From the NCBI RefSeq assembly GCF_014199215.1, contig NZ_JACIJC010000001.1, positions 250,001 to 314,000 on the forward strand: DNA of 64,000 bases, read 5' to 3'. This document shows positions 1 to 64,000 of the stretch, piece by piece. This DNA is from Sphingobium boeckii (GTDB taxonomy: Bacteria; Pseudomonadota; Alphaproteobacteria; Sphingomonadales; Sphingomonadaceae). A program made the translations under genes and the position numbers. Under the pieces are notes generated by a model, which had not been told where the DNA came from, did no database searches, and worked only from the letters and a program-made list of their open reading frames with translations. Each line of letters starts with the position of its first letter. The stretch's first letter is position 1.

Positions 1-1095
<1,095 letters not shown>

Positions 1096-1222
1096 GTTCC
1101 ACCATCAATAACAGCTCTGGTTGTTGTTGCGGTGCGGATGATTAAACGCAGCCCAATAATTTGGTCATAATACGCACGGTATTCGATTTTAAGAACAAAC
1201 CCCCCTATACGCCTGCTTCATA

Positions 1223-1339
1223 GCTTGGTGACCATAGCGTCAGTGACCCACCCGATCCCATCCCGAACTCGGCCGTGAAACCTGACTGCGCCGATGGTAC
1301 TACCGCTTAAGCGTTGGAAGAGTAGGTCGTCGCCAGGCT
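1223..1339 (+). rRNA. rrf: 5S ribosomal RNA
   Basis: The terminal helix pairs the 5' segment near CTTGGTGACC with the 3' segment near GGTCGTCGCCAGGC. The internal blocks CCCGATCCCATCCCGAACTC and GGCCGTGAAACC are characteristic of bacterial 5S rRNA. Its place after 23S is standard. The ends are estimated to within a few bases. Confidence 0.95.
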
Positions 1340-1509
1340 TTGTAGCAGGCGTATACGGGGATTTTGTTCAAAGAACCCATTCATGATGTTGATTATTCGG
1401 TCTTAACGGGCCGGAAGGTCCGCAAGGCCGAACGGCCGCCCGCGCTGATGCGAGGAAAGCCAAGTTGACGGATGTCGACGCCGGCGCTTGAGGCCCAACA
1501 CGTTAGTGT

Positions 1510-1586
<77 letters not shown>

Positions 1587-1594
1587 ACAAAACG

Positions 1595-1617
1595 CCGCCT
1601 TACGGGCGGTTTTTTTG
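1595..1617 (+). terminator. Rho-independent terminator of the rRNA operon
   Basis: A CCGCC/GGCGG stem is followed by a run of seven T directly after the tRNA. It is a good intrinsic terminator for the rrn transcript. The minus-strand ung gene ends shortly downstream, so the two units converge here. Confidence 0.85.
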
Positions 1618-1643
1618 TGTCCGGCGCAGATCAGGTCATCAGA

Positions 1644-2333
1644 TCACATCATCTCCGGCAGTGCCCAGTCGATCGGTGTCTGCCCTTGCCCTTCCAGAAA
1701 GGCGTTGGCCTGGGAGAAGGGACGGCTGCCCAAAAATCCATTGTGCGCTGACAGCGGCGATGGATGCGCCGATTTCAGCACCAGATGGCGGCTGGCGTCC
1801 ACGAACGCCGCCTTGCGCTGGGCATAGGCACCCCACAGGATAAACACCACGGGCTCGGGCTTGGCGTTGACCGTGCGAATAATCGCGTCGGTGAACGTCT
1901 CCCAGCCCTTGCGTTGATGCGAGGCCGCCTGCGCCATCTCCACCGTCAGTACGCTGTTGAGCAGGAGCACGCCCTGCCGCGCCCAGGATTCCAGAAACCC
2001 GTGGCGTGGCGGCGCGATCCCGAGATCGCTCTGCAATTCCTTATAGATGTTCTTCAGCGATGGCGGCGGACGAACGCCAGGCTGCACGCTGAAACACAGG
2101 CCATGCGCCTGCCCCTCGCCATGATAAGGGTCCTGCCCCAGGATCACGACCTTCACTGCATCCGGCGGGGTGAGATCCAGCGCGCGGAAATATTCGCTGC
2201 CTTTGGGAAAGATGCGCTTTCCCTTGGCCTTTTCGTCCAGCAGGAACTGCCTGAGAGCCGCCATATAGCCGCTCTCGAATTCCGCTTTCAGCGCCGCTTT
2301 CCAGCTTTCGTCGAGTTTGATCGTATCTGCCAT
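1644..2333 (-). CDS. ung: Uracil-DNA glycosylase (family 1)
   Basis: This enzyme removes uracil from DNA in base-excision repair. The water-activating motif GQDPYH lies at residues 66-71 with catalytic Asp68. The substrate-pocket region [10 protein letters not shown] and the leucine-loop motif HPSPLS near the C terminus are present. The length of 229 residues is normal for bacterial Ung. It is convergent with the rRNA operon and runs in the same direction as the sugar dehydrogenase upstream, 31 bases away. Confidence 0.97.
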
Positions 2334-2364
2334 GCGCCCGGAGTGTCAGAAGATGGCGCGGTGA

Positions 2365-3885
2365 TCAAATGGCGGCCTCGATCACGAAGATGTCGCCATC
2401 ATAATCGACGATGTAGAGATTGCCCGCCTGGTCCTGTCCGAAGCTCGCGACATTGCCAATCGTGCCTGCGCTCGGTGCGAAACTCTGCGTGCGGATCGTG
2501 AAGCTGCTGCTGGGGAGCGTAGCGCCCGGCATGAGCTGCGTGATCGGCACCGACCACAGCGCCCCGCGCACGAAATCGCCGAAGATATACTGGCCCTGCA
2601 GCGATTCCACCGGCCCGCGATAGACATAGCCGCCCGTGAGCGAATCGCCCTGCGCCGGTCCGGTGCCATGGCTATATTGCGTGACCGGAAAGGTCAGCCC
2701 CGCGGTGCTGTTGCCGGTATTGGCTTGCGTGCCTTCATACAGTGGCCAGCCGAAATTCGCGCCGCCGTCGGTGGGGCGCATCAGATCCACCTCCTCGATC
2801 GCATTCTGGCCGACATCGCCGATCCACAAATTGCCGGTCACCCGATCGAAGCTGTTGCGAAAACTGTTGCGCAGGCCATAGGCCCACACCTCCGGCGCGT
2901 CGCCCGCTGTTGCGAAGGGATTGGTGGCGGGAATGCCATAGTCCCGCGCGCTGTCCGTGGGGAAATCGTCGCGACTGACGTCGATCCTGAGCATCTTGCC
3001 GAGCAGGCTGTTGCGGTTCTGGGCGTTGCCGAACGTGTCGTTCGATCCGCCGCCGTCCCCCGTGGCCGCATACAGCAAGCCATCCGGCCCGAAATCGATC
3101 CAGCCGCCATTGTGATTGCTGGCCCCGGCGTGGGGGAAGGTCAGGATGACGTCGGCGGTGGTGGGGTCGAGTTGATCGCTGTTGCTCAGCAGCGTGCGAT
3201 AGCGCCTGATCTCGATCGCGCCCGTGGTGTTGGTCAGATAGACATAGGCGGTGCCGCTGGTCTGGAAATCGGCGGGCAATGCGACGCCGAGCAGGCCGCG
3301 CTCGCCATCGGTGGCGATCTGGCCCGAAACATCGAGAAACGGAGTCGCGGCGATCGCCCCGGTCGCGGGATTGAAAATGCGAATAAGCCCGCCCTTTTGC
3401 GCGATCAGCAGCCGTCCGGAATTGTCGGGGATGCCGAGCGCATAGAGCGGTTGGCTGAATCCCGTGCCGGCCCGTCGCACCCGGAATGCGCCGGTCGCAG
3501 CGTCGGTCACCGTGACGGAGAGCGCGAGCGTGGCGTTCGCCGTGCCGTCCGATACGGAGAGCGTGACCTGATAGATATTGTTGCGGTCCGCATCCCCGGG
3601 CGCCTCGAAATCGGGTGCAGCGCGAAAGGTCAGCGCGCCGCCCGCCGTGATCGAAAACATCGCCGCATCGGCCCCGCCGGACAGCGAAAAGGTCAGCGGA
3701 TTGCCATCCGGATCGGTGGCTGCGGCAGTGTAGAATGCGGCAGTCGCGCCTTCGGGGGCATTGGCCGCAGTGGCGGAGGTGAAGCTCGGCGCGCGGTTTT
3801 GCGGTGGAGACGGGGTGGAGCCGCCATCGCCACCGCCGCATCCCGCGAGTGTCAGGGTCAGGATCGCCAGAATCGCTTTACGCAT
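2365..3885 (-). CDS. PQQ-dependent sugar dehydrogenase (GSDH family) lipoprotein with N-terminal cadherin-like domain
   Basis: The N terminus (MRKAILAILTLTLAGC) is a lipoprotein signal with its lipobox cysteine at about residue 16. A Gly/Ser linker and a cadherin-like domain follow at about 30-125, recognisable from PDGNPLTFSLSGG and the VSDGTANATLALSVTV end. The rest, about 135-505, is a six-bladed propeller of the soluble glucose/sorbosone dehydrogenase family, with motifs such as GERGLLGVALP, ASNHNGGWIDFGPDGLLY, GNLWIGDVGQN and QYIFGDFVRG. Family members oxidise aldoses or sorbosone using PQQ. The substrate here is unknown, and no PQQ synthesis genes lie in the window. Placement at the outer membrane or periplasm is inferred from the lipobox. 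Confidence 0.88.
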   Translation of the reverse strand: MRKAILAILTLTLAGCGGGDGGSTPSPPQNRAPSFTSATAANAPEGATAAFYTAAATDPDGNPLTFSLSGGADAAMFSITAGGALTFRAAPDFEAPGDADRNNIYQVTLSVSDGTANATLALSVTVTDAATGAFRVRRAGTGFSQPLYALGIPDNSGRLLIAQKGGLIRIFNPATGAIAATPFLDVSGQIATDGERGLLGVALPADFQTSGTAYVYLTNTTGAIEIRRYRTLLSNSDQLDPTTADVILTFPHAGASNHNGGWIDFGPDGLLYAATGDGGGSNDTFGNAQNRNSLLGKMLRIDVSRDDFPTDSARDYGIPATNPFATAGDAPEVWAYGLRNSFRNSFDRVTGNLWIGDVGQNAIEEVDLMRPTDGGANFGWPLYEGTQANTGNSTAGLTFPVTQYSHGTGPAQGDSLTGGYVYRGPVESLQGQYIFGDFVRGALWSVPITQLMPGATLPSSSFTIRTQSFAPSAGTIGNVASFGQDQAGNLYIVDYDGDIFVIEAAI

Positions 3886-3968
3886 ACATGCGTCCTTCGG
3901 AACAGGCCGCCCCCGGCTGCGCGCAAAGATTGCCTTCTCAAGCGGTTACACGCAAGTCTCAATCAGTC

Positions 3969-4004
3969 AGCCCCGGACGCGTGCGTGACTTCGCGCCCGG
4001 GGCT
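3969..4004. other. GC-rich stem-loop between sugar dehydrogenase and TonB receptor
   Basis: The arms AGCCCCGG and CCGGGGCT pair perfectly across a 20-base loop. The hairpin lies between two minus-strand genes and could end or attenuate the receptor transcript. There is no T tract, so terminator function is only a guess. The rest of the 156-base gap shows nothing recognisable. Confidence 0.35.
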
Positions 4005-4041
4005 TCACACGACCCGCCGAAGCGGGCGTGATTCGGTGGGT

Positions 4042-6570
4042 TCAGAAACTCGTCTTGATCGTGCCCCCCCAGGTGCGCTGATCGCCCGGCTGGCCTGCGA
4101 TCAGCCCGACATTGCCGGGCGCGACCTGCAGCGTTTCAATGTAATTCACGTCAAAGGCGTTGCGCACCCAGCCGAAGATGTCGAAGCCACTGTCCGTGCG
4201 GAAACCCAGACGAAAATTGGTGAGCGCATAGCCCTTCACATCGGTGTAGATCGACGGCGAGGCATTCGAATTCCAATGCGAACGATAATTGCCATCGACG
4301 CCGAAATAGACTTGCCCGTCCTTGTCGAGCAGATGAACCGGGGCGTTGGCTTCCACACCGTAGGAGAAGGCCCATTTCGACACGCCGGGCAGATCGGCCC
4401 CGGAAATGTCGCATTGCCGCGGGCTGAGCGCCCCAGCGACACCGGGCTGCGAATAATCCGGCGCGGCATTGGCAGGCTGGAGCGTGCCGCCGGAAAGCTC
4501 GGGCGGGCAGGGCGCATTGGTGAACTTCTTATATTTCGCGTCGGTATAGGCACCGTTGGCATAAGCCGAGACGCGGTCGCTCGGGCGGATCTTGAAATCC
4601 GCCTCGATCCCCTGGGATACCACCTTCTCGGCATTGGCCAGATAGCCGCGCACCGTGCCGAACTGTCCACCATTCACGGTGGCCTGGAAATTCTTGATCT
4701 CGGTGCGGAAGGCGCTGAGGTTGAAGGTGGCCCGACGATCCCAGAATGCGGTCTTGAGACCGATTTCATAGTGATTGACCGATTCCGGCTTCACCGTGCT
4801 TGCGGACAGGTCGGGGACGTTCGCGCTGGTCAGCGGCAGACCATTTTGGTTGATGCCCACGGTCTTGAAGCTCTTGGCATAGGTCGCATAAGCGAGAACG
4901 TCGCGGGTGATCTTGTAATTCACGTTGAGATCGTAGCTGAAATTCCAGTCGCTCACCGAGGGCGAAGTGCTCTGCGGCTGATAGACGCCGCATTGCGCGG
5001 CCAGCACCGTGCCGGCAGCCGGCACGGGGGTGCAACTGATCACCGCACCCGCGCCGTTGGTCACGACGCGCTCGTAAAAACCTTCCTTCTTGTCATAGTT
5101 GATCCGGATACCCGGCTGGATCGTCAGGGCATCGGTCAATTGATAGCTGACCTGGCCATAAAGCGCCGCGCTGTCGCTCTTGAGGAACTGGGTGTTGGAT
5201 GCGGTCAGGCCGTTGAGAATGCTGGGGTCTACGGCCTGGGCACCGGTCAGGCTCCAGCGGCTGGCATCGGCACCCTGCTGCTCGGTGCCCTGGGTGTCGA
5301 TCCGTTGCTTGAAGCCGAACAGGCCGACCACGACATCGATCTTGTCGCTTTCGTAATTGTAGCGGAATTCCTGGCTATACTGATCCTGCTGCGAAGGGTT
5401 TTGTGATTTGGCGACGATCGACAGGCCAGTGAAATCGCGATCATTCTCGGGCTTCCAGTCCCAGAAGCGCCAGGCGCTGATCGAGGTGAACGTGCCGGGG
5501 CCGACATCCCATTTCACCTTGAGCGAAGCGCCGCCGATCTTGTTGCCCGCGTTGAGATTGCTGTCGAGGTCGGTCAGGCGGTCATAGGGATTGGTGCTGG
5601 GAACCGCATAATTGCGGCCCGGCGTGGCGGCATTGATTGCTGCGACAAGCCCGTCATACTGCCGGGTGAGCGCGCGCTGGGTGCGGCCGACCCGGACGTA
5701 GACGGTGCCGTATCCTTCGGGATCCTGCTGCGAATAGTCGCCCGACAAGGTGACCGAGAGGTTGTCGTTCGGCTTGAACAGCAATGTGCCGCGCAGACCG
5801 AGATTGTCCTGCTCGTTGATCCAGCGCTGCGTTCTGGTGTTGTAGAGCGTGCCGCGCCGGGTGGTCGTCGCAACCGCGATGCGCGCCGCGATCGTCTCGG
5901 ATAGCGGACCTGAAACGGCGGCCTTGGCCTGTTTGTAATTCAGATTGCCCGCCGTCAGCTCGGCGCGGCCCTCGAAATCAAAAGTCGGCTGGTTGGTGGT
6001 GATGTTGATCGCGCCGGCGGTGGTGTTCTTGCCGTAGAGCGTGCCTTGCGGACCGCGCAGCACTTCGACCTGATCGACGTCGAGGAAGTCGAACGTCGCG
6101 GCGGCAACGCGCGAATTGTAAACGTCATCGACATAGATGCCCACGCCCTGCTCGAAGCCGTCGCTGGTCAGGCCGAACGGCACGCCAAGCCCGCGGATAT
6201 TGACCGACGTGTTGCGGGGATTGGTGGTATACACCTGCAGCGTCGGGGCGAGCTGCTGCAGCTTGACGATGTTGAAATTGCCCGTGGCCTCGATGCTGTC
6301 GCCGCGGATCACGGAGATCGCCAGCGGCACCTCCTGCGCGGTTTCCAGCCGGCGACGCGCGGTCACCAGGATGATGTTGCCATTCCCGATATCAGCCTCT
6401 GCGGCCTCCGGTGCTTCGCTTTCGGCGCGCGCGGCGTCGGGTGCCGCCTCGGGATCGGCCCAGGCAAGGCCGGGCTGGGCGAAGGCGGCGAAGGCAACGC
6501 CTGCGAGAATGGTTTGACGAATGGTCACGCTGGAAAACCCCTTTTTTGATTCGGGTTGTTCTCTACTCAT
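4042..6570 (-). CDS. TonB-dependent outer-membrane receptor
   Basis: This 842-residue protein has a Sec-type signal ending near AWADP, then a plug domain with VTARRRLETAQEVPLAISVI and PQGTLYGKNTTAGAINI. A beta-barrel of about 600 residues follows and ends in the outer-membrane signature GGTIKTSF with terminal Phe. Barrel-type repeats (YEIGLKTAFWDRRATFNLSAFR, FRLGFRTDSGFDIFGWVRNAFD) fit the iron-complex/catecholate-like group that is greatly expanded in sphingomonads. The ligand cannot be read from the sequence. The neighbouring sugar dehydrogenase in the same direction could suggest carbohydrate uptake, but this is weak. Confidence 0.93.
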   Translation of the reverse strand: MSREQPESKKGFSSVTIRQTILAGVAFAAFAQPGLAWADPEAAPDAARAESEAPEAAEADIGNGNIILVTARRRLETAQEVPLAISVIRGDSIEATGNFNIVKLQQLAPTLQVYTTNPRNTSVNIRGLGVPFGLTSDGFEQGVGIYVDDVYNSRVAAATFDFLDVDQVEVLRGPQGTLYGKNTTAGAINITTNQPTFDFEGRAELTAGNLNYKQAKAAVSGPLSETIAARIAVATTTRRGTLYNTRTQRWINEQDNLGLRGTLLFKPNDNLSVTLSGDYSQQDPEGYGTVYVRVGRTQRALTRQYDGLVAAINAATPGRNYAVPSTNPYDRLTDLDSNLNAGNKIGGASLKVKWDVGPGTFTSISAWRFWDWKPENDRDFTGLSIVAKSQNPSQQDQYSQEFRYNYESDKIDVVVGLFGFKQRIDTQGTEQQGADASRWSLTGAQAVDPSILNGLTASNTQFLKSDSAALYGQVSYQLTDALTIQPGIRINYDKKEGFYERVVTNGAGAVISCTPVPAAGTVLAAQCGVYQPQSTSPSVSDWNFSYDLNVNYKITRDVLAYATYAKSFKTVGINQNGLPLTSANVPDLSASTVKPESVNHYEIGLKTAFWDRRATFNLSAFRTEIKNFQATVNGGQFGTVRGYLANAEKVVSQGIEADFKIRPSDRVSAYANGAYTDAKYKKFTNAPCPPELSGGTLQPANAAPDYSQPGVAGALSPRQCDISGADLPGVSKWAFSYGVEANAPVHLLDKDGQVYFGVDGNYRSHWNSNASPSIYTDVKGYALTNFRLGFRTDSGFDIFGWVRNAFDVNYIETLQVAPGNVGLIAGQPGDQRTWGGTIKTSF

Positions 6571-6732
6571 TCACTAGAGAATCTAGAAACATAGTTTTTC
6601 TTTCCTGCGCAATGGGGCTTTGTTTGTTTCGTCGCTGGTCCGGTGAAAATGCGCGACGAGCAGTTTGATGCGCGCCGCTCGACTTGAGCGCGAAAGCCGG
6701 TCTAGGTTGCCCCCCACAAGGGGAGCCATGGA

Positions 6733-8139
6733 ATGAACAAGTTGCTGCGGCGGAAAACGGTCCTGACCGGAGACGATCAGCCGCACGAACATCGCATGAC
6801 GCGCACGCTCTCCTGGCCGCATCTCGTGGCACTGGGAGTCGGCGCGATCGTGGGCACGGGGATCCTCACCTTGATCGGCGTGGGTGCCGATCGGGCGGGG
6901 CCGTCCGTGCTGTTGTCCTTCGCGATCGCCGGCGTGATCTGCGCCTGTGCGGCGCTGGCCTATGCCGAAATGTCCACGATGATTCCCGCCTCGGGCAGCG
7001 CCTATACTTATAGCTATGTCGTGCTGGGTGAGATTTTCGCCTGGGTGATCGGATGGAGCCTGATCCTCGAATATTCGCTGGTCGTGTCCACCGTGGCGGT
7101 CGGCTGGTCGGGCTATGCGGCACCCCTGCTGCACGATTGGCTGGGCTATCCGATGAATCTGGCGCAGGGGCCACATGCGGGCGGGATCGTCAATCTGCCT
7201 GCGATCCTGATTATCTGGGTGGTCGCCGGGCTGCTGATGCTGGGCACGCATGAAAGCGCCCGACTGAATGCGGCGTTGGTGGTGGTCAAGATCGTGACGC
7301 TCACATTGTTCGTGGCCGTCGCGCTGCCGCATTTCGACGCTGCCAATTTCGAACCGTTCATGCCCTTCGGCTTTGGCAAATCGGTCGCGCCCGATGGCGT
7401 GGAACGCGGCGTGATGGCGGCGGCGGCCATCATCTTCTTCGCGTTTTACGGGTTCGATGCGATCTCCACGGCGGCGGAAGAAACCAAGAATCCGGAGCGC
7501 AATTTGCCGATCGGGATCGTGGGATCGATGCTGGTGTGCACGGTGATCTACATGATCGTGGCCGCTGCTGCCGTGGGTGCCTTGCCCTTTACCCGTTTTG
7601 CCAACAGCCCGGAACCACTGGCGCTGATCATGCGCGAAATTCAGCAGCCCGGCATCGCCAAAATCGTGGCCGCCGCCGCCGTGATCGCATTGCCCACGGT
7701 GGTGCTGGCATTCTTTTATGGCCAGAGCCGCATCTTCCTGGTGATGGCGCGCGACGGCTTTCTGCCTCAATCGCTGGCGCGCATATCAGCACGCGGCACA
7801 CCGGTGCGCATCACGATCATCACGGCGGCCTTCGTGTCGATCTTCGCCGGGCTGATTCCGCTCGATGAGATCGCAGCGCTTGCCAATTCCGGCACGCTGG
7901 CGGCGTTCGTGGCCGTGGCCTTGTGCATGTTGGTGATGCGGCGGCGCGCGCCCGATGCGGCCCGACCGTTCCGCACCCCGGCCGCGTGGGTGGTCGGGCT
8001 GATCGCGATCCTGGGATGCTGCTATCTGTTCCTCAGTCTGCCGCAAAAGACCCAGCTTTATTTTCTGATCTGGAATGCGTTCGGTCTGCTGGTCTATTTC
8101 GCTTATGGCATGAGGAAGAGCCTTGCCGAGACCCGATAG
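6733..8139 (+). CDS. APC-superfamily amino-acid permease (cationic amino-acid transporter type)
   Basis: The 468-residue protein has about 12 hydrophobic segments. The first carries the APC substrate-loop motif GVGAIVGTGIL, and the conserved stretch FFAFYGFDAISTAAEETKNP is typical of the CAT/YfnA-like branch. A good ribosome site (AGGGGAG) precedes the chosen ATG. The gene is divergent from the TonB receptor. It is the first gene of a plus-strand cluster with methylthioadenosine and 5-oxoproline genes, so uptake of an amino acid feeding that cluster is plausible but unproven. Confidence 0.88.
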   Translation: MNKLLRRKTVLTGDDQPHEHRMTRTLSWPHLVALGVGAIVGTGILTLIGVGADRAGPSVLLSFAIAGVICACAALAYAEMSTMIPASGSAYTYSYVVLGEIFAWVIGWSLILEYSLVVSTVAVGWSGYAAPLLHDWLGYPMNLAQGPHAGGIVNLPAILIIWVVAGLLMLGTHESARLNAALVVVKIVTLTLFVAVALPHFDAANFEPFMPFGFGKSVAPDGVERGVMAAAAIIFFAFYGFDAISTAAEETKNPERNLPIGIVGSMLVCTVIYMIVAAAAVGALPFTRFANSPEPLALIMREIQQPGIAKIVAAAAVIALPTVVLAFFYGQSRIFLVMARDGFLPQSLARISARGTPVRITIITAAFVSIFAGLIPLDEIAALANSGTLAAFVAVALCMLVMRRRAPDAARPFRTPAAWVVGLIAILGCCYLFLSLPQKTQLYFLIWNAFGLLVYFAYGMRKSLAETR

Positions 8140-8182
8140 GGGCTTGGCCCGCGCGGACTGTGACCATGGGGATTGAGCCGAT

Positions 8183-9052
8183 ATGAGTGAATGGACCATC
8201 GGCGTGATCGGCGGATCTGGCCTTTACGAGATCGATGGACTGGAAAATCCGCAGTGGATCGCGGTCGATACGCCTTGGGGGCCGGCATCGGATGCGCTGC
8301 TGACGGGTCGGATCGCGGGCGTGAAGTTCGTGTTCCTCCCGCGGCACGGCCGGGGTCATCGGATCGCGCCGAGCGGGCTCAACTTCCGCGCCAATGTGGA
8401 TGCGCTCAAACGCGCGGGGTGCACCGATATTCTGTCCATTTCCGCGATCGGATCGCTGCAGGACCATATGCCGCCCGGCATGTTCGTGATGGTCGATCAG
8501 TTCGTGGACCGCACCTTCGCGCGGGAGAAGAGCTTTTTCGGCACGGGTTGCGTGGCGCATGTGTCGATCGCGTATCCGGTCTGCCCGCGGTTGTCCGGCA
8601 TGGCCGCAGCCGCGGCGCGCGCTGCCGGTGCGCAGGTGCATGAGGGCGGCACGCAATTGGTGATGGAAGGGCCGCAATTCTCCACCCGCGCCGAAAGCCT
8701 GCTCTACCGGCAATGGGGCTGCGACGTGATCGGGATGACCGCGATGCCCGAAGCCAAGCTCTGCCGGGAGGCGGAACTGCCTTATGCGCTGCTCGGCATG
8801 GTCACGGATTATGATAGCTGGCGCGACGAGGATCATGTCGATGTCAGTCAGGTCATCGCCCAGCTCAAGGCGAATGGAGACAAGGCGAAGCGCATTGTGG
8901 TGGCGTTCGCCAAAGCGCTGCCGTCCGTGCGCGATCCGTCGCCGATCGACACCGCGCTGGATGGTGCCATCATGACGGCGCCATCCGCACGCGATCCGGC
9001 GCTGCTGGCCAGGCTGGATGCGATCACCGCGCGGGTGTTTGACCGTCCATGA
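8183..9052 (+). CDS. mtnP: S-methyl-5'-thioadenosine phosphorylase
   Basis: It cleaves methylthioadenosine with phosphate to adenine and methylthioribose-1-phosphate, recycling the polyamine-synthesis by-product. Family motifs are clear: GGSGLYEI at the N terminus, the phosphate-site motif [27 protein letters not shown] and [11 protein letters not shown]. The length of 289 residues is normal. The stop overlaps the start of the next gene by 4 bases (ATGA), showing tight coupling to the oxoprolinase-like gene. Related purine nucleoside phosphorylases look similar, but the [10 protein letters not shown] region favours MTAP. Confidence 0.93.
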
Positions 9053-12000
9053 CAGGCTGGTCCTTTTCGATCGACCGCGGCGGCACGTTTACCGACATCG
9101 TCGCGCGGACGCCGCGCGGTGCCCTGCTGACCGCCAAGCTGCTTTCGGACAATCCGGAACGCTATGACGATGCGGCCGTTGCGGGCATCCGCCAGTTGAT
9201 GGCGGCGCATGGCGGCGGCGTGGTCGAAGCGGTGAAGATGGGCACCACCGTGGCCACCAATGCGCTGCTGGAGCGCAAGGGCGAACCGGTGGTGCTGGCG
9301 ATCACGCGCGGCTTCGGCGATGCGCTGCGGATCGGCTATCAGGCGCGGCCCAAGATCTTCGCGCGCCACATCCAATTGCCCCAGCCGCTTTACGATCGGG
9401 TGATCGAGATCGACGAGCGCATGGCGGCGGACGGCGCAATGCTGCAGCCGCTGGATGCAGCAATAACGCGCACCGATCTGCAATCCGCCTTTGACGCGGG
9501 GTTTCGCGCGATCGCGATCGTGCTGATGCACGGCTGGCGCTGGACGGCGCATGAAGCGGAGATTGCTGCGATGGCGCGCGCGATCGGCTTCACGCAGGTT
9601 TCGGCCAGCCACCAGGTCGGCCCTTTGATCAAGCTGGTCGGGCGCGGCGACACCAGCGTGGTCGATGCTTATCTTTCCCCGGTGCTGCGCCGCTATGTGA
9701 ACCAGGTGGTGAGCGCGCTGGGCGATACGCGGCTGCTGTTCATGCAATCGAGCGGCGGCTTGGTGAATCCGGAAATGCTGCAGGGCAAGGACGCCATATT
9801 GTCCGGCCCGGCGGGCGGCATCGTGGGCATGGTGAAAACCGCGGCACAGGCTGGCTTCGATCGCATCATCGGCTTCGATATGGGCGGCACGTCCACCGAT
9901 GTGTCGCATTATGCCGGCCATTATGAGCGCACCAGCGAGACGATGGTGGCGGGGGTGCGCGTCCGCGCGCCGATGCTGGAAATTCATACGGTGGCAGCGG
10001 GCGGCGGCTCCATCTGCAGCTTTGATGGCAGCCGGTTCCGCGTCGGGCCGGATTCGGCGGGTGCCGTGCCCGGCCCCGCCTGCTACAGGCGGGGCGGGCC
10101 GCTGACGGTCACTGATTGCAACGTGCTTCTGGCCAAGATCAGGCCGCAGCATTTTCCGCGCGTGTTCGGCGCGCATGGCGATCAGCCGATCGATGTGGAA
10201 ATCGTGCGCAGCAAATTCGCGGCGCTGGCGCAAGAGGTCGGCACCCTCTCACCGGAAGACATTGCGCGTGGCTTCCTGCGCATCGCGGTCGAGAATATGG
10301 CCAATGCGATCAAGCAGATTTCGATCGCCCGTGGGCATGACGTCAGCCGCTACACGCTCGCCTGCTTTGGCGGCGCGGGCGGGCAGCATGCGTGCATGGT
10401 GGCCGATGCGCTGGGGATGGAGCGGGTGATGATCCATCCGCTTGCCGGCGTATTGTCCGCTTATGGCATGGGGCTGGCCGATCTCACGGTGTTGCGCGAG
10501 GAGAGCAGCGGGCTTCCGCTGGGCGGCGATCTCGCGCGGCTGGATACGCTGGCGCTCGAAGCGCTCGATGCGCTTGAGGCGCAGGATGTCCCGCTGGGGT
10601 TCACCTCCGTGCACAAGCGCCTCGCGCTGCGCTATGAAGGCAGTGACAGCACGATCGAGATTGCGCTCGATGCGCCCGATCTGATGCGCGCCGAGTTCGA
10701 AGTGCGGCACAAGGCGCGCTTCGGCTTTGCCGCACCTGGCGCGCCGGTGATCGTGGAGACGCTGATTGCGGAGGCGGTCGGCAAATCCTGGGATGAAGGC
10801 GGCGCGCTGTCTGTGCCGCAGGGGCGGAGCGAACCGCTGCTTGAAGAGGGCGTCTATGATCGCGCGGCGCTGGGTGAGGGTGCCCGCGTGATCGGCCCGG
10901 CGCTCATCATCGATCCTTCGGCCACCACCGTGATCGAACCCGGCTGGCAGGGGGAGGTGGATGGCGTGGGCAATCTGATCCTCACCCGCGCCGCGCCGCG
11001 CGCCACCAGCCATGCCATCGGCACCGATGCGGATCCCGTGATGCTGGAGATTTTCAACAATCTCTTCATGGCGATCGCCGAGGAAATGGGCGTCGCGCTG
11101 CAAAACACCGCAAGTTCGGTCAACATCAAGGAGCGGCTCGATTTCTCCTGCGCGCTGTTCGATGCGGGCGGCGCGCTGATCGCCAATGCGCCGCATATCC
11201 CGGTGCATCTGGGTTCGATGGGAGACAGCATCCGCACGATCATAGACGCGCGGGGCGATGATCCGGCGGGCGTGGCGCGTGACGGACGCGGGATGAAACC
11301 CGGTGACGTCTATGTGCTCAACGCGCCCTATCGCGGCGGGACGCACCTGCCCGATATCACGGTGATCATGCCCGTCTTCATAGACGGCGGCGACGCGCCC
11401 GAAGCCTATGTCGCGGCGCGCGGCCACCATGCCGATATCGGCGGGATCGCGCCCGGATCCATGCCCCCCGACAGCCGCAGCGTGGAAGAGGAAGGCGTGC
11501 TGATCGACAATCATCTGCTGGTGGATGCGGGCCGCTTTCTCGAAAGCGAAATGCGCGCGCTGCTGGCTGAGGGACAATGGCCCGCGCGCAATCCTGATCG
11601 CAACATCGCCGATCTGAAGGCGCAGGTGGCGGCCTGCGCGCGTGGTGTGATCGAGTTGCGCCGGATCGCGGGCGAATATGGCCGCGATGTGATCCGTGCC
11701 TATATGCGCCATGTGGTCGCGAATGCCGAAGAGGCGGTGCGCCATCTGATCGCGGGACTGGCCGATGGCACGGCCCGGATCGAGATGGACAATGGCGCGG
11801 CGATCCAGGTGGCGATCCGGGTCGATCGCGCCGCGCGTTCGGCGGTGATCGATTTCACCGGCACCAGCGCGCAATTGCCGGATAATTTCAACGCACCCTA
11901 TTCGATCTGCCGCGCCGCCACCCTCTATGTGTTTCGCACCCTGGTGGACGATGCCATTCCGATGAACGACGGCTGCCTCAAGCCGATCACGCTGATCGTG

Positions 12001-12594
12001 CCGCCGCAATCCATGCTCAATCCGGCCTATCCCGCCGCGGTGGTGGCGGGCAATGTGGAGACCAGCCAGGCGATCACCGATGCGCTGTTCGCCGCGACCG
12101 GGGCGCTGGCCGGATCGCAGGGCACGATGAACAATTTCACCTTCGGCAACGACCATCATCAATATTACGAGACGATCGCGGGCGGCGCGGGCGCGGGGCC
12201 GGGCTTTGACGGTGCCAGCGCGGTGCAGACGCATATGACCAACAGCCGCCTGACCGATCCTGAGGTTCTGGAAACGCGCTACCCCGTGTTGCTGGAGAGC
12301 TTTGCGATTCGGGCGGGGTCGGGTGGCGCGGGGGCGTCGCGCGGGGGCGATGGCGTGATCCGCCGGTTGCGCTTTCTGGCGCCGATGCGCGCGGGCATCC
12401 TCTCCAACCGCCGGCGCGTCCCGCCGCATGGGCTGAAGGGCGGCGCGGATGGCAAGCCGGGGGTCAATCGCGTGGAGCGAGCGGATGGACGCGTGGAATT
12501 GCTGCCCGCCACGGCCGGCGCGGATATGGCCGCGGGCGATGTGTTCGTGATCGAGACGCCGGGCGGTGGCGGCTATGGGCGAGAAGAGGATTGA
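9049..12594 (+). CDS. Fused hydantoinase/5-oxoprolinase (HyuA-HyuB type)
   Basis: This 1181-residue protein joins both subunits of the hydantoinase/oxoprolinase family. The HyuA half (about 1-650) starts with the ATP-fold motif [10 protein letters not shown] and contains [13 protein letters not shown] and [11 protein letters not shown]. The HyuB half (about 655-1181) has [29 protein letters not shown] and [11 protein letters not shown]. Eukaryotic 5-oxoprolinase has the same single-chain layout and opens 5-oxoproline to glutamate with ATP. Context supports this: the next two genes are DUF969 and DUF979, a membrane pair often next to pyroglutamyl peptidase in other bacteria. Acetophenone-carboxylase-like or N-methylhydantoinase activity remains possible. 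Confidence 0.9.
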
Positions 12595-13364
12595 GCGCCT
12601 ATCTGCCTCTGCTAGGCATCGCGATCGTCGTCATCGGCTTCCTGCTGAAGTTCAATCCGCTGCTGGTCGTCACCGTCGCTGCCTTCGTCACCGGGATCGC
12701 GGCGGGCTTCGATCCGCTCGCGGTGCTCGCCGCGCTCGGAAAATCCTTCAACGACAATCGCTTCGTGACGATCGTCTACATCGTTTTGCCCGTGATCGGC
12801 CTGCTCGAACGCTTCGGCCTTCAGCAGCGCGCGCGCGCGCTGATCGCCGGCTTCAAGGGGGCGACTGCGGGCAGATTGCTGCTGGCCTATCTGCTGATGC
12901 GCCAGGCGATGTCCGCGCTGGGCCTCACATCGGTGGCGGGCCATGCACAGACGGTCCGCCCGCTGGTCGCGCCCATGGGCGAGGCGGCGGCGGAAACGCA
13001 ATTGGGCGGGCTGGACGAAGACACGCGCGAAACGGTGAAGAGCTATGCCGCGGCGACCGACAATGTCGGGCTGTTCTTCGGCGAGGATATCTTCATCGCC
13101 ATCGGATCGATCCTGCTGATCAAGGGGACGTTCGAAACCTATGGCATCGAGATCGCGCCGCTGCATCTGTCGCTCTGGGCGATCCCGACGGCGGTGCTGG
13201 CATTCCTGATCCATGGCGCGCGACTGTTGCTGTTGGATCGGCGGTTGGCGCATTCTTCTCCCCGTCATCCTCGCGAAAGCGGGGATCCCGCTTCTTCTTA
13301 CGGAAGCGTCATGAAAAAGCGGGATTCCCGCGTCCGCGGGAATGACGAAGGGGGCGGATCATGA
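12591..13364 (+). CDS. DUF969 integral membrane protein, C terminus extended by a repeat element
   Basis: It starts with TTG inside the preceding stop (TTGA overlap) and has about five to six hydrophobic segments, beginning [21 protein letters not shown]. The family segment [18 protein letters not shown] is present. DUF969 and DUF979 proteins always occur as neighbours and are thought to form a transporter. The family part seems to end around [10 protein letters not shown]. The last 35 residues or so ([12 protein letters not shown] and [10 protein letters not shown]) are the translation of an inserted palindromic repeat, yet the 4-base overlap with DUF979 is kept. From the context it may help import pyroglutamate or small peptides. 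Confidence 0.85.
13263..13347. repeat. Imperfect palindromic repeat element inside the DUF969 reading frame
   Basis: An 85-base inverted repeat runs from CGTCATCCTCGCG to CGCGGGAATGACG. Its arms of about 31 bases differ at roughly five positions. The type (CGTCATTCCCGCG...GGGAATGACG) is a dispersed element widespread in proteobacterial genomes, normally between genes. Here it sits in frame at the 3' end of a coding region. Its family identity comes from recognition of the motif, since only one copy is visible in the window. Confidence 0.8.
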
Positions 13365-14311
13365 TCACGCTCACCTGGCTCTATATCCTCGGTGGCGCGA
13401 TGTTCGCCGCCTTCGCCATCCTCAGCGCAGCGGATCGCACCCATGCCAAGCGTCTCGGCAATGCGGCCTTCTGGGGGCTGATCGCGCTCAGCTTCCTGGC
13501 CGGAGATCATCTCGGCGATCTGGGTAATGGAATGCTGGTGCTGTGTCTCGTCGGCTTGGCGGGGTTCGGCCTGGTGGGGCGCGGTGATCCCGAGACGACA
13601 TCGGTGAAAGAACGCGAAGCCTTGTCCGCGCGGCTGGGCAATCGGCTGTTCCTGCCGGCGCTCATCATCCCGGTGACGGCGCTGCTCGGCACGATCGCGT
13701 ATAATTATACGCCCTTCGGCCAGTCCGGCCTGTTCGATCCCAAATGGGTCACGCTGATCCTGCTGGGTATCGGGGCGCTGAGCGCTGTGGCCGTCACGAT
13801 GCTCTGGCTGCATCCGCCCGTGCTCGCACCCTTGCAGGAAGGCCGCCGCCTGATGGATTCGGTCGGCTGGGCCGCGCTGCTCCCGCAGATGCTTGCCAGC
13901 CTGGGCGCTGTGTTCGCGCTGGCGGGGGTGGGCGATATCATCGGCGGGCTGGCGGGCGCGGTGATCCCCGAGGGCAATCGCTTCGTGGCGGTGGCGGTCT
14001 ATGCGCTGGGCATGGCGGGCTTCACGATGATCATGGGCAATGCCTTTGCCGCTTTTCCGGTGATGGCGGCGGCGATCGGCGTGCCGCTGCTGATCCAGGC
14101 CTATCACGGCGATGCCGCGGTCATCGGCGCGATCGGGATGCTGGCGGGCTTTTGCGGCACGCTGATGACGCCGATGGCCGCCAATTTCAACATCGTGCCC
14201 GCCGCCCTGCTGGAGCTGAAAGATCGCAACGGCGTGATCAAGGCGCAGATCGGCACCGCTTTGCCTTTGCTGTTGTGCAATCTCCTGCTGATCTATTTTC
14301 TGGCTTTCTAG
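13361..14311 (+). CDS. DUF979 integral membrane protein
   Basis: This 316-residue polytopic protein has about eight hydrophobic segments, including WLYILGGAMFAAFAILS, LPALIIPVTALLGTIAY and GFTMIMGNAFAAFPVMAAAI. It is the obligate partner of DUF969, and the start overlaps the DUF969 stop by 4 bases. The pair next to an oxoprolinase-like gene suggests a role in uptake of pyroglutamate or its precursors. No direct biochemical assignment is known to me. Confidence 0.85.
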   Translation: MITLTWLYILGGAMFAAFAILSAADRTHAKRLGNAAFWGLIALSFLAGDHLGDLGNGMLVLCLVGLAGFGLVGRGDPETTSVKEREALSARLGNRLFLPALIIPVTALLGTIAYNYTPFGQSGLFDPKWVTLILLGIGALSAVAVTMLWLHPPVLAPLQEGRRLMDSVGWAALLPQMLASLGAVFALAGVGDIIGGLAGAVIPEGNRFVAVAVYALGMAGFTMIMGNAFAAFPVMAAAIGVPLLIQAYHGDAAVIGAIGMLAGFCGTLMTPMAANFNIVPAALLELKDRNGVIKAQIGTALPLLLCNLLLIYFLAF

Positions 14312-14339
14312 GCAGGGCCGCCGGGCGTAGGCACAGGCC

Positions 14340-15338
14340 ATGAACAGCCTCACGCCAGATATCGCCACCCGTTTCGCCGGGCTCGCGCTCGATCATGTCC
14401 GCCGCGAATATCCGCACAAATTGGATCATGTGATGGATGGTCCGGAAGATGTGCTGGGGCCGCGCGCGTTGCACCCGATCTTCCATGGCAGCTTCGATTG
14501 GCATAGCTGCGTGCATGGCTATTGGATGCTGCTGACGCTCAGGCGGCTTTTCCCCACATTGCTTCTGGCCCGGCAGGTGCGCGATCTGGCAGACGAGATG
14601 CTGACGCCCGGTAAAATCGCGGGCGAACTCGCCTATCTTGATCGCGCCTATACTGGCGGGTTCGAGCGGCCTTATGGCTGGGCCTGGCTGCTGGCGCTGC
14701 ATGGCGAGGCGATGCGCCATGATGAGTCATGGGGCGCCGATCTGGAGCCGCTCGCCCGCGCCTTTGCAGATCGCCTGCACGCCTTCCTGCCCCGGCAGAC
14801 CTATCCGATCCGCACGGGCACGCATTACAGCACCGCCTTTGCGCTGGTGCTCGCGCTCGACTGGGCGGAGGATCACGATCCCGCGCTGGCGGCGCTCATC
14901 CGCGCGCGCGCGCTGGATTACTATGGCGCTGACAAGGGCTGTCTCGGCTGGGAGCCGGGAGGGGACGAATTTCTGTCTCCCGCGATGATCGAGGCGCTGA
15001 TCATGAAGCGCGTGCTGCCCGCCGCGGATTTCCGGACGTGGTTCGCGGCTTTTCTGCCCGATCTGGAGAAGGGTGAACCCAGCACGCTGTTCACGCCCGT
15101 GACCGTTTCAGATCGCAGCGATGGCAAGATCGCGCATCTCGATGGCTGCAATCTCAGCCGTGCGTGGTGCTGGCGCAGCATTGCCGATGCGCTGGAGGGG
15201 CCGGTACGGACGATCGCGCTGACTACGGCGGACGCGCATCTGAACGCCAGCCTGCCGCATGTGGCGGGCGATTATATGGGCGAGCATTGGCTGGCGAGCT
15301 TCGCGCTGTTGGCCTTGCTGGCAGGAGATGATGGATGA
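14340..15338 (+). CDS. DUF2891 family protein
   Basis: This is a cytosolic, mostly helical protein of 332 residues with conserved stretches HPIFHGSFDWHSCVHGYWMLL, GWAWLLALHGEA, GTHYSTAFALVLALDWAE and GDYMGEHWLASFA. The fold resembles alpha/alpha barrel proteins, and the several His, Asp and Glu residues could form an active site, but no reaction is known. It follows DUF979 by 28 bases and overlaps the next start by 4, so it belongs to the oxoprolinase/DUF969-DUF979 operon. Confidence 0.82.
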   Translation: MNSLTPDIATRFAGLALDHVRREYPHKLDHVMDGPEDVLGPRALHPIFHGSFDWHSCVHGYWMLLTLRRLFPTLLLARQVRDLADEMLTPGKIAGELAYLDRAYTGGFERPYGWAWLLALHGEAMRHDESWGADLEPLARAFADRLHAFLPRQTYPIRTGTHYSTAFALVLALDWAEDHDPALAALIRARALDYYGADKGCLGWEPGGDEFLSPAMIEALIMKRVLPAADFRTWFAAFLPDLEKGEPSTLFTPVTVSDRSDGKIAHLDGCNLSRAWCWRSIADALEGPVRTIALTTADAHLNASLPHVAGDYMGEHWLASFALLALLAGDDG

Positions 15339-15973
15339 CCGGCCTAACCCTGTTCGATTATTGGCGCTCTTCGGCGAGCTATCGGGTGCGCATTGCGCTC
15401 AATCTGAAGGGCGTTGCCTATGATCGTGTCGATGTGTCCCTGATCGATGGCGCGCAACGCGCATCGGAAAATCTGGCGCGCAATCCTCAGGGCTTCGTGC
15501 CCACATTGGAGATCGACGGGCTGCAACTGACGCAATCGCTGGCAATCATGGATTATCTGGACGCCAAATTCCGCGCCGCGCCCTTCGTCTCTAAGGATCC
15601 TGCGCGACGCGCGAAGACGCTGGCGCAGGCGCTGACGATCGCGGCGGATATTCATCCGATCAACAATCTGCGCATCCTTCATTATCTGAAAGATCCATTG
15701 GGGCTTGATCAGGCGGCGCGCGATGACTGGTATCGCCACTGGGTCGCCGAAGGGTTCCGCGCGCTGGAGGTGATGGCGCAGGATGCGGGCGATTTCTTCG
15801 GCGGCGCGCATCCCGATCTCGCCGATATCTGCCTGGTGCCCCAAATGTATAATGCGCGCCGGCTCGCCATGGCGCTTGATGCTTATCCCGCCCTGGTGCG
15901 GATCGATGCCGCCTGTCAGGCGCTGCCCGCTTTTGCCGATGCCCATCCCGATCGCTTCGCGCCGGTTGGGTGA
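15335..15973 (+). CDS. maiA: Maleylacetoacetate isomerase / zeta-class glutathione S-transferase
   Basis: The zeta-class signature WRSSASYRVRIALNLKG sits at residues 10-26 and includes the SSxxxVR glutathione site. The thioredoxin-fold region continues with PQGFVPTLEIDG and the cis-Pro turn. The helical C-terminal domain contains DIHPINNLRIL. Members isomerise maleylacetoacetate to fumarylacetoacetate in tyrosine or homogentisate breakdown, with glutathione as cofactor. The other genes of that pathway are absent here. The link to the upstream operon through ATGA may instead reflect glutathione-related metabolism. Confidence 0.88.
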   Translation: MTGLTLFDYWRSSASYRVRIALNLKGVAYDRVDVSLIDGAQRASENLARNPQGFVPTLEIDGLQLTQSLAIMDYLDAKFRAAPFVSKDPARRAKTLAQALTIAADIHPINNLRILHYLKDPLGLDQAARDDWYRHWVAEGFRALEVMAQDAGDFFGGAHPDLADICLVPQMYNARRLAMALDAYPALVRIDAACQALPAFADAHPDRFAPVG

Positions 15974-16014
15974 AATGCTTGGCCTGCATCCCTTCGCGCG
16001 CTAAAGAAGGCGGC

Positions 16015-16521
16015 ATGAATATAAAGGCCATCGCCGGCACGCTGCTGGCATTTTCCCTGGCGGGATGCGTGCAGCCGCTGCGTGTGGAGACCAGCGCATC
16101 GGGCGCGCCCATCCCGGCCGGCAGCCATTATGTCTGGCTCCTGCCCGAAGCCGAGCAGCCGCATCTGCCCGAAGCCAGCCGTTTGCGGATGGCGGACGCG
16201 CTGGCTGCAAAGGGGCTGATCCCCGCCGCAGCCGGTGGGAAAGCGGATTATCTGCTGCTGGTGAATCAAGCGCGGCGCCCCGCCAAGGTGGGGTTGGCCG
16301 CGCTGGATCCGCCGCCGGTGCCCGGTGCCGAACCGGCTTGGCTGGCGCGGCCGGGCAAACGCGGCAAGCAGCTTTCCACGCTTGAATTGCGCTTCCTCGA
16401 TCCGGCGACGGGTCATGAAGTCAGCGTGCTTTCGGCGCGGGCCAGCCATGGCAAGCGTGATGAACCCGTTGTGCTGGACAGGCTGATCGAAAGCGTGTCG
16501 CGACAACCGCCGACACCCTGA
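16015..16521 (+). CDS. Small lipoprotein, DUF4136-like
   Basis: The start at MNIKAIAGTLLAF is chosen because it gives a clean lipoprotein signal with lipobox LAGC. A longer frame begins upstream and would bury the signal. The mature part of about 150 residues has SRLRMADALAAKGLIPAA and ADYLLLVNQARRPAKVGL. This layout recalls DUF4136 lipoproteins, in which a paralogue of the TolB N-terminal fold sits in the periplasm. Function is unknown and the family call is tentative. About 200 bases with no recognisable feature follow before the convergent kinase gene. Confidence 0.7.
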   Translation: MNIKAIAGTLLAFSLAGCVQPLRVETSASGAPIPAGSHYVWLLPEAEQPHLPEASRLRMADALAAKGLIPAAAGGKADYLLLVNQARRPAKVGLAALDPPPVPGAEPAWLARPGKRGKQLSTLELRFLDPATGHEVSVLSARASHGKRDEPVVLDRLIESVSRQPPTP

Positions 16522-16725
16522 GCGCACCGCAGCAGCGGAGACAATTCCGCTGTCCTACAGCGCGTGAATCTGCTTGGCTGCGCGCGGCTTTTTGAAATGG
16601 TCGATTCGTCAGGTGTCCGGTTTTCCGGCGGTTTTTCGGCCGGCCTTTCTGATGCGCCGGGCCAATGCTGAGAAGCGCGACAGTGTGACCCTGATGTGAC
16701 CTTTGGGAGAAATCCGCCCGTCCTG

Positions 16726-18975
16726 CTATTCCATAATCTGCGGCAGCGTCAGGGTGAAGCAGCTTCCTTCACCCGGCGTGCTGGTGCAATGGATCGCGCC
16801 GCCGTGATTTTCCGCCACGGTGCGCACGAACACCAGGCCAAGCCCGACTCCGTCCGTCCCTGTTTCGCCGAAGCGGGTGAACCGCGTGTAAAGCCGCGAT
16901 AACTCCTCGTCGCTCATGCCCCGGCCATGATCCTGCACAGAGAGCCTTGCTTGGCCCTCAAGCGCATCGACCGAGACATGAACCTCGGTGGCCTGGGCAT
17001 TGTATTTGATCGCATTGCCGATCAGATTGGCGGCCGCGCGCATCAAAAGCGGTGCATTGCCGCGCACCAATATTTCGTCGTCGCCGGTCTCCAGCGCGAT
17101 CCGGATTCCCCGCGCTTCCGCCTGATCCCAGAGCTGATCTGCGGCCTCTGTGGCGATGTCGCGCAGATCCAGAATGGCGACGTCATATTGCCGGGTTTCG
17201 GCGCGCGCGAGCTGCACGAAATTGTCGGCCAGCTCCAGCGTCTGCCGGGCATGGCCCTCGATCCGCTTGCCCGTGGCGGCGTCCAGCGGTTTTTTGAGCA
17301 GCGCCAGGATGGAGGCCTGTGGCGCCCGCATGTCATGAGTCAGAAATTGCAGCATCTGATCGCGCTGCCGCGAAGCGGTGCGCAATTCTGTGATATCGGT
17401 GAAGCGCGAGATGAAAAACGCCACCCGGCCATCGGGATCGAATCCGGGTTTCAGGCGAAACAGCATGGCGCGGCCGTCATCGAGCACGATCTCGCATTCC
17501 TGTTCCTGCGTCGATCCTTCCGCCGCGCGCCTGACGATGGCGGCGATCGCATCCCCGCCCTCGGCGATACATTTGCTGAGCGCGTCGAACAGGATCAGCG
17601 CATCGCCCTCGGCGCGGCGCAGCGTGCAGCCCTCGAACAGATCATGGGCGCGGTCATTGGCCAGCGCGATCTGGCCATCGGGATTGGTGACCACCGTGGC
17701 GTCGGGCAGGCTGGCGTGGGATTCCTCGATGAAATGCTTCAGCGCGCGCATCCGGCTGACAGCATTGCCAAGCAGGTTCATCTGCAGCTCGATCCGGTCG
17801 CCGCTGGAAACGGGCGCGGCTTCGTTGCCCAGCCCACCCGGCTCTTCGTTCAGCCGGCCAAGCTCTTCGATCAGATAGCGGCTGGCCGCGGCCAGTCTCC
17901 GCCAGCCCCAGATCGGGAGCAGGATCAGGATCGGCACGGCCGCCGCCGCCGGGGGCAGCCACAGATCGGCCTGTTGCAGCAGCAGCGCGCTGGTCGCGAA
18001 GATCAGGATGATCAGCGCGGCGGAGAGCAGCAGATTGCCCCGCGGCCGCAACAGGAGAAAGCCGAGCCAGAGCAGCGTCAGCGGTACGCAGGCGAACGCC
18101 ATCGTCCATCCTGCTCCCGCTTCGCGCCGCATGTCGCCGCGCATGATTCCCGCCAGGATATTGGCGTTGATCTCCACGCCGGACATCAGATCCTCCCGGC
18201 TCTGCATCGGCGTGGCATATTGATCGCCCAGGCCGGCCGCTACCGCGCCGACCAGCACGATCTTGTCCTTCAGGAAAGCGGGCGGCACCTCGCCCTGGGC
18301 CAGGCTGGCGAAGGATATCGTGCGATGATGCCCCGCCGGACCGCGATAGGGGATGAGCAGACGGGGATTGTCGTCGGCGCAGCCCGCCCGCTGGCCGGTG
18401 ATGGCGTCATGCACCACCTGCGTCAGATGCAGCCAGCATCGCCCGCCATGAATTTCTCCGGGCGAGATGTGGCGCATCACGCCATCATCATCGGGCCGCG
18501 CCATTACATGCCCGCTGCCCGCCATCGTGCGCGCCAGCGGCGGGATCGGGGGCAGCGCGGCATAAGGCTGCCCATCCGGACCGGGCACTTCGAGCACCAT
18601 CGGCAGGAACACCGGTACTCCATGATCCATGGCGGCCCCCAGCGCTTCATCGTCCGCCGCCGGTGTCGCGGGTTCGACGAACAGCACATCATAGACCACG
18701 GCTTTGGGTTTGGCCGCCGCCATGATGTCCAGCGCGCGCGCATGAACGGATCGCGGCCATGGCCACCGGCCGATCGCGGCCAGGCTGCGATTGTCGATGG
18801 CGACGATCACGATCTCGTCATCGGCCGCCGCCCGCTGACTCCGGCTGATCGCATCATAGGCCAGATTGTCCGCCCGCACCGCAATGTTGGTAAAGGAAAG
18901 CAGGCCCGCCAGCGCCACGGACAAGGCGCACAGCACCACCCATTCCAGGGCCGCGCGGCGGCGGATCAGGGACAT
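16726..18975 (-). CDS. CHASE2-domain sensor histidine kinase
   Basis: The start MSLIRRRAALEW is preferred over an upstream in-frame start because it follows the previous stop by 22 bases. Order: TM helix (about 12-30), periplasmic CHASE2 domain (about 35-320, with VIVAIDNRSLAAIGRWPWPRS and KDKIVLVGAVAAGLGDQYATP), two or three TM helices (about 325-390), a PAS-like region with VVTNPDGQIALAN, then HisKA with FLTHDMRAP (His near residue 545). The HATPase shows N box NLIGNAIKYN, G1 DHGRGMS and G2 DGVGLGLVFV. It is encoded with a LysM-FecR protein and a response regulator, forming a complete two-component operon. The ligand is unknown. Confidence 0.92.
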   Translation of the reverse strand: MSLIRRRAALEWVVLCALSVALAGLLSFTNIAVRADNLAYDAISRSQRAAADDEIVIVAIDNRSLAAIGRWPWPRSVHARALDIMAAAKPKAVVYDVLFVEPATPAADDEALGAAMDHGVPVFLPMVLEVPGPDGQPYAALPPIPPLARTMAGSGHVMARPDDDGVMRHISPGEIHGGRCWLHLTQVVHDAITGQRAGCADDNPRLLIPYRGPAGHHRTISFASLAQGEVPPAFLKDKIVLVGAVAAGLGDQYATPMQSREDLMSGVEINANILAGIMRGDMRREAGAGWTMAFACVPLTLLWLGFLLLRPRGNLLLSAALIILIFATSALLLQQADLWLPPAAAAVPILILLPIWGWRRLAAASRYLIEELGRLNEEPGGLGNEAAPVSSGDRIELQMNLLGNAVSRMRALKHFIEESHASLPDATVVTNPDGQIALANDRAHDLFEGCTLRRAEGDALILFDALSKCIAEGGDAIAAIVRRAAEGSTQEQECEIVLDDGRAMLFRLKPGFDPDGRVAFFISRFTDITELRTASRQRDQMLQFLTHDMRAPQASILALLKKPLDAATGKRIEGHARQTLELADNFVQLARAETRQYDVAILDLRDIATEAADQLWDQAEARGIRIALETGDDEILVRGNAPLLMRAAANLIGNAIKYNAQATEVHVSVDALEGQARLSVQDHGRGMSDEELSRLYTRFTRFGETGTDGVGLGLVFVRTVAENHGGAIHCTSTPGEGSCFTLTLPQIME

Positions 18976-18997
18976 CAGGGCTCCCGGTCGGGAGGGG

Positions 18998-20311
18998 CTA
19001 TTCGATCGTGCCAATCTGGAGTTTCTGCGGCGGTGTCACGGTATCGATGAAACTGCCATCTTCGAAGCGGATTGACCATATCTGCCAGTAATAGATGCCC
19101 GGTTCGAGATCGGTGACGGAGACATCGGGTATTTTCAGGCCGGGTTGGTCGATGATCCGGTCCTGACCCGCCTCGTCACGCGCGAGCGTGAACCGATATT
19201 GCACCTCGCCCTCCCCCTCGCCGCGCCAGCGAAAGCGATAGGCCGTGTGTCCGTTCAGGCGGCCGGGCACGGGCGCATCGAGAGACACTTTATTGAGCCG
19301 TCGTTCAAAGCTGTAGGTGTTGGGCAGGCCTTGCACGCCATCTGCCGCCATGATCGAGGTGCGGACGAAATAATTGCCATTGGGCAGGCCATCGAAGCGG
19401 GCGGCCGGTTCGGCCCCGAACGATTCGGCCACGCGATCGACAAAGCCCGCATCGGTCGAAAGCTCGAAGATATAGCGGCTGGCACCGGGCAGGGGGGTGG
19501 CGCGGAAGCTGATCTGTTCATCCTTCTGCACAGCGCCGGGGCGCTCCAGCACAGGCGCGGCGGCCAGCGGCGCGGGTGCGGCGCGGCCCTCGGCACGCAC
19601 GGCGATGCCGCTGCCCGCGGCGATCATGTCGCCGCGGGCAGCGGCGGCTTCCGAGACTGAAACGGTGCCCTCAACCACGCCCACGGTGGATTGTCCCGAT
19701 GTCTCGTCATAGGTCACGCGAAAGCTGGTGCCGCGCACGGCGGCGGTGGCCACGGGTGTCGTCACGCTGAAACTGTCGCCGCGGCCCTTGGCTTTGGCCA
19801 CATCCCATTCGCTGCGTCCGCCCTGAAGATGGAACGCACGCTCCACGTCGCGGGTGAGCAGCGTCTGGCGGAGGCGGCCGACACCGACGCGGCTATTGGA
19901 CGGCAGGCTGACCCGAGACCCATCGGGCAGCGCCATCGTGACAAAGGCCTTGGCACCGGTGACGATGACCATGCCTTCCCGCACCCGATGGCCGATCGCC
20001 ACGCCCTGCTTCTGCCCGGCTGACAGGATCGAGACCTCACCGCGAAATGCGATAATCTGCCCCTCTACGCCCACCGTGCGCAACAGGCGGCGCGGAATGC
20101 GCAAATTCCTGTCGACCGGCAGCCGGCGCGGATCGGTCACCTTGTTCAGACGCTGGACCAGGCGGTAATCGGCCGGGCGAATGAAATAATCTTCGGCCAG
20201 ATCGAACAGCGTATCGCCCTTCTTCACGCGATAGCTGGCTTCCGCTGCAGGGGCGGAGGCGATCGGCTGCGGGTTTGCCAGCAGCAAAAGAAGCGGAAGC
20301 GCCACGCTCAT
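18998..20311 (-). CDS. Secreted LysM- and FecR-domain protein
   Basis: A signal peptide (MSVALPLLLLLANPQPIAS) precedes a LysM domain at about 25-75 (YRVKKGDTLFDLAEDYFI). The FecR-like domain lies at about 80-230, with the signature PVATAAVRGTSFRVTYDE. Fibronectin-like repeats follow, with FRATPLPGASRYIFELSTD and FRWRGEGEGEVQYRFTLA. LysM suggests peptidoglycan binding. FecR-like domains with CHASE2 kinases are common pairs and may present a periplasmic signal to the sensor, although this is inference. The start overlaps the response regulator stop by 4 bases. Confidence 0.88.
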   Translation of the reverse strand: MSVALPLLLLLANPQPIASAPAAEASYRVKKGDTLFDLAEDYFIRPADYRLVQRLNKVTDPRRLPVDRNLRIPRRLLRTVGVEGQIIAFRGEVSILSAGQKQGVAIGHRVREGMVIVTGAKAFVTMALPDGSRVSLPSNSRVGVGRLRQTLLTRDVERAFHLQGGRSEWDVAKAKGRGDSFSVTTPVATAAVRGTSFRVTYDETSGQSTVGVVEGTVSVSEAAAARGDMIAAGSGIAVRAEGRAAPAPLAAAPVLERPGAVQKDEQISFRATPLPGASRYIFELSTDAGFVDRVAESFGAEPAARFDGLPNGNYFVRTSIMAADGVQGLPNTYSFERRLNKVSLDAPVPGRLNGHTAYRFRWRGEGEGEVQYRFTLARDEAGQDRIIDQPGLKIPDVSVTDLEPGIYYWQIWSIRFEDGSFIDTVTPPQKLQIGTIE

Positions 20312-21024
20312 GCGACCAGGGAAGGCGAAACCGCCGCTTCCGTCAAGGCCTCGAGCCGATAGCCATAGCTGTAGATCGGCGTCAGGCGAAAGCCGTGCTC
20401 GGGGCGGAGGCCGAGTTTGCTGCGAATGCGCGAGATGTGGGAATCAAGGGTTCGGGTGGGCAGATCGGGGTTGCGACCCCAGACCGATTCCAGAAGATAG
20501 GTGCGCGAAAGCGGGCGGGACAGGTTGGAAAACAGGATCAGCGCCAGATTGAACTCCTTGGATGTGAGCGTCATCGGCATGTCGCCGATCGACAATTGCT
20601 CGGCCTGCACGTTGAAATGGAAATCACCGAAAACCTGGCTCTGCCGACCCTGTTCCGAAGGATAGCAGCGCCGCGACAGCGCTTCGAGCCGCGCCAGCAA
20701 CACCGCTTCATCGACGGGCTTCGCGATGTAGTCATCCGCGCCCGATTGCAATCCGGTCACGATATCCGCGGGTTCGCTGCGGGAAGTCAGCATGACCACC
20801 GGCACGCTGGATTGGCAATCCTTGCGCATCCAGGATAGCAATTCGATGCCGGAAAGCTCCGCCAGATTCCAGTCGAGGATTACCACATCGAAAGTATCCC
20901 GCCGGAATTTCTTGACGAAAGCGGTGCTTGTTGCGAAATCATAGACGGAATATCCGGCGCTTTTCAGAATATTCGCGATGAATTCAGAATAGCCTGATTC
21001 ATCTTCAACAATCGCAATCCGCAT
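20308..21024 (-). CDS. OmpR/PhoB-type response regulator
   Basis: The receiver domain (residues 1-115) has the acidic pocket VEDES, phosphoacceptor Asp51 in VVILDWN, Thr80 and Lys102 in YIAKPVDE. A winged-helix DNA-binding domain covers about 130-225, with TSKEFNLALILFSN and DSHISRIRSKLGL. The start MRIAIVEDE fits the receiver fold. A longer frame upstream adds an unlikely 36 residues. It is first in the three-gene operon with the FecR protein and the CHASE2 kinase, and is presumably phosphorylated by that kinase. Confidence 0.93.
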   Translation of the reverse strand: MRIAIVEDESGYSEFIANILKSAGYSVYDFATSTAFVKKFRRDTFDVVILDWNLAELSGIELLSWMRKDCQSSVPVVMLTSRSEPADIVTGLQSGADDYIAKPVDEAVLLARLEALSRRCYPSEQGRQSQVFGDFHFNVQAEQLSIGDMPMTLTSKEFNLALILFSNLSRPLSRTYLLESVWGRNPDLPTRTLDSHISRIRSKLGLRPEHGFRLTPIYSYGYRLEALTEAAVSPSLVA

Positions 21025-21375
21025 GACGCTGCGCCACTTCTTCCTAAAACAGAAAGAAGTATAGCATGGGTGAATTGAGACGCGAAAGCGCAACGCGCTA
21101 TGAAGCGTAAACAATTGTAATGTGTCGTGCACATGGGGCGGATCAGACCGTCAACAATCGTAAATTGATGGCGCGTTGACTTGCGCTTCCGGGTGAAGCG
21201 TATCAAGCCAGTGGCTGGGGAACGCCCGATGCCGGCAGGTCGCGCTGCTCGGGTGCCCGGGATCGCGCGCATCGCGAAGACGGCATCTCTTGTCGAGACC
21301 AGTCGATAGCCGGATTGGCACGCAGCGCATCCCGGGAAACCCCGATGGGGCTTATGCGATATTTCCTGTTAAACA

Positions 21376-21425
21376 TTTGGTCGGGGAAAGAGGATTCGAA
21401 CCTCCGGCCCCTGCCTCCCGAAGAC
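21376..21425. repeat. attL: attL: left prophage attachment repeat (tRNA-Pro 3' fragment)
   Basis: These 50 bases are identical to 61329-61378, which is the 3' part of the tRNA-Pro gene from the anticodon loop through the T arm to CCA. The match breaks at both sides. This copy is the displaced 3' end of the original tRNA, left behind when the phage integrated. Confidence 0.95.
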
Positions 21426-21567
21426 GATGGCAGAATGCGCATATGGCAGTTTTACGTCATGTACAATGTATGAAGGACGTCGTTTGTTATCACCTGTTCG
21501 TCCTTCGTTCACGCTGGAGGTTCAATTTGAACTTCCGGTCACTGTCCACACCATCACGTGATCAACC

Positions 21568-21858
21568 CTATTTCACGTCCTCAGCATTCGCCCTGATCAT
21601 CGTCTGCCGCAGCGCCTCATAGGCCGCCACCGCACCCCAATGCTTCGCCTGGCACCGCACATATTGAACCGCGGCCGCCGAATCCTCGCGAGCCAGCGTG
21701 CCGATCGCGTTATCGGCCAGCAGGTTCAGCGGGGGGCAGAGCGCAGACAAGTCCGCCGTCAGGGCCGGGGGCGCAGGTAGATTGCCAGCGGGCGGCGTTG
21801 ATGGCGGCGCGCAGGCCGTCAGTAAGGCCAGCAGCAGGATCGGATAGGCGGCTTTCAC
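21568..21858 (-). CDS. Rz1-like outer-membrane spanin lipoprotein
   Basis: The protein of 96 residues has a lipoprotein signal with lipobox LLTAC and a proline-rich stretch straight after the cysteine (PPSTPPAGNLPAPPA), both typical of o-spanins. The GTG start has a good ribosome site (GGGAG). It overlaps the 3' end of the Rz-like gene by 149 bases in a different frame, the classic embedded Rz/Rz1 layout. Together the two proteins would fuse inner and outer membranes at the end of lysis. It is the last gene of the late operon. Confidence 0.85.
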   Translation of the reverse strand: MKAAYPILLLALLTACAPPSTPPAGNLPAPPALTADLSALCPPLNLLADNAIGTLAREDSAAAVQYVRCQAKHWGAVAAYEALRQTMIRANAEDVK

Positions 21859-22141
21859 GAATGATCTCCCGTTCGATTTTCGGTTGGATGATGGTGCGTT
21901 CGGTCACGTCGATCGCCGCGATCCGCGCAGCCAGCGCCTGATCGACCTTGGCCAGGCCGTCCGCGAAAGCGCTCTCGATGCGGCGCAGGCGCTTCTGCTC
22001 CAGCACTTCGCCCACGAGCTGGCGGTGCGCGGCCTTGCGCTCCGCAGCCGCAGCGCCGCTGGAATAGATCCACCAGACGCCGAACAGCACGGCCGCGGCG
22101 ATCGCGAGATGAGGCCAATAGCGGCCGAGCAGCGCGGTCAT
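21710..22141 (-). CDS. Rz-like inner-membrane spanin
   Basis: An N-terminal membrane anchor (LAIAAAVLFGVWWIYSSG, about 12-29) is followed by a long charged helix (ERKAAHRQLVGEVLEQKRLR to EREIIRES). This is a type II membrane topology with a periplasmic coiled coil, as expected for an i-spanin. The start overlaps the holin stop by 4 bases, and the Rz1-like gene is nested out of frame in its 3' part. The length of 143 residues is normal for Rz. Confidence 0.85.
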   Translation of the reverse strand: MTALLGRYWPHLAIAAAVLFGVWWIYSSGAAAAERKAAHRQLVGEVLEQKRLRRIESAFADGLAKVDQALAARIAAIDVTERTIIQPKIEREIIRESRLSDPAAGLTDGLRAAINAARWQSTCAPGPDGGLVCALPPAEPAGR

Positions 22142-22392
22142 GATGTCACCTCGGCGCTCGTCTCAGCCGCGGCCTTGGCCACGCCCTTGTCCTTGGCCGC
22201 GATCCCGAAGCCGCCGGCCGCCAGGATCGCCGCCGCGCCCGCGCCGAACTCCACCGGGTTGAACGGCTGCTTGTTGTAAAACACGTCGATCCCCTGATAA
22301 GCCACCAGCGCCATGCCCATGAAGGCCCAGAGCATCCGGCCCAGTTCGAATTCGCCGCTGATCCCTTTCAGGATCTGGGAAAGGCCGTTCAT
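22138..22392 (-). CDS. Putative holin
   Basis: This small protein of 84 residues has two hydrophobic segments (RMLWAFMGMALVAYQGIDVF and GAGAAAILAAGGFGIAA) separated by a short polar turn, and a charged tail. The start MNGLSQ is chosen because its ATG overlaps the stop of the lysis enzyme by 4 bases. Holin function is inferred from topology and from the position between the cell-wall enzyme and the spanins. A two-segment holin is the likeliest class. Confidence 0.75.
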   Translation of the reverse strand: MNGLSQILKGISGEFELGRMLWAFMGMALVAYQGIDVFYNKQPFNPVEFGAGAAAILAAGGFGIAAKDKGVAKAAAETSAEVTS

Positions 22393-22754
22393 GTCACCAC
22401 CTCGAGCGAACGGTCGCCACTCGCCCATATCCGATCCCGGATAGCGCGCGGCAAAATGATGCACCCGTGACTGGCGGTGCCTGGCGCGCGAATGCTGTCC
22501 CCATGGATGCGAAACGCCGATCGTCCGAAGGTCTGTGTGCCGGGCCTAGGGTCGAGGATCAGCGCGGCGGGGCCGACGTTCGCGCTATTGTATCGCCCGG
22601 TGATCAGCCAATGCCCCGCGGGGATCGGACCCACCGCCACCAGCGCCTGCATTGCAGGGTTGTTTTTGCCCCGGCCTGCGCCCGAATAACCTTTGCTGAT
22701 CAGCACGCCATCGCGCGTCAATTCGCCGGCCGATTGGTCCCATTTCCAACCCAT
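22389..22754 (-). CDS. L,D-transpeptidase-like (DUF2778/Tlde1-type) phage lysis enzyme
   Basis: The protein has about 121 residues and no signal peptide. The C-terminal half carries FRIHGDS and TASHGCIIL, the His and SHGC motif of the YkuD/Tlde1 fold with catalytic Cys. The N-terminal pattern LTRDGVLISKGYSGAGRGKNNP resembles DUF2778 proteins. Tlde1 proteins are known as peptidoglycan L,D-carboxypeptidase or transpeptidase toxins. Here the gene sits directly before a holin and spanins, where an endolysin is expected, and no lysozyme, amidase or transglycosylase lies nearby. Three ATG codons in a row could start it; the third is best spaced from AAGGAG. Confidence 0.78.
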   Translation of the reverse strand: MGWKWDQSAGELTRDGVLISKGYSGAGRGKNNPAMQALVAVGPIPAGHWLITGRYNSANVGPAALILDPRPGTQTFGRSAFRIHGDSIRAPGTASHGCIILPRAIRDRIWASGDRSLEVVT

Positions 22755-22783
22755 CATCATTCTCCTTGTTGAAACCAGTCGGC

Positions 22784-23197
22784 TCAGTCGATCGCGTGAA
22801 AGATCTGCGCCATGTCGGGCGGCACCATCGGATCGAGGGGAAACGCGGCCGACAGCAGCGCTTCGGCTTGGGCGAGCTGCTGATTGTGTGGATCGATCTG
22901 GCGCAGCGTGGGGCCGACCAGATGAAAGGCCATGCGCAGCGCCCGGTTCTCGCGCTCCAGATCCTTCAGCCGCGCCTCGATCCGCGCCTGATATTCCGCC
23001 TCAGCCGCGTCGAGTTGCTCCTGCCGATCCTTCAGTTCCGCGTGCCAAGCGTCGAGTTTGGCCGATCGGGAGGCGGCCCGTCGCTCGGTCCAGCCCAATA
23101 TCCATTTCGCGCCGCCGCCGAACGCCACCAGCAGGGCGGTCAGCCCGGCAAACACGCCACCAATCTCCCCCGGAGACGGCGAACCCGGATCACTCAT
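22784..23197 (-). CDS. Phage membrane-anchored coiled-coil protein
   Basis: The start MSDPGS follows a good ribosome site (AGGA, 8-base spacing). One membrane segment (GGVFAGLTALLVAFGGGAKWILG) is followed by a long charged coiled coil (SAKLDAWHAELKDRQEQLDA to RLKDLERENRALR). The position beside the lysis genes suggests an accessory lysis or holin-regulating role, but no family is recognised. Confidence 0.7.
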   Translation of the reverse strand: MSDPGSPSPGEIGGVFAGLTALLVAFGGGAKWILGWTERRAASRSAKLDAWHAELKDRQEQLDAAEAEYQARIEARLKDLERENRALRMAFHLVGPTLRQIDPHNQQLAQAEALLSAAFPLDPMVPPDMAQIFHAID

Positions 23198-23243
23198 ACA
23201 CACCGTCCTATACTCGGAGAAGTTTCCAGCGCTGTTGCGCCGT

Positions 23244-23582
23244 TCAGCGTGGCGGACGCCTATGCCAATCGCCATATATGCAGTGCAGAAGTTCGTGCCC
23301 CGGCCATTTCCGCTCCCGCGTCTTCTCCGGCGCAAGCATGTGGATCTCGCATCGAGGCTGATTGATCCACACACGCCCGAAGGCCTGCCGCTGCTCGCCT
23401 GCCAGAGTCTCTGGCTTCAACGCGCGAGCCGCCGCCTGCAGCTTCGCCAGATCCTGATATTCCACGATATCAACCGTCACGCGCGAGCGGCGAAAATCAG
23501 CATGGTCGAACATGTATCCGTCGTCGCCCGCCGGCTCGCTGCAACTGGCAAGCGCCAGCGCTGCCAGAATAACGATCCGCAT
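23244..23582 (-). CDS. Small phage lipoprotein with HELLH motif
   Basis: MRIVILAALALASC is a compact lipoprotein signal with lipobox LASC. The mature protein of about 98 residues ends with PGHELLHCIYGDWH, which holds an HExxH zinc-binding motif with a further His six residues on. The start is preceded by GGAGG. It lies among tail-tip and lysis genes of the late operon. A metalloprotease-like role in entry, lysis or superinfection exclusion is conceivable, but only the motif supports it. Confidence 0.7.
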   Translation of the reverse strand: MRIVILAALALASCSEPAGDDGYMFDHADFRRSRVTVDIVEYQDLAKLQAAARALKPETLAGEQRQAFGRVWINQPRCEIHMLAPEKTRERKWPGHELLHCIYGDWHRRPPR

Positions 23583-23604
23583 GGTGCCTCCAATGTTCAC
23601 AAAT

Positions 23605-24030
23605 TCAGGCGAGCGCGCGCCAGGCTGCCTTGTCGGCGACGCGCGCGGTTTCTTTCGACGCGATCGGCTCATCCTTCGCAATGATGATCGCAGCAAGATC
23701 CGTGACGCTCTGGCCGGTCGCTTGCGCCTCGGCCGTGAGAAGCCCTTCGAATTCATAGCCCGCGACGATCAGCCGCGCTTCGATCGCCTTGCGCATGTGG
23801 GCCAAGGTTATGGCGTCCGGGCCATATTCAGAACGATACTCATCATCGATCCGCTGCTCTGTCCGCTCGACCAGCGCGCCGTCCTGCATGACATCATAAT
23901 CCCCCGGCGGTCCGTCCAGTTCGGTTAGCACCCAAGCAGGCGATAATCCGCAGTCGTGAGGCGTCTTGTCATCCGGCGACTGGGTAAAGCTTTCCCCCAA
24001 GGTCCGATGCTTGATGTGCCAATATCTCAT
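23605..24030 (-). CDS. Hypothetical tail-tip-associated phage protein
   Basis: I recognise no family. The 141-residue protein starts MRYWHIKHRTLGE, 2 bases after the tail-tip gene stop, and ends in an acidic helical region (YEFEGLLTAEAQATGQSVTDLA). Small genes directly after the tip protein often encode fibre or tip assembly factors, so a similar role is possible. Confidence 0.65.
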   Translation of the reverse strand: MRYWHIKHRTLGESFTQSPDDKTPHDCGLSPAWVLTELDGPPGDYDVMQDGALVERTEQRIDDEYRSEYGPDAITLAHMRKAIEARLIVAGYEFEGLLTAEAQATGQSVTDLAAIIIAKDEPIASKETARVADKAAWRALA

Positions 24031-24032
24031 GA

Positions 24033-26876
24033 TCAAGCCCCCGCCGCAGTAAATGTTCCAACCCACTCCGCATCGCCGATCACGCTGCCGACCTTGCGCA
24101 GCAGCAAATCAAATTCGTAATCGGTACCGGGCGTCAGGCCTGTTTTTTGCCGTGAGATTGCCAGCCATCCCGGTGTGTTTTCATAATCTGGCGCTCCATT
24201 TCGAATGGCCGACGAAGGGCTGACTTCTTCCGATCCCAGATCCGCGAAGACACCGCCGACCACCCGCCACCGGACCTTGCCGTTGCAGTAGATGACGCCG
24301 TTACTCGTTTTGTAATACTGGCCTGGGAAAGTCAGATCCACGACGCCGGTTGCGCCGGCCTTGGCGACCAGCACACGCGCGTTCGCGGTTCCGTATGTGT
24401 TCGCCGTCGAGGGCGAAATCGCGGACGTGTAATCGACAGTGCCAGACGTCCCTCCGCTCCCTGCGGCCGGCGGCGGATCACGAATTTCGCCGATCTCCAA
24501 TATGATTTTCCGCGCCGTGCCAGTGTAAGTTCCCGTGACCTCGATGCGCGCGGCTGGGGAGCAATCTGTTATTTCGAGCGCGCTGCCGGTCCAGGAAAAT
24601 GTCGCCGAGCCGGTGAGCGCCGTTGCGCTGAATGTCGCGGCCCCAGTCACGTCCAGGCCGGCGCGCACCATCTTGTAGACGAACGTCTTGGGCAGCACAC
24701 CTGCCTTGACCGCCCCGCCATAATCGCGCGCAAGCGTGGCAGAAGCCGGTCCTTCGATCAGGAAGGTGACGTCGGCCGCCGGCTCGGTCTTAGCCACCCG
24801 GATGCCACCGATATAGGTCTGGGTCGCGTTTCCGTTGCCGAACGGTGAAATCTTGAACGCCACCGCGTCGGCTGGCGGGGTGAATTTTACATTGAATGGC
24901 TCAAATGAAAGCGCAACGGGCGGGAGGATGGAGCGCGTTTCATCAGACAGGATGGCCGAAACCGAACCGTCCGCCTGATACCAGGCCACATAGATGCCGA
25001 GTTCGGTCGCCGTGCCATCCCGGCCCGAATATCCGCTCACGAAGAATGCGGGAGCGCCGGAGAGCGGGATCAGCGAATTGTCATTGGCATAGGCTTCGGT
25101 GCCCGCGCCTGCGATCGGAAACACGAGCGCGAACGGCACCTTGTCGCCGGGCGGCACGGCGTAGAGAAACACGCCGCCAGCCGTGTCCCAATGTGCCGCA
25201 TTATCCGCCAGCGACCCGTTGATCACCATATTGTCAGCAGAGGTGGCATAGTCTTCCGGCTTGCCGTCCCCGTAGACTTCATCCCAATTCGCCGTGGCCG
25301 CGGATTCGTCGATGCCCTCTATCAGTACATTCTTGCTGAAGTCATAGACAGTCGGATCAGCCGCCGCCACGGCAGGCGCTTCCTCCGCATCCCAGGCGTA
25401 AATGTCTTCATGCTCTTCGCGCAGGATCATCGGCACGGTGCCATCGACCTGCGTGGTGCCCTCCGCGATACGGAAGAGCTTGTTCACGAAGCCCAGGCTG
25501 GCATGGCTTTGCGTGATGACGTCGCCCTTTTGGCCCTTCCAGGCGGTCGCTTGCCACACCCCCTGCAGCGCACCGCCATATTGACCGCGCTGCAGTCGTT
25601 GCTTGGCTAGGCGCTGTGCTTGCCCCGGCGATTGCACCAGAGCCAGGTCGAACGTTTCGACGCGCTCGATGCCGTCGGGAGAGGGCAGCGATACCTCGGG
25701 ATATTCGACCAGTTGGAAGAGCGACGCGTCGGAGGGATCGGTATAGGATCCGCGCACCACGTTGAAGGACGAATCCAATGCGGTGTGAGGCCGCCATTGC
25801 AGCGCGCCCATCACGTCGTTTTCGGTGAAAGCCGCAATTGGGGTGGCGAGATCATTGTGAAACACGGTCACGCGGATCTGGCCATCAACATCGTCGAGAT
25901 CGGCATTCATCGCCGCCTTCAGATTGTCCATCACCAGCGTCGGGCTGTCACCCTCGCCGAATATGCCGTCGGCCCGATAACGCGGCTCGGTGCCGCCTGC
26001 CGCCTTGGTGACCGCTTCGTCGCACAAATTGGCCGCCGTGATGAAGCTGGCCATGTCGATTCGGTCGGGCGGGATGCCCTTGCCGACGACCAGGAAGCCA
26101 CTGATCTTCCAGCCCAGCATATACCAGAGCAGCAGGAGCGCCGGGTTTCGTGCTGCGTTGCTGTTCCAGATCCATGTCGTTTGGTTGTTCGCCCGGCACG
26201 ATCCCGATCCGCCCGCGGTGCTGTCCAGCCTGGGATCATAAACATAGGCACCATTACCCTTGATCGTCACGCGCGTCGGGATCGCCTGCGCGAACGGGCT
26301 TTCGGTCTTCTTGCTGTTTCCCGTCAGCTTGAAGCGGAAATGCACATAGGCGCAGCCGGTATAGCGTCGGCTCGATCCCATTCGCGCGCTGATGTTGATG
26401 GCGTTGCCGGCACTGCCTTCAAGGATCGGCGCGACGGTCAGATAGCCGACAAAATCGCCTTGCACGCCGCCAACGAGCGTCCAGGCCAGTTTGTCGTCGA
26501 ACCAGATTTCGTTCACTGCATGGATCTTGTGGCTGGCCACCACCACGAAGCGATGCAGATAGGCCTGATCGTTCGTGAATTCCTGATCGAGAATGTCCGT
26601 CGCAAGCGCCGTCGATCCCATCGCCATCTTCCGCGTGGCGCGCGGGTTGATCGATGTCAGCAATCGATCCGTTGCGTTCTCGCTGACATCGGGAGCTTTG
26701 GGCCGCCCTGCCAGCAGTGTCGATCCGATCGCCAGGCCCGCCGCGATCGCCGTCGCGGCAACCGCGGACACGCCCAGTGAATAAGCAAGCAGCGATGTGC
26801 CGCCCGTCGGAATCGCCAGGGCGACCGCGGCGACGGCGGCCGCGATGCTGACGACCGTTTTGACGACCTTACCCAA
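24033..26876 (-). CDS. Phage tail tip / host-specificity protein (gpJ-like)
   Basis: This 947-residue protein has an N-terminal hydrophobic Gly/Ala region (AAAVAAVALAIPTGGTS), a phage tail-hub type core (about 100-480, with QRGQYGGALQGVWQATAWKG and GDVITQSHASLGFVNKLFR), and a C-terminal half of beta-rich modules that resemble fibronectin or carbohydrate-binding folds. It would form the tail tip that touches the host surface. The start is TTG inside the end of the preceding NlpC-like gene (8-base overlap). Gene order after the tail-hub set fits lambda J or GTA gp15. Confidence 0.85.
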   Translation of the reverse strand: MGKVVKTVVSIAAAVAAVALAIPTGGTSLLAYSLGVSAVAATAIAAGLAIGSTLLAGRPKAPDVSENATDRLLTSINPRATRKMAMGSTALATDILDQEFTNDQAYLHRFVVVASHKIHAVNEIWFDDKLAWTLVGGVQGDFVGYLTVAPILEGSAGNAINISARMGSSRRYTGCAYVHFRFKLTGNSKKTESPFAQAIPTRVTIKGNGAYVYDPRLDSTAGGSGSCRANNQTTWIWNSNAARNPALLLLWYMLGWKISGFLVVGKGIPPDRIDMASFITAANLCDEAVTKAAGGTEPRYRADGIFGEGDSPTLVMDNLKAAMNADLDDVDGQIRVTVFHNDLATPIAAFTENDVMGALQWRPHTALDSSFNVVRGSYTDPSDASLFQLVEYPEVSLPSPDGIERVETFDLALVQSPGQAQRLAKQRLQRGQYGGALQGVWQATAWKGQKGDVITQSHASLGFVNKLFRIAEGTTQVDGTVPMILREEHEDIYAWDAEEAPAVAAADPTVYDFSKNVLIEGIDESAATANWDEVYGDGKPEDYATSADNMVINGSLADNAAHWDTAGGVFLYAVPPGDKVPFALVFPIAGAGTEAYANDNSLIPLSGAPAFFVSGYSGRDGTATELGIYVAWYQADGSVSAILSDETRSILPPVALSFEPFNVKFTPPADAVAFKISPFGNGNATQTYIGGIRVAKTEPAADVTFLIEGPASATLARDYGGAVKAGVLPKTFVYKMVRAGLDVTGAATFSATALTGSATFSWTGSALEITDCSPAARIEVTGTYTGTARKIILEIGEIRDPPPAAGSGGTSGTVDYTSAISPSTANTYGTANARVLVAKAGATGVVDLTFPGQYYKTSNGVIYCNGKVRWRVVGGVFADLGSEEVSPSSAIRNGAPDYENTPGWLAISRQKTGLTPGTDYEFDLLLRKVGSVIGDAEWVGTFTAAGA

Positions 26877-27273
26877 CGGTCCAAGCCTTTAGCCACGCCG
26901 CGCGTGCGATGCGCACCAGGCCGGATCGCCCCTCTTCCTCGCCCACGAACAGCGCATCGGCACCAATGCAGACACCCACGGACTCGCCTTCCCAGACGAG
27001 ATCGCCGCGTTGCGCGAAGGCCGGCGGCTTCACCTCGAACAGACTGTCGATCGTGCTTTCGAGATCGCCCGCGCCGATCTGCCGCAGCGCACGAACGGCG
27101 CTGGCGTGGGATTTATAGCGTCCGCGAAAAGCCTTCGCTGGATCGTTTCCGGTCATCGCGAGCACGGCACCGGCGGCAAAGAGCGCGCAGTCGGCTTCGC
27201 CGAAACTGAACACGACCGATTCCATCGCGCGGAGATAATCCGCCAGCGCGCGCTCCCACGTTCCAATACGCAT
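26869..27273 (-). CDS. DUF6950/NlpC-P60-like tail assembly protein
   Basis: The 134-residue protein contains FSFGEADCALFAAGAVLAMTG, with a cysteine placed as in NlpC/P60 peptidases, and a later KPPAFAQRGDLVWE segment. GTA and HK97-like phages encode a cell-wall peptidase-like protein at this position just before the tip gene. It may trim peptidoglycan during entry. The conserved His is not obvious, so activity is uncertain. Confidence 0.75.
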   Translation of the reverse strand: MRIGTWERALADYLRAMESVVFSFGEADCALFAAGAVLAMTGNDPAKAFRGRYKSHASAVRALRQIGAGDLESTIDSLFEVKPPAFAQRGDLVWEGESVGVCIGADALFVGEEEGRSGLVRIARAAWLKAWTVG

Positions 27274-27932
27274 CAGAGTTCATTCTGCCTGTAAAATCCG
27301 CCGCCGCCATTGGTCGGGATATAGACCCCCGGCACGCGCGTGTTGCCGGTGAGCGGCGATGCGCTGTTGCCATTGGCGATCGCAATCATCGCTTTGGGGG
27401 AGAGATCGCCCGCATCCAGGCGCGTCTGATCGAGATAGGTCCGCTGCGATGCCTGGCTGAACGCGGCCAGGTAGCTCTCGATCGTAATCTCGATCATCTG
27501 GTTGCCCGGCTCGGCATTGATATCCAGCGCGGTCATATAGCCGGTGTAATAATGCTGGATCGCGCCTTGCTGGACATTCGCGGCGTTGCGTATGATCCGC
27601 CACAATCGCGCCGTCCGGCCGCGGTAGTTTGCCGGATCGCCAAGAATATTCAGCGTGTCTGCGTCGATGACGGGCAGGCCGGAGAGGCGCGCGGTCACCG
27701 AATCCGTGCCGCCCGCCGCGGCCTTCACTGGCGTGATATCGATAAAATTCGCAGAAATGCCGTCATAAGTGAACCCATCCAGATCAGCGATGCCGGTTCC
27801 GGTGAACAGGATGTCTTCACCGCTGGTGTTTGCGCGCACCGGATCCCCTGCGATATCGAGGAAGCCGATGAACACCGGCCTGATGATGTCGGCGTCGAGC
27901 GCCGCGGAAGCTGTGGCGTCGGGGCGGCTCAT
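27273..27932 (-). CDS. Phage tail protein, baseplate-hub-like
   Basis: The 219-residue protein overlaps its neighbours by one base on each side (TGATG type). It has segments RPVFIGFLDIAGDPVRANTS, YRGRTARLWRII and IEITIESYLAAFSQASQRTYLDQ. The position between the distal-tail-like and NlpC-like proteins fits GTA gp13/DUF2163-type hub proteins. No enzymatic motif is seen. Confidence 0.75.
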   Translation of the reverse strand: MSRPDATASAALDADIIRPVFIGFLDIAGDPVRANTSGEDILFTGTGIADLDGFTYDGISANFIDITPVKAAAGGTDSVTARLSGLPVIDADTLNILGDPANYRGRTARLWRIIRNAANVQQGAIQHYYTGYMTALDINAEPGNQMIEITIESYLAAFSQASQRTYLDQTRLDAGDLSPKAMIAIANGNSASPLTGNTRVPGVYIPTNGGGGFYRQNEL

Positions 27933-28546
27933 CAGAACGCTTCCTCGGCTTCGAATTCAAATCCATAGATCTGGCCGGGGGCCACGTCCCATCCGGCACT
28001 GTCACCCGTCAGGCACATCAGTGCGTAGGGCTTCTGCGCCTCGATCGTCGCGCCATTGGCTGGCGATTGGCGCAGCGCCGTGCGAAAATAGGCGATCCCG
28101 TTGGTGCCGGAGCCCACGATCAGATTGGCGCGGAGCACCACCAATTGCACCGTTCCGTTCGGCAGCGGGATCGACATGCGCATCCCGCGCTTCAGAAAGA
28201 TGTCGCCCACGCCGCCGGCCAGCCCGGTAAGATTCAGTTGATAGCCCGTTTGGGCGCCGCCCGCGACGGTCGGGTTCGCGGCTCCGGTCTGCGCGCGCTC
28301 CACCGCGATCAGGGGAAAGCTGTTGGCCTGGCCATCCAGATCCATGAAGAATGCAATCCAGGCGTCGGCCATTTCCGGCCGCAGGATCGGTGGGAATTCG
28401 CCCGAAGCAGTCCATTTCGCCGCGCCGGGCAATCCGATATATTTGCGTGCGCCCGTCCATTCGGATCGGTTCAATTGGCCGGGGCGCGACAGACGCCAGC
28501 TAACGCTGCGCAATGGAAGCGGCGCGTGCGGGGTGATGATGGCCAT
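27932..28546 (-). CDS. Distal tail protein-like
   Basis: This 204-residue beta-rich protein follows the tape measure gene directly, where siphophages encode the distal tail protein. Segments include VSWRLSRPGQLNRSEWTG and LPGAAKWTASGEFPP. The role as adapter between tube and tip is inferred from order (GTA gp12-like) rather than from a specific motif. Confidence 0.72.
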   Translation of the reverse strand: MAIITPHAPLPLRSVSWRLSRPGQLNRSEWTGARKYIGLPGAAKWTASGEFPPILRPEMADAWIAFFMDLDGQANSFPLIAVERAQTGAANPTVAGGAQTGYQLNLTGLAGGVGDIFLKRGMRMSIPLPNGTVQLVVLRANLIVGSGTNGIAYFRTALRQSPANGATIEAQKPYALMCLTGDSAGWDVAPGQIYGFEFEAEEAF

Positions 28547-30856
28547 TCAGATCCTCGGGCGCTGGAGCTTGGCCAGATCTTGGCGGGCGAGCTGGCGGCC
28601 GATCTGGGCGCCTTCCACGGCGGAGCGCTGTCCGATGGCGTTCATCTGGGCGAGAATATCCTTGGTGACGACCGCGCCGCGCAGATCGAAATGGAACGCT
28701 GCCGCGCCGCCGCTACGCAGACTGGAATTCGAAAGGATCGCACCGGAGATGCCGGGCGAAAAAAGCTCAGGCCCGCGCTCGCCGACCAGATAAGCCTTGC
28801 CGCGATCGACCGGGCCGCCGCCCTCGCGCTTGCCGCCGAATATGCTGCCCAGCGCGCTTCCGATCGAACTGAAAATGCTGCCCCCGCCTGCCGTGCCGCC
28901 ACTGCTAAACAGCATCAGGAACGCCTTCTGCACCGCAAGCCGCGCGAATTCCCCGATGATGCTGCCCACCGCGCCTTTCAGCCCCAGCGCCTTGGCCGCG
29001 CCGCGGCTCAAACTCTCTTCCAGGTCGCGCGCACCGCCCACTGCAATGCGCTCGAACGCGTCGTTAATGTCGCCTGCTTCGGTTTTCAGATCGTCGAGAT
29101 ATTGCTGGCCGGGAGAAAGATTGCCGCGATCGAGCGATCCGCGCTCATTGACCTGGCGGGCTTCAAGGTTGCGCCGCGCCTGCGCAACATCGAGAATCTC
29201 GCCACGCGCGATGGCTTCTTCCAGCACCTTGCGCTCGATCTCCTGCTGCGCCGCCAGAATGCGCCGCTCGATCTCGAGGCGCTCGCGCCGCGTGACTGCC
29301 AAATCAGCGCCACTTTCCAGCGTTCTCTGATGATCATCGAGCGCGTCCAGATCCATGCGCAACAGCTTTTCATTCGTATCCCTGGTCTCGTCGGAAATCC
29401 GCTTGCGCTCATTGGCATTGACCAGTTCGATTTGCGCAGCCGCCATGCGATCATTGATGGCGATCTGTTCGGCCTTTTGGCTGCGGGTGATCTTATCGGA
29501 CTGCTCAACCCGAAAATTGGCATCCTTGCGGTCCGCCTCGATGCGCATCCGCTGCGCTTCTGCCATCGCATTGCGGTCGTCCTTCGCCTCGGCTTCGGCC
29601 AGCGCCAGCGCAGCCGTCGCTTGCTCGATCTCAACGGCATAGGCGTCGATCGCCCTGGCAGATTTCTCCCCACCGGAAAGCAGCGCTTTCGTCACGCGCG
29701 GCGCCACCGCGGCGGCCGTGAATTCAGCATCCGCGCCAAAGAACTTATTCTGACGCCGCAAGGATTCCGGCGCGGGATTGAATGCCGAGGTGCCAATAAA
29801 GGCGCTGGCCGGGGCACGCACACGGGGTGTCGCAGACGTGGGCGCAGGACCGGCCTTCACCCCTTGGGATACCCCGGTGCGCACCGTGAAAAGTCCGCCA
29901 GGCGCTTCGAATGCCACATCGCCAGCTTTGTTCGGCGCATTGCCGATCCGTACCCATTTGGCATAGGCGTCGGCCGCCTTGATCGCTTTGTCCGCCAGCT
30001 TCGCAAGCGCCTCGACCAGCCTCAGAATCTGATCGGCATTGTCAGCCACCACGCCCGCGATCCGCGCTTCCAACACCTTCTTCACGTCGGCCAACTTGTC
30101 GGCTGCGGCATCGGCGTTCGCGATCTGCTGGGGTGTCAGCTCGATACCCAGCCGCTTATAAGCGCCCGCCAATTCGTTGATGCCCGCCGCCCCCCCTTGC
30201 AGCGCCGGGATAAGCTTAAAGGCGGCCTTACCGAATAACTCGGTTCCTTTCGCGTTCAACAAAACGGGAGATTCCAGTTTAGAAAGACCTTCAGCAATGT
30301 CGGGCAGGATGTCGCCCGCGGTTCGCAAATCGCCATTGGCGTCGCGGATATTGACGCCCAAATCCTTGAACGACTGCCCCTGATTTTTGCCGCCTGCCGC
30401 CGCCTGACCCAATGTTTTGGTCAATTTCTGCAGGCCCGCGTCCATCTCGTCCTGGGAGATGCCGGTCTGCGTCGCCACATAGCGATAGAATTGAAGGTCG
30501 CCGGTCGTCACGCCGAGCTGATCCGCCACTTCCTGCAGCGATGAGGCATAGTCCAGTCCCGCGGCGGCGGCCCGCACGATGGCATCCACGCTGAACGCAA
30601 CGCCGAACGATGCGGCAATGCCGATCAGGCTGCCGCCCAAGGCGCTCACCTTGGTACGGAGGCCATCCACCCCCTTGCCAATGCCGGAGAGTCCGGTGCC
30701 CGCCTTCAGGAAACTGCGATCGACCTTGTCCATCCGGCGCTCGACGGTCTGTTCGAATGCGGCCACCTGCCGTTCGCCCTTGTCCAGGTTGCGCCGGAGC
30801 AGCTCCACCGAGGCATCCACCTGGAGCAGCAATTGCTTCACATCGCTGCCTGCCAT
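28547..30856 (-). CDS. Tail tape measure protein
   Basis: The 769-residue protein sets tail length. The N terminus is a coiled coil (DASVELLRRNLDKGERQVAAFEQ). A hydrophobic segment near 100 (IGIAASFGVAFSVDAIV) is followed by SLQEVADQLGVTTGDLQFYR and LGQAAAGGKNQGQSFKDLGV, which are TMP_2-type lambda/GTA tape-measure motifs. A long helical stretch (about 400-620) leads to a Gly-rich C terminus (KREGGGPVDRGKAYLVGERG). The gene starts 3 bases after the stop of the frameshifted chaperone frame. Confidence 0.9.
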   Translation of the reverse strand: MAGSDVKQLLLQVDASVELLRRNLDKGERQVAAFEQTVERRMDKVDRSFLKAGTGLSGIGKGVDGLRTKVSALGGSLIGIAASFGVAFSVDAIVRAAAAGLDYASSLQEVADQLGVTTGDLQFYRYVATQTGISQDEMDAGLQKLTKTLGQAAAGGKNQGQSFKDLGVNIRDANGDLRTAGDILPDIAEGLSKLESPVLLNAKGTELFGKAAFKLIPALQGGAAGINELAGAYKRLGIELTPQQIANADAAADKLADVKKVLEARIAGVVADNADQILRLVEALAKLADKAIKAADAYAKWVRIGNAPNKAGDVAFEAPGGLFTVRTGVSQGVKAGPAPTSATPRVRAPASAFIGTSAFNPAPESLRRQNKFFGADAEFTAAAVAPRVTKALLSGGEKSARAIDAYAVEIEQATAALALAEAEAKDDRNAMAEAQRMRIEADRKDANFRVEQSDKITRSQKAEQIAINDRMAAAQIELVNANERKRISDETRDTNEKLLRMDLDALDDHQRTLESGADLAVTRRERLEIERRILAAQQEIERKVLEEAIARGEILDVAQARRNLEARQVNERGSLDRGNLSPGQQYLDDLKTEAGDINDAFERIAVGGARDLEESLSRGAAKALGLKGAVGSIIGEFARLAVQKAFLMLFSSGGTAGGGSIFSSIGSALGSIFGGKREGGGPVDRGKAYLVGERGPELFSPGISGAILSNSSLRSGGAAAFHFDLRGAVVTKDILAQMNAIGQRSAVEGAQIGRQLARQDLAKLQRPRI

Positions 30857-30859
30857 CGA

Positions 30860-31377
30860 TCAGTCCTCATCGTCTCGGATATTGGCCGCTTTCCAGACCT
30901 CGTAAGCGGCCCAGAATTCATGCGGTGTGGATCGCCAGAATGCGCTGGGAGACCAGTGCAAATGACATGCAGCGAAGCCTGCTAGGCGGCGGCGGGGGTC
31001 TCCGTCGTCTTCATCCCCGTCGCCGTCGCTTCCCCCGGTGTAGAACCCCCGGTCGTCGCCCGCGCGAGCACGATCGCCAGGCGCGGCTGCACCAGGATCG
31101 TTCCGGTGTCATAGATCAGCTCACCGATCCGTTCGGCCTGCACGCCGGCGATGCTCTTCACATCCGTCTCCCGGCCCCATGCGCGGATATATTCGGTCGT
31201 GACGATCGCCATCTGACGCAGGGTCAGCGCGCCATCGTCGGCGAGCACGGCCAGATCGAGCAGGGATTTTCCGGTCTGCTCTTCCACTGCCAGGGTAGCC
31301 TCGTAACTGGGGCGAAGCACATACTCGGTGCCATCCAGCGTCAATGTGACCTCGCCCCTGAGTGCATTGGCCGTCAT
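30860..31377 (-). CDS. Tail assembly chaperone, long form by -1 frameshift (gpGT-like)
   Basis: The -1 frame relative to the gp10-like gene is open from 31108 to a stop at 30860. It encodes CHLHWSPSAFWRSTPHEFW and a short acidic end, a motif characteristic of phage tail assembly chaperones (DUF2376/gpT-type). In that open window there is no ATG, GTG or CTG, and the only TTG lies inside the conserved motif, so separate initiation is unlikely. Candidate slippery sites read G-GGG-GAA (31036-31030) and C-GGG-GGT (31051-31045). The long form would be about 171 residues. Lambda G/GT is the known precedent. Confidence 0.78.
30982..31377 (-). CDS. Tail assembly chaperone, short form (GTA gp10-like)
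   Basis: The 131-residue protein starts MTANALRGEVTLTLDGTEYVLR and has SYEATLAVEEQTGKSLLDLA, matching the tail-tube chaperone family seen as GTA gp10. It would bind the tape measure during tail assembly. The start overlaps the upstream gene by 4 bases. The C-terminal quarter lies over the -1 frame described for the long form and is low in complexity (GSTPGEATATG). Confidence 0.85.
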   Translation of the reverse strand: MTANALRGEVTLTLDGTEYVLRPSYEATLAVEEQTGKSLLDLAVLADDGALTLRQMAIVTTEYIRAWGRETDVKSIAGVQAERIGELIYDTGTILVQPRLAIVLARATTGGSTPGEATATGMKTTETPAAA

Positions 31378-31697
31378 GCGTCTTTGCCGCCTGCATCGGC
31401 GGGTTCGATCTTGGCCGCTGCCTCGGCTGCCGGAGCATAGAGCTTGCGCGCCTCGATCGACACAGCCGTGACGCCGGCTGCGGCGATTTCTTCGGCCAAT
31501 CCCTGCGAGACCACTGGTTCGCCCTCCTTCGCGTCAATGAAGGGCAGGATCGCGCGGGCGACGAGATGGGCCAGCGGCGAGCCCGCAAGAATCTTTTCCA
31601 TCTCCGCGGCTGAGCAGCCGGTGGTGGCCAGCAACTCCGCGTCCAGATCCTTCGGTTTGCGAACGCGATAGGTTTTATCACCAATCTGAACCGTCAT
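31374..31697 (-). CDS. Hypothetical phage tail protein
   Basis: I do not recognise the family. The 107-residue protein starts MTVQIGDKTYRVRKPKDLDAE and ends in an Ala-rich tail. It lies between the tail tube and the tail chaperone genes, with an ATGA overlap to the latter. A chaperone-like role is possible from context. Confidence 0.68.
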   Translation of the reverse strand: MTVQIGDKTYRVRKPKDLDAELLATTGCSAAEMEKILAGSPLAHLVARAILPFIDAKEGEPVVSQGLAEEIAAAGVTAVSIEARKLYAPAAEAAAKIEPADAGGKDA

Positions 31698-31709
31698 GAC
31701 CTTCGCTCC

Positions 31710-32144
31710 TTAGCCGAGTGTGTCGATGGTCGGCGCGGCTGCCAGCGTGAGCTGAAAGGTGCACTTCACCACATCATTCTTGCTGAAGTCAGTGTCCAGG
31801 TTGCCGACATACATGGATGCGGCAAACACCACGTCCGCGGGGGCAACGCCGGCGGACCCGCCCTTGCGGATCTGAAACAGCACCGGGGCCGAGCCTGCGC
31901 CGACTGTCTCCAGCCGGGTATAGCCGGACGCATCGGGAAGGTTCGGATAAATTTCGGCATCGATCGTCAGGCTCTTCAAACCTGGCGCTTGCGTGCCATA
32001 GGGAAAATCATCTTTGGTTGCCGTATCGATCTGACCAGCCTGACGGCTGATTTTCAGCGTCGTCTGTCCGAGGATCTGGGCCGGCGTGCCTGGAGTGGAA
32101 CTGTCGATCCACAGCCGATAGTCATTGCCAAGCTTCTTTGCCAT
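31710..32144 (-). CDS. Major tail tube protein
   Basis: The 144-residue protein has NDYRLWIDSSTPGTPAQILGQ, KISRQAGQIDTATKDDFPYG and KCTFQLTLAAAP, the pattern of TP901-1/GTA-type tail tube proteins. Its place between the tail terminator and the chaperones is standard. A ribosome site precedes MAKKLGN. Confidence 0.87.
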   Translation of the reverse strand: MAKKLGNDYRLWIDSSTPGTPAQILGQTTLKISRQAGQIDTATKDDFPYGTQAPGLKSLTIDAEIYPNLPDASGYTRLETVGAGSAPVLFQIRKGGSAGVAPADVVFAASMYVGNLDTDFSKNDVVKCTFQLTLAAAPTIDTLG

Positions 32145-32213
32145 GATCGGGGTCTCCCATTAAAAAGCCCGCAAAAGCGCGGGCCGGCATCGTCAGAATT
32201 CGAAAATCGTGGA

Positions 32214-32606
32214 TCAGTCGGCCAGCGCCATGATGCGAAACCGTGAAGTGCCGACATAGTTTTCGCCATCGGGCAGCAGCACCGCGCTCTGCGATACCCA
32301 GAGCGGACGGATCGTGAAGCCCGGCATCATGATCGCCTTGCCGTTCAGCGCCGCCTTGATCCGGGCCTGCGTGATCAGCACCGGTTTGCGTTGCTGCGTC
32401 TGCATCACGGTCGTGATCTCAAGCTCGATGGCTTCGTCCAGGTCGTCATCTTTGGTCGAAATGCTGTCGTCGGAATCCAGGTCGCCGATGATGATCACGG
32501 GCGGCGCGGTATCTTCCGGCACATGTTGATAGATCGGAATGCCGATTGCGGCAGCGGTCAGTTCGGTGAACACACCGATCTCGATCGCGTCCATCGCTTC
32601 ACTCAT
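32214..32606 (-). CDS. Tail terminator (DUF3168/gpU-like)
   Basis: The start MSEAMDA gives 130 residues and an 8-base overlap with the upstream gene. Motifs IPIYQHVPEDTAPPVIIIGD and LEITTVMQTQQRKP fit DUF3168 tail completion proteins, which cap the tube before joining the head. A longer start upstream is less likely. Confidence 0.82.
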   Translation of the reverse strand: MSEAMDAIEIGVFTELTAAAIGIPIYQHVPEDTAPPVIIIGDLDSDDSISTKDDDLDEAIELEITTVMQTQQRKPVLITQARIKAALNGKAIMMPGFTIRPLWVSQSAVLLPDGENYVGTSRFRIMALAD

Positions 32607-33075
32607 TGCCGGCGCCCCTTGCGGCCGCACCCAGGATTCGCTCCCAGACGGATGCGAGCCGCTTGTTCAGCACGGGGAGAAGATATGATCCCGCCCCTGT
32701 GATCGATCGATCCCCTGCGCGCGCGCTCACGCGCATCAGATAACTTGAAACCGCGCCGCTCTGCGTGCGCCGGTTTGCCTTGGCCGTCTGCGCCTTGCGG
32801 CCCCAGTTGAGGATATAGCCATAAAACAGCTTGCCGCGCGCCCTGGGCGATCCCAGCACACCCACGCGAAGCTTGAGCGATTTTCGTAATACCTTCCATT
32901 TAACCCCCCGTCCCAGCGCGCCTGTGCGCCGGCGGACACGCGCGCGCATGACGCCCGCCAGATCGCGACCACTCAGCTCGAGCACGTCCGCAAATTCCTC
33001 GCGGGCCGATGCCGGAATATTCTTCATCAGCCGGCGAAAGGTCTTGCCACCCTTTGTCCGCGAACGTCGGGCCAT
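32599..33075 (-). CDS. HK97 gp10-like tail completion protein
   Basis: This very basic protein of 158 residues has LELSGRDLAGVMRARVRRRTGALGRG and a C-terminal YLLPVLNKRLASVWERI. The RTGALRRGV-type motif is the hallmark of the HK97 gp10 family that joins head and tail. It overlaps the head-closure gene by one base. Confidence 0.82.
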   Translation of the reverse strand: MARRSRTKGGKTFRRLMKNIPASAREEFADVLELSGRDLAGVMRARVRRRTGALGRGVKWKVLRKSLKLRVGVLGSPRARGKLFYGYILNWGRKAQTAKANRRTQSGAVSSYLMRVSARAGDRSITGAGSYLLPVLNKRLASVWERILGAAARGAGNE

Positions 33076-33404
33076 TAGACGAGCAGCCCGCTCTCGCAGA
33101 GGCAGAGCATTGCCGCGCGGTCCTTCGGGTCAGGCATCACGGCCTTGATGTCCAGCAGCCGCGCTCCCCAGCGGAAACGATGCTTGGTCGTCAATCCCGC
33201 ACGCGTCCTGATCGTTACGCGCCATTGCTGAACGCTACGCTGCACCCCTGCGGCCAACGCCTCGTCGCCGCTCAGGCCCACAACCTTGCCCCATAGTTTC
33301 GGCTCTTCAACCAACCAGCTTGTCACCTGTCCGCCTTGGCCATTGTTCGCGCTGGTGAGCTGCTCCAACGTCAGCAGCTCTGTCAGATCGCCCGCCGCCG
33401 GCAT
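33075..33404 (-). CDS. Head closure / head-tail adaptor protein
   Basis: The start at MPAAGDLTELL is set by a one-base TGATG overlap with the connector gene. The 109-residue protein has LTLEQLTSANNGQGGQVTSW and a beta-rich body ending WGARLLDIKAV, typical of SPP1 gp16/HK97-type adaptors (head-tail joining family). Confidence 0.83.
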   Translation of the reverse strand: MPAAGDLTELLTLEQLTSANNGQGGQVTSWLVEEPKLWGKVVGLSGDEALAAGVQRSVQQWRVTIRTRAGLTTKHRFRWGARLLDIKAVMPDPKDRAAMLCLCESGLLV

Positions 33405-34033
33405 CAGAGGACCGGCCTGTATTTGTCGAGAATATCCATAGCCGTCTGCGGAACTTCGACCATGCTCCCTGCCGCGACAGCCTCGCGGTTCGCGTGCCAA
33501 TGGGCCACCATCTGAAGCATCGCCACCTTAAGCGCCTGTGGAACTGCGTCCGCTTCATAGCCGGCAAGATAGGCGACCTTCACGACGCCGTTGCGCCGCG
33601 TCTCCGGCCAGGCCGTCAGAGGATAGATTTCCACGGGTGCCGCATCCGCATCGTAAACGGCGTCGACATAGGTCTGCGCAGTCCCGTCGCTATCCTTATA
33701 AGTTATGCCGCTGATCGAGGCCACGGGACGCCAGAGCAGCATGATGGGCGAAGCGAAGTGGCGGAATGTTTCAGTCACTGTGCGCTGCATCAGCACATGG
33801 CCGGTATGCACCTCCGCAAATTCCCGTGCGGCCACGATATAGCCAGAGATCAGATCGTCTTCGCTATCGTCCAGCACGCGGCACTGCGCCTTCGCCAGCT
33901 CCAGTGAGATCGGCTCTTCAATGATCGTCTCGGCGATCGTGGCGGTAGTATAGGCCGCATAGGCCTCGGCCACGTCTTCATCGGGCACTTCGGGGCCAAT
34001 CCCGAGGATCTCGCGCATATCGTCGATCGTCAT
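33404..34033 (-). CDS. Head-tail connector protein (gp6-like)
   Basis: The 209-residue protein contains EEPISLELAKAQCRVLDDSEDDLISGYIVAAREFAE, the helix pair of HK97 gp6/phiE125 gp8 connectors, followed by a beta domain (YKDSDGTAQTYVDAVYD) and a C-terminal helix AVPQALKVAMLQMVAHW. It would form the ring under the portal. Confidence 0.88.
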   Translation of the reverse strand: MTIDDMREILGIGPEVPDEDVAEAYAAYTTATIAETIIEEPISLELAKAQCRVLDDSEDDLISGYIVAAREFAEVHTGHVLMQRTVTETFRHFASPIMLLWRPVASISGITYKDSDGTAQTYVDAVYDADAAPVEIYPLTAWPETRRNGVVKVAYLAGYEADAVPQALKVAMLQMVAHWHANREAVAAGSMVEVPQTAMDILDKYRPVL

Positions 34034-34254
34034 TGCAGCGCCTCGAATGTGGCGAGGTAAAACCCCGGATTATCAGGCGACTTCCAAACCGATATCCGGA
34101 TGGTCTCCCCGTTCAGCAGCGCGCCGTTCGCCGACTCTGGCTTTTTGGTGCGGATGTTGGGCTGAAACGAAAGCACCCCGTCGGAAACCCCACAAAGGCC
34201 ATTATGCACCCCCGCGATGATGAGATGGCCCTGCGTCCCATTATCGATTTTCAT
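34030..34254 (-). CDS. Small hypothetical phage protein
   Basis: The 74-residue protein starts MKIDNGTQGHLIIAG. It overlaps both neighbours by 4 bases, which supports real translation. No family is recognised. Confidence 0.6.
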   Translation of the reverse strand: MKIDNGTQGHLIIAGVHNGLCGVSDGVLSFQPNIRTKKPESANGALLNGETIRISVWKSPDNPGFYLATFEALQ

Positions 34255-34745
34255 TGCTGCCTCACGGTCAGGACGGCCGTCCGCTCATAATCCTTGTAAG
34301 GATCCGCAGAGGTGCGGATCAATGCAGCCACGCCAACGTTGATGCCGCCGCCGGCGAACGCCGCGTCGCCTTGGAATGCGTCGTCCACCAAAAACCACAT
34401 CTGGATCTTCTTGCCCTCAGTATCGATGATCGGCAGCCGCTCCGCGCCCTCGTCGATTTCAACCCCCAACGCCGCGCCCGTGGCGGATATGGTCAGGCGC
34501 ACGATCTCTGCGATCGTCTCGTCATCGGCTAGAAGGGCGCTCCAGTCGATCGCAAATGGGGCGCGATCGCTCGGGTCGAAATGCGCGGTCCAGGCGAACG
34601 AACCAATCGGCAGATTACCGCCGCGCGCCGCGTTGCCAGGAGAGGTCGTCACGATCACCGTGCGTTCGCTCGGCGCGGTCACCGCCCCTACGCCCGCCTC
34701 GATCTCGGTCGCGAACAGGCCGAGCGCGATTAAATGGGTCAGCAT
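34251..34745 (-). CDS. Fibre-tail adaptor-like phage protein
   Basis: The start MLTHLIALG is preferred because AAGGTG stands upstream at good spacing. Segments IGSFAWTAHFDPSDRAPFAIDWSALLADDETIA and WFLVDDAFQG recall proteins annotated as fibre-tail adaptors in proteobacterial siphophages, with the pattern in which an Asp/Trp segment precedes LADDETI. It marks the boundary between the fibre-like island and the connector genes. Function is tentative. Confidence 0.6.
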   Translation of the reverse strand: MLTHLIALGLFATEIEAGVGAVTAPSERTVIVTTSPGNAARGGNLPIGSFAWTAHFDPSDRAPFAIDWSALLADDETIAEIVRLTISATGAALGVEIDEGAERLPIIDTEGKKIQMWFLVDDAFQGDAAFAGGGINVGVAALIRTSADPYKDYERTAVLTVRQQ

Positions 34746-34846
34746 CGCACACCTTTCCATTGTCCCATTTTGACGCAGCATTTCCGCGGCATTGGACAGT
34801 TAATAATTTAGAAACCATAATCCCCGAATTCTTGGGGAAGATCTTT

Positions 34847-35545
34847 ATGAAACGATTCGCGATACTTGCGGCCACGGCCGCGCTTGGATTTGCTGCGCCG
34901 GTAGAGGCTGCGACGATCGTTCAGACGGGCAATCTGTCAACAAGCGGCGGCGCGGGCCAGATCGCGAAATTCAATCCAGCAGCCGGCACGCTGCAACAAA
35001 TCCTCTTTTCCATCGGCGGCTACGTCCAAGATCACATCGCGGTTTCCGGCTCGCCTGTTGGCGGACCGGTATCGTTTCAGTCTTCGTGGGGCGGTAAATT
35101 TGGGCTTTATGTTTCATCGGGCGGCGCAAGCGGCACGATCGGTGAGATCACGGATTTTGCGCCCGGCCTCGTCGGCCCGTTTGCGCCATCGTCATATTAT
35201 GAGACTGCGGGGACCGCTTCCGGCAGCGCCTCTGGCTCGATCGACCCTCTTGCCCTGCTGATCGGCCCCGGCTTCGCTTCCATCTATGTGATAACCAGCC
35301 AATCCGCGGCCATGAACTACACGCAATTGACCGGCGCGCCGCACGGGATCACGCAGATCACGGGCCGTGGCGACAATGCGGTCATGAATTATTCGGTTAC
35401 CTATGTGTACGACGACAGCGCGCCAGCGGTCCCAGAACCCGCCACCTGGGCGATGATGCTCATCGGCTTCGGGGCCATTGGCAAATCTATGAGAGCGCCG
35501 CGATTTCGGCGGTCACCTGTTCGATCTCAGCCTCTACGTCTGTGA
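34847..35545 (+). CDS. PEP-CTERM (PEPxxWA type) secreted protein, inserted cargo gene
   Basis: This is the only plus-strand gene within the minus-strand structural block. It has a Sec signal (MKRFAILAATAALGFAAPVEA), a Gly/Ser-rich beta body of about 180 residues, and a C-terminal sorting signal VPEPATWAMMLIGFGAIG followed by a basic tail. Such proteins are cut by an exosortase and sent to the cell surface or matrix. No exosortase gene lies here, so the host must supply it. The last 20 residues are read antisense to the 3' end of the adjoining small phage gene. A possible promoter is TTGGAC (34792) with CATAAT (34816), 18 bases apart. Confidence 0.88.
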   Translation: MKRFAILAATAALGFAAPVEAATIVQTGNLSTSGGAGQIAKFNPAAGTLQQILFSIGGYVQDHIAVSGSPVGGPVSFQSSWGGKFGLYVSSGGASGTIGEITDFAPGLVGPFAPSSYYETAGTASGSASGSIDPLALLIGPGFASIYVITSQSAAMNYTQLTGAPHGITQITGRGDNAVMNYSVTYVYDDSAPAVPEPATWAMMLIGFGAIGKSMRAPRFRRSPVRSQPLRL

Positions 35546-35687
35546 CGAGCTTTTGGCAGCGCGCCACGGCTTCCGCCCGCTGTTCTTGATTTGCAAACGA
35601 GCGCGCTTGAATCAACGAATGCCTGAAAATCGCCAGATCGTTTTCAAGCTGCGCCTTTTTTGCCAATAATTCATCCATGTTAAACAT
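35487..35687 (-). CDS. Small coiled-coil phage protein
   Basis: The 66-residue protein is almost wholly helical and charged (MDELLAKKAQLENDLAIF, TDVEAEIEQVTAEIAAL). It follows the glycosidase gene by 2 bases and could be a fibre chaperone or trimerisation factor. Its 3' end overlaps the PEP-CTERM gene by 59 bases tail to tail. Confidence 0.68.
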   Translation of the reverse strand: MFNMDELLAKKAQLENDLAIFRHSLIQARSFANQEQRAEAVARCQKLVTDVEAEIEQVTAEIAALS

Positions 35688-35689
35688 CC

Positions 35690-37981
35690 TTAAATCGCGG
35701 CTTGGGCTTCAAGGAAGCCTGCCCATTTGGGCGATTCCTCTAGCGTCGCGTTCTGGTTTTTCTTTGCCCCCCATGACCCATAATATGGGTGCGGTTCGCC
35801 AATGCTATTGAAGAAGCACAGCACATCGCCAAAATCAGAAGCCCAGCGCAATAGCCCATCTCTGATCAACTCACGCATCCGATCATCCGTTTGGAAGGCT
35901 CTCAACTTGGCCTCTTGATCAGGCGTATATCCATTCTCTGGAAATACCACATGCTGTTGCCATTCGTAGCATATCGCACGAAGGCCAGCCGCTTTATAAG
36001 CGGCATTTGTAGAAGCGTAATTGTTCCATGTCGTGTTCATCATGCTTCGCGCTGTGGCGAAAATTGTTTCCAGCGAACCATCGAACATAGAAGGAGTCAT
36101 GCTTCCACCGAAGTAGGGTGCGTTACAGATAGCATCCGTGCGCGTAGCGCCGCGCTGCGTCACAAGATTCAGTTCGTTGCTGGTCCCCATTGCAGTGATT
36201 ACCCGCACAAAGCGTCCTGTGGGCGCGCCGAGGCTGTCCAATATTGTCATCTGTCGCTGATGCTGAAAAGCCTGCTCGTTGCGCGTTGCCATCGCGCCGC
36301 CGCCGTCGGTAAATTCCTCTAAAGTAGCACGACCATTGTCATACGCTTTCTGACGCGCCCTATGGTAGAGTCCGAATGCGGCGTTGCCCCACTCGTTTCC
36401 GACCTCGGCGTAAAGTGTAATTCCAGGGTTGACTCCGTTATTTAGGGCCGTGAAGAAGCCACGAACATAGTCGTCAGATGCAAAAGGCGGGGTGTTGACC
36501 CAAGCATCTTTTCCAACCGCGTTGATAAGTGTGATGACGTTCTCAATGGCCATGCCATACGGACGAAAAACATTTAGCCTTCCGTTGGGAGTGCGCTCAT
36601 CCCAGTCGCCTTCAAATGTCTGAAGGTTGTTCGTATTCAAAAAATCCATCAGACGCATTGGGCCATTAAATTCATTCTGACGCGCGATAAACTCAGGCGT
36701 GAACAAATCGACCGTGGGGTCCCGATCAAGCTCGCACGCAACGATGTTTCGCATGTGATTGGCTGGATTGGTGGAATGGACATGAAACATCACCCGCTTC
36801 GGGCCGGTCCAATCGTGCCCATAGGTAAATTGCCTGAAATTGGCTCCGGATGTCTCTCCGGTGACCGTGACGCCATCAGCCAAAAGGCTAGTTACCGCCT
36901 CACCATCCCACTCGACACGAACAACTGATCCCGGTGTATCGGGTCTGGTTATGCCTGCGACAAGATGGCCTGAAGGATTATGTGTCCCATTTGGTGAACT
37001 AATAGGCTCACCATCGAGATTGATGTGCGCTGATCCGGGTAGCGCCTCGGGATTGTCGAGCAGAGTCCCGTCTTGCCAGCCTGATGCGAGTAAAAGATTG
37101 GTATAGGCTCGTTCGTATCCATAAGAGCTAAGGCCGGCGAGGTTCATGCCGAACTGAGCAGGTGCCGGAACGGTTATAATTGCTGTTTTATTGATTGTCG
37201 GATTGTCATTAAGAATAGCTTTAACCGTGATAGCGCCGACGCTTCCGCCGATTGGCAAGGTCCGCAAGGTGGCTTCACCCGCAACTGTGTTGGTGAGCAA
37301 AACCGCATCGTTCTCGGAGCCGTTGTTCAACGTATATTTATAGCCGGATGGCGTATCGCTGTAGAGAATGTCGATTTCGAACCAATTGTTAGCAATGTCA
37401 TATCGAACATCAGGGATTCGAAGATCGACACCTCCAACGCCATAAATGATATTGCTAGCAGCGCCCCCAGAGGCTTTAGCGAAGCTGACACCCGTGCCTC
37501 GATCCGGCTGAAACGTGTTGACGGATGATCCAGATATCACAGATGCAGGAACTAATTCATCATCAAGATACAGGCCTAACGCGCCGTTAGTTTCCACACG
37601 GGCTTCTATTACTGAATACAGGTTCCATGCTTGAGGTACGGCCTGATAAATCCATGGCCCCAGCCCAGTGGTGCTTAGAACGCCGTCGATAACTCTATGT
37701 AAAGTGAAGTGGTCGCTATTTCCGCGAGCGTAACACCAGCCATTATTGATATCGATCATGTTCAGATACAGGCGGAAATCATGATCGACGCCGCCAGTAT
37801 CAAATTTGACGAAATGAGCCTCTACACCGGTGTCTCGGAAGCCGATATTGGTCGAAGACGCTATTACTGTTGGGGGAACCTGTGGGTTCGGGATAAAGGT
37901 ACCCGGCGCAGGCGTAGGCGTAGGCGTAGGCTGCCGGCGCAGCGCCACCCGCCTGAACGATTTACGACGCGCCAGGACCAT
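35690..37981 (-). CDS. Virion-associated glycoside hydrolase (clan A-like), putative depolymerase
   Basis: The 763-residue protein opens with a basic segment and a PTPTPTPAPG linker. A lectin-like beta domain (about 45-190) and an Ig-like region come next, then a TIM-barrel glycosidase of about 290-760. The probable acid/base is Glu near 529 in YAEVGNEWGN (the Asn-Glu motif of clan GH-A) and the nucleophile Glu near 673 in ICYEWQQH. The 144-residue spacing fits that clan. Base composition is clearly more AT-rich than its neighbours, suggesting separate acquisition. TAATG overlap couples it to the esterase gene. It probably attacks a capsule or exopolysaccharide. Confidence 0.8.
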   Translation of the reverse strand: MVLARRKSFRRVALRRQPTPTPTPAPGTFIPNPQVPPTVIASSTNIGFRDTGVEAHFVKFDTGGVDHDFRLYLNMIDINNGWCYARGNSDHFTLHRVIDGVLSTTGLGPWIYQAVPQAWNLYSVIEARVETNGALGLYLDDELVPASVISGSSVNTFQPDRGTGVSFAKASGGAASNIIYGVGGVDLRIPDVRYDIANNWFEIDILYSDTPSGYKYTLNNGSENDAVLLTNTVAGEATLRTLPIGGSVGAITVKAILNDNPTINKTAIITVPAPAQFGMNLAGLSSYGYERAYTNLLLASGWQDGTLLDNPEALPGSAHINLDGEPISSPNGTHNPSGHLVAGITRPDTPGSVVRVEWDGEAVTSLLADGVTVTGETSGANFRQFTYGHDWTGPKRVMFHVHSTNPANHMRNIVACELDRDPTVDLFTPEFIARQNEFNGPMRLMDFLNTNNLQTFEGDWDERTPNGRLNVFRPYGMAIENVITLINAVGKDAWVNTPPFASDDYVRGFFTALNNGVNPGITLYAEVGNEWGNAAFGLYHRARQKAYDNGRATLEEFTDGGGAMATRNEQAFQHQRQMTILDSLGAPTGRFVRVITAMGTSNELNLVTQRGATRTDAICNAPYFGGSMTPSMFDGSLETIFATARSMMNTTWNNYASTNAAYKAAGLRAICYEWQQHVVFPENGYTPDQEAKLRAFQTDDRMRELIRDGLLRWASDFGDVLCFFNSIGEPHPYYGSWGAKKNQNATLEESPKWAGFLEAQAAI

Positions 37982-39333
37982 TACGGCAGCGTCGCCGGCA
38001 GCGGCCAGACGCCAGCCTGCGCGATCTTGATGCTCCCCAGAGCGCCGGCTGTGACGCCCTTGTTGAACGAGACCAAAAACGGCATCCCCGCCGCGCCGGA
38101 TGGCAGCGCCATAGTGCCCGGATAGCGCATTTTCAGTATTTCGGTTACCGTCGGCACCAGATTAGCCGCAGGGGTCACGGCACCGGTATTGTTGTCATAG
38201 CCGCCCAGCGTCGCGCCGTTCAATTGCAACATGAACCCGTTGCAGCCGATGAGATTTTCAATCTGCACGAGCGCGCTCGCATAGCAAAGAATGCCAGCGC
38301 CGGGCGAAGCAAAGCCGCCGCCGCCCATCCCGAGCGAAACGGATCGCCCCTGGGTCAAAGTGGTGGTGGCAGTGAAAGTCAACTTCTGCGCGACATGGGT
38401 CACGCCATCGACGACAATCGTGTCCTTCGCGGCGACGCAAGTGATTTCGCCCGAGCCGTCACCGCCCATATCCCAGCCTGTCGCGACATTGCCGGTGACC
38501 CCGGTGCCCTTGCCGCCCGACGTCCCGATGAACGCACCGCGGTCGCCGACCAGATTCCCATAGGGCTGGTCGCTGGCATTGTAGTTTCCGATCTGGCCGA
38601 CCGCGATATAATCAACGACCGGGACGCCGAGGATGTCCATCATCACGTCCCATTTGTCGCGAGCCGCGCGCGCGCCGAATGTGCTGGGATGGAGTCCATC
38701 AAAGGTGACCGCCGTAGCGCCGCCGCCCGCACCACCGATCAGACCGTTCGTCGCGCTCGTGTCGTCCAGAAACTCGGGATACAGATCCATGTAATGGATG
38801 CGTGAATCGACCGTCTGCCAATAGCGATAGAGCGCATTTGTGTGCATGTAGTTTCCGGCCGAACTTGCGCGCGGGAGAATGGAAACCACGATATATTTCT
38901 TGGCATTGGTCTGGCCGACGAACGATTTCACGTTCGCAAACGTCTCGTTATAGGCGGTCGACCCCCGATCGTTCGTGCCGATCTCGATCACGCAAATGTC
39001 TGGCGAAATGGCATTCACCGCATTGCGCACCAGCGCGGTATTCATGTCCGGCGTGTTGGTGCCGAATGTCGTGGTCGCAGCGTGGCCGGTCGTAGCGCCG
39101 GACCATGATCCGCTGCGGGCGAGGTTGTAGGAGTCGTTCGAGCCGTCCCACCCTTTGTTGTTCCAGGCATAGAGCCGAGGCTTTCGGACCTGCGCCCAAA
39201 ACCACGGGCTACTAAGCCCATTGCCGGCGATGGCCGCGGCAATGCTGTCGCCGACAACGACGATCTTGGGCGGGCGGCCGAAGGATGATGCTGATGCGGC
39301 TGCCGATACCGGCTGCGTGACGGGGCCACCCAT
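37981..39333 (-). CDS. SGNH/GDSL-family hydrolase in fibre island
   Basis: The start MGGPVTQPV is fixed by a TAATG overlap with the upstream gene. The SGNH blocks are readable: block I KIVVVGDSIAAA with Ser30, block III IEIGTNDRGS, and block V FDGLHPSTFG with catalytic Asp and His. The hydrolase spans about 20-240, and the remaining 200 residues are a beta-rich, fibre-like domain. Phage SGNH enzymes often remove O-acetyl groups from host polysaccharides. Pairing with a glycosidase one gene away supports that role. Confidence 0.87.
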   Translation of the reverse strand: MGGPVTQPVSAAASASSFGRPPKIVVVGDSIAAAIAGNGLSSPWFWAQVRKPRLYAWNNKGWDGSNDSYNLARSGSWSGATTGHAATTTFGTNTPDMNTALVRNAVNAISPDICVIEIGTNDRGSTAYNETFANVKSFVGQTNAKKYIVVSILPRASSAGNYMHTNALYRYWQTVDSRIHYMDLYPEFLDDTSATNGLIGGAGGGATAVTFDGLHPSTFGARAARDKWDVMMDILGVPVVDYIAVGQIGNYNASDQPYGNLVGDRGAFIGTSGGKGTGVTGNVATGWDMGGDGSGEITCVAAKDTIVVDGVTHVAQKLTFTATTTLTQGRSVSLGMGGGGFASPGAGILCYASALVQIENLIGCNGFMLQLNGATLGGYDNNTGAVTPAANLVPTVTEILKMRYPGTMALPSGAAGMPFLVSFNKGVTAGALGSIKIAQAGVWPLPATLP

Positions 39334-40109
39334 TATGCGGTCCTCTCGGTCACGCGCGCATTGCCGGTCGCGCTCGCCCAATAGCCCTTGACGATGCCCT
39401 TCCAATCGTCGGGAATCTCGAAGATGCCGCCGACCGCGCTGGTGCCCATGCCGTCGATCGCATAGCTGTAATTCGTGGCGCTCGCCGTGCCGCTGCCAAG
39501 CAGGATATAGCAGATCGCCGTGCTTTCATTGACGATCGACCCACCCATACGGTTGGCATTGGCCGCGAGCAGGGTGGTGGATGCCGCTGCGCCTTCCACC
39601 GTGCTGGTCGTGCCGGTCGTGGAGCCTGCCATGCCGACGGCGAACACCGCGTCGGAGGCCGGGGCCATCGACATGCTGAGCGCCGCGGTCTTGGCACCGA
39701 GCGTCGCGGGGAGCTTGGCGGACATGGCGCTGGATAAAGCCTCAAGGCCATCAACATAGCCGTTCAGCGCACCGATCAGCGTTTCGAGCGTGTCGGTGTT
39801 CGCGTTGCCCGTCGTCAGGGCAGCATTCGTGGCCGCGACAAGCGCTTCCAGGCCGTCAACGAACCCGTTCTGCGTCGTGAGCAGCGTGTTCGTGGATCCG
39901 ATGAGCGCCTCCAGTCCATCGACGTTGTCGACGATGGACTTCAGCCGCCCAGCGATCGACAGCGCGTTTGGCGAGGCAGTGAGATCGCCGAGGATATTCT
40001 CGCCCGCCCAATCGGCGATAAGGTTGGCCAACGCCAGACCTTTCACGCCAAGATCGAGGCCCGCCAGCGGATCGCCCGCCGTTGTCGTAATGACCGGTTC
40101 AAGTGCCAT
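39333..40109 (-). CDS. Repeat-containing fibre-like phage protein
   Basis: Residues 50-130 contain four tandem copies of a unit of about 20-28 residues built around VDGLEALIGSTNTLLTTQN, VDGLEALVAATNAALTTGN and VDGLEALSSAM. This would form a trimeric coiled-coil or beta-helical shaft. The C-terminal part (about 150-258) is Ser/Thr-rich and ends GIVKGYWASATGNARVTE. It lies between the Ig-like protein and the SGNH hydrolase and may be the stalk that carries the enzymes. Confidence 0.72.
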   Translation of the reverse strand: MALEPVITTTAGDPLAGLDLGVKGLALANLIADWAGENILGDLTASPNALSIAGRLKSIVDNVDGLEALIGSTNTLLTTQNGFVDGLEALVAATNAALTTGNANTDTLETLIGALNGYVDGLEALSSAMSAKLPATLGAKTAALSMSMAPASDAVFAVGMAGSTTGTTSTVEGAAASTTLLAANANRMGGSIVNESTAICYILLGSGTASATNYSYAIDGMGTSAVGGIFEIPDDWKGIVKGYWASATGNARVTERTA

Positions 40110-40123
40110 GGATGTGGCTTCCT

Positions 40124-40444
40124 TTAAGCCGCGATGATCGCGGTGGTGGCGAGGCTTTTTGCTTTGACGCGGACGCCGTTAGCCAGGGCCGTGACGGCGC
40201 AACGCAACGTCGCACCAACATCGCCGGCGGCGAGCACACGGGTCGCCGCCGTGGCGCCGCTGATGGGCACGCCATCACGAATCCATTGATAGGCGAAGCT
40301 CGGTGCGCGGCTCCATGTGCCCGTCGAACAGGTGAGCGTCTGTCCCTGTGTTCTGGTGCCGGTGATGGCGGGTAGAGCGGAATTGACCGGCGCTTTCCCG
40401 GCGGCATCCGCGGCGGCGCGGCGGGCTGCTGGCGTCCGATACAT
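40124..40444 (-). CDS. Ig-like domain phage surface protein
   Basis: The start MYRTPAARRAAAD gives 106 residues, with a basic N terminus. It holds one Ig-like module (ALPAITGTRTQGQTLTCSTG, YQWIRDGVPISGATAAT, DVGATLRCAVTALANGV) of the kind found in phage capsid decorations and tail proteins. The location two genes after the major capsid gene favours capsid decoration. Confidence 0.72.
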   Translation of the reverse strand: MYRTPAARRAAADAAGKAPVNSALPAITGTRTQGQTLTCSTGTWSRAPSFAYQWIRDGVPISGATAATRVLAAGDVGATLRCAVTALANGVRVKAKSLATTAIIAA

Positions 40445-40445
40445 C

Positions 40446-40673
40446 TCAGCCGCTCTTCTTAGGCGCGGCAACCTTTTTCGGCGCGGGCGTCTTGTTCTTG
40501 TTGACCGCCGCCATTTTGTTATCGAGCGGGGCAGCCTTCTTGGTAGCCAGCTTGACGGCACCGGTGCCGATCAGCCTGGTCGCGTCCAGGTGCGTCACGG
40601 TCCGAATATCACCCGGATTGAACTCACCGTTGTTCATAGTGCGCAGCACTTCAACCTTGACCTCGTCGGTCAT
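40446..40673 (-). CDS. Small Lys-rich phage protein after capsid gene
   Basis: The start MTDEVKVEVLR gives 75 residues. The N-terminal half (NGEFNPGDIRTVTHLDATRL) resembles small head-associated proteins, and the C-terminal half is basic and Pro/Lys-rich (NKNKTPAPKKVAAPKK). It may be a head or head-tail accessory factor. Confidence 0.65.
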   Translation of the reverse strand: MTDEVKVEVLRTMNNGEFNPGDIRTVTHLDATRLIGTGAVKLATKKAAPLDNKMAAVNKNKTPAPKKVAAPKKSG

Positions 40674-40726
40674 GATCAATTCCTTTCGATGGATGAAACG
40701 GGGCGGGCCGAAGCCCGCCCACTGCA

Positions 40727-42127
40727 TCAGACGTTGCCGAAGTCGCCGTAGATCAGCGCGCCGGGCTTCTTGACTGCCAGCGCCACACGCTCTTCGCAGC
40801 GCATGGTGTAGAGATTCTTTTCGAAATCATCGGAATTCTCCGACGCGATTAGAACCTCGGGTGCCATGCGATCGTAAAGCGTCTGCAGTTTGAAACCTCC
40901 GACAAGAAACTTGTCGATCGTCATAGCCGGCGTCGCCACGACCGGCTTGGCCCAGAGGCGTGGCCCGGCAAGCTGCTGCGGATTGGCGAAAATATATCCG
41001 CCAGCAGTGTCTTTGGTCAGCTCGATCGCCGCCCAGTCGGCGTTGTTCATCACCACGCCATCGGTCGGATAAAGCGCCAGCTCCGCCTGCAGCAGCGCAA
41101 TGCGGATGATATCGATCATCGTTTCGGTGCCCGCCGGATTGATCGGCGCAGCATAGGCTGTGGCGTTGGTCACGAGGCCCGAAAGATGCTGGCCGGTACC
41201 ATCGCCGGTAAGCAACTCGCCCTCTTCCGCATAGGCCAGTCCGTAGCGCATCTCGGCATCGACTTCGCCTTGGAGCTGCACGGCGTCGTCCATTGCCTGC
41301 CGCGTGATCTTGGCAAGGTGGGCGATGACACGAACGACTGCGTTGACCTGTTCCCAGACATAAGTCGACGTTGGCTTGGTCGCGCCCTCGGCTACGACCG
41401 CCGCATTGTTCGTGCGTGTGGTCTGGCGCGCATAGTCGATCGAACCGCTGGTGGTGGCGACGACGCTAAGCAGATCCCGCACGGTCATCTGCCGCTGCGG
41501 GAGGCTGGTAACCGTGTTATCGCGGTCGGACCATGCCGTGCCCGCCTGGGCGGCCGTGATCGCCTTCACGCGGCCCCACGGCAGACCCTTCAATTCGAAG
41601 CGCGCACTACCTTGATAGCCCCCGCCCTGGAACGACTTGAACTTGTCGGATCCGGCAACCTGCGCACCGTATGACTTGCTTTCGTCTTCATCGCTGCCAG
41701 GCTTCCGCGCCATCTTTTGTTCGAGCGCTGCCAGCGTTTCGCGCATGGTATTGATCTCGGTCAACACCTTGTCAGTCGAACTTTTTGTTTCTTCACTCAG
41801 TCCGCCGGCCTTCTTTGCTTCCGCCAATGCGTCGTCGGCGGTTTTCATGACCAGCTTGTGCTTTTCGTCGATCGACTTGCGCAGCGAATCCGCCAACTCT
41901 TCCACGGTTTTACCGGTCGGATGATCCTCGGCGTCACGCATATAACGACCCATGCGCCGCTCGCTCTTTGTCATGGGGCCGAGATGTCTGGGCGATGCGG
42001 CCAGGATCGCGAGCATCACGCCGCCATCGCCGAAGGCGCTGATGGCATGGGCGGCCGCCGGCATGGCGGCCATGCCGACCAGGATGAGGCAAGATACCGC
42101 GAGTGCGGTAATAAGGGATTTCGTCAT
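40727..42127 (-). CDS. Major capsid protein (HK97 fold) with N-terminal signal-like segment
   Basis: Residues 150-466 match the HK97 major capsid fold: MTVRDLLSVVATTSGSIDYARQT, AHLAKITRQAMDDA, LTGDGTGQHLSGL, PTDGVVMNNADWAAIELTKD and the C-terminal RCEERVALAVKKPGALIYG. Residues 52-135 are a helical delta (scaffold) domain. Unusually, the first 28 residues (MTKSLITALAVSCLILVGMA and an AHA end) look like a Sec signal. This start has a good ribosome site (GGAG), whereas the alternative MTKSERRM has none. The protease gene lies upstream as usual. Confidence 0.92.
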   Translation of the reverse strand: MTKSLITALAVSCLILVGMAAMPAAAHAISAFGDGGVMLAILAASPRHLGPMTKSERRMGRYMRDAEDHPTGKTVEELADSLRKSIDEKHKLVMKTADDALAEAKKAGGLSEETKSSTDKVLTEINTMRETLAALEQKMARKPGSDEDESKSYGAQVAGSDKFKSFQGGGYQGSARFELKGLPWGRVKAITAAQAGTAWSDRDNTVTSLPQRQMTVRDLLSVVATTSGSIDYARQTTRTNNAAVVAEGATKPTSTYVWEQVNAVVRVIAHLAKITRQAMDDAVQLQGEVDAEMRYGLAYAEEGELLTGDGTGQHLSGLVTNATAYAAPINPAGTETMIDIIRIALLQAELALYPTDGVVMNNADWAAIELTKDTAGGYIFANPQQLAGPRLWAKPVVATPAMTIDKFLVGGFKLQTLYDRMAPEVLIASENSDDFEKNLYTMRCEERVALAVKKPGALIYGDFGNV

Positions 42128-42151
42128 GTCAGTGTCTCCAGAGGATTAAGG

Positions 42152-42808
42152 TCAAGCGCGCAGGCGTTCGATAAACCTGCGCATGTCGTCTGCTGCTTTT
42201 CCTCCAGGCTCCCCCTGAAGATGCTGCTTGGCCGATGCGGCGATCGCTTCAGCCTTGCTCCGGGAGAAACCTGCATCCCGCAGGAAACCCTCGAATTCAC
42301 GGAGAGTCGGCATTTTGCCGGCCTCCAAACACGATTTGATTTCGTCGATATGAGCCGCGCGCCCAAGCGCCCCGAAGGTCACGATCGATACTTCGCGCAG
42401 ATCGAGCTTCTTCAAGATGGTCACCCCGTCCTGGCTTCGATCGGGTGCCGTCTCGATTTCGCGGTAACCGATCGACAATTCGTCCAGCGCACCTTCGCGC
42501 ACCAGGCCGTAGGTCTCTGCCGCCTTGGGTGACACTTCAATCAGCAGCCGACCTTTTACGCGCAAACCCTTTTCATCCTCGGCCAGTTCGTCCCAGACCC
42601 CGATCGGCTGCCAGCTATCATGCTGAAGCAACATCTTGATCGAACGCTTTTCCTTTTTGGCCGATGCCAGGGATCCTTTGAATGCGCCCGGTGCAACCAT
42701 CTCGCCATAGCTGTCGATCACGTTGAACGCGGACGCATAGCCCTCGATCACGCCATCTTCGCCTAACGCCTTCACGTCGAGCGCCAGGCCGCTGTTTTTC
42801 TGGAGCAT
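42152..42808 (-). CDS. HK97-family prohead protease (S78)
   Basis: The 218-residue protein has EGYASAFNVIDSYGEMVAPGAF, the catalytic His region LLQHDSWQPIGVWDE, and the Ser region DELSIGYREIE, as in prohead proteases. It would cleave the capsid delta domain during maturation. The ATG at 42808 has AGGA upstream and is preferred over an upstream TTG. Confidence 0.93.
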   Translation of the reverse strand: MLQKNSGLALDVKALGEDGVIEGYASAFNVIDSYGEMVAPGAFKGSLASAKKEKRSIKMLLQHDSWQPIGVWDELAEDEKGLRVKGRLLIEVSPKAAETYGLVREGALDELSIGYREIETAPDRSQDGVTILKKLDLREVSIVTFGALGRAAHIDEIKSCLEAGKMPTLREFEGFLRDAGFSRSKAEAIAASAKQHLQGEPGGKAADDMRRFIERLRA

Positions 42809-42817
42809 GGGCAATTC

Positions 42818-44023
42818 CTAGTCGGAGATCAGGGGCGTCGTGCCCGTGGCCTCTGTGATCGGTACGTTTTGCATCTGGAGCCGGGGAACATCGCCGCCAG
42901 GCACTGGCGGCAGATTTTCGAACCGGCGCACTTCGTTGATGGTCAGCCATCCCTTATCGAGGCCGGAGCCGTAGAAGGATGCCCGCCCCGCGCTATCGCC
43001 GCGCAACAAACCTTCAAGGTTGAATTCGATCTTGATGCCAGCGCCGCGATCCGCAGCGGTCAGGAGCTGCTGCTCCAGCGACTGCTCGATGCGGCGCAGG
43101 CGACGACGCAGCTTGAATTTTACGAAGCCCAGCGTCTGCTGTTCAAGGCCGGTTCCCCAACTTGTCGATTTCTCTGTATGCCCGATCATGAACGGCGGCA
43201 CGTCGAAAAACCGGCAGACCTCCTCCACTGAGAAACCCCGCGATTCCAGCATCTGGGCGTCGTCGGGATTGATCGTGAGCGCTTCCCATTTCAGCCCATT
43301 ATCCAACAGCATGGGCCGCCCGCTGTTGAGCGCCCCCGCGAATTTCGATTGCAGCAAACCTTCAGCTTCTTTGCGTTTTTCCGGCGGAAACATCTTGTCC
43401 GATGTCAGGATTCCGCTGGATACGATGCCGTTGCGAAACATGGAACCTGCCGTGCGGTTTATCGCTTTCGCCAGGCCAAATGTGTTTGCGCCAGCGGCGA
43501 TCGTCGATAATCCACCAAGGGGCGATCCGCCGAACCCACGGATATGCAGCACGTCCGCCGACGAATATTTTTCGCCCTTATACTCATATTCGATTTCGCC
43601 AGCGCCATTGCGACGAACACCCGTCCAATCCCAGGCCATCGGCTCCAGGGCAACCACGTTGCCGCCAACGCCAAATGTCTTCAACGCGACAGCATTGCCC
43701 TTGAGCTCAATGCTGGCCTGCGCCCCCTCCCAGAAATCCAGAGGTGTCTGCTCCGCATTGGGTGCATCGTGCAACAGACGATACAGCGGGTGATCACGCG
43801 CCACTTCCCGATCGTTCGCGTGGTTCGTTCTATAAACCATCAGCGGCAACGAGGCGACGTTACCTGCATTCAAATTGACGCACGCCCATGCGGCTGACAG
43901 CGCCAGGACGTCCATTTCCTCGACGCGCTCACCGCTGTCACTGGGACGATTGTCGATCCGCGACGTCCCGTCCGTCACCACGAAGCGGCGGAAATAGCTG
44001 AGCATATTGCCGACGACGCTCAC
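42818..44023 (-). CDS. Phage portal protein (HK97 family)
   Basis: The 401-residue protein has [54 protein letters not shown] and [20 protein letters not shown], all signatures of HK97-type portals. It forms the dodecameric packaging and exit channel. It overlaps the terminase stop by 4 bases. Confidence 0.95.
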
Positions 44024-45699
44024 GCGGCGAGGCTTTCCATCCAGGCGTCGATCGATCCCGCCGCCTCCGGGTTGCGCTCAAGCAGTTTTGTCGCGTTGAA
44101 AACCGCGATGAGCGGATCGATCTTGGCTTTGCCTGCCGTCTCTTTCGTGATCAGCACGGCATTGCCCCTCTGTTCCGCTTTCGCATTGCCGACGCACCAG
44201 GCCATCATGTCCGTCCCGCCATGCAGCGCGCTGCGATCTTTCAATTTACGCTCGAGGCTCCACACGGCGGATGCCAGACGAAATCCTTGACTCACCGGCA
44301 CCATCTGGTCGTCGGTGAAGCCTTCGTTCGAAAGCGCGTCGATCAGTACGCCGACGCCTTGAGGATCTAGGCCGATTGCCGCCTTATCGGGTAGCAGTCC
44401 GGTGTCTTTGACATCGGCCAGCAGCGCTGAAATTTCAGTAATATCCTGTTCAACGGTGGTGCAGATGACCAGATCACCTTGCTCCGAATAGGTTCGCAGG
44501 AGCGGCGCGATTTCCTTGCGCATATCCAGCACGGATTCCTGCACCCATGCGCGTGTCCAATAGAGCCAGCGTTTCGTGACTTTCTCGCGACCGGCAACGC
44601 ACAGGCCGAATAAATCGTCCAGGCCGCCACCATCAATTCCGGCCACCACCACCTCACTACGCGCCAGCAACGAAGTCAGATTAAGCTCCCGTTCGCCAGC
44701 ATCCTCCCAATAATCTGCGCCACGCCACCGGTCTCGCCGCAGCTTCAAGCCAATCTCGACGTTCAGATGCTTGGCGAGGAATATCTGCTTTCCTTCGCCG
44801 TCTCCACGCAGCTCTTTGCGAAGCTCGTCCTCCAGCCATTGCTGGTTGACCGATCTCCCCAGGTTGGGATTCGTGACGTAGAAATTATCCGGTTCGAGAT
44901 ATGCCTCGGATTCGATCATTGCTTCGGGCCATTCGTAGAGCACGCCCAAGCTCGATCGATCGTCAATCAGGCCGTCGCGCACGTCCCGGAAATATTCCAG
45001 CTTCGATTTGAAGATCCCCGCAGGCGCTTCGTCGCTATGCGTCGTGAGATAGATCACGAACCCTTCCGGCCTAGATACCAGGCCGCCGGTCGCCTCACGC
45101 AACATGGCGTCGGCACCCGATTTTTTTCCGAAAAGCCACAGCTCGTCCACCAGGACGAATGCCGCCTTCTTTCCCGAAACAACTTCTTTGTCCGCCGCCA
45201 CGATCTTCAGCTCGGCATTGGTCGTGCGATGTTTGATCGTGCGCTTATGATCGATCACTTGCAGCAGCTCGGTCAACTCGGGATCCGCGCGCACCATGTC
45301 GGCTGCCGGATTGAAGCAATTGTTCGCCACCTCCATCGTTGGTGCCAGCACGAGCAACTCGGCCGACATGCGCCAGTTGCGGATCAGAGCAGTGAGCATG
45401 ATGCCCGCCGCGATCGTCGATTTGGAATTCTTCTTGCTGATCAGCAGCAGGAATTCGCGGATCAGCCTTTGCGCATTTTCCGGATCATAAGCGCCAAAGA
45501 TGGCTGATACGAAGTCGAACACGAACTGATCGCAGGCTTCGCCGAACGTCGGCGACCCCTGCGCATCGACGATCCGCAGTCCCTTGAACACGGCTAGTGC
45601 GGCTGCAGCCTCGTCCGGGAAGAGCGGGGCGAAGGGAATGAGTGATTCCCCCTCCACGATGCGGTCTTCCCAATCCGTACAGGCCGTTGACCACTGCAT
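44020..45699 (-). CDS. Terminase large subunit
   Basis: This is a 559-residue packaging motor. The ATPase has Walker A-like SKKNSKST at 88-95 (a variant of the usual GRKNGKS pattern) and Walker B FVLVDELW with Asp185-Glu186. The nuclease domain starts near 355 with [15 protein letters not shown], where the first Asp would bind metal. Family Terminase_1. It overlaps the small subunit stop by one base. Confidence 0.95.
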
Positions 45700-46166
45700 C
45701 AGTTGATCAGCCTGGGCGCGGGCGGTGTCGCATATTTGCCGCCGACCTGTCCCGCCGCCTCGCGCTGCATCTCCTTTTTGCCTTTCGGTGCCGTCCGCTC
45801 GGGCCTGCCGCGCTCGGAGACGCGGGCCGCCAGCTTCACCAGGTCATGCTTGTCCAGGCGTTTGAACAGCTTATCGACCGCAGAGACGTTTCCCTTGTCA
45901 ACCTCCGTCAACAGCGACCCCAGCAGCTTGCCCTCTAGGCGGTGGCGGGCTTCCAGACGGGATCGCAATTCTCGAAAATAATGCTTCTTCAGCGTGGGCG
46001 TGGAGATCGAAAGCGCCGCGGCAATTTGGTCTTCGTTCTTGTCGAACGCAGCCAACACCATGACTTTCCGCCGATTTTCCAGCGTCACCAAATGCGGCGG
46101 CCGCCCGCGCTTGCCCATGCCTTCCGGAATGGGATCGCCCAGCAGGTCAAAATCCCAGTCCGACAT
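45699..46166 (-). CDS. Terminase small subunit
   Basis: The start [10 protein letters not shown] gives 155 residues. A helix-turn-helix ([20 protein letters not shown]) recognises phage DNA. The helical middle and basic C terminus ([19 protein letters not shown]) are typical. An upstream extension of the frame is unlikely. Confidence 0.87.
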
Positions 46167-46239
46167 TAAAAAATCTCCGCGTGAGGGGGACGGCGGTGAT
46201 GGCCGCATAGGTCTGCAGACTTTTAACACCCCCCCCGGC
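46167..46239. other. Candidate cos region between HNH endonuclease and terminase genes
   Basis: This 73-base gap contains an eight-C run and GC-rich repeats. In HK97-like cos phages the cohesive-end site lies exactly here, between the HNH gene and the small terminase. No cohesive end can be defined from sequence alone. Confidence 0.3.
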
Positions 46240-46554
46240 TCAGGCTTGACCTCGTGCCCTCCTGCGCCGCGCGGCAGCCGTCTTCTGTTGATGGTGCGTA
46301 AAGCACAGCAGCTCGATGTTGGACCGCTCCAGATCGGCTCCGCCGTCTTTGCGCTCGACTATGTGATCAGCAATGATCCTTTCGACCGAGACGCATCCGT
46401 GCCGCTGGCATCGCGATCCGCGTTCGCGCTTGATCGACGCGACCAACGATCGCCACTCCTTGCTCTGATAGAACGGGTCCGGGATCTTCGGTGCCGGACG
46501 CAGCCGCGGCTCCAACGCACGCAACCGAGGCGGCGCGCTCTTCAATCGGCCCAT
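46240..46554 (-). CDS. HNH endonuclease
   Basis: The 104-residue protein starts MGRLKSAPPRL. The HNH fold is clear: RCQRHGC zinc ligand, VERIIADHIVERKDGG with the HNH His, NIELLCFTHHQQKT. HNH proteins beside terminase genes assist cos cleavage and are needed for packaging in HK97-like phages. Confidence 0.9.
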   Translation of the reverse strand: MGRLKSAPPRLRALEPRLRPAPKIPDPFYQSKEWRSLVASIKRERGSRCQRHGCVSVERIIADHIVERKDGGADLERSNIELLCFTHHQQKTAAARRRRARGQA

Positions 46555-46739
46555 GTGCTGTATCCAAAATGCCAGCGCCCGCCACGATCGAGACCGAGGC
46601 GGGCGCTGCAGGGTTCCGAGGGAGGATCGAAGCTGGTGAGCATCAGCATGACGCTCGCCCAAGCCTATCGGTCTATAGCCCTAAAAGGCCGCCAATGTGG
46701 ACAAACATTATTTTCGCATATGCAGATAAACCCACTTGA

Positions 46740-47249
46740 TCACGCGCACCCGAGGACTTTGGCCGCATTCAGCGCCTTGCATATGCTCTCGATCGCACGG
46801 CCATAACGCTTGCGCAGCCCATCGGACCCGAATTGCACGCCCATCGCCTTCTTGAGCGAACCCCAGGCCACCTGATTATCCCCCCGCGCGAGCCGCGAGA
46901 CCGCCATTGCCACCAGCTTGCGGTCACGATCCTTCACGAACGCCATCCAGGCGAACGCCTCTTCCATCTCGGCCACATCACGGCGGGTGAGCGCAGCCGC
47001 GCGGGGCATAGCTTCGGTGTCGCCATAGTCGCCGAAGAAGTTGTGCCGAAGGACGTCCGGCCAATGCGCTTTAACATGAAGCCAGCTCGTCTCGCGATCT
47101 GGCATCCGCCAGCAGATCAGCATGGCGGCGATCAAACGCTCTTGCACCAGGTCGAAATCGAAGAAGCTCCCGCCCTCCCTTTCTTTTCGAGGGTCTAAGG
47201 GAGGATGTATTTCATTCTTTTCAATAAGATAAGGAGTATTAGGGAGCAT
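46740..47249 (-). CDS. DUF6362 family phage protein
   Basis: The start MLPNTPYL is preceded by AGGA and gives 169 residues. Conserved segments are VQERLIAAMLICWRMPDRE, LTRRDVAEMEEAFAWMAFV and LARGDNQVAWGSLKKAMGVQ, the last a helix-turn-helix-like end. The family is common between replication and packaging modules and may regulate late transcription. Confidence 0.77.
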   Translation of the reverse strand: MLPNTPYLIEKNEIHPPLDPRKEREGGSFFDFDLVQERLIAAMLICWRMPDRETSWLHVKAHWPDVLRHNFFGDYGDTEAMPRAAALTRRDVAEMEEAFAWMAFVKDRDRKLVAMAVSRLARGDNQVAWGSLKKAMGVQFGSDGLRKRYGRAIESICKALNAAKVLGCA

Positions 47250-47382
47250 GGGAGTGTATCCTATGGTTGTTTTGTGCGCGCGCCCGCGCCGGCGCATGTG
47301 AGGTGAGTGGTTGCAATGTGCCTCCCGCAAGCTCCCATCCTCCCTAAACGGCAGAAATCAGGGCTTCCCAAGGTGTCGCAAT

Positions 47383-47410
47383 CCTCCCGTTCATGGCTCC
47401 GGACGGGAGG
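47383..47410. other. Stem-loop after the primase gene
   Basis: Perfect arms CCTCCCGT and ACGGGAGG flank a 12-base loop about 10 bases downstream of the primase stop. It may be a weak terminator or an RNA element. There is no T run. Confidence 0.4.
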
Positions 47411-47419
47411 AAGGGAGCA

Positions 47420-50398
47420 TCATGGCGGCAAATCGTCATCATAATCGGGATGCGGATGAGGGGGCGGGGGCGCAGGGAGGGGCTCTGCCGGTGGCGCTGC
47501 AGCGCCCGCCGGGGCCGCCACGATCGGCGCGCCGGCTGATGCCTTGTCCACATGTCTGGGCGGCCCCAGATCGCGTTCCACGGGTTTGCCCTCGTGATCG
47601 GTGAAGTCGGTGGCATCGTATCGCGGCAGGATATCGTGCCACTGCATCGTGCTCGCCTTGTTGATCTTGAAGCCCTTCTTCTGCATCTGGGCGTTGAGAT
47701 ATTTGGCGGACCATGCCTTGCCCGAGGCGGGCAGCAATTGCGCCCAGGTCTGCCAGGCTTCGAACAATCGGTGCAGCGCCGTCGCGCCCAGCTTGTCGCC
47801 CGGCGATCGCGCGACGCAGAGATCGAGGAAGGTCATCAGGATGTCGTTTTCCTCATGATATTGCTGCGTCGCTTCGATCATCTCCTGCGGCATCGGCAGC
47901 CCGTCGGTGAGATAGGCGAGCGCGCCCGCGATCATGCGGTTCAGCACACCGGATAATTCGTCGCGGATCTTGATCTTCAGTCGATCGTCTCGCTCTTCGG
48001 TCGGAATGATGACGCCCCACGGCACCACCTGCATTCGTCGCCGGATGCCGTAATCGGTGCCGATCCGGGGCAGGTTGTTCGCCATGATGGTGTTGGTGAA
48101 GGTCACCGGCAGTTCGAACGGCGGCTTCAGCAGCTCGCGCACGCCGCCGATCGGCTCGTCGCTGGTCAGCGATTTGACCAGCCCGTCGGAGAATTTGGAG
48201 CTGTCATCGGGTTCGTTCGCATAGACCATGCGCCGGCCCGCCAGGGCGGCCAGATCGGTCGTCGGCCCGCCGCCCGTGCGCTTCTTGCCGGCGTCCATGA
48301 AAGTATCGATGCCGGTGGTCCAGGCATAGTCACCCAGCAGCCATGCGTGCGTCTGCACCCACACGCCCTTGCCATTCTGGCCTTCGCCATGGAAAACAGC
48401 CATCTTCTGCGCATCGGCCAGGCCAAGCGCATTATAGCCGCCCCATCGATCGAGCCAGTCGCGCATCTCCACATTGGGCTGCACGCGCGCCAGAAAGGCA
48501 TCGAACATCGGCGAGCACGCCTTGGGATCATAGGCGACCCGCGCGATCTTCGTCATGCGATCCTCGCGACGATGCCCGCGCTCTTCTACCCAGGCCGCCT
48601 TGTCGCCTTCCGGGCGATGGAATTGCAGCGCGCAATTCTGCAGATTGATGGCCAGCGGATCGCCGTCGAATTCATCGGTCTTCGCCGAAAGCCGCGCCTC
48701 CGCCATCTTGGCGATGCACGTGATATGGCCAGCCCCTTCCGACGCGCGCCCCCAGGCACCCACCTTGTCGGAGAGCAGCACGATATCGCCATTGCTCTTC
48801 ACCTGGACGATCGCGTCATGCCGCGGGCTTTCGCCACCAGTGTCGCGCGCCAGTAGGCGCTGGCGATACCACATGTCGGATTTGAGCTTCTTCTTCTTCT
48901 TGATCAGGTCGCGGATGAAGCGCGTGCCGCCACCACCGTCATCCGCATCATCATCGTCATGCAGCTCGATATCGCCATCCTCGGGCGGAAAGGGCACGCC
49001 GCTCGATCGGATCAGCACCGATTCCTGCTGGATCGCGCGCATCGTATCCTGCACCGCGCGGCCGAGCAGTGGCATGGCCATGTCGCGATTCCAGCGCTGT
49101 CCGTCCCACGCCAGCCAGCCCCACGCCTCGACATAGAGGAAATTCTTGCCATAGCGCGCCAGGAAGCGCTCCAGATTGCCAAGGTCCGTTTGTGGCAGGA
49201 ACCCGCATTCCAGCGTCAGATCGTCCGCCCAGCCCCCATCCTTGCCCGGCCCGCATCCTTTGTCCGCGGCCTTGGCCGGCGATCCTCCCCCGCGGGAGCT
49301 TTGCTCATATTCGTCGTCGGATCCGGGGCGGGGGGAAGGAGGGGATGAGGATGATGATGACGTTCGTTGGGCAGAGCTTGCGGGGTTCGATCGTCCCGCC
49401 CGCGTGCCCACGTCGGAAAGGTCGTGTGGATTGGCCATGCCATCGGCCAGCCCATTCTCCAGCGTCTTTTCCGCGCCCGCTGGATCTTCATTGTGCGCCA
49501 TGCCGCGGATCACGCCCTGCAGGGCGGCTCGCACCACGGATTCCGCCAGCCAGCCGCCCGGAATATAGCCCCCCAGTTTCAGCGCCGCGAAATAGATGCC
49601 GTTGTTCCGGCCGCCATGCCGGCCGCCGCCGATCGGCGTGGCGGCCAATGTCGCGCATTCCTCGTTCAGCGCGGTCATGGCATATTTGCGGCGCACGGTA
49701 TTGGCCGGATCGCTCATGTCCTGGCGCTGCGGCGGCGGTGAGGCCGGGCGATCCGGCGCAGCCTGATCCTCCCGCGCAGCTTTCGCTTTCGGGGATCGGA
49801 GGATCTCGATCAGCGCCGGCGGTGCTTCGGCGATCGCGTCGCCCAGCTTGCCGCGCAGCCAGCGATAGCGCGCGCCGGTTTCCTTCATCACGCTGGGCGG
49901 TGCGATCACATAGCCACCATGGCCGCGCACATCCACATGCCGGGGAAGGTTGCCGCGGTTCCTGATGTCTTCGCCCGCTGGCTGCTTGAAATACACATGC
50001 ACGCCATCGCTCTGCGTCATGGCGGTCAGCGAAGGCGGCAGGGCGCACCCCATCTGGGCTTCCAGATCGGCCTTCAGCGATTCCAGCGTCCAGACCTCGC
50101 CGGATTCCGGATCTTCGCGCGGATCGAAATCCAGCACGAAGCAACCATTCACGCCCGTGGGCAAACCGATCAGCGCGTCGGGATGCTGTTTCCACCAGGC
50201 GCGAATGCGGGTTTCATCGGTCGTTGCATCCTTGAAGCCGGTGCCGGTGTAAGGCGCTTTCGCGCGGAAAACCTTCTCCTTGCCCCCGAATTGCTGAATG
50301 GTTTCATCCCGCTCGCGGCAGGGAAACACCGGCCAGCCATGGCGCGCATATTGCAGGGCCGCCGTGCACATGGGCGAGGGGAGTTGCGAAACAGTCAC
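47420..50398 (-). CDS. Primase-polymerase / SF3 helicase replication protein
   Basis: This 992-residue multidomain protein starts with GTG. The N-terminal prim-pol domain (about 10-200) has AALQYARHGWPVFPC, the metal site VLDFDPRED and DGVHVYFKQP. A low-complexity linker (SSAQRTSSSSSSPPS, about 335-385) leads to a D5/P4-type helicase. The helicase has Walker A GEGQNGKGV near 670, then ANEPDDSSKFSDG and FTNTIMANNLPRI. It would initiate and unwind phage DNA. A single-chain primase plus helicase is typical of temperate phages. Confidence 0.92.
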   Translation of the reverse strand: MTVSQLPSPMCTAALQYARHGWPVFPCRERDETIQQFGGKEKVFRAKAPYTGTGFKDATTDETRIRAWWKQHPDALIGLPTGVNGCFVLDFDPREDPESGEVWTLESLKADLEAQMGCALPPSLTAMTQSDGVHVYFKQPAGEDIRNRGNLPRHVDVRGHGGYVIAPPSVMKETGARYRWLRGKLGDAIAEAPPALIEILRSPKAKAAREDQAAPDRPASPPPQRQDMSDPANTVRRKYAMTALNEECATLAATPIGGGRHGGRNNGIYFAALKLGGYIPGGWLAESVVRAALQGVIRGMAHNEDPAGAEKTLENGLADGMANPHDLSDVGTRAGRSNPASSAQRTSSSSSSPPSPRPGSDDEYEQSSRGGGSPAKAADKGCGPGKDGGWADDLTLECGFLPQTDLGNLERFLARYGKNFLYVEAWGWLAWDGQRWNRDMAMPLLGRAVQDTMRAIQQESVLIRSSGVPFPPEDGDIELHDDDDADDGGGGTRFIRDLIKKKKKLKSDMWYRQRLLARDTGGESPRHDAIVQVKSNGDIVLLSDKVGAWGRASEGAGHITCIAKMAEARLSAKTDEFDGDPLAINLQNCALQFHRPEGDKAAWVEERGHRREDRMTKIARVAYDPKACSPMFDAFLARVQPNVEMRDWLDRWGGYNALGLADAQKMAVFHGEGQNGKGVWVQTHAWLLGDYAWTTGIDTFMDAGKKRTGGGPTTDLAALAGRRMVYANEPDDSSKFSDGLVKSLTSDEPIGGVRELLKPPFELPVTFTNTIMANNLPRIGTDYGIRRRMQVVPWGVIIPTEERDDRLKIKIRDELSGVLNRMIAGALAYLTDGLPMPQEMIEATQQYHEENDILMTFLDLCVARSPGDKLGATALHRLFEAWQTWAQLLPASGKAWSAKYLNAQMQKKGFKINKASTMQWHDILPRYDATDFTDHEGKPVERDLGPPRHVDKASAGAPIVAAPAGAAAPPAEPLPAPPPPHPHPDYDDDLPP

Positions 50399-50474
50399 AG
50401 TCAGGAAATCCCCCCGAAAATCGGGCTAAAGCGGGTTTATCATCGGTGGCGCGCACGCCGGATCGAATGGGAGG

Positions 50475-50924
50475 TTAGAAGGGCACATCGTCGTCGAGGT
50501 CGGGCGACGCAGAGGGAGGATCCCGGTCTGGCACCGCGCCGCGACCACCCGGATCGGGTCGGTCAGCCACCTCGGCCTGCCGCCCGTCCAGCAGCTTCAG
50601 CAGCCCGGAATAGCGCTGCACCACGATCTCGGTCACGCTGCGCTCAACGCCATCCTTGGTCCATTTGCGCGTCTGCAGCTCGCCTTCGATCAAACATCGG
50701 CTGCCCTTGCGCAGATAGCGCGCGGCGATCCGGCCGATCTGCTCGTTGAAGATCACGATGCGATGCCATTCGGTGCGCTCCTGCGTCGCGCCGTCGCGAT
50801 CTTTCCAGCGCTCGCTGGTCGCCATTGAAAAGGAGACCACCTCCACGCCGCCACCCGTCGTGCGGGTCACCGGATCGCCGCCCAGCCGCCCGATGATCGT
50901 GGATCTGTTCAAATCGCCGCTCAT
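50475..50924 (-). CDS. ssb: Single-stranded DNA-binding protein
   Basis: The start MSGDLNRSTIIGRLGGDP is preferred over an upstream in-frame extension and has the usual OB-fold beginning. FSMATSERWKDRDG and TEWHRIVIFNEQIGRIAARYL are SSB signatures. The C-terminal DLDDDVPF tail is the partner-binding peptide. It lies between the replication protein and small accessory genes. The start overlaps the upstream stop by 4 bases. Confidence 0.95.
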   Translation of the reverse strand: MSGDLNRSTIIGRLGGDPVTRTTGGGVEVVSFSMATSERWKDRDGATQERTEWHRIVIFNEQIGRIAARYLRKGSRCLIEGELQTRKWTKDGVERSVTEIVVQRYSGLLKLLDGRQAEVADRPDPGGRGAVPDRDPPSASPDLDDDVPF

Positions 50925-51154
50925 CCGTTCAATCCTTCCTGAAATCGGCCGCAATGCGGGCAGCGCCGCTCCGGTCCGTAAATGGCGTCGAATGCACCGC
51001 GGTTCGCGGCACGCCAGGCGCGCGCCCATGCGATGCCGGCAGCAACGTCAGGGCGTGCGGACTGCCCCCCCCCAGGGCGTGCGCAGATGAGGCACGCCGC
51101 GTCATATCTTGCTGCCTCCGCTGCAATTCCACGCGGCGATCGCCAGCGCATCAT
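50921..51154 (-). CDS. Small zinc-ribbon phage protein, start uncertain
   Basis: The frame ending by ATGA overlap with ssb contains two CxxC pairs, ACLICARP and RCPHCGRF, separated by about 40 residues, so a zinc ribbon is likely. The start is unclear. ATG at 51154 is in frame but has no clear ribosome site. A well-placed ATG at 51105 (ATGA overlap and GGAGG) lies in another frame. A run of nine G on the coding strand separates the two frames. See findings. Confidence 0.5.
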   Translation of the reverse strand: MMRWRSPRGIAAEAARYDAACLICARPGGGQSARPDVAAGIAWARAWRAANRGAFDAIYGPERRCPHCGRFQEGLNG

Positions 51155-51293
51155 CGCGCACGGCGTCTTCACTCCGCGCGCCGGTCGCGCCGCATCCGGG
51201 GCATTCAACCCAGGTGGTTACGCCGTTTGGGGCGGGCCGAGTCCGGACGCTCGGCATCCGGCCGCACCGGCAACGCAACGCGCGCTCGCTCAC
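51102..51293 (-). CDS. Lar-like restriction alleviation / zinc-ribbon protein
   Basis: The 63-residue protein starts with GTG in a GTGA overlap. It has RCRCGRMP and ECPGCGATG with an ending ALAIAAWN, the usual order in Lar/restriction-alleviation family small proteins. It may protect phage DNA from host type I restriction. It lies in the replication operon beside a methyltransferase. Confidence 0.68.
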   Translation of the reverse strand: MSERALRCRCGRMPSVRTRPAPNGVTTWVECPGCGATGARSEDAVRDDALAIAAWNCSGGSKI

Positions 51294-51517
51294 GCGGCGT
51301 CTCGCCGCAGGGGCAATTGTCGCAGCGCGCCAATAAGTGACGCTGCAGGGCGAGGCTGCGGCGTGATAGAAGATTCGAAAATTGCGCCATATTTGCCTCG
51401 CTCAAGGGGGAGGCTGACGTCATTGCGTTCGAAAAGTGAATTTGTGGTAAATGCGAAACCTATTGTTAACCTATTTGTGCTCCGGCGCATTCGGTTAACG
51501 TCTTCTAAATTCTTCAT
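51290..51517 (-). CDS. Small hypothetical phage protein
   Basis: The 75-residue protein starts MKNLEDVNRMRRSTN. It is linked by 4-base overlaps to the genes on both sides, which defines its ends. Local base composition is more AT-rich at the 5' part. No family is recognised. Confidence 0.62.
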   Translation of the reverse strand: MKNLEDVNRMRRSTNRLTIGFAFTTNSLFERNDVSLPLERGKYGAIFESSITPQPRPAASLIGALRQLPLRRDAA

Positions 51518-52497
51518 ATCATCGCCCTCACCGATGCAGCGATCCGTCGGCACGCCGTCAGGAAATGTGCCGGATTCTGCTCGATCCCGGTAAAGCGACG
51601 TCCGGCCTTCACCGTCGCCACGCCCGTCGATCCCGTCCCCATGAACGGATCGCACACGCTATCCCCCGCCACATTGCGGATGATCTTATCCATCACGGCA
51701 TCGGGCTTCACGGTCGCATGACCGAACTTCTCAACGCCTCTTGGCGACATCGCAATGATCTGGCGATCGAGGTCGTCCAATGCGCCACGCGGATGAAAGC
51801 CGCTGTTCCACGCGTGGATGTAGAATTCCATCACCGGGCGGTAATGCTTGTTCGCCACAGGCTGCGGGTTCTTCTTGCGCCAGATGCAGACAGCCTGGCG
51901 CTTGAAGCTGCCGTCCAGATAGGGGAGCAACTTCGAAAGCTGGTCATTGTGACAAAACACGACGACGCCGCCGCAGATCAGCGGATTGATAACCGAATGG
52001 TCGAACCCGCCACTCAGCCCTTCCGCAATTATCTGATCCATCCCGCCGCGGCTCTCGCGATAATGCCCACCACCCTCGGCACGAAATTCATACGGCGGAT
52101 CCATCACATCCGCGTCATGCCACCCAAGCTGGGGGCGGATGCGATAGGCGTCGCCCAGATACAGCGTCGCCGGCCCGATCACGATCGCCCCTAGCGATCC
52201 GTGCTGGCGTCCGTTAGCGATGATATAATGCACTGGACCCTCATCGAGCCCCCGCAACACGTCTTCGAAACTGGCGACGTCACGTTCAGGATCGCCGATC
52301 GCGATGATCGGCTGCGCGTCACGGTCACCGGAGAAGCCATCATGGATCGGCTCGAAATCCGGTCCATGGAACCCAAGCTGCGGGCGCAGTTCGTCCTGAA
52401 CAATCTGGCCACGCTGATCCGCCACGCCCTCCGACGCCGCGAGGGCACCTGCCAAAGCGTCATGCTCCGCAGCGGGGATATCGACTGAAACGCTCAT
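51514..52497 (-). CDS. Site-specific DNA methyltransferase (beta class, DPPY)
   Basis: Motif IV DPPY is at 133-136, motif X-like HATVKP at 259-264 and motif I DPFMGTGST at 282-290. This order is the beta class, and DPPY favours N6-adenine methylation. The first 105 residues (with VSVDIPAAEHDALAGALAAS and PIIAIGDPERD) precede the catalytic domain and are not recognised. No restriction enzyme is next to it, so it is an orphan that may hide phage DNA or regulate it. Confidence 0.92.
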   Translation of the reverse strand: MSVSVDIPAAEHDALAGALAASEGVADQRGQIVQDELRPQLGFHGPDFEPIHDGFSGDRDAQPIIAIGDPERDVASFEDVLRGLDEGPVHYIIANGRQHGSLGAIVIGPATLYLGDAYRIRPQLGWHDADVMDPPYEFRAEGGGHYRESRGGMDQIIAEGLSGGFDHSVINPLICGGVVVFCHNDQLSKLLPYLDGSFKRQAVCIWRKKNPQPVANKHYRPVMEFYIHAWNSGFHPRGALDDLDRQIIAMSPRGVEKFGHATVKPDAVMDKIIRNVAGDSVCDPFMGTGSTGVATVKAGRRFTGIEQNPAHFLTACRRIAASVRAMI

Positions 52498-53444
52498 GCG
52501 GGCATACCATTATGCTCGACGCCGTCCAGCAAGCGCCCGGCAGCTTTCTTGCCGATACGTTCCATGACCGAGGAACCAAAAGCAGAGAATTGGCGCGGGT
52601 AGCTGTCCGTGTACGCTATACCGGCCCAGCTAAGGTTCTCGTTGGGTACCAGCGCAAAGCGCCCCGGAGCGCCCGCCGGACGTGGCCGCCCGCCTTGCCA
52701 TTCTCCCCATTGCTTGAAAAAGAAGGGCACCGCCGCCGACGCACAATGATCGCGCAGTATCCGCACCCACTGGATATGCATCGGCCGCGCGCCATCCCCG
52801 CTCTCGCCACCAACAATCATCCAGTCCGGCAATAGATCGTCGGGAATGGTGCCCAGCGGACCGATCAGCGGTTCCACGCTCCAGAATGTCTTGGCAGCGG
52901 GCGTGTTCGCCAGATCGCCGCCGCGCGCCAGCATCCGCTCGCGATCTTCTATCGACACGCCCAACCAGATATTCTCCGGCACCTGGAATAGTGGCGTGGA
53001 TTCGGAGAGATCATAGAAGAAGGCGATACTTTCAGGCAACCGCCAGCGCGCAGAGATATAATCTCGCATCCGCGCAGAGCGCTTTGTAAGCACCTGAAAG
53101 ATATGTCGTGCCGGCCGAGCCTCCATCACATCGAACACCCGATCAATCCACGCATCCGGCACATCTTCATGGAACAGGTCGCCATGCGCACAAACGAAGA
53201 CCCTGCGAGGCCGCCGCCATCGTAAAGGCTGCGCGATCCATTCTTCATTGAAACGAACTTCGCCTGTCCAAACCGGCCCAGCTTTCGTCGCCACTGTTAA
53301 ACCGGCGCGCGATCGGTGATGCTGCAGCCGTGTGCCCGCCAGCTTCATCGCATAGCAGTGCTTGCAACCCGGCGAGATCACGCTGCAACCCGTGATCGGG
53401 TTCCAAGTCGCATCAGTCCATTCGATCAGTGAGGTTTCAGCCAC
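52494..53444 (-). CDS. DUF5131 (phage Gp37/Gp68) family protein
   Basis: The GTG start at 53444 gives VAETSLIEWTDATWNPITGC, the standard opening of the family. GCSVISPGCKHCYA forms a CX6CX2C cluster like a radical SAM site. Later motifs are FVCAHGDLFHEDVP, FQVLTKRSARM and WLGVSIED, and the end FFFKQWGEW. The reaction is unknown. It overlaps the methyltransferase by 4 bases. Confidence 0.9.
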   Translation of the reverse strand: MAETSLIEWTDATWNPITGCSVISPGCKHCYAMKLAGTRLQHHRSRAGLTVATKAGPVWTGEVRFNEEWIAQPLRWRRPRRVFVCAHGDLFHEDVPDAWIDRVFDVMEARPARHIFQVLTKRSARMRDYISARWRLPESIAFFYDLSESTPLFQVPENIWLGVSIEDRERMLARGGDLANTPAAKTFWSVEPLIGPLGTIPDDLLPDWMIVGGESGDGARPMHIQWVRILRDHCASAAVPFFFKQWGEWQGGRPRPAGAPGRFALVPNENLSWAGIAYTDSYPRQFSAFGSSVMERIGKKAAGRLLDGVEHNGMPA

Positions 53445-53730
53445 GGCGCACCTCCAACAACCCTTCCTCGCGAAGCGCCGCGCGTATCGCCTTGCGCGCG
53501 CCCACGGGGTCGATCTCGTGCCGGTGCAGTCCTGCCGCCACGCCATTGGCGAAATTCTTCACCTGCTCGATCGCCAGCGTGCCTTCCTCGGCCGTCAGCC
53601 GCCGCTGCGAGACCATCGCCCGCACGCCCTTGGCATAGCGGCGGGCCATGCCAAGCACCGCCGTCCGCTCCAGCGCGATCGTCTCGACGCGCATGGAATC
53701 AAGTGTGCGGGGTGAAGTGCCTTTGCCCAT
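53437..53730 (-). CDS. Small hypothetical phage protein
   Basis: The 97-residue helical basic protein overlaps the DUF5131 start by 8 bases and the upstream stop by one base. It contains EGTLAIEQVKNFANGVAAGL. No family is recognised. Confidence 0.65.
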   Translation of the reverse strand: MGKGTSPRTLDSMRVETIALERTAVLGMARRYAKGVRAMVSQRRLTAEEGTLAIEQVKNFANGVAAGLHRHEIDPVGARKAIRAALREEGLLEVRRG

Positions 53731-54056
53731 CAGGCGTTGCCGCCAAATTCATCGCACGCCACACGCATCGCCCGACGCTTGCCAACGTCGATGCCGGTCC
53801 GGAAATTCCGCGCCATGGCATCCGTTACCCGCTTCTTATCCTGGTCGTGCAGCAGCCCGGCAACGATCATGTGCCCCATGATCGTGCCAGCGAATGTGGC
53901 CGCAGCAGCCATCAGAATCGACGACTTCATTGCCGGGTCATCGACATCCCGAATGACGTGCATCGTGGCTTGCCGAATAACCTCCACCAGCTCGATCATT
54001 TCCAGATGCTCAGCGCTACCGCTGCCCGCGCTTTTCAGGATGACTTCCGACGTCAC
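53730..54056 (-). CDS. Small hypothetical phage protein
   Basis: The GTG start at 54056 lies in a GTGA overlap and gives 108 residues. An earlier in-frame start would add 17 unlikely residues. It has a hydrophobic middle (MAAAATFAGTIMGHMIVAGLL) that may be a membrane segment or a buried helix, and a basic end. Function is unknown. Confidence 0.62.
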   Translation of the reverse strand: MTSEVILKSAGSGSAEHLEMIELVEVIRQATMHVIRDVDDPAMKSSILMAAAATFAGTIMGHMIVAGLLHDQDKKRVTDAMARNFRTGIDVGKRRAMRVACDEFGGNA

Positions 54057-54730
54057 GCCGCCATTCCATAATCTGATGCCGGCGAAGCGGGGCGCGGCGC
54101 GGGGCACAACACCTGATCCGCATCCGCTTCGCCGGCGGCCCCGCGCGCGTGTCCGATGGTCGCACTATCGGCCATGCGCGCAGGGGCGACCCGTGCGGCG
54201 GGGGAAGTCGCCGCACAGGATCTGAAAAGGGGGGGCAGCGCCGTGGAAAGGCCGGATCGTAGCAGCGTCATCGATCGCGCCGCCTCCGCGCCGATGCGGT
54301 GCGTGTCGATCGCGATCTCGCCCGCTTCCTCCAGCCCGATGAGCAGGCGGCGCACGCGGTGCACATTGCCCAGCCCCAGCGCCGCGGCGAATTCGTCCAG
54401 CGTCGGGCATCGCTGGCCCAGGCGCGCGGCGTCGGCGATCATCGCCATGGTGAACCGGCTTTCCGCCGATCCCGCCACCAGCGATCGTGTCCCGCAGCGC
54501 GGATGTCGCTTCGGCTCTGCGCCGCCCCTGGTGCGCTGCGCGATATAGGCAAACACGCTGCCCGGAGCGCGCTTCTGGCACAGGGCCAGCAAACCCGCCT
54601 CGGCCAGCCCCCGCACATGCAGCGGTCCCGGTGCCTTCTGGGGCAGAAATGCCACCTTGGCATAGGTGATGCTGTCGCCGGGCTCCGCGCCGCGCAGCCA
54701 ATTGTCGATCTGTTCCACTGTCTTGATCAT
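54053..54730 (-). CDS. Phage DNA-binding protein with winged-helix-like segments
   Basis: The 225-residue protein shows two winged-helix-like segments: GDSITYAKVAFLPQ with VRGLAEAGLLALCQKR (about 18-55) and PTLDEFAAALGLGNVHRVRRLLIGLEEAG (about 110-140). The tail is disordered and Ala/Pro-rich. It sits between the CII-like gene and small replication genes, consistent with an origin-binding or regulatory role. No origin repeats were identified within it. Confidence 0.62.
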   Translation of the reverse strand: MIKTVEQIDNWLRGAEPGDSITYAKVAFLPQKAPGPLHVRGLAEAGLLALCQKRAPGSVFAYIAQRTRGGAEPKRHPRCGTRSLVAGSAESRFTMAMIADAARLGQRCPTLDEFAAALGLGNVHRVRRLLIGLEEAGEIAIDTHRIGAEAARSMTLLRSGLSTALPPLFRSCAATSPAARVAPARMADSATIGHARGAAGEADADQVLCPAPRPASPASDYGMAA

Positions 54731-55248
54731 GAAACCACCCTTTCGTCACACCAGCCGGGAGCCACCGCGCCGGCACGCTCGACCAGCGCGGCGCGCAATT
54801 GCACGGCGATGTCGATCAGCTCCTGCACGTCGTTCAGCGTGGCGGTCGCTTCGGCGGGGGAAACGTCGTTATCGTCCTCCAGCGCGCGGCAAACGGCAGC
54901 CATCACGTCGCCGCCCTCCTTGGCCAACTTGGCCACGAAGCCGCTCCAGATCGTAGAGCACGCCATCGGATCGGGTAGCTTCACCAGAGCAAAGCCCTGC
55001 CGCTGCGCCATCAGCCGCGTCATGACCGGATGCCCGGCGGATCCGTGCGTCACGCTCTCCAGCTCGATCGCCACCCGCACCGGCATCGAATCCGGGCAAT
55101 TGGGCAGGCAGTAACGGGAGAGCGCTGACGTTGATTTTCCGGTATGCGCCGCTGCATCTTCCAGCCCGCCTGCCGCGCGGATCAGCTTCTTCGCGGCCAG
55201 TGCCTCGGCCTGTTCGTCGGGCGAAAGGACGGTTTCGTGGCGGCTCAT
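54727..55248 (-). CDS. Phage CII-like regulatory protein
   Basis: The 173-residue protein contains SPDEQAEALAAKKLIRAAGGLEDAAAHTGKSTSALSRYC, an HTH of the phage CII family (Phage_CII). It lies directly after the Cro-like gene with an ATGA overlap, matching the lambda order cro-cII-replication. It may control lysogeny or replication genes. Confidence 0.78.
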   Translation of the reverse strand: MSRHETVLSPDEQAEALAAKKLIRAAGGLEDAAAHTGKSTSALSRYCLPNCPDSMPVRVAIELESVTHGSAGHPVMTRLMAQRQGFALVKLPDPMACSTIWSGFVAKLAKEGGDVMAAVCRALEDDNDVSPAEATATLNDVQELIDIAVQLRAALVERAGAVAPGWCDERVVS

Positions 55249-55517
55249 GCCGGGACGCCGCGGGAAAAATCGCCGGCGATTCCCCGTGACGGGCTCGCAA
55301 CGATGGCGGTATCGGATGGAGCGAGGCCATTCCCAGCCTCAAAAGGAGGAATATGAGGTTCCAGCTTGCGGAGCGTGTCGAGGGTGGGATTCCAGCTATC
55401 CTCTTCGCAACCCAGCAATGTGTTGTGGTGGATACCAGCCAGCTTCGCGAGCTCGCGCTTGGTGAAGCCTGGACGTTTGAGCGCGGCACGAAGCCGATCG
55501 AGAGTGTCGATAACCAT
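55245..55517 (-). CDS. Cro-like HTH regulator
   Basis: The start MVIDTLDRLRAALKRPGF gives 90 residues. A helix-turn-helix (TKRELAKLAGIHHNTLLG) is followed by LDTLRKLEPHI, as in XRE-type regulators. It is divergent from the LexA-like repressor across 84 bases that hold two operator-like palindromes, so Cro function is inferred by position. Confidence 0.78.
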   Translation of the reverse strand: MVIDTLDRLRAALKRPGFTKRELAKLAGIHHNTLLGCEEDSWNPTLDTLRKLEPHIPPFEAGNGLAPSDTAIVASPSRGIAGDFSRGVPA

Positions 55518-55528
55518 GGCCCGGCAAA

Positions 55529-55548
55529 AAGCATATCCCAATATGCTT
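55529..55548. promoter_or_regulatory. Operator O1, left pair (perfect palindrome)
   Basis: AAGCATAT-CCCA-ATATGCTT is a perfect 8-4-8 inverted repeat in the cro-repressor gap, next to the Cro-like start. Its half-site recurs exactly at 56894-56913. Confidence 0.85.
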
Positions 55549-55559
55549 TGCAATCAGAA

Positions 55560-55579
55560 ATTCATACCGGGATGTGTTT
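55560..55579. promoter_or_regulatory. Operator O2, left pair (degenerate)
   Basis: ATTCATAC-CGGG-ATGTGTTT has the same 8-4-8 geometry with 5/8 and 6/8 matches to the half-site. It starts 31 bases after O1, on the repressor side. Confidence 0.6.
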
Positions 55580-55601
55580 TGCGCCTGTTAAATGTCCCCG
55601 C

Positions 55602-56267
55602 ATGGATAGAACACCCGACGAAAAGCGCGAAATCTTGCGGCGTTTCATTCTGGATCGCGATCTCAAGGTCGCGCGCTGGGCTAAGGATTCTGGCGTCGAC
55701 AAGAATTCGATTTACAATTTTATCAACGGACACTCCCAGTCCCTTGATCTGCGAACCTATGCCAAGCTGGCCAGGACGACCGAAGTCCCTGTCTGGAAAA
55801 TCAGCGGTGATATGCCCGAGCCGTCGAGCCCCACCGCAATTTGGGTATCCGGCCATGTCGAGGCCGGTATGTTTCGCGAAGCCGTTAGTTGGGATCAGTC
55901 ACTTTGGTATTCCGTGGATATCCCGGTCCCAGGTCGATTTCGCGGCATGGCGAAGGCGCTGGAAGTGCGCGGCAATTCGATGAACCTTGAATATCCATCC
56001 GGGAGCGTCGTGATATGGGTCGACATGCTCGATTTTCGGCCGCCGCGCGATGGGGACCATGTTATCGTTTACAGTCATTGCTCTGACGACACGATAGAAG
56101 CGACGGTGAAAGAATTACGCATTGATGAAAAGGGCCGGTGGCTGTGGCCGCGCTCCGACGATCCGCTGCATCAAGCGCCGCTGGATCTCATGAGACCGCC
56201 CCAGAATATTACGTCAATCGAAATCAAAGGTATTGTGATCGGCGGTTATAAGGCCCGTGTGATCTGA
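55602..56267 (+). CDS. LexA/S24-type phage repressor (CI)
   Basis: The start at MDRTPDEKR gives 221 residues. An N-terminal HTH (VARWAKDSGVDKNSIYNFING, about 23-43) binds operators. The S24 domain has an Ala88-Gly89 cleavage site in GHVEAGMF, catalytic Ser126 in EVRGNSMNLE and Lys170 in ATVKEL, so RecA-stimulated self-cleavage and SOS induction are expected. It is divergent from the Cro-like gene. Convergent with it, one base on, is the zinc-ribbon membrane gene. Confidence 0.92.
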   Translation: MDRTPDEKREILRRFILDRDLKVARWAKDSGVDKNSIYNFINGHSQSLDLRTYAKLARTTEVPVWKISGDMPEPSSPTAIWVSGHVEAGMFREAVSWDQSLWYSVDIPVPGRFRGMAKALEVRGNSMNLEYPSGSVVIWVDMLDFRPPRDGDHVIVYSHCSDDTIEATVKELRIDEKGRWLWPRSDDPLHQAPLDLMRPPQNITSIEIKGIVIGGYKARVI

Positions 56268-56816
56268 CTACTCCAGTGTAACGCCCCAAGGTCCGGCATG
56301 CGCCAAACGCTTGCCGCTCCGATAGCCATACACCACTGCTGATTTATAACTGTCCAGATCCATCATATCAAAATGACTAAAAGGTAGGCCGCCGTTGGCA
56401 ATACAGCCTACGGTAAGCGCCAGCCCCTTTTTCGCATCGGCGGGCAGCAGAGCCCAGGCTCGATCCTCGACGTTCACGCGCTGCGGAGATGGGGTTTGAC
56501 GGATCAGGCCGATTTTCTTCCCTTCCACGATTGCAGCTTCGCACTTTTTGAATTGTGCTTCCGTGGCCGCGCGATCGACAGGCGGCTTGGCGGACATCGC
56601 GGGGTCTGATGGCTTGGGCGCGTCCGAGCTGCACTGGCTGAAGGCGACCGCTACCCCTGCGAACAGCGCTAGTCCGCATCCCAGACCTTTGAAATCAGGC
56701 GCAGCACCCTTCGACGCCGAGAATGAATGGCCAGGCATCATAACCCGCGTCCCACATGCGCCACAAAGCCCCGCTCCGGAAACCAGCGGCCCCCCGCAGG
56801 CATGGCAAAATGCCAT
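56268..56816 (-). CDS. Zinc-ribbon membrane protein, probable lysogenic cargo
   Basis: The start MAFCHACGGP is set by AGGAGG upstream. A zinc ribbon with two CxxC pairs (CHACGGP and CGACGTR, residues 4-24) is followed by one membrane segment (GLGCGLALFAGVAVAFSQC, about 42-60) and an outward domain of about 120 residues. It lies back to back with the repressor and is transcribed from the second operator region, facing away from lytic genes. This suggests expression in the lysogen, perhaps superinfection exclusion. No family is named. Confidence 0.72.
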   Translation of the reverse strand: MAFCHACGGPLVSGAGLCGACGTRVMMPGHSFSASKGAAPDFKGLGCGLALFAGVAVAFSQCSSDAPKPSDPAMSAKPPVDRAATEAQFKKCEAAIVEGKKIGLIRQTPSPQRVNVEDRAWALLPADAKKGLALTVGCIANGGLPFSHFDMMDLDSYKSAVVYGYRSGKRLAHAGPWGVTLE

Positions 56817-56862
56817 ATTCCTAACTCCCTCCTGCTTCATATGGACCATGTTAACAAACAAA

Positions 56863-56882
56863 AAACATATCAAGGTGTGTTT
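56863..56882. promoter_or_regulatory. Operator O2, right pair (degenerate)
   Basis: AAACATAT-CAAG-GTGTGTTT shares the 8-4-8 layout and resembles the left O2 (CATA-C--G-TGTGTTT core). It lies 31 bases before the perfect site, on the zinc-ribbon gene side. Confidence 0.6.
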
Positions 56883-56893
56883 CTGTGCTTGAA

Positions 56894-56913
56894 AAGCATA
56901 TTGCAATATGCTT
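56894..56913. promoter_or_regulatory. Operator O1, right pair (perfect palindrome)
   Basis: AAGCATAT-TGCA-ATATGCTT is a perfect 20-base palindrome with the same half-sites as 55529-55548. It is placed upstream of the rightward early operon. Confidence 0.85.
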
Positions 56914-56945
56914 CACACGCAATCCTGTTTCATCAGGAGGCGCAC

Positions 56946-57380
56946 ATGCTGCAACCACATACCCACCCGATCGGCGCGCAGGCGCTGTACAAGGGACATC
57001 CCGTAACCATCCGCCAGTGGCGGTCCGATGGCGCTGCCCTCGTCTTCGGGCCAAAGATCACGCGAACCTGCCAGCCCGAAGAGCTTCAGCCGCTGCAGGA
57101 TCTGCCGCTGTTCGAACGCTGGTGCGCCGCTCGGATCGCCCGCGTCGGCCCCGTGGTCACGGCCGCCAGCGATTGTTACCGCGACTATTGCGCCTTCGCC
57201 GCGCGGGATGGCCGCCCGGAAGATCGTTTGCAGTCGGCTCGGGCCTTTGCCTGGGCGATGCGCCTCGCCGGCTATGAGCGCGCCCATGCCCTGATCCGCC
57301 CCCTGAATCAGATCCGCTATCGACGCGCAGCCGCCTGGAAGATCGCATTGCACCCCGGCCCCGTGGGAGGCCTGGCATGA
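56946..57380 (+). CDS. First gene of the rightward early operon, hypothetical
   Basis: The start MLQPHTHPIGAQ follows AGGAGG at ideal spacing. The 144-residue protein has YKGHPVTIRQWRSDGAALVFG, a small beta module, and then DCYRDYCAFAARDGRP and an Arg-rich helical end. No family is recognised. It is the promoter-proximal gene after the operator pair and is linked by ATGA to the next gene. Confidence 0.72.
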   Translation: MLQPHTHPIGAQALYKGHPVTIRQWRSDGAALVFGPKITRTCQPEELQPLQDLPLFERWCAARIARVGPVVTAASDCYRDYCAFAARDGRPEDRLQSARAFAWAMRLAGYERAHALIRPLNQIRYRRAAAWKIALHPGPVGGLA

Positions 57381-57532
57381 AGCACGATCGCATCCAGGCC
57401 GATATCTGGGCGAAGGAAGATCGCGCCGACGCCGCAGCCCGCCAGCGCCTCGATCGCGCCATGATGCTGCTGTCCATCGCGATCGTCCTCTATTGGGGCG
57501 GCCAGATCATCCGCTGGGCGGTGTCGGCATGA
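57377..57532 (+). CDS. Small single-pass membrane protein
   Basis: The 51-residue peptide begins MKHDRIQADIWAKEDRA and has one membrane segment (MMLLSIAIVLYWGGQIIRWAV). It is joined to both neighbours by 4-base overlaps, which supports expression. Function is unknown. Confidence 0.68.
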   Translation: MKHDRIQADIWAKEDRADAAARQRLDRAMMLLSIAIVLYWGGQIIRWAVSA

Positions 57533-57819
57533 TCGGCGCAAACCCCGCAGACGATCTGCGCCATGGTGTCAGCCCCGCGGGCCACGCCGTGTTGGATTTC
57601 GTCGAGGATCATCAGCCCGATTGGGATAATGGCGATGATCTGTTCGAAACGCAGTTCACGCTCGCCATGGCCTGCATCGCCCGCGCGCAATGCACCGGGG
57701 TCAAGCTCGTGCACCAGCGCGATCGCGCGATCGAGGCCGCCGCCCGCCTGATCGATGCCGTCCACACGCTCGACATGATGATCGATGCCGGGCGCTCTCT
57801 GCAGGAACGGGCGGCGTGA
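57529..57819 (+). CDS. Small hypothetical early protein
   Basis: The 96-residue protein starts MIGANPADDLRHG, is helical and acidic in the middle (DFVEDHQPDWDNGDDLFE), and ends in an amphipathic helix. It is coupled by overlaps on both sides. No family is recognised. Confidence 0.66.
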   Translation: MIGANPADDLRHGVSPAGHAVLDFVEDHQPDWDNGDDLFETQFTLAMACIARAQCTGVKLVHQRDRAIEAAARLIDAVHTLDMMIDAGRSLQERAA

Positions 57820-58352
57820 TCGAGCGACCAGCTTTCGCCAATGATTGGCCAGCCCTCGCGACAGAGGCGCGCGACGCCCTTGAACGTCGCCAGGCGCAGC
57901 TCCCCAAGCTGATCGAGCAGGGCAAGGGCGACAAGGCCGAGCTCCTGCGCGGCGAAATCCGTGTCTGGCGCGCGATCGCGGCGGATTGGGCGGAGATCAC
58001 CGATCGCTGCCGGCCGCAAACGGATTGGGCCGATTATGTCAGCGGCCCGGATAAGCTGGAGGCGCTCGCGATATCGCGCGCCCGTTGCCACGCGGCCCTG
58101 GTCAAGGAGGCCAATGCGCTCCCCGCCGGCATCCGCGCCAGTGCGCCAAACGTGATCCTCTCCATGATGGAGCAGGTCCATGGCGCCGAAGTGCTGCCCT
58201 ATCTCGCGGCCCATCGCCGGCTCGATTGCGTCGAGGCCATGCTCTGGTGGCAGGAGCCGGCGCAATGGAAGCGCCTCGACACCCGCCTTGCGGCGGACAT
58301 CGCCGGCCGCTGGCGGCCCGCATCCCTAAGTCCCGAAAGGCACGCCGCATGA
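57816..58352 (+). CDS. Hypothetical early phage protein
   Basis: The GTG start lies in a GTGA overlap and gives 178 residues. The helical N terminus has PALATEARDALERRQAQLPKL, and the end has AHRRLDCVEAMLWWQEPAQW. No domain is recognised. Confidence 0.68.
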   Translation: MIERPAFANDWPALATEARDALERRQAQLPKLIEQGKGDKAELLRGEIRVWRAIAADWAEITDRCRPQTDWADYVSGPDKLEALAISRARCHAALVKEANALPAGIRASAPNVILSMMEQVHGAEVLPYLAAHRRLDCVEAMLWWQEPAQWKRLDTRLAADIAGRWRPASLSPERHAA

Positions 58353-58498
58353 AACAGAATCTCGATCATATCCCCGGCTGCGAATGCGATCCCTGCAAGG
58401 CGGCGCTCGCCGCAATGCCGGGCGCCGGCCGATGCCTTCTGGTCGCTGTGGCGGTCGCGATCATGGCGATCGTCCTGATGTCCGCCCTTTTTCGGTGA
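58349..58498 (+). CDS. Small Cys-rich membrane peptide
   Basis: The 49-residue peptide has a Cys-rich start (GCECDPCKAAL) followed by one membrane segment (CLLVAVAVAIMAIVLMSALF). It overlaps the previous stop by 4 bases. Function is unknown. Confidence 0.65.
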   Translation: MKQNLDHIPGCECDPCKAALAAMPGAGRCLLVAVAVAIMAIVLMSALFR

Positions 58499-58537
58499 TC
58501 CACCCAGTTCCACCCAGCCAGCAAAAGGAAAATGGCT

Positions 58538-58804
58538 ATGAAGAAAGTACTTGTTACGACGGTCCATCGCGGCGTCTTCGCCGGTGAAATTGAAGAGACG
58601 CAGGATATCTTTGCCAAAGCGATGCCCCTGCAGAATGCGCGCATGGCTATATACTGGGGCACGACGCGGGGCTTGATGGAATTGTGTGAAAGCGGCCCGA
58701 CCAGCAAAAGCCGGATCAGCGCGCCTGCCGATATCCCGATGCTCCACGATATCACGGGCATCTTCACGATCAGCGATGTCGCGTGGGCAAAATGGGTTGC
58801 TTGA
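58538..58804 (+). CDS. DUF6948-like phage protein
   Basis: The second ATG gives better spacing from AAAGGA than the first. The 88-residue protein begins MKKVLVTTVHRGVFAGEIEE and has ARMAIYWGTTRGLMELCESGP, the usual pattern of the DUF6948 family in phages. Function is unknown. Confidence 0.78.
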   Translation: MKKVLVTTVHRGVFAGEIEETQDIFAKAMPLQNARMAIYWGTTRGLMELCESGPTSKSRISAPADIPMLHDITGIFTISDVAWAKWVA

Positions 58805-59259
58805 ACCCACACGATCCGATCCTCACCGCCGATGATGTGATCCGTGTCGGCGGCGCTTGTCGCAGCGGCGTGGCCCAACTCGTGGCGAGGAAGGCTGGGG
58901 TCATCGCCGCCGCCATGCCGATGTCGGAAATCCTCAAGCTCACGCCCGAATCCGATCAGCATTATGTGCTGAAAGCCGGCCAAGCTGATGGCTATGGCGA
59001 TGGCGATGGCGATGGCGTTGGCTATGGCGATGGCGATGGCGTTGGCGTTGGCGTTGGCTATGGCGTTGGCGTTGGCGATGGCGTTGGCGTTGGCGATGGC
59101 GTTGGCGTTGGCTATGGCGATGGCGTTGGCGTTGGCGATGGCGATGGCGTTGGCTATGGCGATGGCGATGGCGTTGGCGTTGGCGTTGGCTATGGCGTTG
59201 GCTATGGCGATGGCGTTGGCGTTGGCGATGGCGTTGGCGTTGGCCGCGCATATGCCTAG
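58792..59259 (+). CDS. Protein with Gly-Asp/Val/Tyr dipeptide-repeat tail
   Basis: An N-terminal domain of about 65 residues (TADDVIRVGGACRSGVAQLV, MSEILKLTPESDQHYVLKA) is followed by 42 dipeptides GD, GV or GY and a short end GRAYA. The tail is encoded by the hexanucleotide repeat at 58990-59241. The start overlaps the DUF6948-like gene by 13 bases. The N-terminal part is a domain seen in small phage proteins, but I cannot assign a role. Confidence 0.72.
   Translation: MGCLNPHDPILTADDVIRVGGACRSGVAQLVARKAGVIAAAMPMSEILKLTPESDQHYVLKAGQADGYGDGDGDGVGYGDGDGVGVGVGYGVGVGDGVGVGDGVGVGYGDGVGVGDGDGVGYGDGDGVGVGVGYGVGYGDGVGVGDGVGVGRAYA
58990..59241 (+). repeat. Hexanucleotide tandem repeat, 42 units
   Basis: 42 units of GGC followed by GAT, GTT or TAT run without interruption. 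A higher-order pattern exists: eight consecutive units (Y D D V V V Y V) occur at units 6-13 and again at 28-35. Copy-number change by slippage would keep the frame. Confidence 0.97.
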
Positions 59260-59674
59260 CGAGCCCTCTCAGGATCGAGGGGGCTATGCCCCCTCGATCA
59301 ACACTCAGCGTCAGCCCGTCCGTATCCAGCGCAGTCGCCGAAAGGGATCGCGCACGCCCGAGGGCGTCATCTATGTCGGGCGTCCCACCATCTTCGGCAA
59401 TCCATTTTCGCACCAGCGCTTCGGTCATGCCAAATCCGTGCGGCTCTATGATCGTTGGATCGATGGCAGGCTGGGTGATCTGACACTCGAACGCCTGGGC
59501 TTCTGCCCCGCCCAGATCGAGGCGCTGCACCGCTGGCGCGCACGGTTGATCGATCGCCTACCCAGCATTGCTGGCCGCGACATTCAATGTTGGTGCCCGG
59601 CGACCAGCCGTTGGTGCCACGGCAACATCCTGCTCGATCGCGCCAATCAGATGATTCCTGCGGCGCCTTACTGA
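59252..59674 (+). CDS. DUF4326 family protein
   Basis: The start MPSEPSQDRGG overlaps the repeat gene by 8 bases. VIYVGRPTIFGNPF is the DUF4326 hallmark, with DIQCWCPATSRWCHGNILL at the C-terminal end. The family is common in phages and has no known reaction. The frame is also open through the repeat, but translation of an AMAL stretch there is unlikely. Confidence 0.85.
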   Translation: MPSEPSQDRGGYAPSINTQRQPVRIQRSRRKGSRTPEGVIYVGRPTIFGNPFSHQRFGHAKSVRLYDRWIDGRLGDLTLERLGFCPAQIEALHRWRARLIDRLPSIAGRDIQCWCPATSRWCHGNILLDRANQMIPAAPY

Positions 59675-60087
59675 TGTCGCGGCCATCATGCGCCCCCGTG
59701 TTACACGATAGCCCTCAAAACGCCGGACGCCCGGAAACCGCGTCTGCGGCTGCAGCGCTGCCACGCACGGGGCCACGCTGCCCGGAATGCCTCGCCACGT
59801 TCGAAAGCGTCAGCCCCCGTCAGCTCTTCTGCTCGGCGGCGCACAAGGCGGCTTTTCATAATCGCCAGACGGTGCGCGGGCGGCAGCTCGTGCCGCTCGT
59901 CATGGCCGCCCGGCTCACGCGCGGCGGCACTAGGGGGAATGTTGTGGCCGGCCGCAAGGCACGCCGCGACGGTGATTTCCTGATGCAGCGCTGGGCAGAC
60001 GACGATCGCCGCGAAGGTCGCATGTCCATGATCGATTATTTTGCCCTGCGCGATCGCAAGGGCTTCGATACGTTGCTGATCCGGTGA
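59674..60087 (+). CDS. Zinc-finger-like phage protein
   Basis: The start is set by a one-base TGATG overlap, giving 137 residues. Zinc ligands are in RCPECLATFESVSPRQLFC with a following His, then FHNRQTVRGRQLVPL. This pattern recurs in small phage proteins thought to bind DNA. It lies directly before the excisionase-like gene. Confidence 0.72.
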   Translation: MSRPSCAPVLHDSPQNAGRPETASAAAALPRTGPRCPECLATFESVSPRQLFCSAAHKAAFHNRQTVRGRQLVPLVMAARLTRGGTRGNVVAGRKARRDGDFLMQRWADDDRREGRMSMIDYFALRDRKGFDTLLIR

Positions 60088-60100
60088 AAGGGAACGCTCT

Positions 60101-60451
60101 GTGAAATACGAGCCAATTGACCCTCGCAAGCCATTCACGGTCAAAACTCTGGCCGTCTATTGGGATTGCAGCGAAGGCGTGATTCGCAAGCTGATCGAGC
60201 GGCAGGAGTTGCAATCCTTCCGGATCGGCGATTTGATCCGCATCCGTGCGGCCGAAGTAGAGAGATTCGAATGTCAGACCAGCCTTTCACCATCCAGCGA
60301 CTGCGCGGAGCATGGGCCATCGTCTGGCGAGATGGGGATGGAAACCGACATAGACAGGCTCTTGCCGCCCCCGATCGCATCGGGGCAGAGGCCGAGGCGC
60401 GCCAGCGCTGGCGGCTCGGCAACCGTTCTCGAAGGACCGTGGGCGGATTAG
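60101..60451 (+). CDS. Excisionase/AlpA-like HTH protein overlapping the integrase
   Basis: The GTG start is followed by PFTVKTLAVYWDCSEGVIRK and LIERQELQSFRIGDLIRIRAAEVERF, a MerR-type HTH_17 as in excisionases. The domain ends near residue 55, just where the integrase starts in another frame. The remaining 60 residues (181 bases) overlap the integrase gene and have no family resemblance. Confidence 0.82.
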   Translation: MKYEPIDPRKPFTVKTLAVYWDCSEGVIRKLIERQELQSFRIGDLIRIRAAEVERFECQTSLSPSSDCAEHGPSSGEMGMETDIDRLLPPPIASGQRPRRASAGGSATVLEGPWAD

Positions 60452-61299
60452 TCGAGGCCTACCTTGCGGATCGCAAGGCCGAGGGCATCGTCACTGCTGA
60501 CCGCCAGGCCGATGCGTGGAAGGCAATGAAATCCTATTGGGGGGATGTCAGCCCCAATCTGATCGATAAAGACATGGCACGCGGCTATGCCGCCCGGCGC
60601 AAGGCCGCCACAGCCACCATCCGCTATGAGCTCTCGATGCTGTCCGTCGCGCTGCGCTGGGCGAAGGATGAGAAGTTGATCGATGCTGCGCCAGAGATCT
60701 GGCGGCCTGCGCCACCTGATCGCAAACAGCGTCATCTGTCGCAGCAGGAATTCGAGACGTTCTTCGCCCAGGTGAAGGCACCACATGCCCGCCTCTATGT
60801 GCTATTGGGGTTATACACCATGGCACGCCCGGCCGCGCTGCTCGATCTCACATGGGATCGCGTTGATTGGAAGCGGGGCACGATCGATCTCAATCCGCCC
60901 GGCCGCACCCGGACCGCGAAGAAGCGGGCCGAAACGATCCCGCTGAATGACGAGGCGATCGAGGCACTGAAGCTGGCGTGGACGGCCCGCCAGACCGATT
61001 ATGTCATCGAACGCGGGGGCAAGCGCATCGCCAACGTGAAAAAGCTGTTCCAGGCAGCCAGCGAACGCAGCGGGATCCATGTCACCGCCTATATGCTTCG
61101 CCACACCGGCGCGGTCTGGGCAGCCGAGGCGGGCGCGCCGATGAGCGAGCTGGCGCAGTTCATGGGCCACGATGACAGCCGCACGACTGAGAAACATTAT
61201 GCCCGCTACACACCGGGTTTTCTGCGGGGCGTCGCCAACCGCGTCCGCCGCGCCGAGACAACGGAGGTTCAAATGAACCTTGGCGTCCTGTCCGCTTGA
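60271..61299 (+). CDS. int: Tyrosine-family phage integrase
   Basis: The start MSDQPFTIQRLRG is chosen; a longer frame lies inside the excisionase gene. The SAM-like core-binding domain is at about 55-150 and the catalytic domain at 155-325. Catalytic residues seen are Arg186 (MARPAALLDLTW), Arg277 (YMLRHTG), His300 (FMGHDDSRTT) and Tyr310 (EKHYARY). The His of HxxR appears as Tyr274, a tolerated variant. It lies next to attR and ends 30 bases before the repeat. Confidence 0.94.
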   Translation: MSDQPFTIQRLRGAWAIVWRDGDGNRHRQALAAPDRIGAEAEARQRWRLGNRSRRTVGGLVEAYLADRKAEGIVTADRQADAWKAMKSYWGDVSPNLIDKDMARGYAARRKAATATIRYELSMLSVALRWAKDEKLIDAAPEIWRPAPPDRKQRHLSQQEFETFFAQVKAPHARLYVLLGLYTMARPAALLDLTWDRVDWKRGTIDLNPPGRTRTAKKRAETIPLNDEAIEALKLAWTARQTDYVIERGGKRIANVKKLFQAASERSGIHVTAYMLRHTGAVWAAEAGAPMSELAQFMGHDDSRTTEKHYARYTPGFLRGVANRVRRAETTEVQMNLGVLSA

Positions 61300-61328
61300 T
61301 GCCAAAAACGGCAGAAAACTAGGAAATT

Positions 61329-61378
61329 TTTGGTCGGGGAAAGAGGATTCGAACCTCCGGCCCCTGCCTCCCGAAGAC
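61329..61378. repeat. attR: attR: right prophage attachment repeat
   Basis: These 50 bases are identical to 21376-21425 and form the 3' part of the intact tRNA-Pro. Flanking bases differ at both ends. Phage DNA therefore supplies the 3' half of the functional tRNA. Confidence 0.95.
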
Positions 61379-61407
61379 AGTGCTCTACCAGGCTGAGCTA
61401 TTCCCCG
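61331..61407 (-). tRNA. tRNA-Pro (anticodon CGG)
   Basis: The acceptor stem is CGGGGAA/TTCCCCG and the anticodon loop is TTCGGGA between stems CTGTC and GGCAG. Discriminator A and an encoded CCA are present. G37 next to the CGG anticodon is typical for tRNA-Pro. It is the integration target. Confidence 0.95.
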
Positions 61408-61486
61408 ACCGATGCGGATCCGGCACGAAGCCGGTTAGGCAGGCGGCGGCTTATAGCAGCGAAGCGGGCGGGTTCAAGTCCGCACT

Positions 61487-62785
61487 TCATGTGTCGCGTG
61501 CAGCGATCATCTCGGCCACATCGATGAACTTGCCGCGCGGCGCGCCATCGCGGGCACGCGCGATTTCGGCGGCCTCGATTTTTTGCCAGTCCCGAAAAGT
61601 GACCACTTCGACGGCGCGCTGCGCAAGCAGCGAATCGAGCGCGGCGCGTCCGGCCTTTTGCGATCCGGCGGCGATATCGGCCCCGATCAGCTCAACGATC
61701 GCATAACCATCGGGCCGGTTGGTGCCGATCGTGCCGCTCGGCCCACGACGCGCCCAGCCGACGCAGTAAAGGCCGGGCAGAATCCGGCCCTCGTCATTGA
61801 TGAAGCGGCCCAGGCCATGATCATAGGGCACGCCTTCGATCGGCGGTGTGCGATAGCCGATACAGCTTATGACGAGGCCGCACGGGATGTCATAGGTTTC
61901 GCCCGTGCCATGGGCATTGCCGCGATCGTCCAGCGCGGTGCGTTCGACGATCATGCGTTCGGGCTTGCCGTCACCCTCGATCCGCAAGGGGCTGCCGAAG
62001 AAGTCGAAATCGATCCTTACCGGTTTCTGTGTGTTGGCGGCTGCGAAATTGCGCAGATGGGACACCGCCTTTCGCAGGCCGGGTTCGAGCGTAGAATCGT
62101 CGGCGATGGGCGGGAGATCGCGCTCATCGACATGGGGAGCCGCTTGGTCGAGATGGCCAAGCTCGCCCAGCTCCTTGGGCGTCATCGCAATCTGATGCGG
62201 GCCGCGCCGCCCGAGCAGCGTGACATGCCGGATGGAGGAGCCGGACAGCATCGTCAGCGCATGATCGACGATATCCGAACCGGCGAACTCCGACTTTGTC
62301 TTGGCCAGGATCCGCGCCACATCGAGCGCGACATTGCCATGGCCGATAATCACCGCGGACGTGGCATGGAGCGGCGGGTTCAGCGCGGCGAAATCCGGGT
62401 GCCCATTATACCAGCCGACGAAGGCGGCGGAGCCGATCACACCGGGCAGATCGCCGCCCGGCAGATCCAGCGCCCGATCCGAGGGCGCACCGGTGGCCAG
62501 CACCACGGCATCATAGAGCGTTTGCAATTCGGCGATGGAGATATCCGTGCCGACCGAAACATTGCCAACGAAGCGGACATTGTCGGACAGAGCTACCGTC
62601 TCATACCGCTTGGCCACGCCCTTGATCGACTGATGATCGGGCGCCACGCCGAAGCGGATCAGACCATAGGGCACCGGAAGGCGATCGATGATATCGACGC
62701 GCACATCCTCACCGAACGTCTTCTGACAGGCTTCGGCGGTATAATAACCCGCCGGCCCGGAGCCGATCACCGCGATATGCCGCAT
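61487..62785 (-). CDS. NADP-dependent ferredoxin/adrenodoxin-type reductase
   Basis: The start MRHIAVIGSGPAGYY is the FAD Rossmann motif, so the upstream extension of the frame is rejected. The 432-residue protein has PVPYGLIRFGVAPDH, the NADP site VVIIGHGNVALDVARIL, and the C-terminal FAD motif VGWARRGPSGTIGTNR. It matches FprA/adrenodoxin reductases, which move electrons between NADPH and ferredoxins for P450 or Fe-S synthesis. The partner is not in the window. Confidence 0.93.
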   Translation of the reverse strand: MRHIAVIGSGPAGYYTAEACQKTFGEDVRVDIIDRLPVPYGLIRFGVAPDHQSIKGVAKRYETVALSDNVRFVGNVSVGTDISIAELQTLYDAVVLATGAPSDRALDLPGGDLPGVIGSAAFVGWYNGHPDFAALNPPLHATSAVIIGHGNVALDVARILAKTKSEFAGSDIVDHALTMLSGSSIRHVTLLGRRGPHQIAMTPKELGELGHLDQAAPHVDERDLPPIADDSTLEPGLRKAVSHLRNFAAANTQKPVRIDFDFFGSPLRIEGDGKPERMIVERTALDDRGNAHGTGETYDIPCGLVISCIGYRTPPIEGVPYDHGLGRFINDEGRILPGLYCVGWARRGPSGTIGTNRPDGYAIVELIGADIAAGSQKAGRAALDSLLAQRAVEVVTFRDWQKIEAAEIARARDGAPRGKFIDVAEMIAARDT

Positions 62786-62884
62786 ACCTCTGACCTTTCC
62801 GTATTTTTCGGCAATGGTAGCGCCGTGAGAAACGGGCGCAAGTGCCGCTGGCGGAGCGGCGAGCCTGATGCTACCGAACGGGGC

Positions 62885-63457
62885 GTGAGCGGGCTCGAAA
62901 TCATTGCCGTCATTCTTGGCGCGATCAACATCGTGTTGATCGTTCGGCGGAATATTTGGAATTATCCCGTCGGGATGGCGATGGTCACGCTCTACGCGCA
63001 GATTTTCTTCGATGCGAAACTGTATAGCGATGCGCTGCTCCAGATCTTCTTCTTCATCGTCCAGATCTATGGCTGGTGGTATTGGCTCCGCGGCCGTGCT
63101 CAAGTGGGTGATATCGTTGTCGAGGCGCTGTCATGGCGCGCGCGCGGCCTCGGGGTTGCGGGGCTGATCCTGGCGACCGCATCGTGGGGCTGGATGATGC
63201 ACCGTTATACCGATGCGCATTTCCCCTGGTGGGATGGCGGCATCGCGATGATGAGCGTGGCGGCGCAATTGCTGATGTCGCGGCGCTATCTTGAGAATTG
63301 GCTGCTGTGGATCGGCGTCGATATCATGTCCGTGGGACTTTATTGGGTGAAGGATCTGAAACTGACTTCTGCGTTATATGTGGTGTTCCTGGCGCTTTCG
63401 ATCTGGGGTTTCGAAGAATGGATGCGGGTCCGGCAGCAAAAAGCCGTATCAGCGTGA
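62885..63457 (+). CDS. pnuC: Nicotinamide riboside transporter PnuC
   Basis: The GTG start precedes SGLEIIAVILGAINIVLIVR. The protein of 190 residues has about seven TM segments, with the substrate-site motifs RRNIWNYPVGMAMVTLYA and VQIYGWWYWLRG typical of PnuC. It imports nicotinamide riboside for NAD salvage and is coupled to the kinase gene by a GTGA overlap. Confidence 0.92.
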   Translation: MSGLEIIAVILGAINIVLIVRRNIWNYPVGMAMVTLYAQIFFDAKLYSDALLQIFFFIVQIYGWWYWLRGRAQVGDIVVEALSWRARGLGVAGLILATASWGWMMHRYTDAHFPWWDGGIAMMSVAAQLLMSRRYLENWLLWIGVDIMSVGLYWVKDLKLTSALYVVFLALSIWGFEEWMRVRQQKAVSA

Positions 63458-63972
63458 CCAGGACCATTTGCTTGCACGGGCCGGAAAGCACCGGCAAATC
63501 CACCATGGCCAAAAGGCTGGCTGCGCATTTCGATGCGCCGCTCGTGCCCGAATATGGGCGCACCTATTGCGAGCAATATGGCACGGATCTGACGCTGAAC
63601 GACCTGCTGACCATCGCGCAGACGCACGATGCGATGACCGGCGCGGCCCTCCGGAACGCGCCCGCTCTGGCGATTCTCGACACCGATCCGCTGATGACCG
63701 CCGTATGGTGCGATATGCTGTTCCGTCGCCGGCCGGCCTGGTTCGCGGAGTGGGACCGGACGGCCGATCTCTATCTGCTGTTCGATATAGACTTGCCGTG
63801 GATCGACGATGGCACGCGCTTCTTCGGGTTTCCGACCGAGCGCCAGCATTTCATGGATCTGTCCCGCGCCGAACTCGAACGGCGGGGCGTGCGCTGGGCC
63901 TTGATCAGCGGCGATGGCGAAGCGCGATACGAAAGCGCGCTGTCCGCGATCACGGCCGCGGGATTGGCCTGA
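63454..63972 (+). CDS. nadR: NadR-type ribosylnicotinamide kinase / AAA ATPase
   Basis: The GTG start overlaps the pnuC stop. The 172-residue protein has Walker A LHGPESTGKST at about 8-18, PLVPEYGRTYCEQYG and AILDTDPLMTAVW, as in the kinase domain of NadR. The adenylyltransferase and HTH domains of enterobacterial NadR are absent, so this is a kinase-only form. It would phosphorylate imported nicotinamide riboside to NMN. Confidence 0.9.
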   Translation: MTRTICLHGPESTGKSTMAKRLAAHFDAPLVPEYGRTYCEQYGTDLTLNDLLTIAQTHDAMTGAALRNAPALAILDTDPLMTAVWCDMLFRRRPAWFAEWDRTADLYLLFDIDLPWIDDGTRFFGFPTERQHFMDLSRAELERRGVRWALISGDGEARYESALSAITAAGLA

Positions 63973-63999
63973 GAGGATCTGGCCTGAGCGGATTTGGCC
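63966..63999 (+). repeat. Short tandem repeat at nadR 3' end
   Basis: GGCCTGAGAGGATCT and GGCCTGAGCGGATTT are consecutive 15-base units with a third partial GGCC. The first covers the nadR stop codon. It may continue beyond the window. Confidence 0.6.
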
Positions 64000-64000
64000 T

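Follow-up and report, generated by a model that had tools for sequence, protein, structure and literature searches.

The window analysed here, the whole 64,000-nucleotide stretch of Sphingobium boeckii DNA, carries a prophage that extends from 21371 to 61378 and is bounded by 55-bp repeats at tRNA-Pro. The repeats are 96% identical over 55 nt and are located in the 3' part of tRNA-Pro 61331-61407. The prophage contains genes for an integrase, repressor, primase, terL, portal, protease, capsid, connector and tape measure, and corresponds to the IMG/VR entry UViG_2828356790_000001 (39,162 bp). The att repeats, tRNA gene, integrase and virion genes establish that the phage context is real. No empty attB was shown in the three genomes examined, in each of which the regulator gene of the left flank has different surroundings. 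The prophage also holds a repeat array with 12- and 18-bp spacing (58942-59289) and, near its left end, a gene for a Tlde1-domain protein (PF10908, 48.6 bits; 22389-22760).

The PEPxxWA-CTERM gene and its place in the prophage

Within the minus-strand structural block a single gene is read from the plus strand (Table 1). Its neighbours, the Gp77-like gene and a 66-aa ORF, are both on the minus strand, and its 3' end overlaps the latter by 59 bases; the solitary orientation and the overlap with a phage gene had been predicted, and both are real. The product, P0001, consists of a signal-like stretch at approximately residues 1 to 21, a mature part without a family, and a sorting tail from residue 195. 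In the ORF translation it begins MKRFAILAATAALGFAAPVEAAT and finishes VPEPATWAMMLIGFGAIGKSMRAPRFRRSPVRSQPLRL. P0001 matches the PEPxxWA-CTERM model NF035944 with an E value of 6.6e-13 and 48.3 bits, above the curated cut-off of 35, which bears out the proposed tail, and it matches Pfam PF07589 at 29 bits (cut-off 20.7). The N-terminus agrees with the proposed Sec-type signal when judged by eye, with a basic n-region, a hydrophobic core and a VEA-AT site.

Table 1. Positions in the window of the PEPxxWA-CTERM gene, its neighbours and the prophage ends
Feature	Position	Strand	Basis or remark
att repeat, left prophage end	21371..21425	.	repeat search
Head-tail connector	33404..34033	-	NCBIfam, Pfam, PHROG
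Gp77-like fibre-tail adaptor	34251..34781	-	22.6 bits, below Pfam cut-off of 27; relative in contig L030
Sigma-70-like site TGGACA-17-CATAAT	34793..34821	+	10/12 consensus match, 25 nt 5' of start codon
Small hairpin TCCCCGAATTCTTGGGGA	34821..34838	+	overlaps presumed leader, SD and presumed transcript start
PEPxxWA-CTERM protein gene (P0001)	34847..35545	+	232 aa; ORF list and profile matches
66-aa ORF converging on PEP-CTERM gene	35487..35687	-	59-nt overlap; ORF list
763-aa protein, possible glycoside hydrolase or fibre	35690..37981	-	without family match
GDSL/SGNH hydrolase	37981..39405	-	Pfam, PHROG
Virion structural protein, Hoc/Ig-like	40124..40561	-	weak PHROG matches
Major capsid protein	40727..42127	-	PHROG match
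Tyrosine integrase	60160..61299	+	protein matches
att repeat, right prophage end, in tRNA-Pro(CGG) 61331-61407	61324..61378	.	repeat search

The tail has two features that count against reading the gene as a moron, that is, as accessory phage cargo. Its hydrophobic stretch is cut early by a lysine, and its basic end is partly encoded antisense to the 66-aa ORF. The residues after the hydrophobic stretch, K-SMRAPRFRRSPVR, are basic, yet unlike the host tails, which mostly read G-x-[AS]-M-R-R/S. A longer frame of 329 aa from an ATG at 34556 is possible; an SD-like GGGGAAG precedes the ATG at 34847, and the signal-like stretch follows this same ATG. The GC content of the gene is 0.60, close to that of the prophage (0.61) and of the left host flank (0.63), and composition is therefore uninformative on its origin.

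The intergenic DNA upstream of the gene is only 65 nt long and contains the sigma-70-like site, which 1% of 300 shuffled versions of the 150-nt upstream sequence equalled or bettered. The small hairpin listed in Table 1 may serve as an operator or fold in the leader. Terminator-like sites number five in the 1.2 kb scanned, against 1.3 expected, and one of them (35566-35583) lies past the end of the gene on its own strand; its T run is weak.

The prophage has 6.7 kb of DNA separating its capsid and connector genes, which holds the Hoc/Ig-like, GDSL, 763-aa, 66-aa, PEP-CTERM, Gp77-like and other genes. Two syntenic phage stretches from the same bacterial family (L234 and L235), which share the order terL, portal, protease, capsid, connector and tape measure, have gaps of 1.8 and 1.2 kb as measured between match ends, and less between ORFs. 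The PEP-CTERM gene is absent from both. The difference in gap length from these two relatives leads us to regard the gene as accessory cargo, i.e. a moron. Against this reading, the PEP tail pattern was found in none of ten phage stretches of the same family, among which capsid and connector are both visible only in L234 and L235. Repeats near the edges of the cassette are short and imperfect, with no transposition pattern.

The 763-aa protein had been described as a phage glycosidase, a claim that finds no backing in NCBIfam, Pfam, PHROG or PDB sequences, where it has no match; nor does it have a relative in the bacterial genome contigs searched. The 66-aa ORF has no relative in IMG/VR other than its own record, and none among named phages. 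Together these two genes (35487-37981) have a GC content of 0.52 against 0.61 for the prophage. Because of this low GC and the lack of relatives found, they may be recent arrivals.

Host exosortases and relatives of P0001

The host genome encodes two exosortases above cut-off, so that the proposal could not be dismissed for want of a sorting enzyme. XrtA (323 bits) adjoins a TIGR03087 PEP-CTERM/XrtA-system glycosyltransferase, and XrtV (386 bits) is accompanied by EpsI type V. We take XrtV to be the enzyme that serves PEPxxWA tails, and so most likely the one that would act on P0001. PEP-CTERM genes are abundant in the host: P0001 has 26 matches (E ≤ 10), itself included, in 4.03 Mb. For 22 of the 25 others the match starts no earlier than residue 149, which places it in the tail or close by. 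The tail is readable at 13 of 14 other host loci fetched.

No close relative of P0001 was found in named phages or in bacterial genomes; in the latter the best 80 of 469 matches are approximately 30% identical or confined to the tail. Four of 298 sampled genomes of the family match at E ≤ 1e-10, namely its own and three at 30–34% identity, with at most nine candidates scored per genome. Thus, as far as sampled, there is no close copy among the 298 to suggest a common chromosomal gene, the other objection anticipated by the original prediction. Searches of PHROGs (E ≤ 0.01) and of named phages (E ≤ 1) with P0001 gave no match, and a host tail used as query against named phages gave one weak match, OR003939.1 (40%, E 0.9). 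Matches of P0001 to griffithsin in PDB (11 sequences, best E 0.058) were taken as chance.

P0001 shares with the PEP-CTERM/EpsH substrates (NF035944, PF07589, TIGR02595; Haft 2006) a signal-like start, a PEP motif and a hydrophobic stretch, followed by a basic though atypical end, and it is likewise the product of a single gene, with a mature part of no clear family and a host that has exosortases. It differs in that its gene is prophage-borne and its tail is extended via the overlap with a phage ORF. According to PMC1569441, PEP-CTERM proteins mostly form single-gene operons, typically have no recognisable relatives beyond the tail, are proposed to be processed by EpsH and number a median of eight per exosortase genome. 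The same paper reports that large intergenic regions are usual for such genes, with a sigma-54 motif in Proteobacteria; in contrast, the P0001 gene has its short upstream region and sigma-70-like site. No description of a phage-borne exosortase substrate was found in the available parts of PMC12642866, PMC4886054, PMC1569441 and PMC9012009, or in the titles and abstract beginnings of the literature on PEP-CTERM or exosortase and phage.

PEP-CTERM genes in other viral contigs

A scan of IMG/VR with P0001 yielded 33 loci, the prophage itself and 32 in which the best match runs from residue 156 on. A scan of the DNA for the tail pattern gave at least 120 stretches, with 80 loci among the matches listed, and the two scans combined cover at least 97 distinct contigs. 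After exclusion of 4 contigs in which no PEP ORF was legible and of 12 already known to carry virion genes of phage or GTA-like type (one of them the window's own record), we searched 50 records whole, the 49 of at least 20 kb and one of 18 kb. The PEPxxWA-CTERM cut-off was passed by 38 of these 50 candidates and missed by 12. An HK97-type portal was found in five records (L026, L037, L049, L051, L249) and not found in the other 45 of the 50; L023 and L315 are among the contigs without one. Most candidates are therefore putative; those that remain could come from phages of another type, be fragmentary, or be host DNA mistaken for virus.

Contigs L024, L043, L046, L268, L277, L259 and L203 were set apart from the phage evidence, as their portal, protease and capsid genes resemble gene-transfer-agent (GTA) clusters. 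PEPxxWA-CTERM genes lie antisense inside the clusters of L043 (two genes), L046, L268 and L277. If these are indeed GTA clusters, exosortase substrates enter them too.

A PEPxxWA-CTERM gene with both neighbours on the opposite strand, as called by our own crude gene caller, occurs in eight further contigs among those inspected closely (L030, L048, L315, L026, L037, L023, L049 and L285). The closest parallel is L030 (IMGVR_UViG_3300012842_000018), in which a different PEP-CTERM gene lies antisense in the equivalent capsid-connector gap, and L048, a 5.6-kb fragment with the connector only that is 97.4% identical to L030 over 5.6 kb. Like the P0001 gene, the L030/L048 gene encodes a signal-like start and a PEPxxWA-CTERM tail and converges on a minus-strand gene; the shared gap is visible in L030 and not in the L048 fragment. 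However, its mature part is unrelated to that of P0001, and it is directly flanked by genes for a DUF1996 protein and for the connector rather than by the 66-aa ORF and the Gp77-like gene. The DUF1996 protein that adjoins the gene in L030 (8092-9477) has a signal-like start.

Elsewhere the surroundings vary. The antisense PEP gene of L315 is one small ORF past a capsid gene and is followed by a gene with a weak short-tail-fibre match, that of L026 adjoins baseplate J and lies one ORF before P2 GpR, and that of L037 is one small ORF from an endolysin and converges on a 1260-aa gene. In L023 the PEP gene converges on a 1112-aa gene, and a tail-lysozyme-like gene is three ORFs away; in L049 it converges on a 1680-aa gene. 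The PEP gene of L285, a contig of 9.3 kb, is near minus-strand tail genes, and that of L051 converges on tail genes and has its other neighbour on its own strand. An integrase was found in four of ten records searched (L030, L037, L051, L026), and all six phage-borne proteins scanned passed NF035944. The exosortase substrate carried by a phage had been called unusual. That a predicted substrate lies in a real prophage holds, but with comparable antisense genes elsewhere it is not a single oddity.

Lone antisense orientation is modestly in excess among viral PEP genes: both neighbours are opposite for 18 of 78, a figure that counts the window's copy, compared with 129 of the 1015 other genes at those loci, with an uncorrected p of 0.015 and genes called by our own crude caller. 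In bacterial loci there is no difference (21 of 109 against 240 of 1161). The excess lends weak support. Promoter-like sites of 9/12 were seen in two of ten other viral-contig PEP genes, L285 (1% of shuffles) and L051 (5%, the site being 87 nt away), with less or none in the other eight, and this scarcity was counted against the moron reading.

Comparison of the PEP genes of L030 and L048 gives a pN of 0.029 and a pS of 0.145 (pN/pS approximately 0.2), with 11 nonsynonymous and 17 synonymous changes (binomial p 2.7e-5). The low ratio indicates purifying selection, and therefore a gene kept as protein. Its synonymous sites, however, have diverged three times as much as those of two neighbouring genes (0.049 and 0.047), which may reflect recombination.

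In six of nine contigs measured the 3' end of the PEP gene runs into the converging gene, by 80 nt in L285, 59 in the window, 37 in L037, 23 in L049 and 11 each in L030 and L048; in the other three a gap of 19–129 nt separates them. The longer overlaps look as if capture had replaced the native end of the gene. P0001 aligns with the L030 protein over 26 tail residues and nothing else. BLASTP (E ≤ 0.01) among the mature parts of ten such proteins, including P0001, found no match save that of L030 with L048, and eight of the other viral-contig PEP proteins had no match in PHROGs (E ≤ 1). The unrelated mature parts suggest that phages have captured PEP-CTERM genes repeatedly, with the proviso that BLASTP would miss very distant kinship.

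Origin and possible role of the gene

Phage morons, or lysogenic-conversion genes, include bor and lom of lambda, and we know of none described with a PEP-CTERM-type tail. The P0001 gene likewise appears autonomous, lies between phage genes on the opposite strand and is missing from syntenic relatives; however, delivery of its product would depend on a host exosortase. As a moron it would have an ordinary architecture and unusual cargo. We consider it likely that the gene is a moron encoding an exosortase substrate, because the tail scores over the cut-off, the host has XrtA and XrtV, a promoter-like site precedes the gene, the prophage is bounded by att repeats and the gap comparison marks the gene as an addition. 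The L030/L048 gene, the purifying selection on it and the antisense PEP genes beside virion genes in L315, L026 and L037 also argue for this reading.

The promoter-like and SD-like sites, signal-like start and PEPxxWA tail form a self-contained unit between two minus-strand ORFs of an integrated siphophage. Its own promoter would drive the gene while the late operon is silent. P0001 would then be exported by Sec, stay anchored to the inner membrane through a C-terminal helix and be cleaved at the PEP motif by a host exosortase, most likely XrtV, before being passed to the outer surface or the exopolysaccharide matrix. During the lytic cycle, late transcription antisense to the gene would shut it off. 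We regard the gene as a real moron that is probably functional and would rely on an exosortase of the host; the function itself is inferred.

The gene could instead be a neutral passenger, a host PEP-CTERM gene acquired by illegitimate recombination and now decaying. The large host repertoire would supply such genes, the 3' end resembles a junction with phage DNA, and the absence of recognisable relatives outside the tail, typical of the class according to PMC1569441, is also in keeping with this origin. However, the frame is intact and retains its signal-like start and its SD-like and promoter-like sites, the comparable L030/L048 gene is under purifying selection, and such genes recur in other viral contigs; we therefore judge a decaying passenger to be quite unlikely. 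Its position in a block of decoration- and fibre-like genes might point to a component of the virion or the lytic cycle, such as a decoration protein, or one that binds the matrix, expressed together with the late genes. This we hold to be highly improbable, as the gene is on the strand opposite the late genes and a signal with a membrane-sorting tail would route P0001 through the host membrane and not to the capsid.

If the gene is a moron, the advantage it confers probably comes from alteration of the surface or matrix, which would cause aggregation or hide receptors from other phages. Exclusion of other phages is, taken by itself, an unlikely benefit. A tentative but somewhat better-placed special case of the moron reading is that P0001 binds EPS to cells and promotes flocs or biofilm in lysogens, with no anti-phage role. 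PMC9012009 reports that floc formation in Zoogloea required PEP-CTERM proteins, but P0001 is above cut-off for no named PEP-CTERM family besides the tail models. On a wider and more speculative reading, which we regard as possible though somewhat unlikely, temperate phages of exosortase bacteria have acquired a variety of PEP-CTERM genes on many occasions and inserted them opposite the late genes, frequently next to large genes of no assigned family (perhaps fibres) or to decoration or lysis genes. The host exosortase would then offer such phages a common means of delivering conversion proteins, and the cassette would combine the means of entry through the matrix with a protein that alters it against competitors.

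The recurrence in viral contigs makes the case more general, and more interesting, than a single example. If the moron reading is true, conversion genes that belong to no PHROGs family could be discovered as a class by searching prophages for a signal peptide combined with a PEP-CTERM tail. Hosts with exosortases often carry numerous substrates, most of them without an established role; should phages retain and deliver some of these, a selective role, such as phage exclusion or aggregation, becomes testable. Phages of this type may thus remodel the surface of their host cells.
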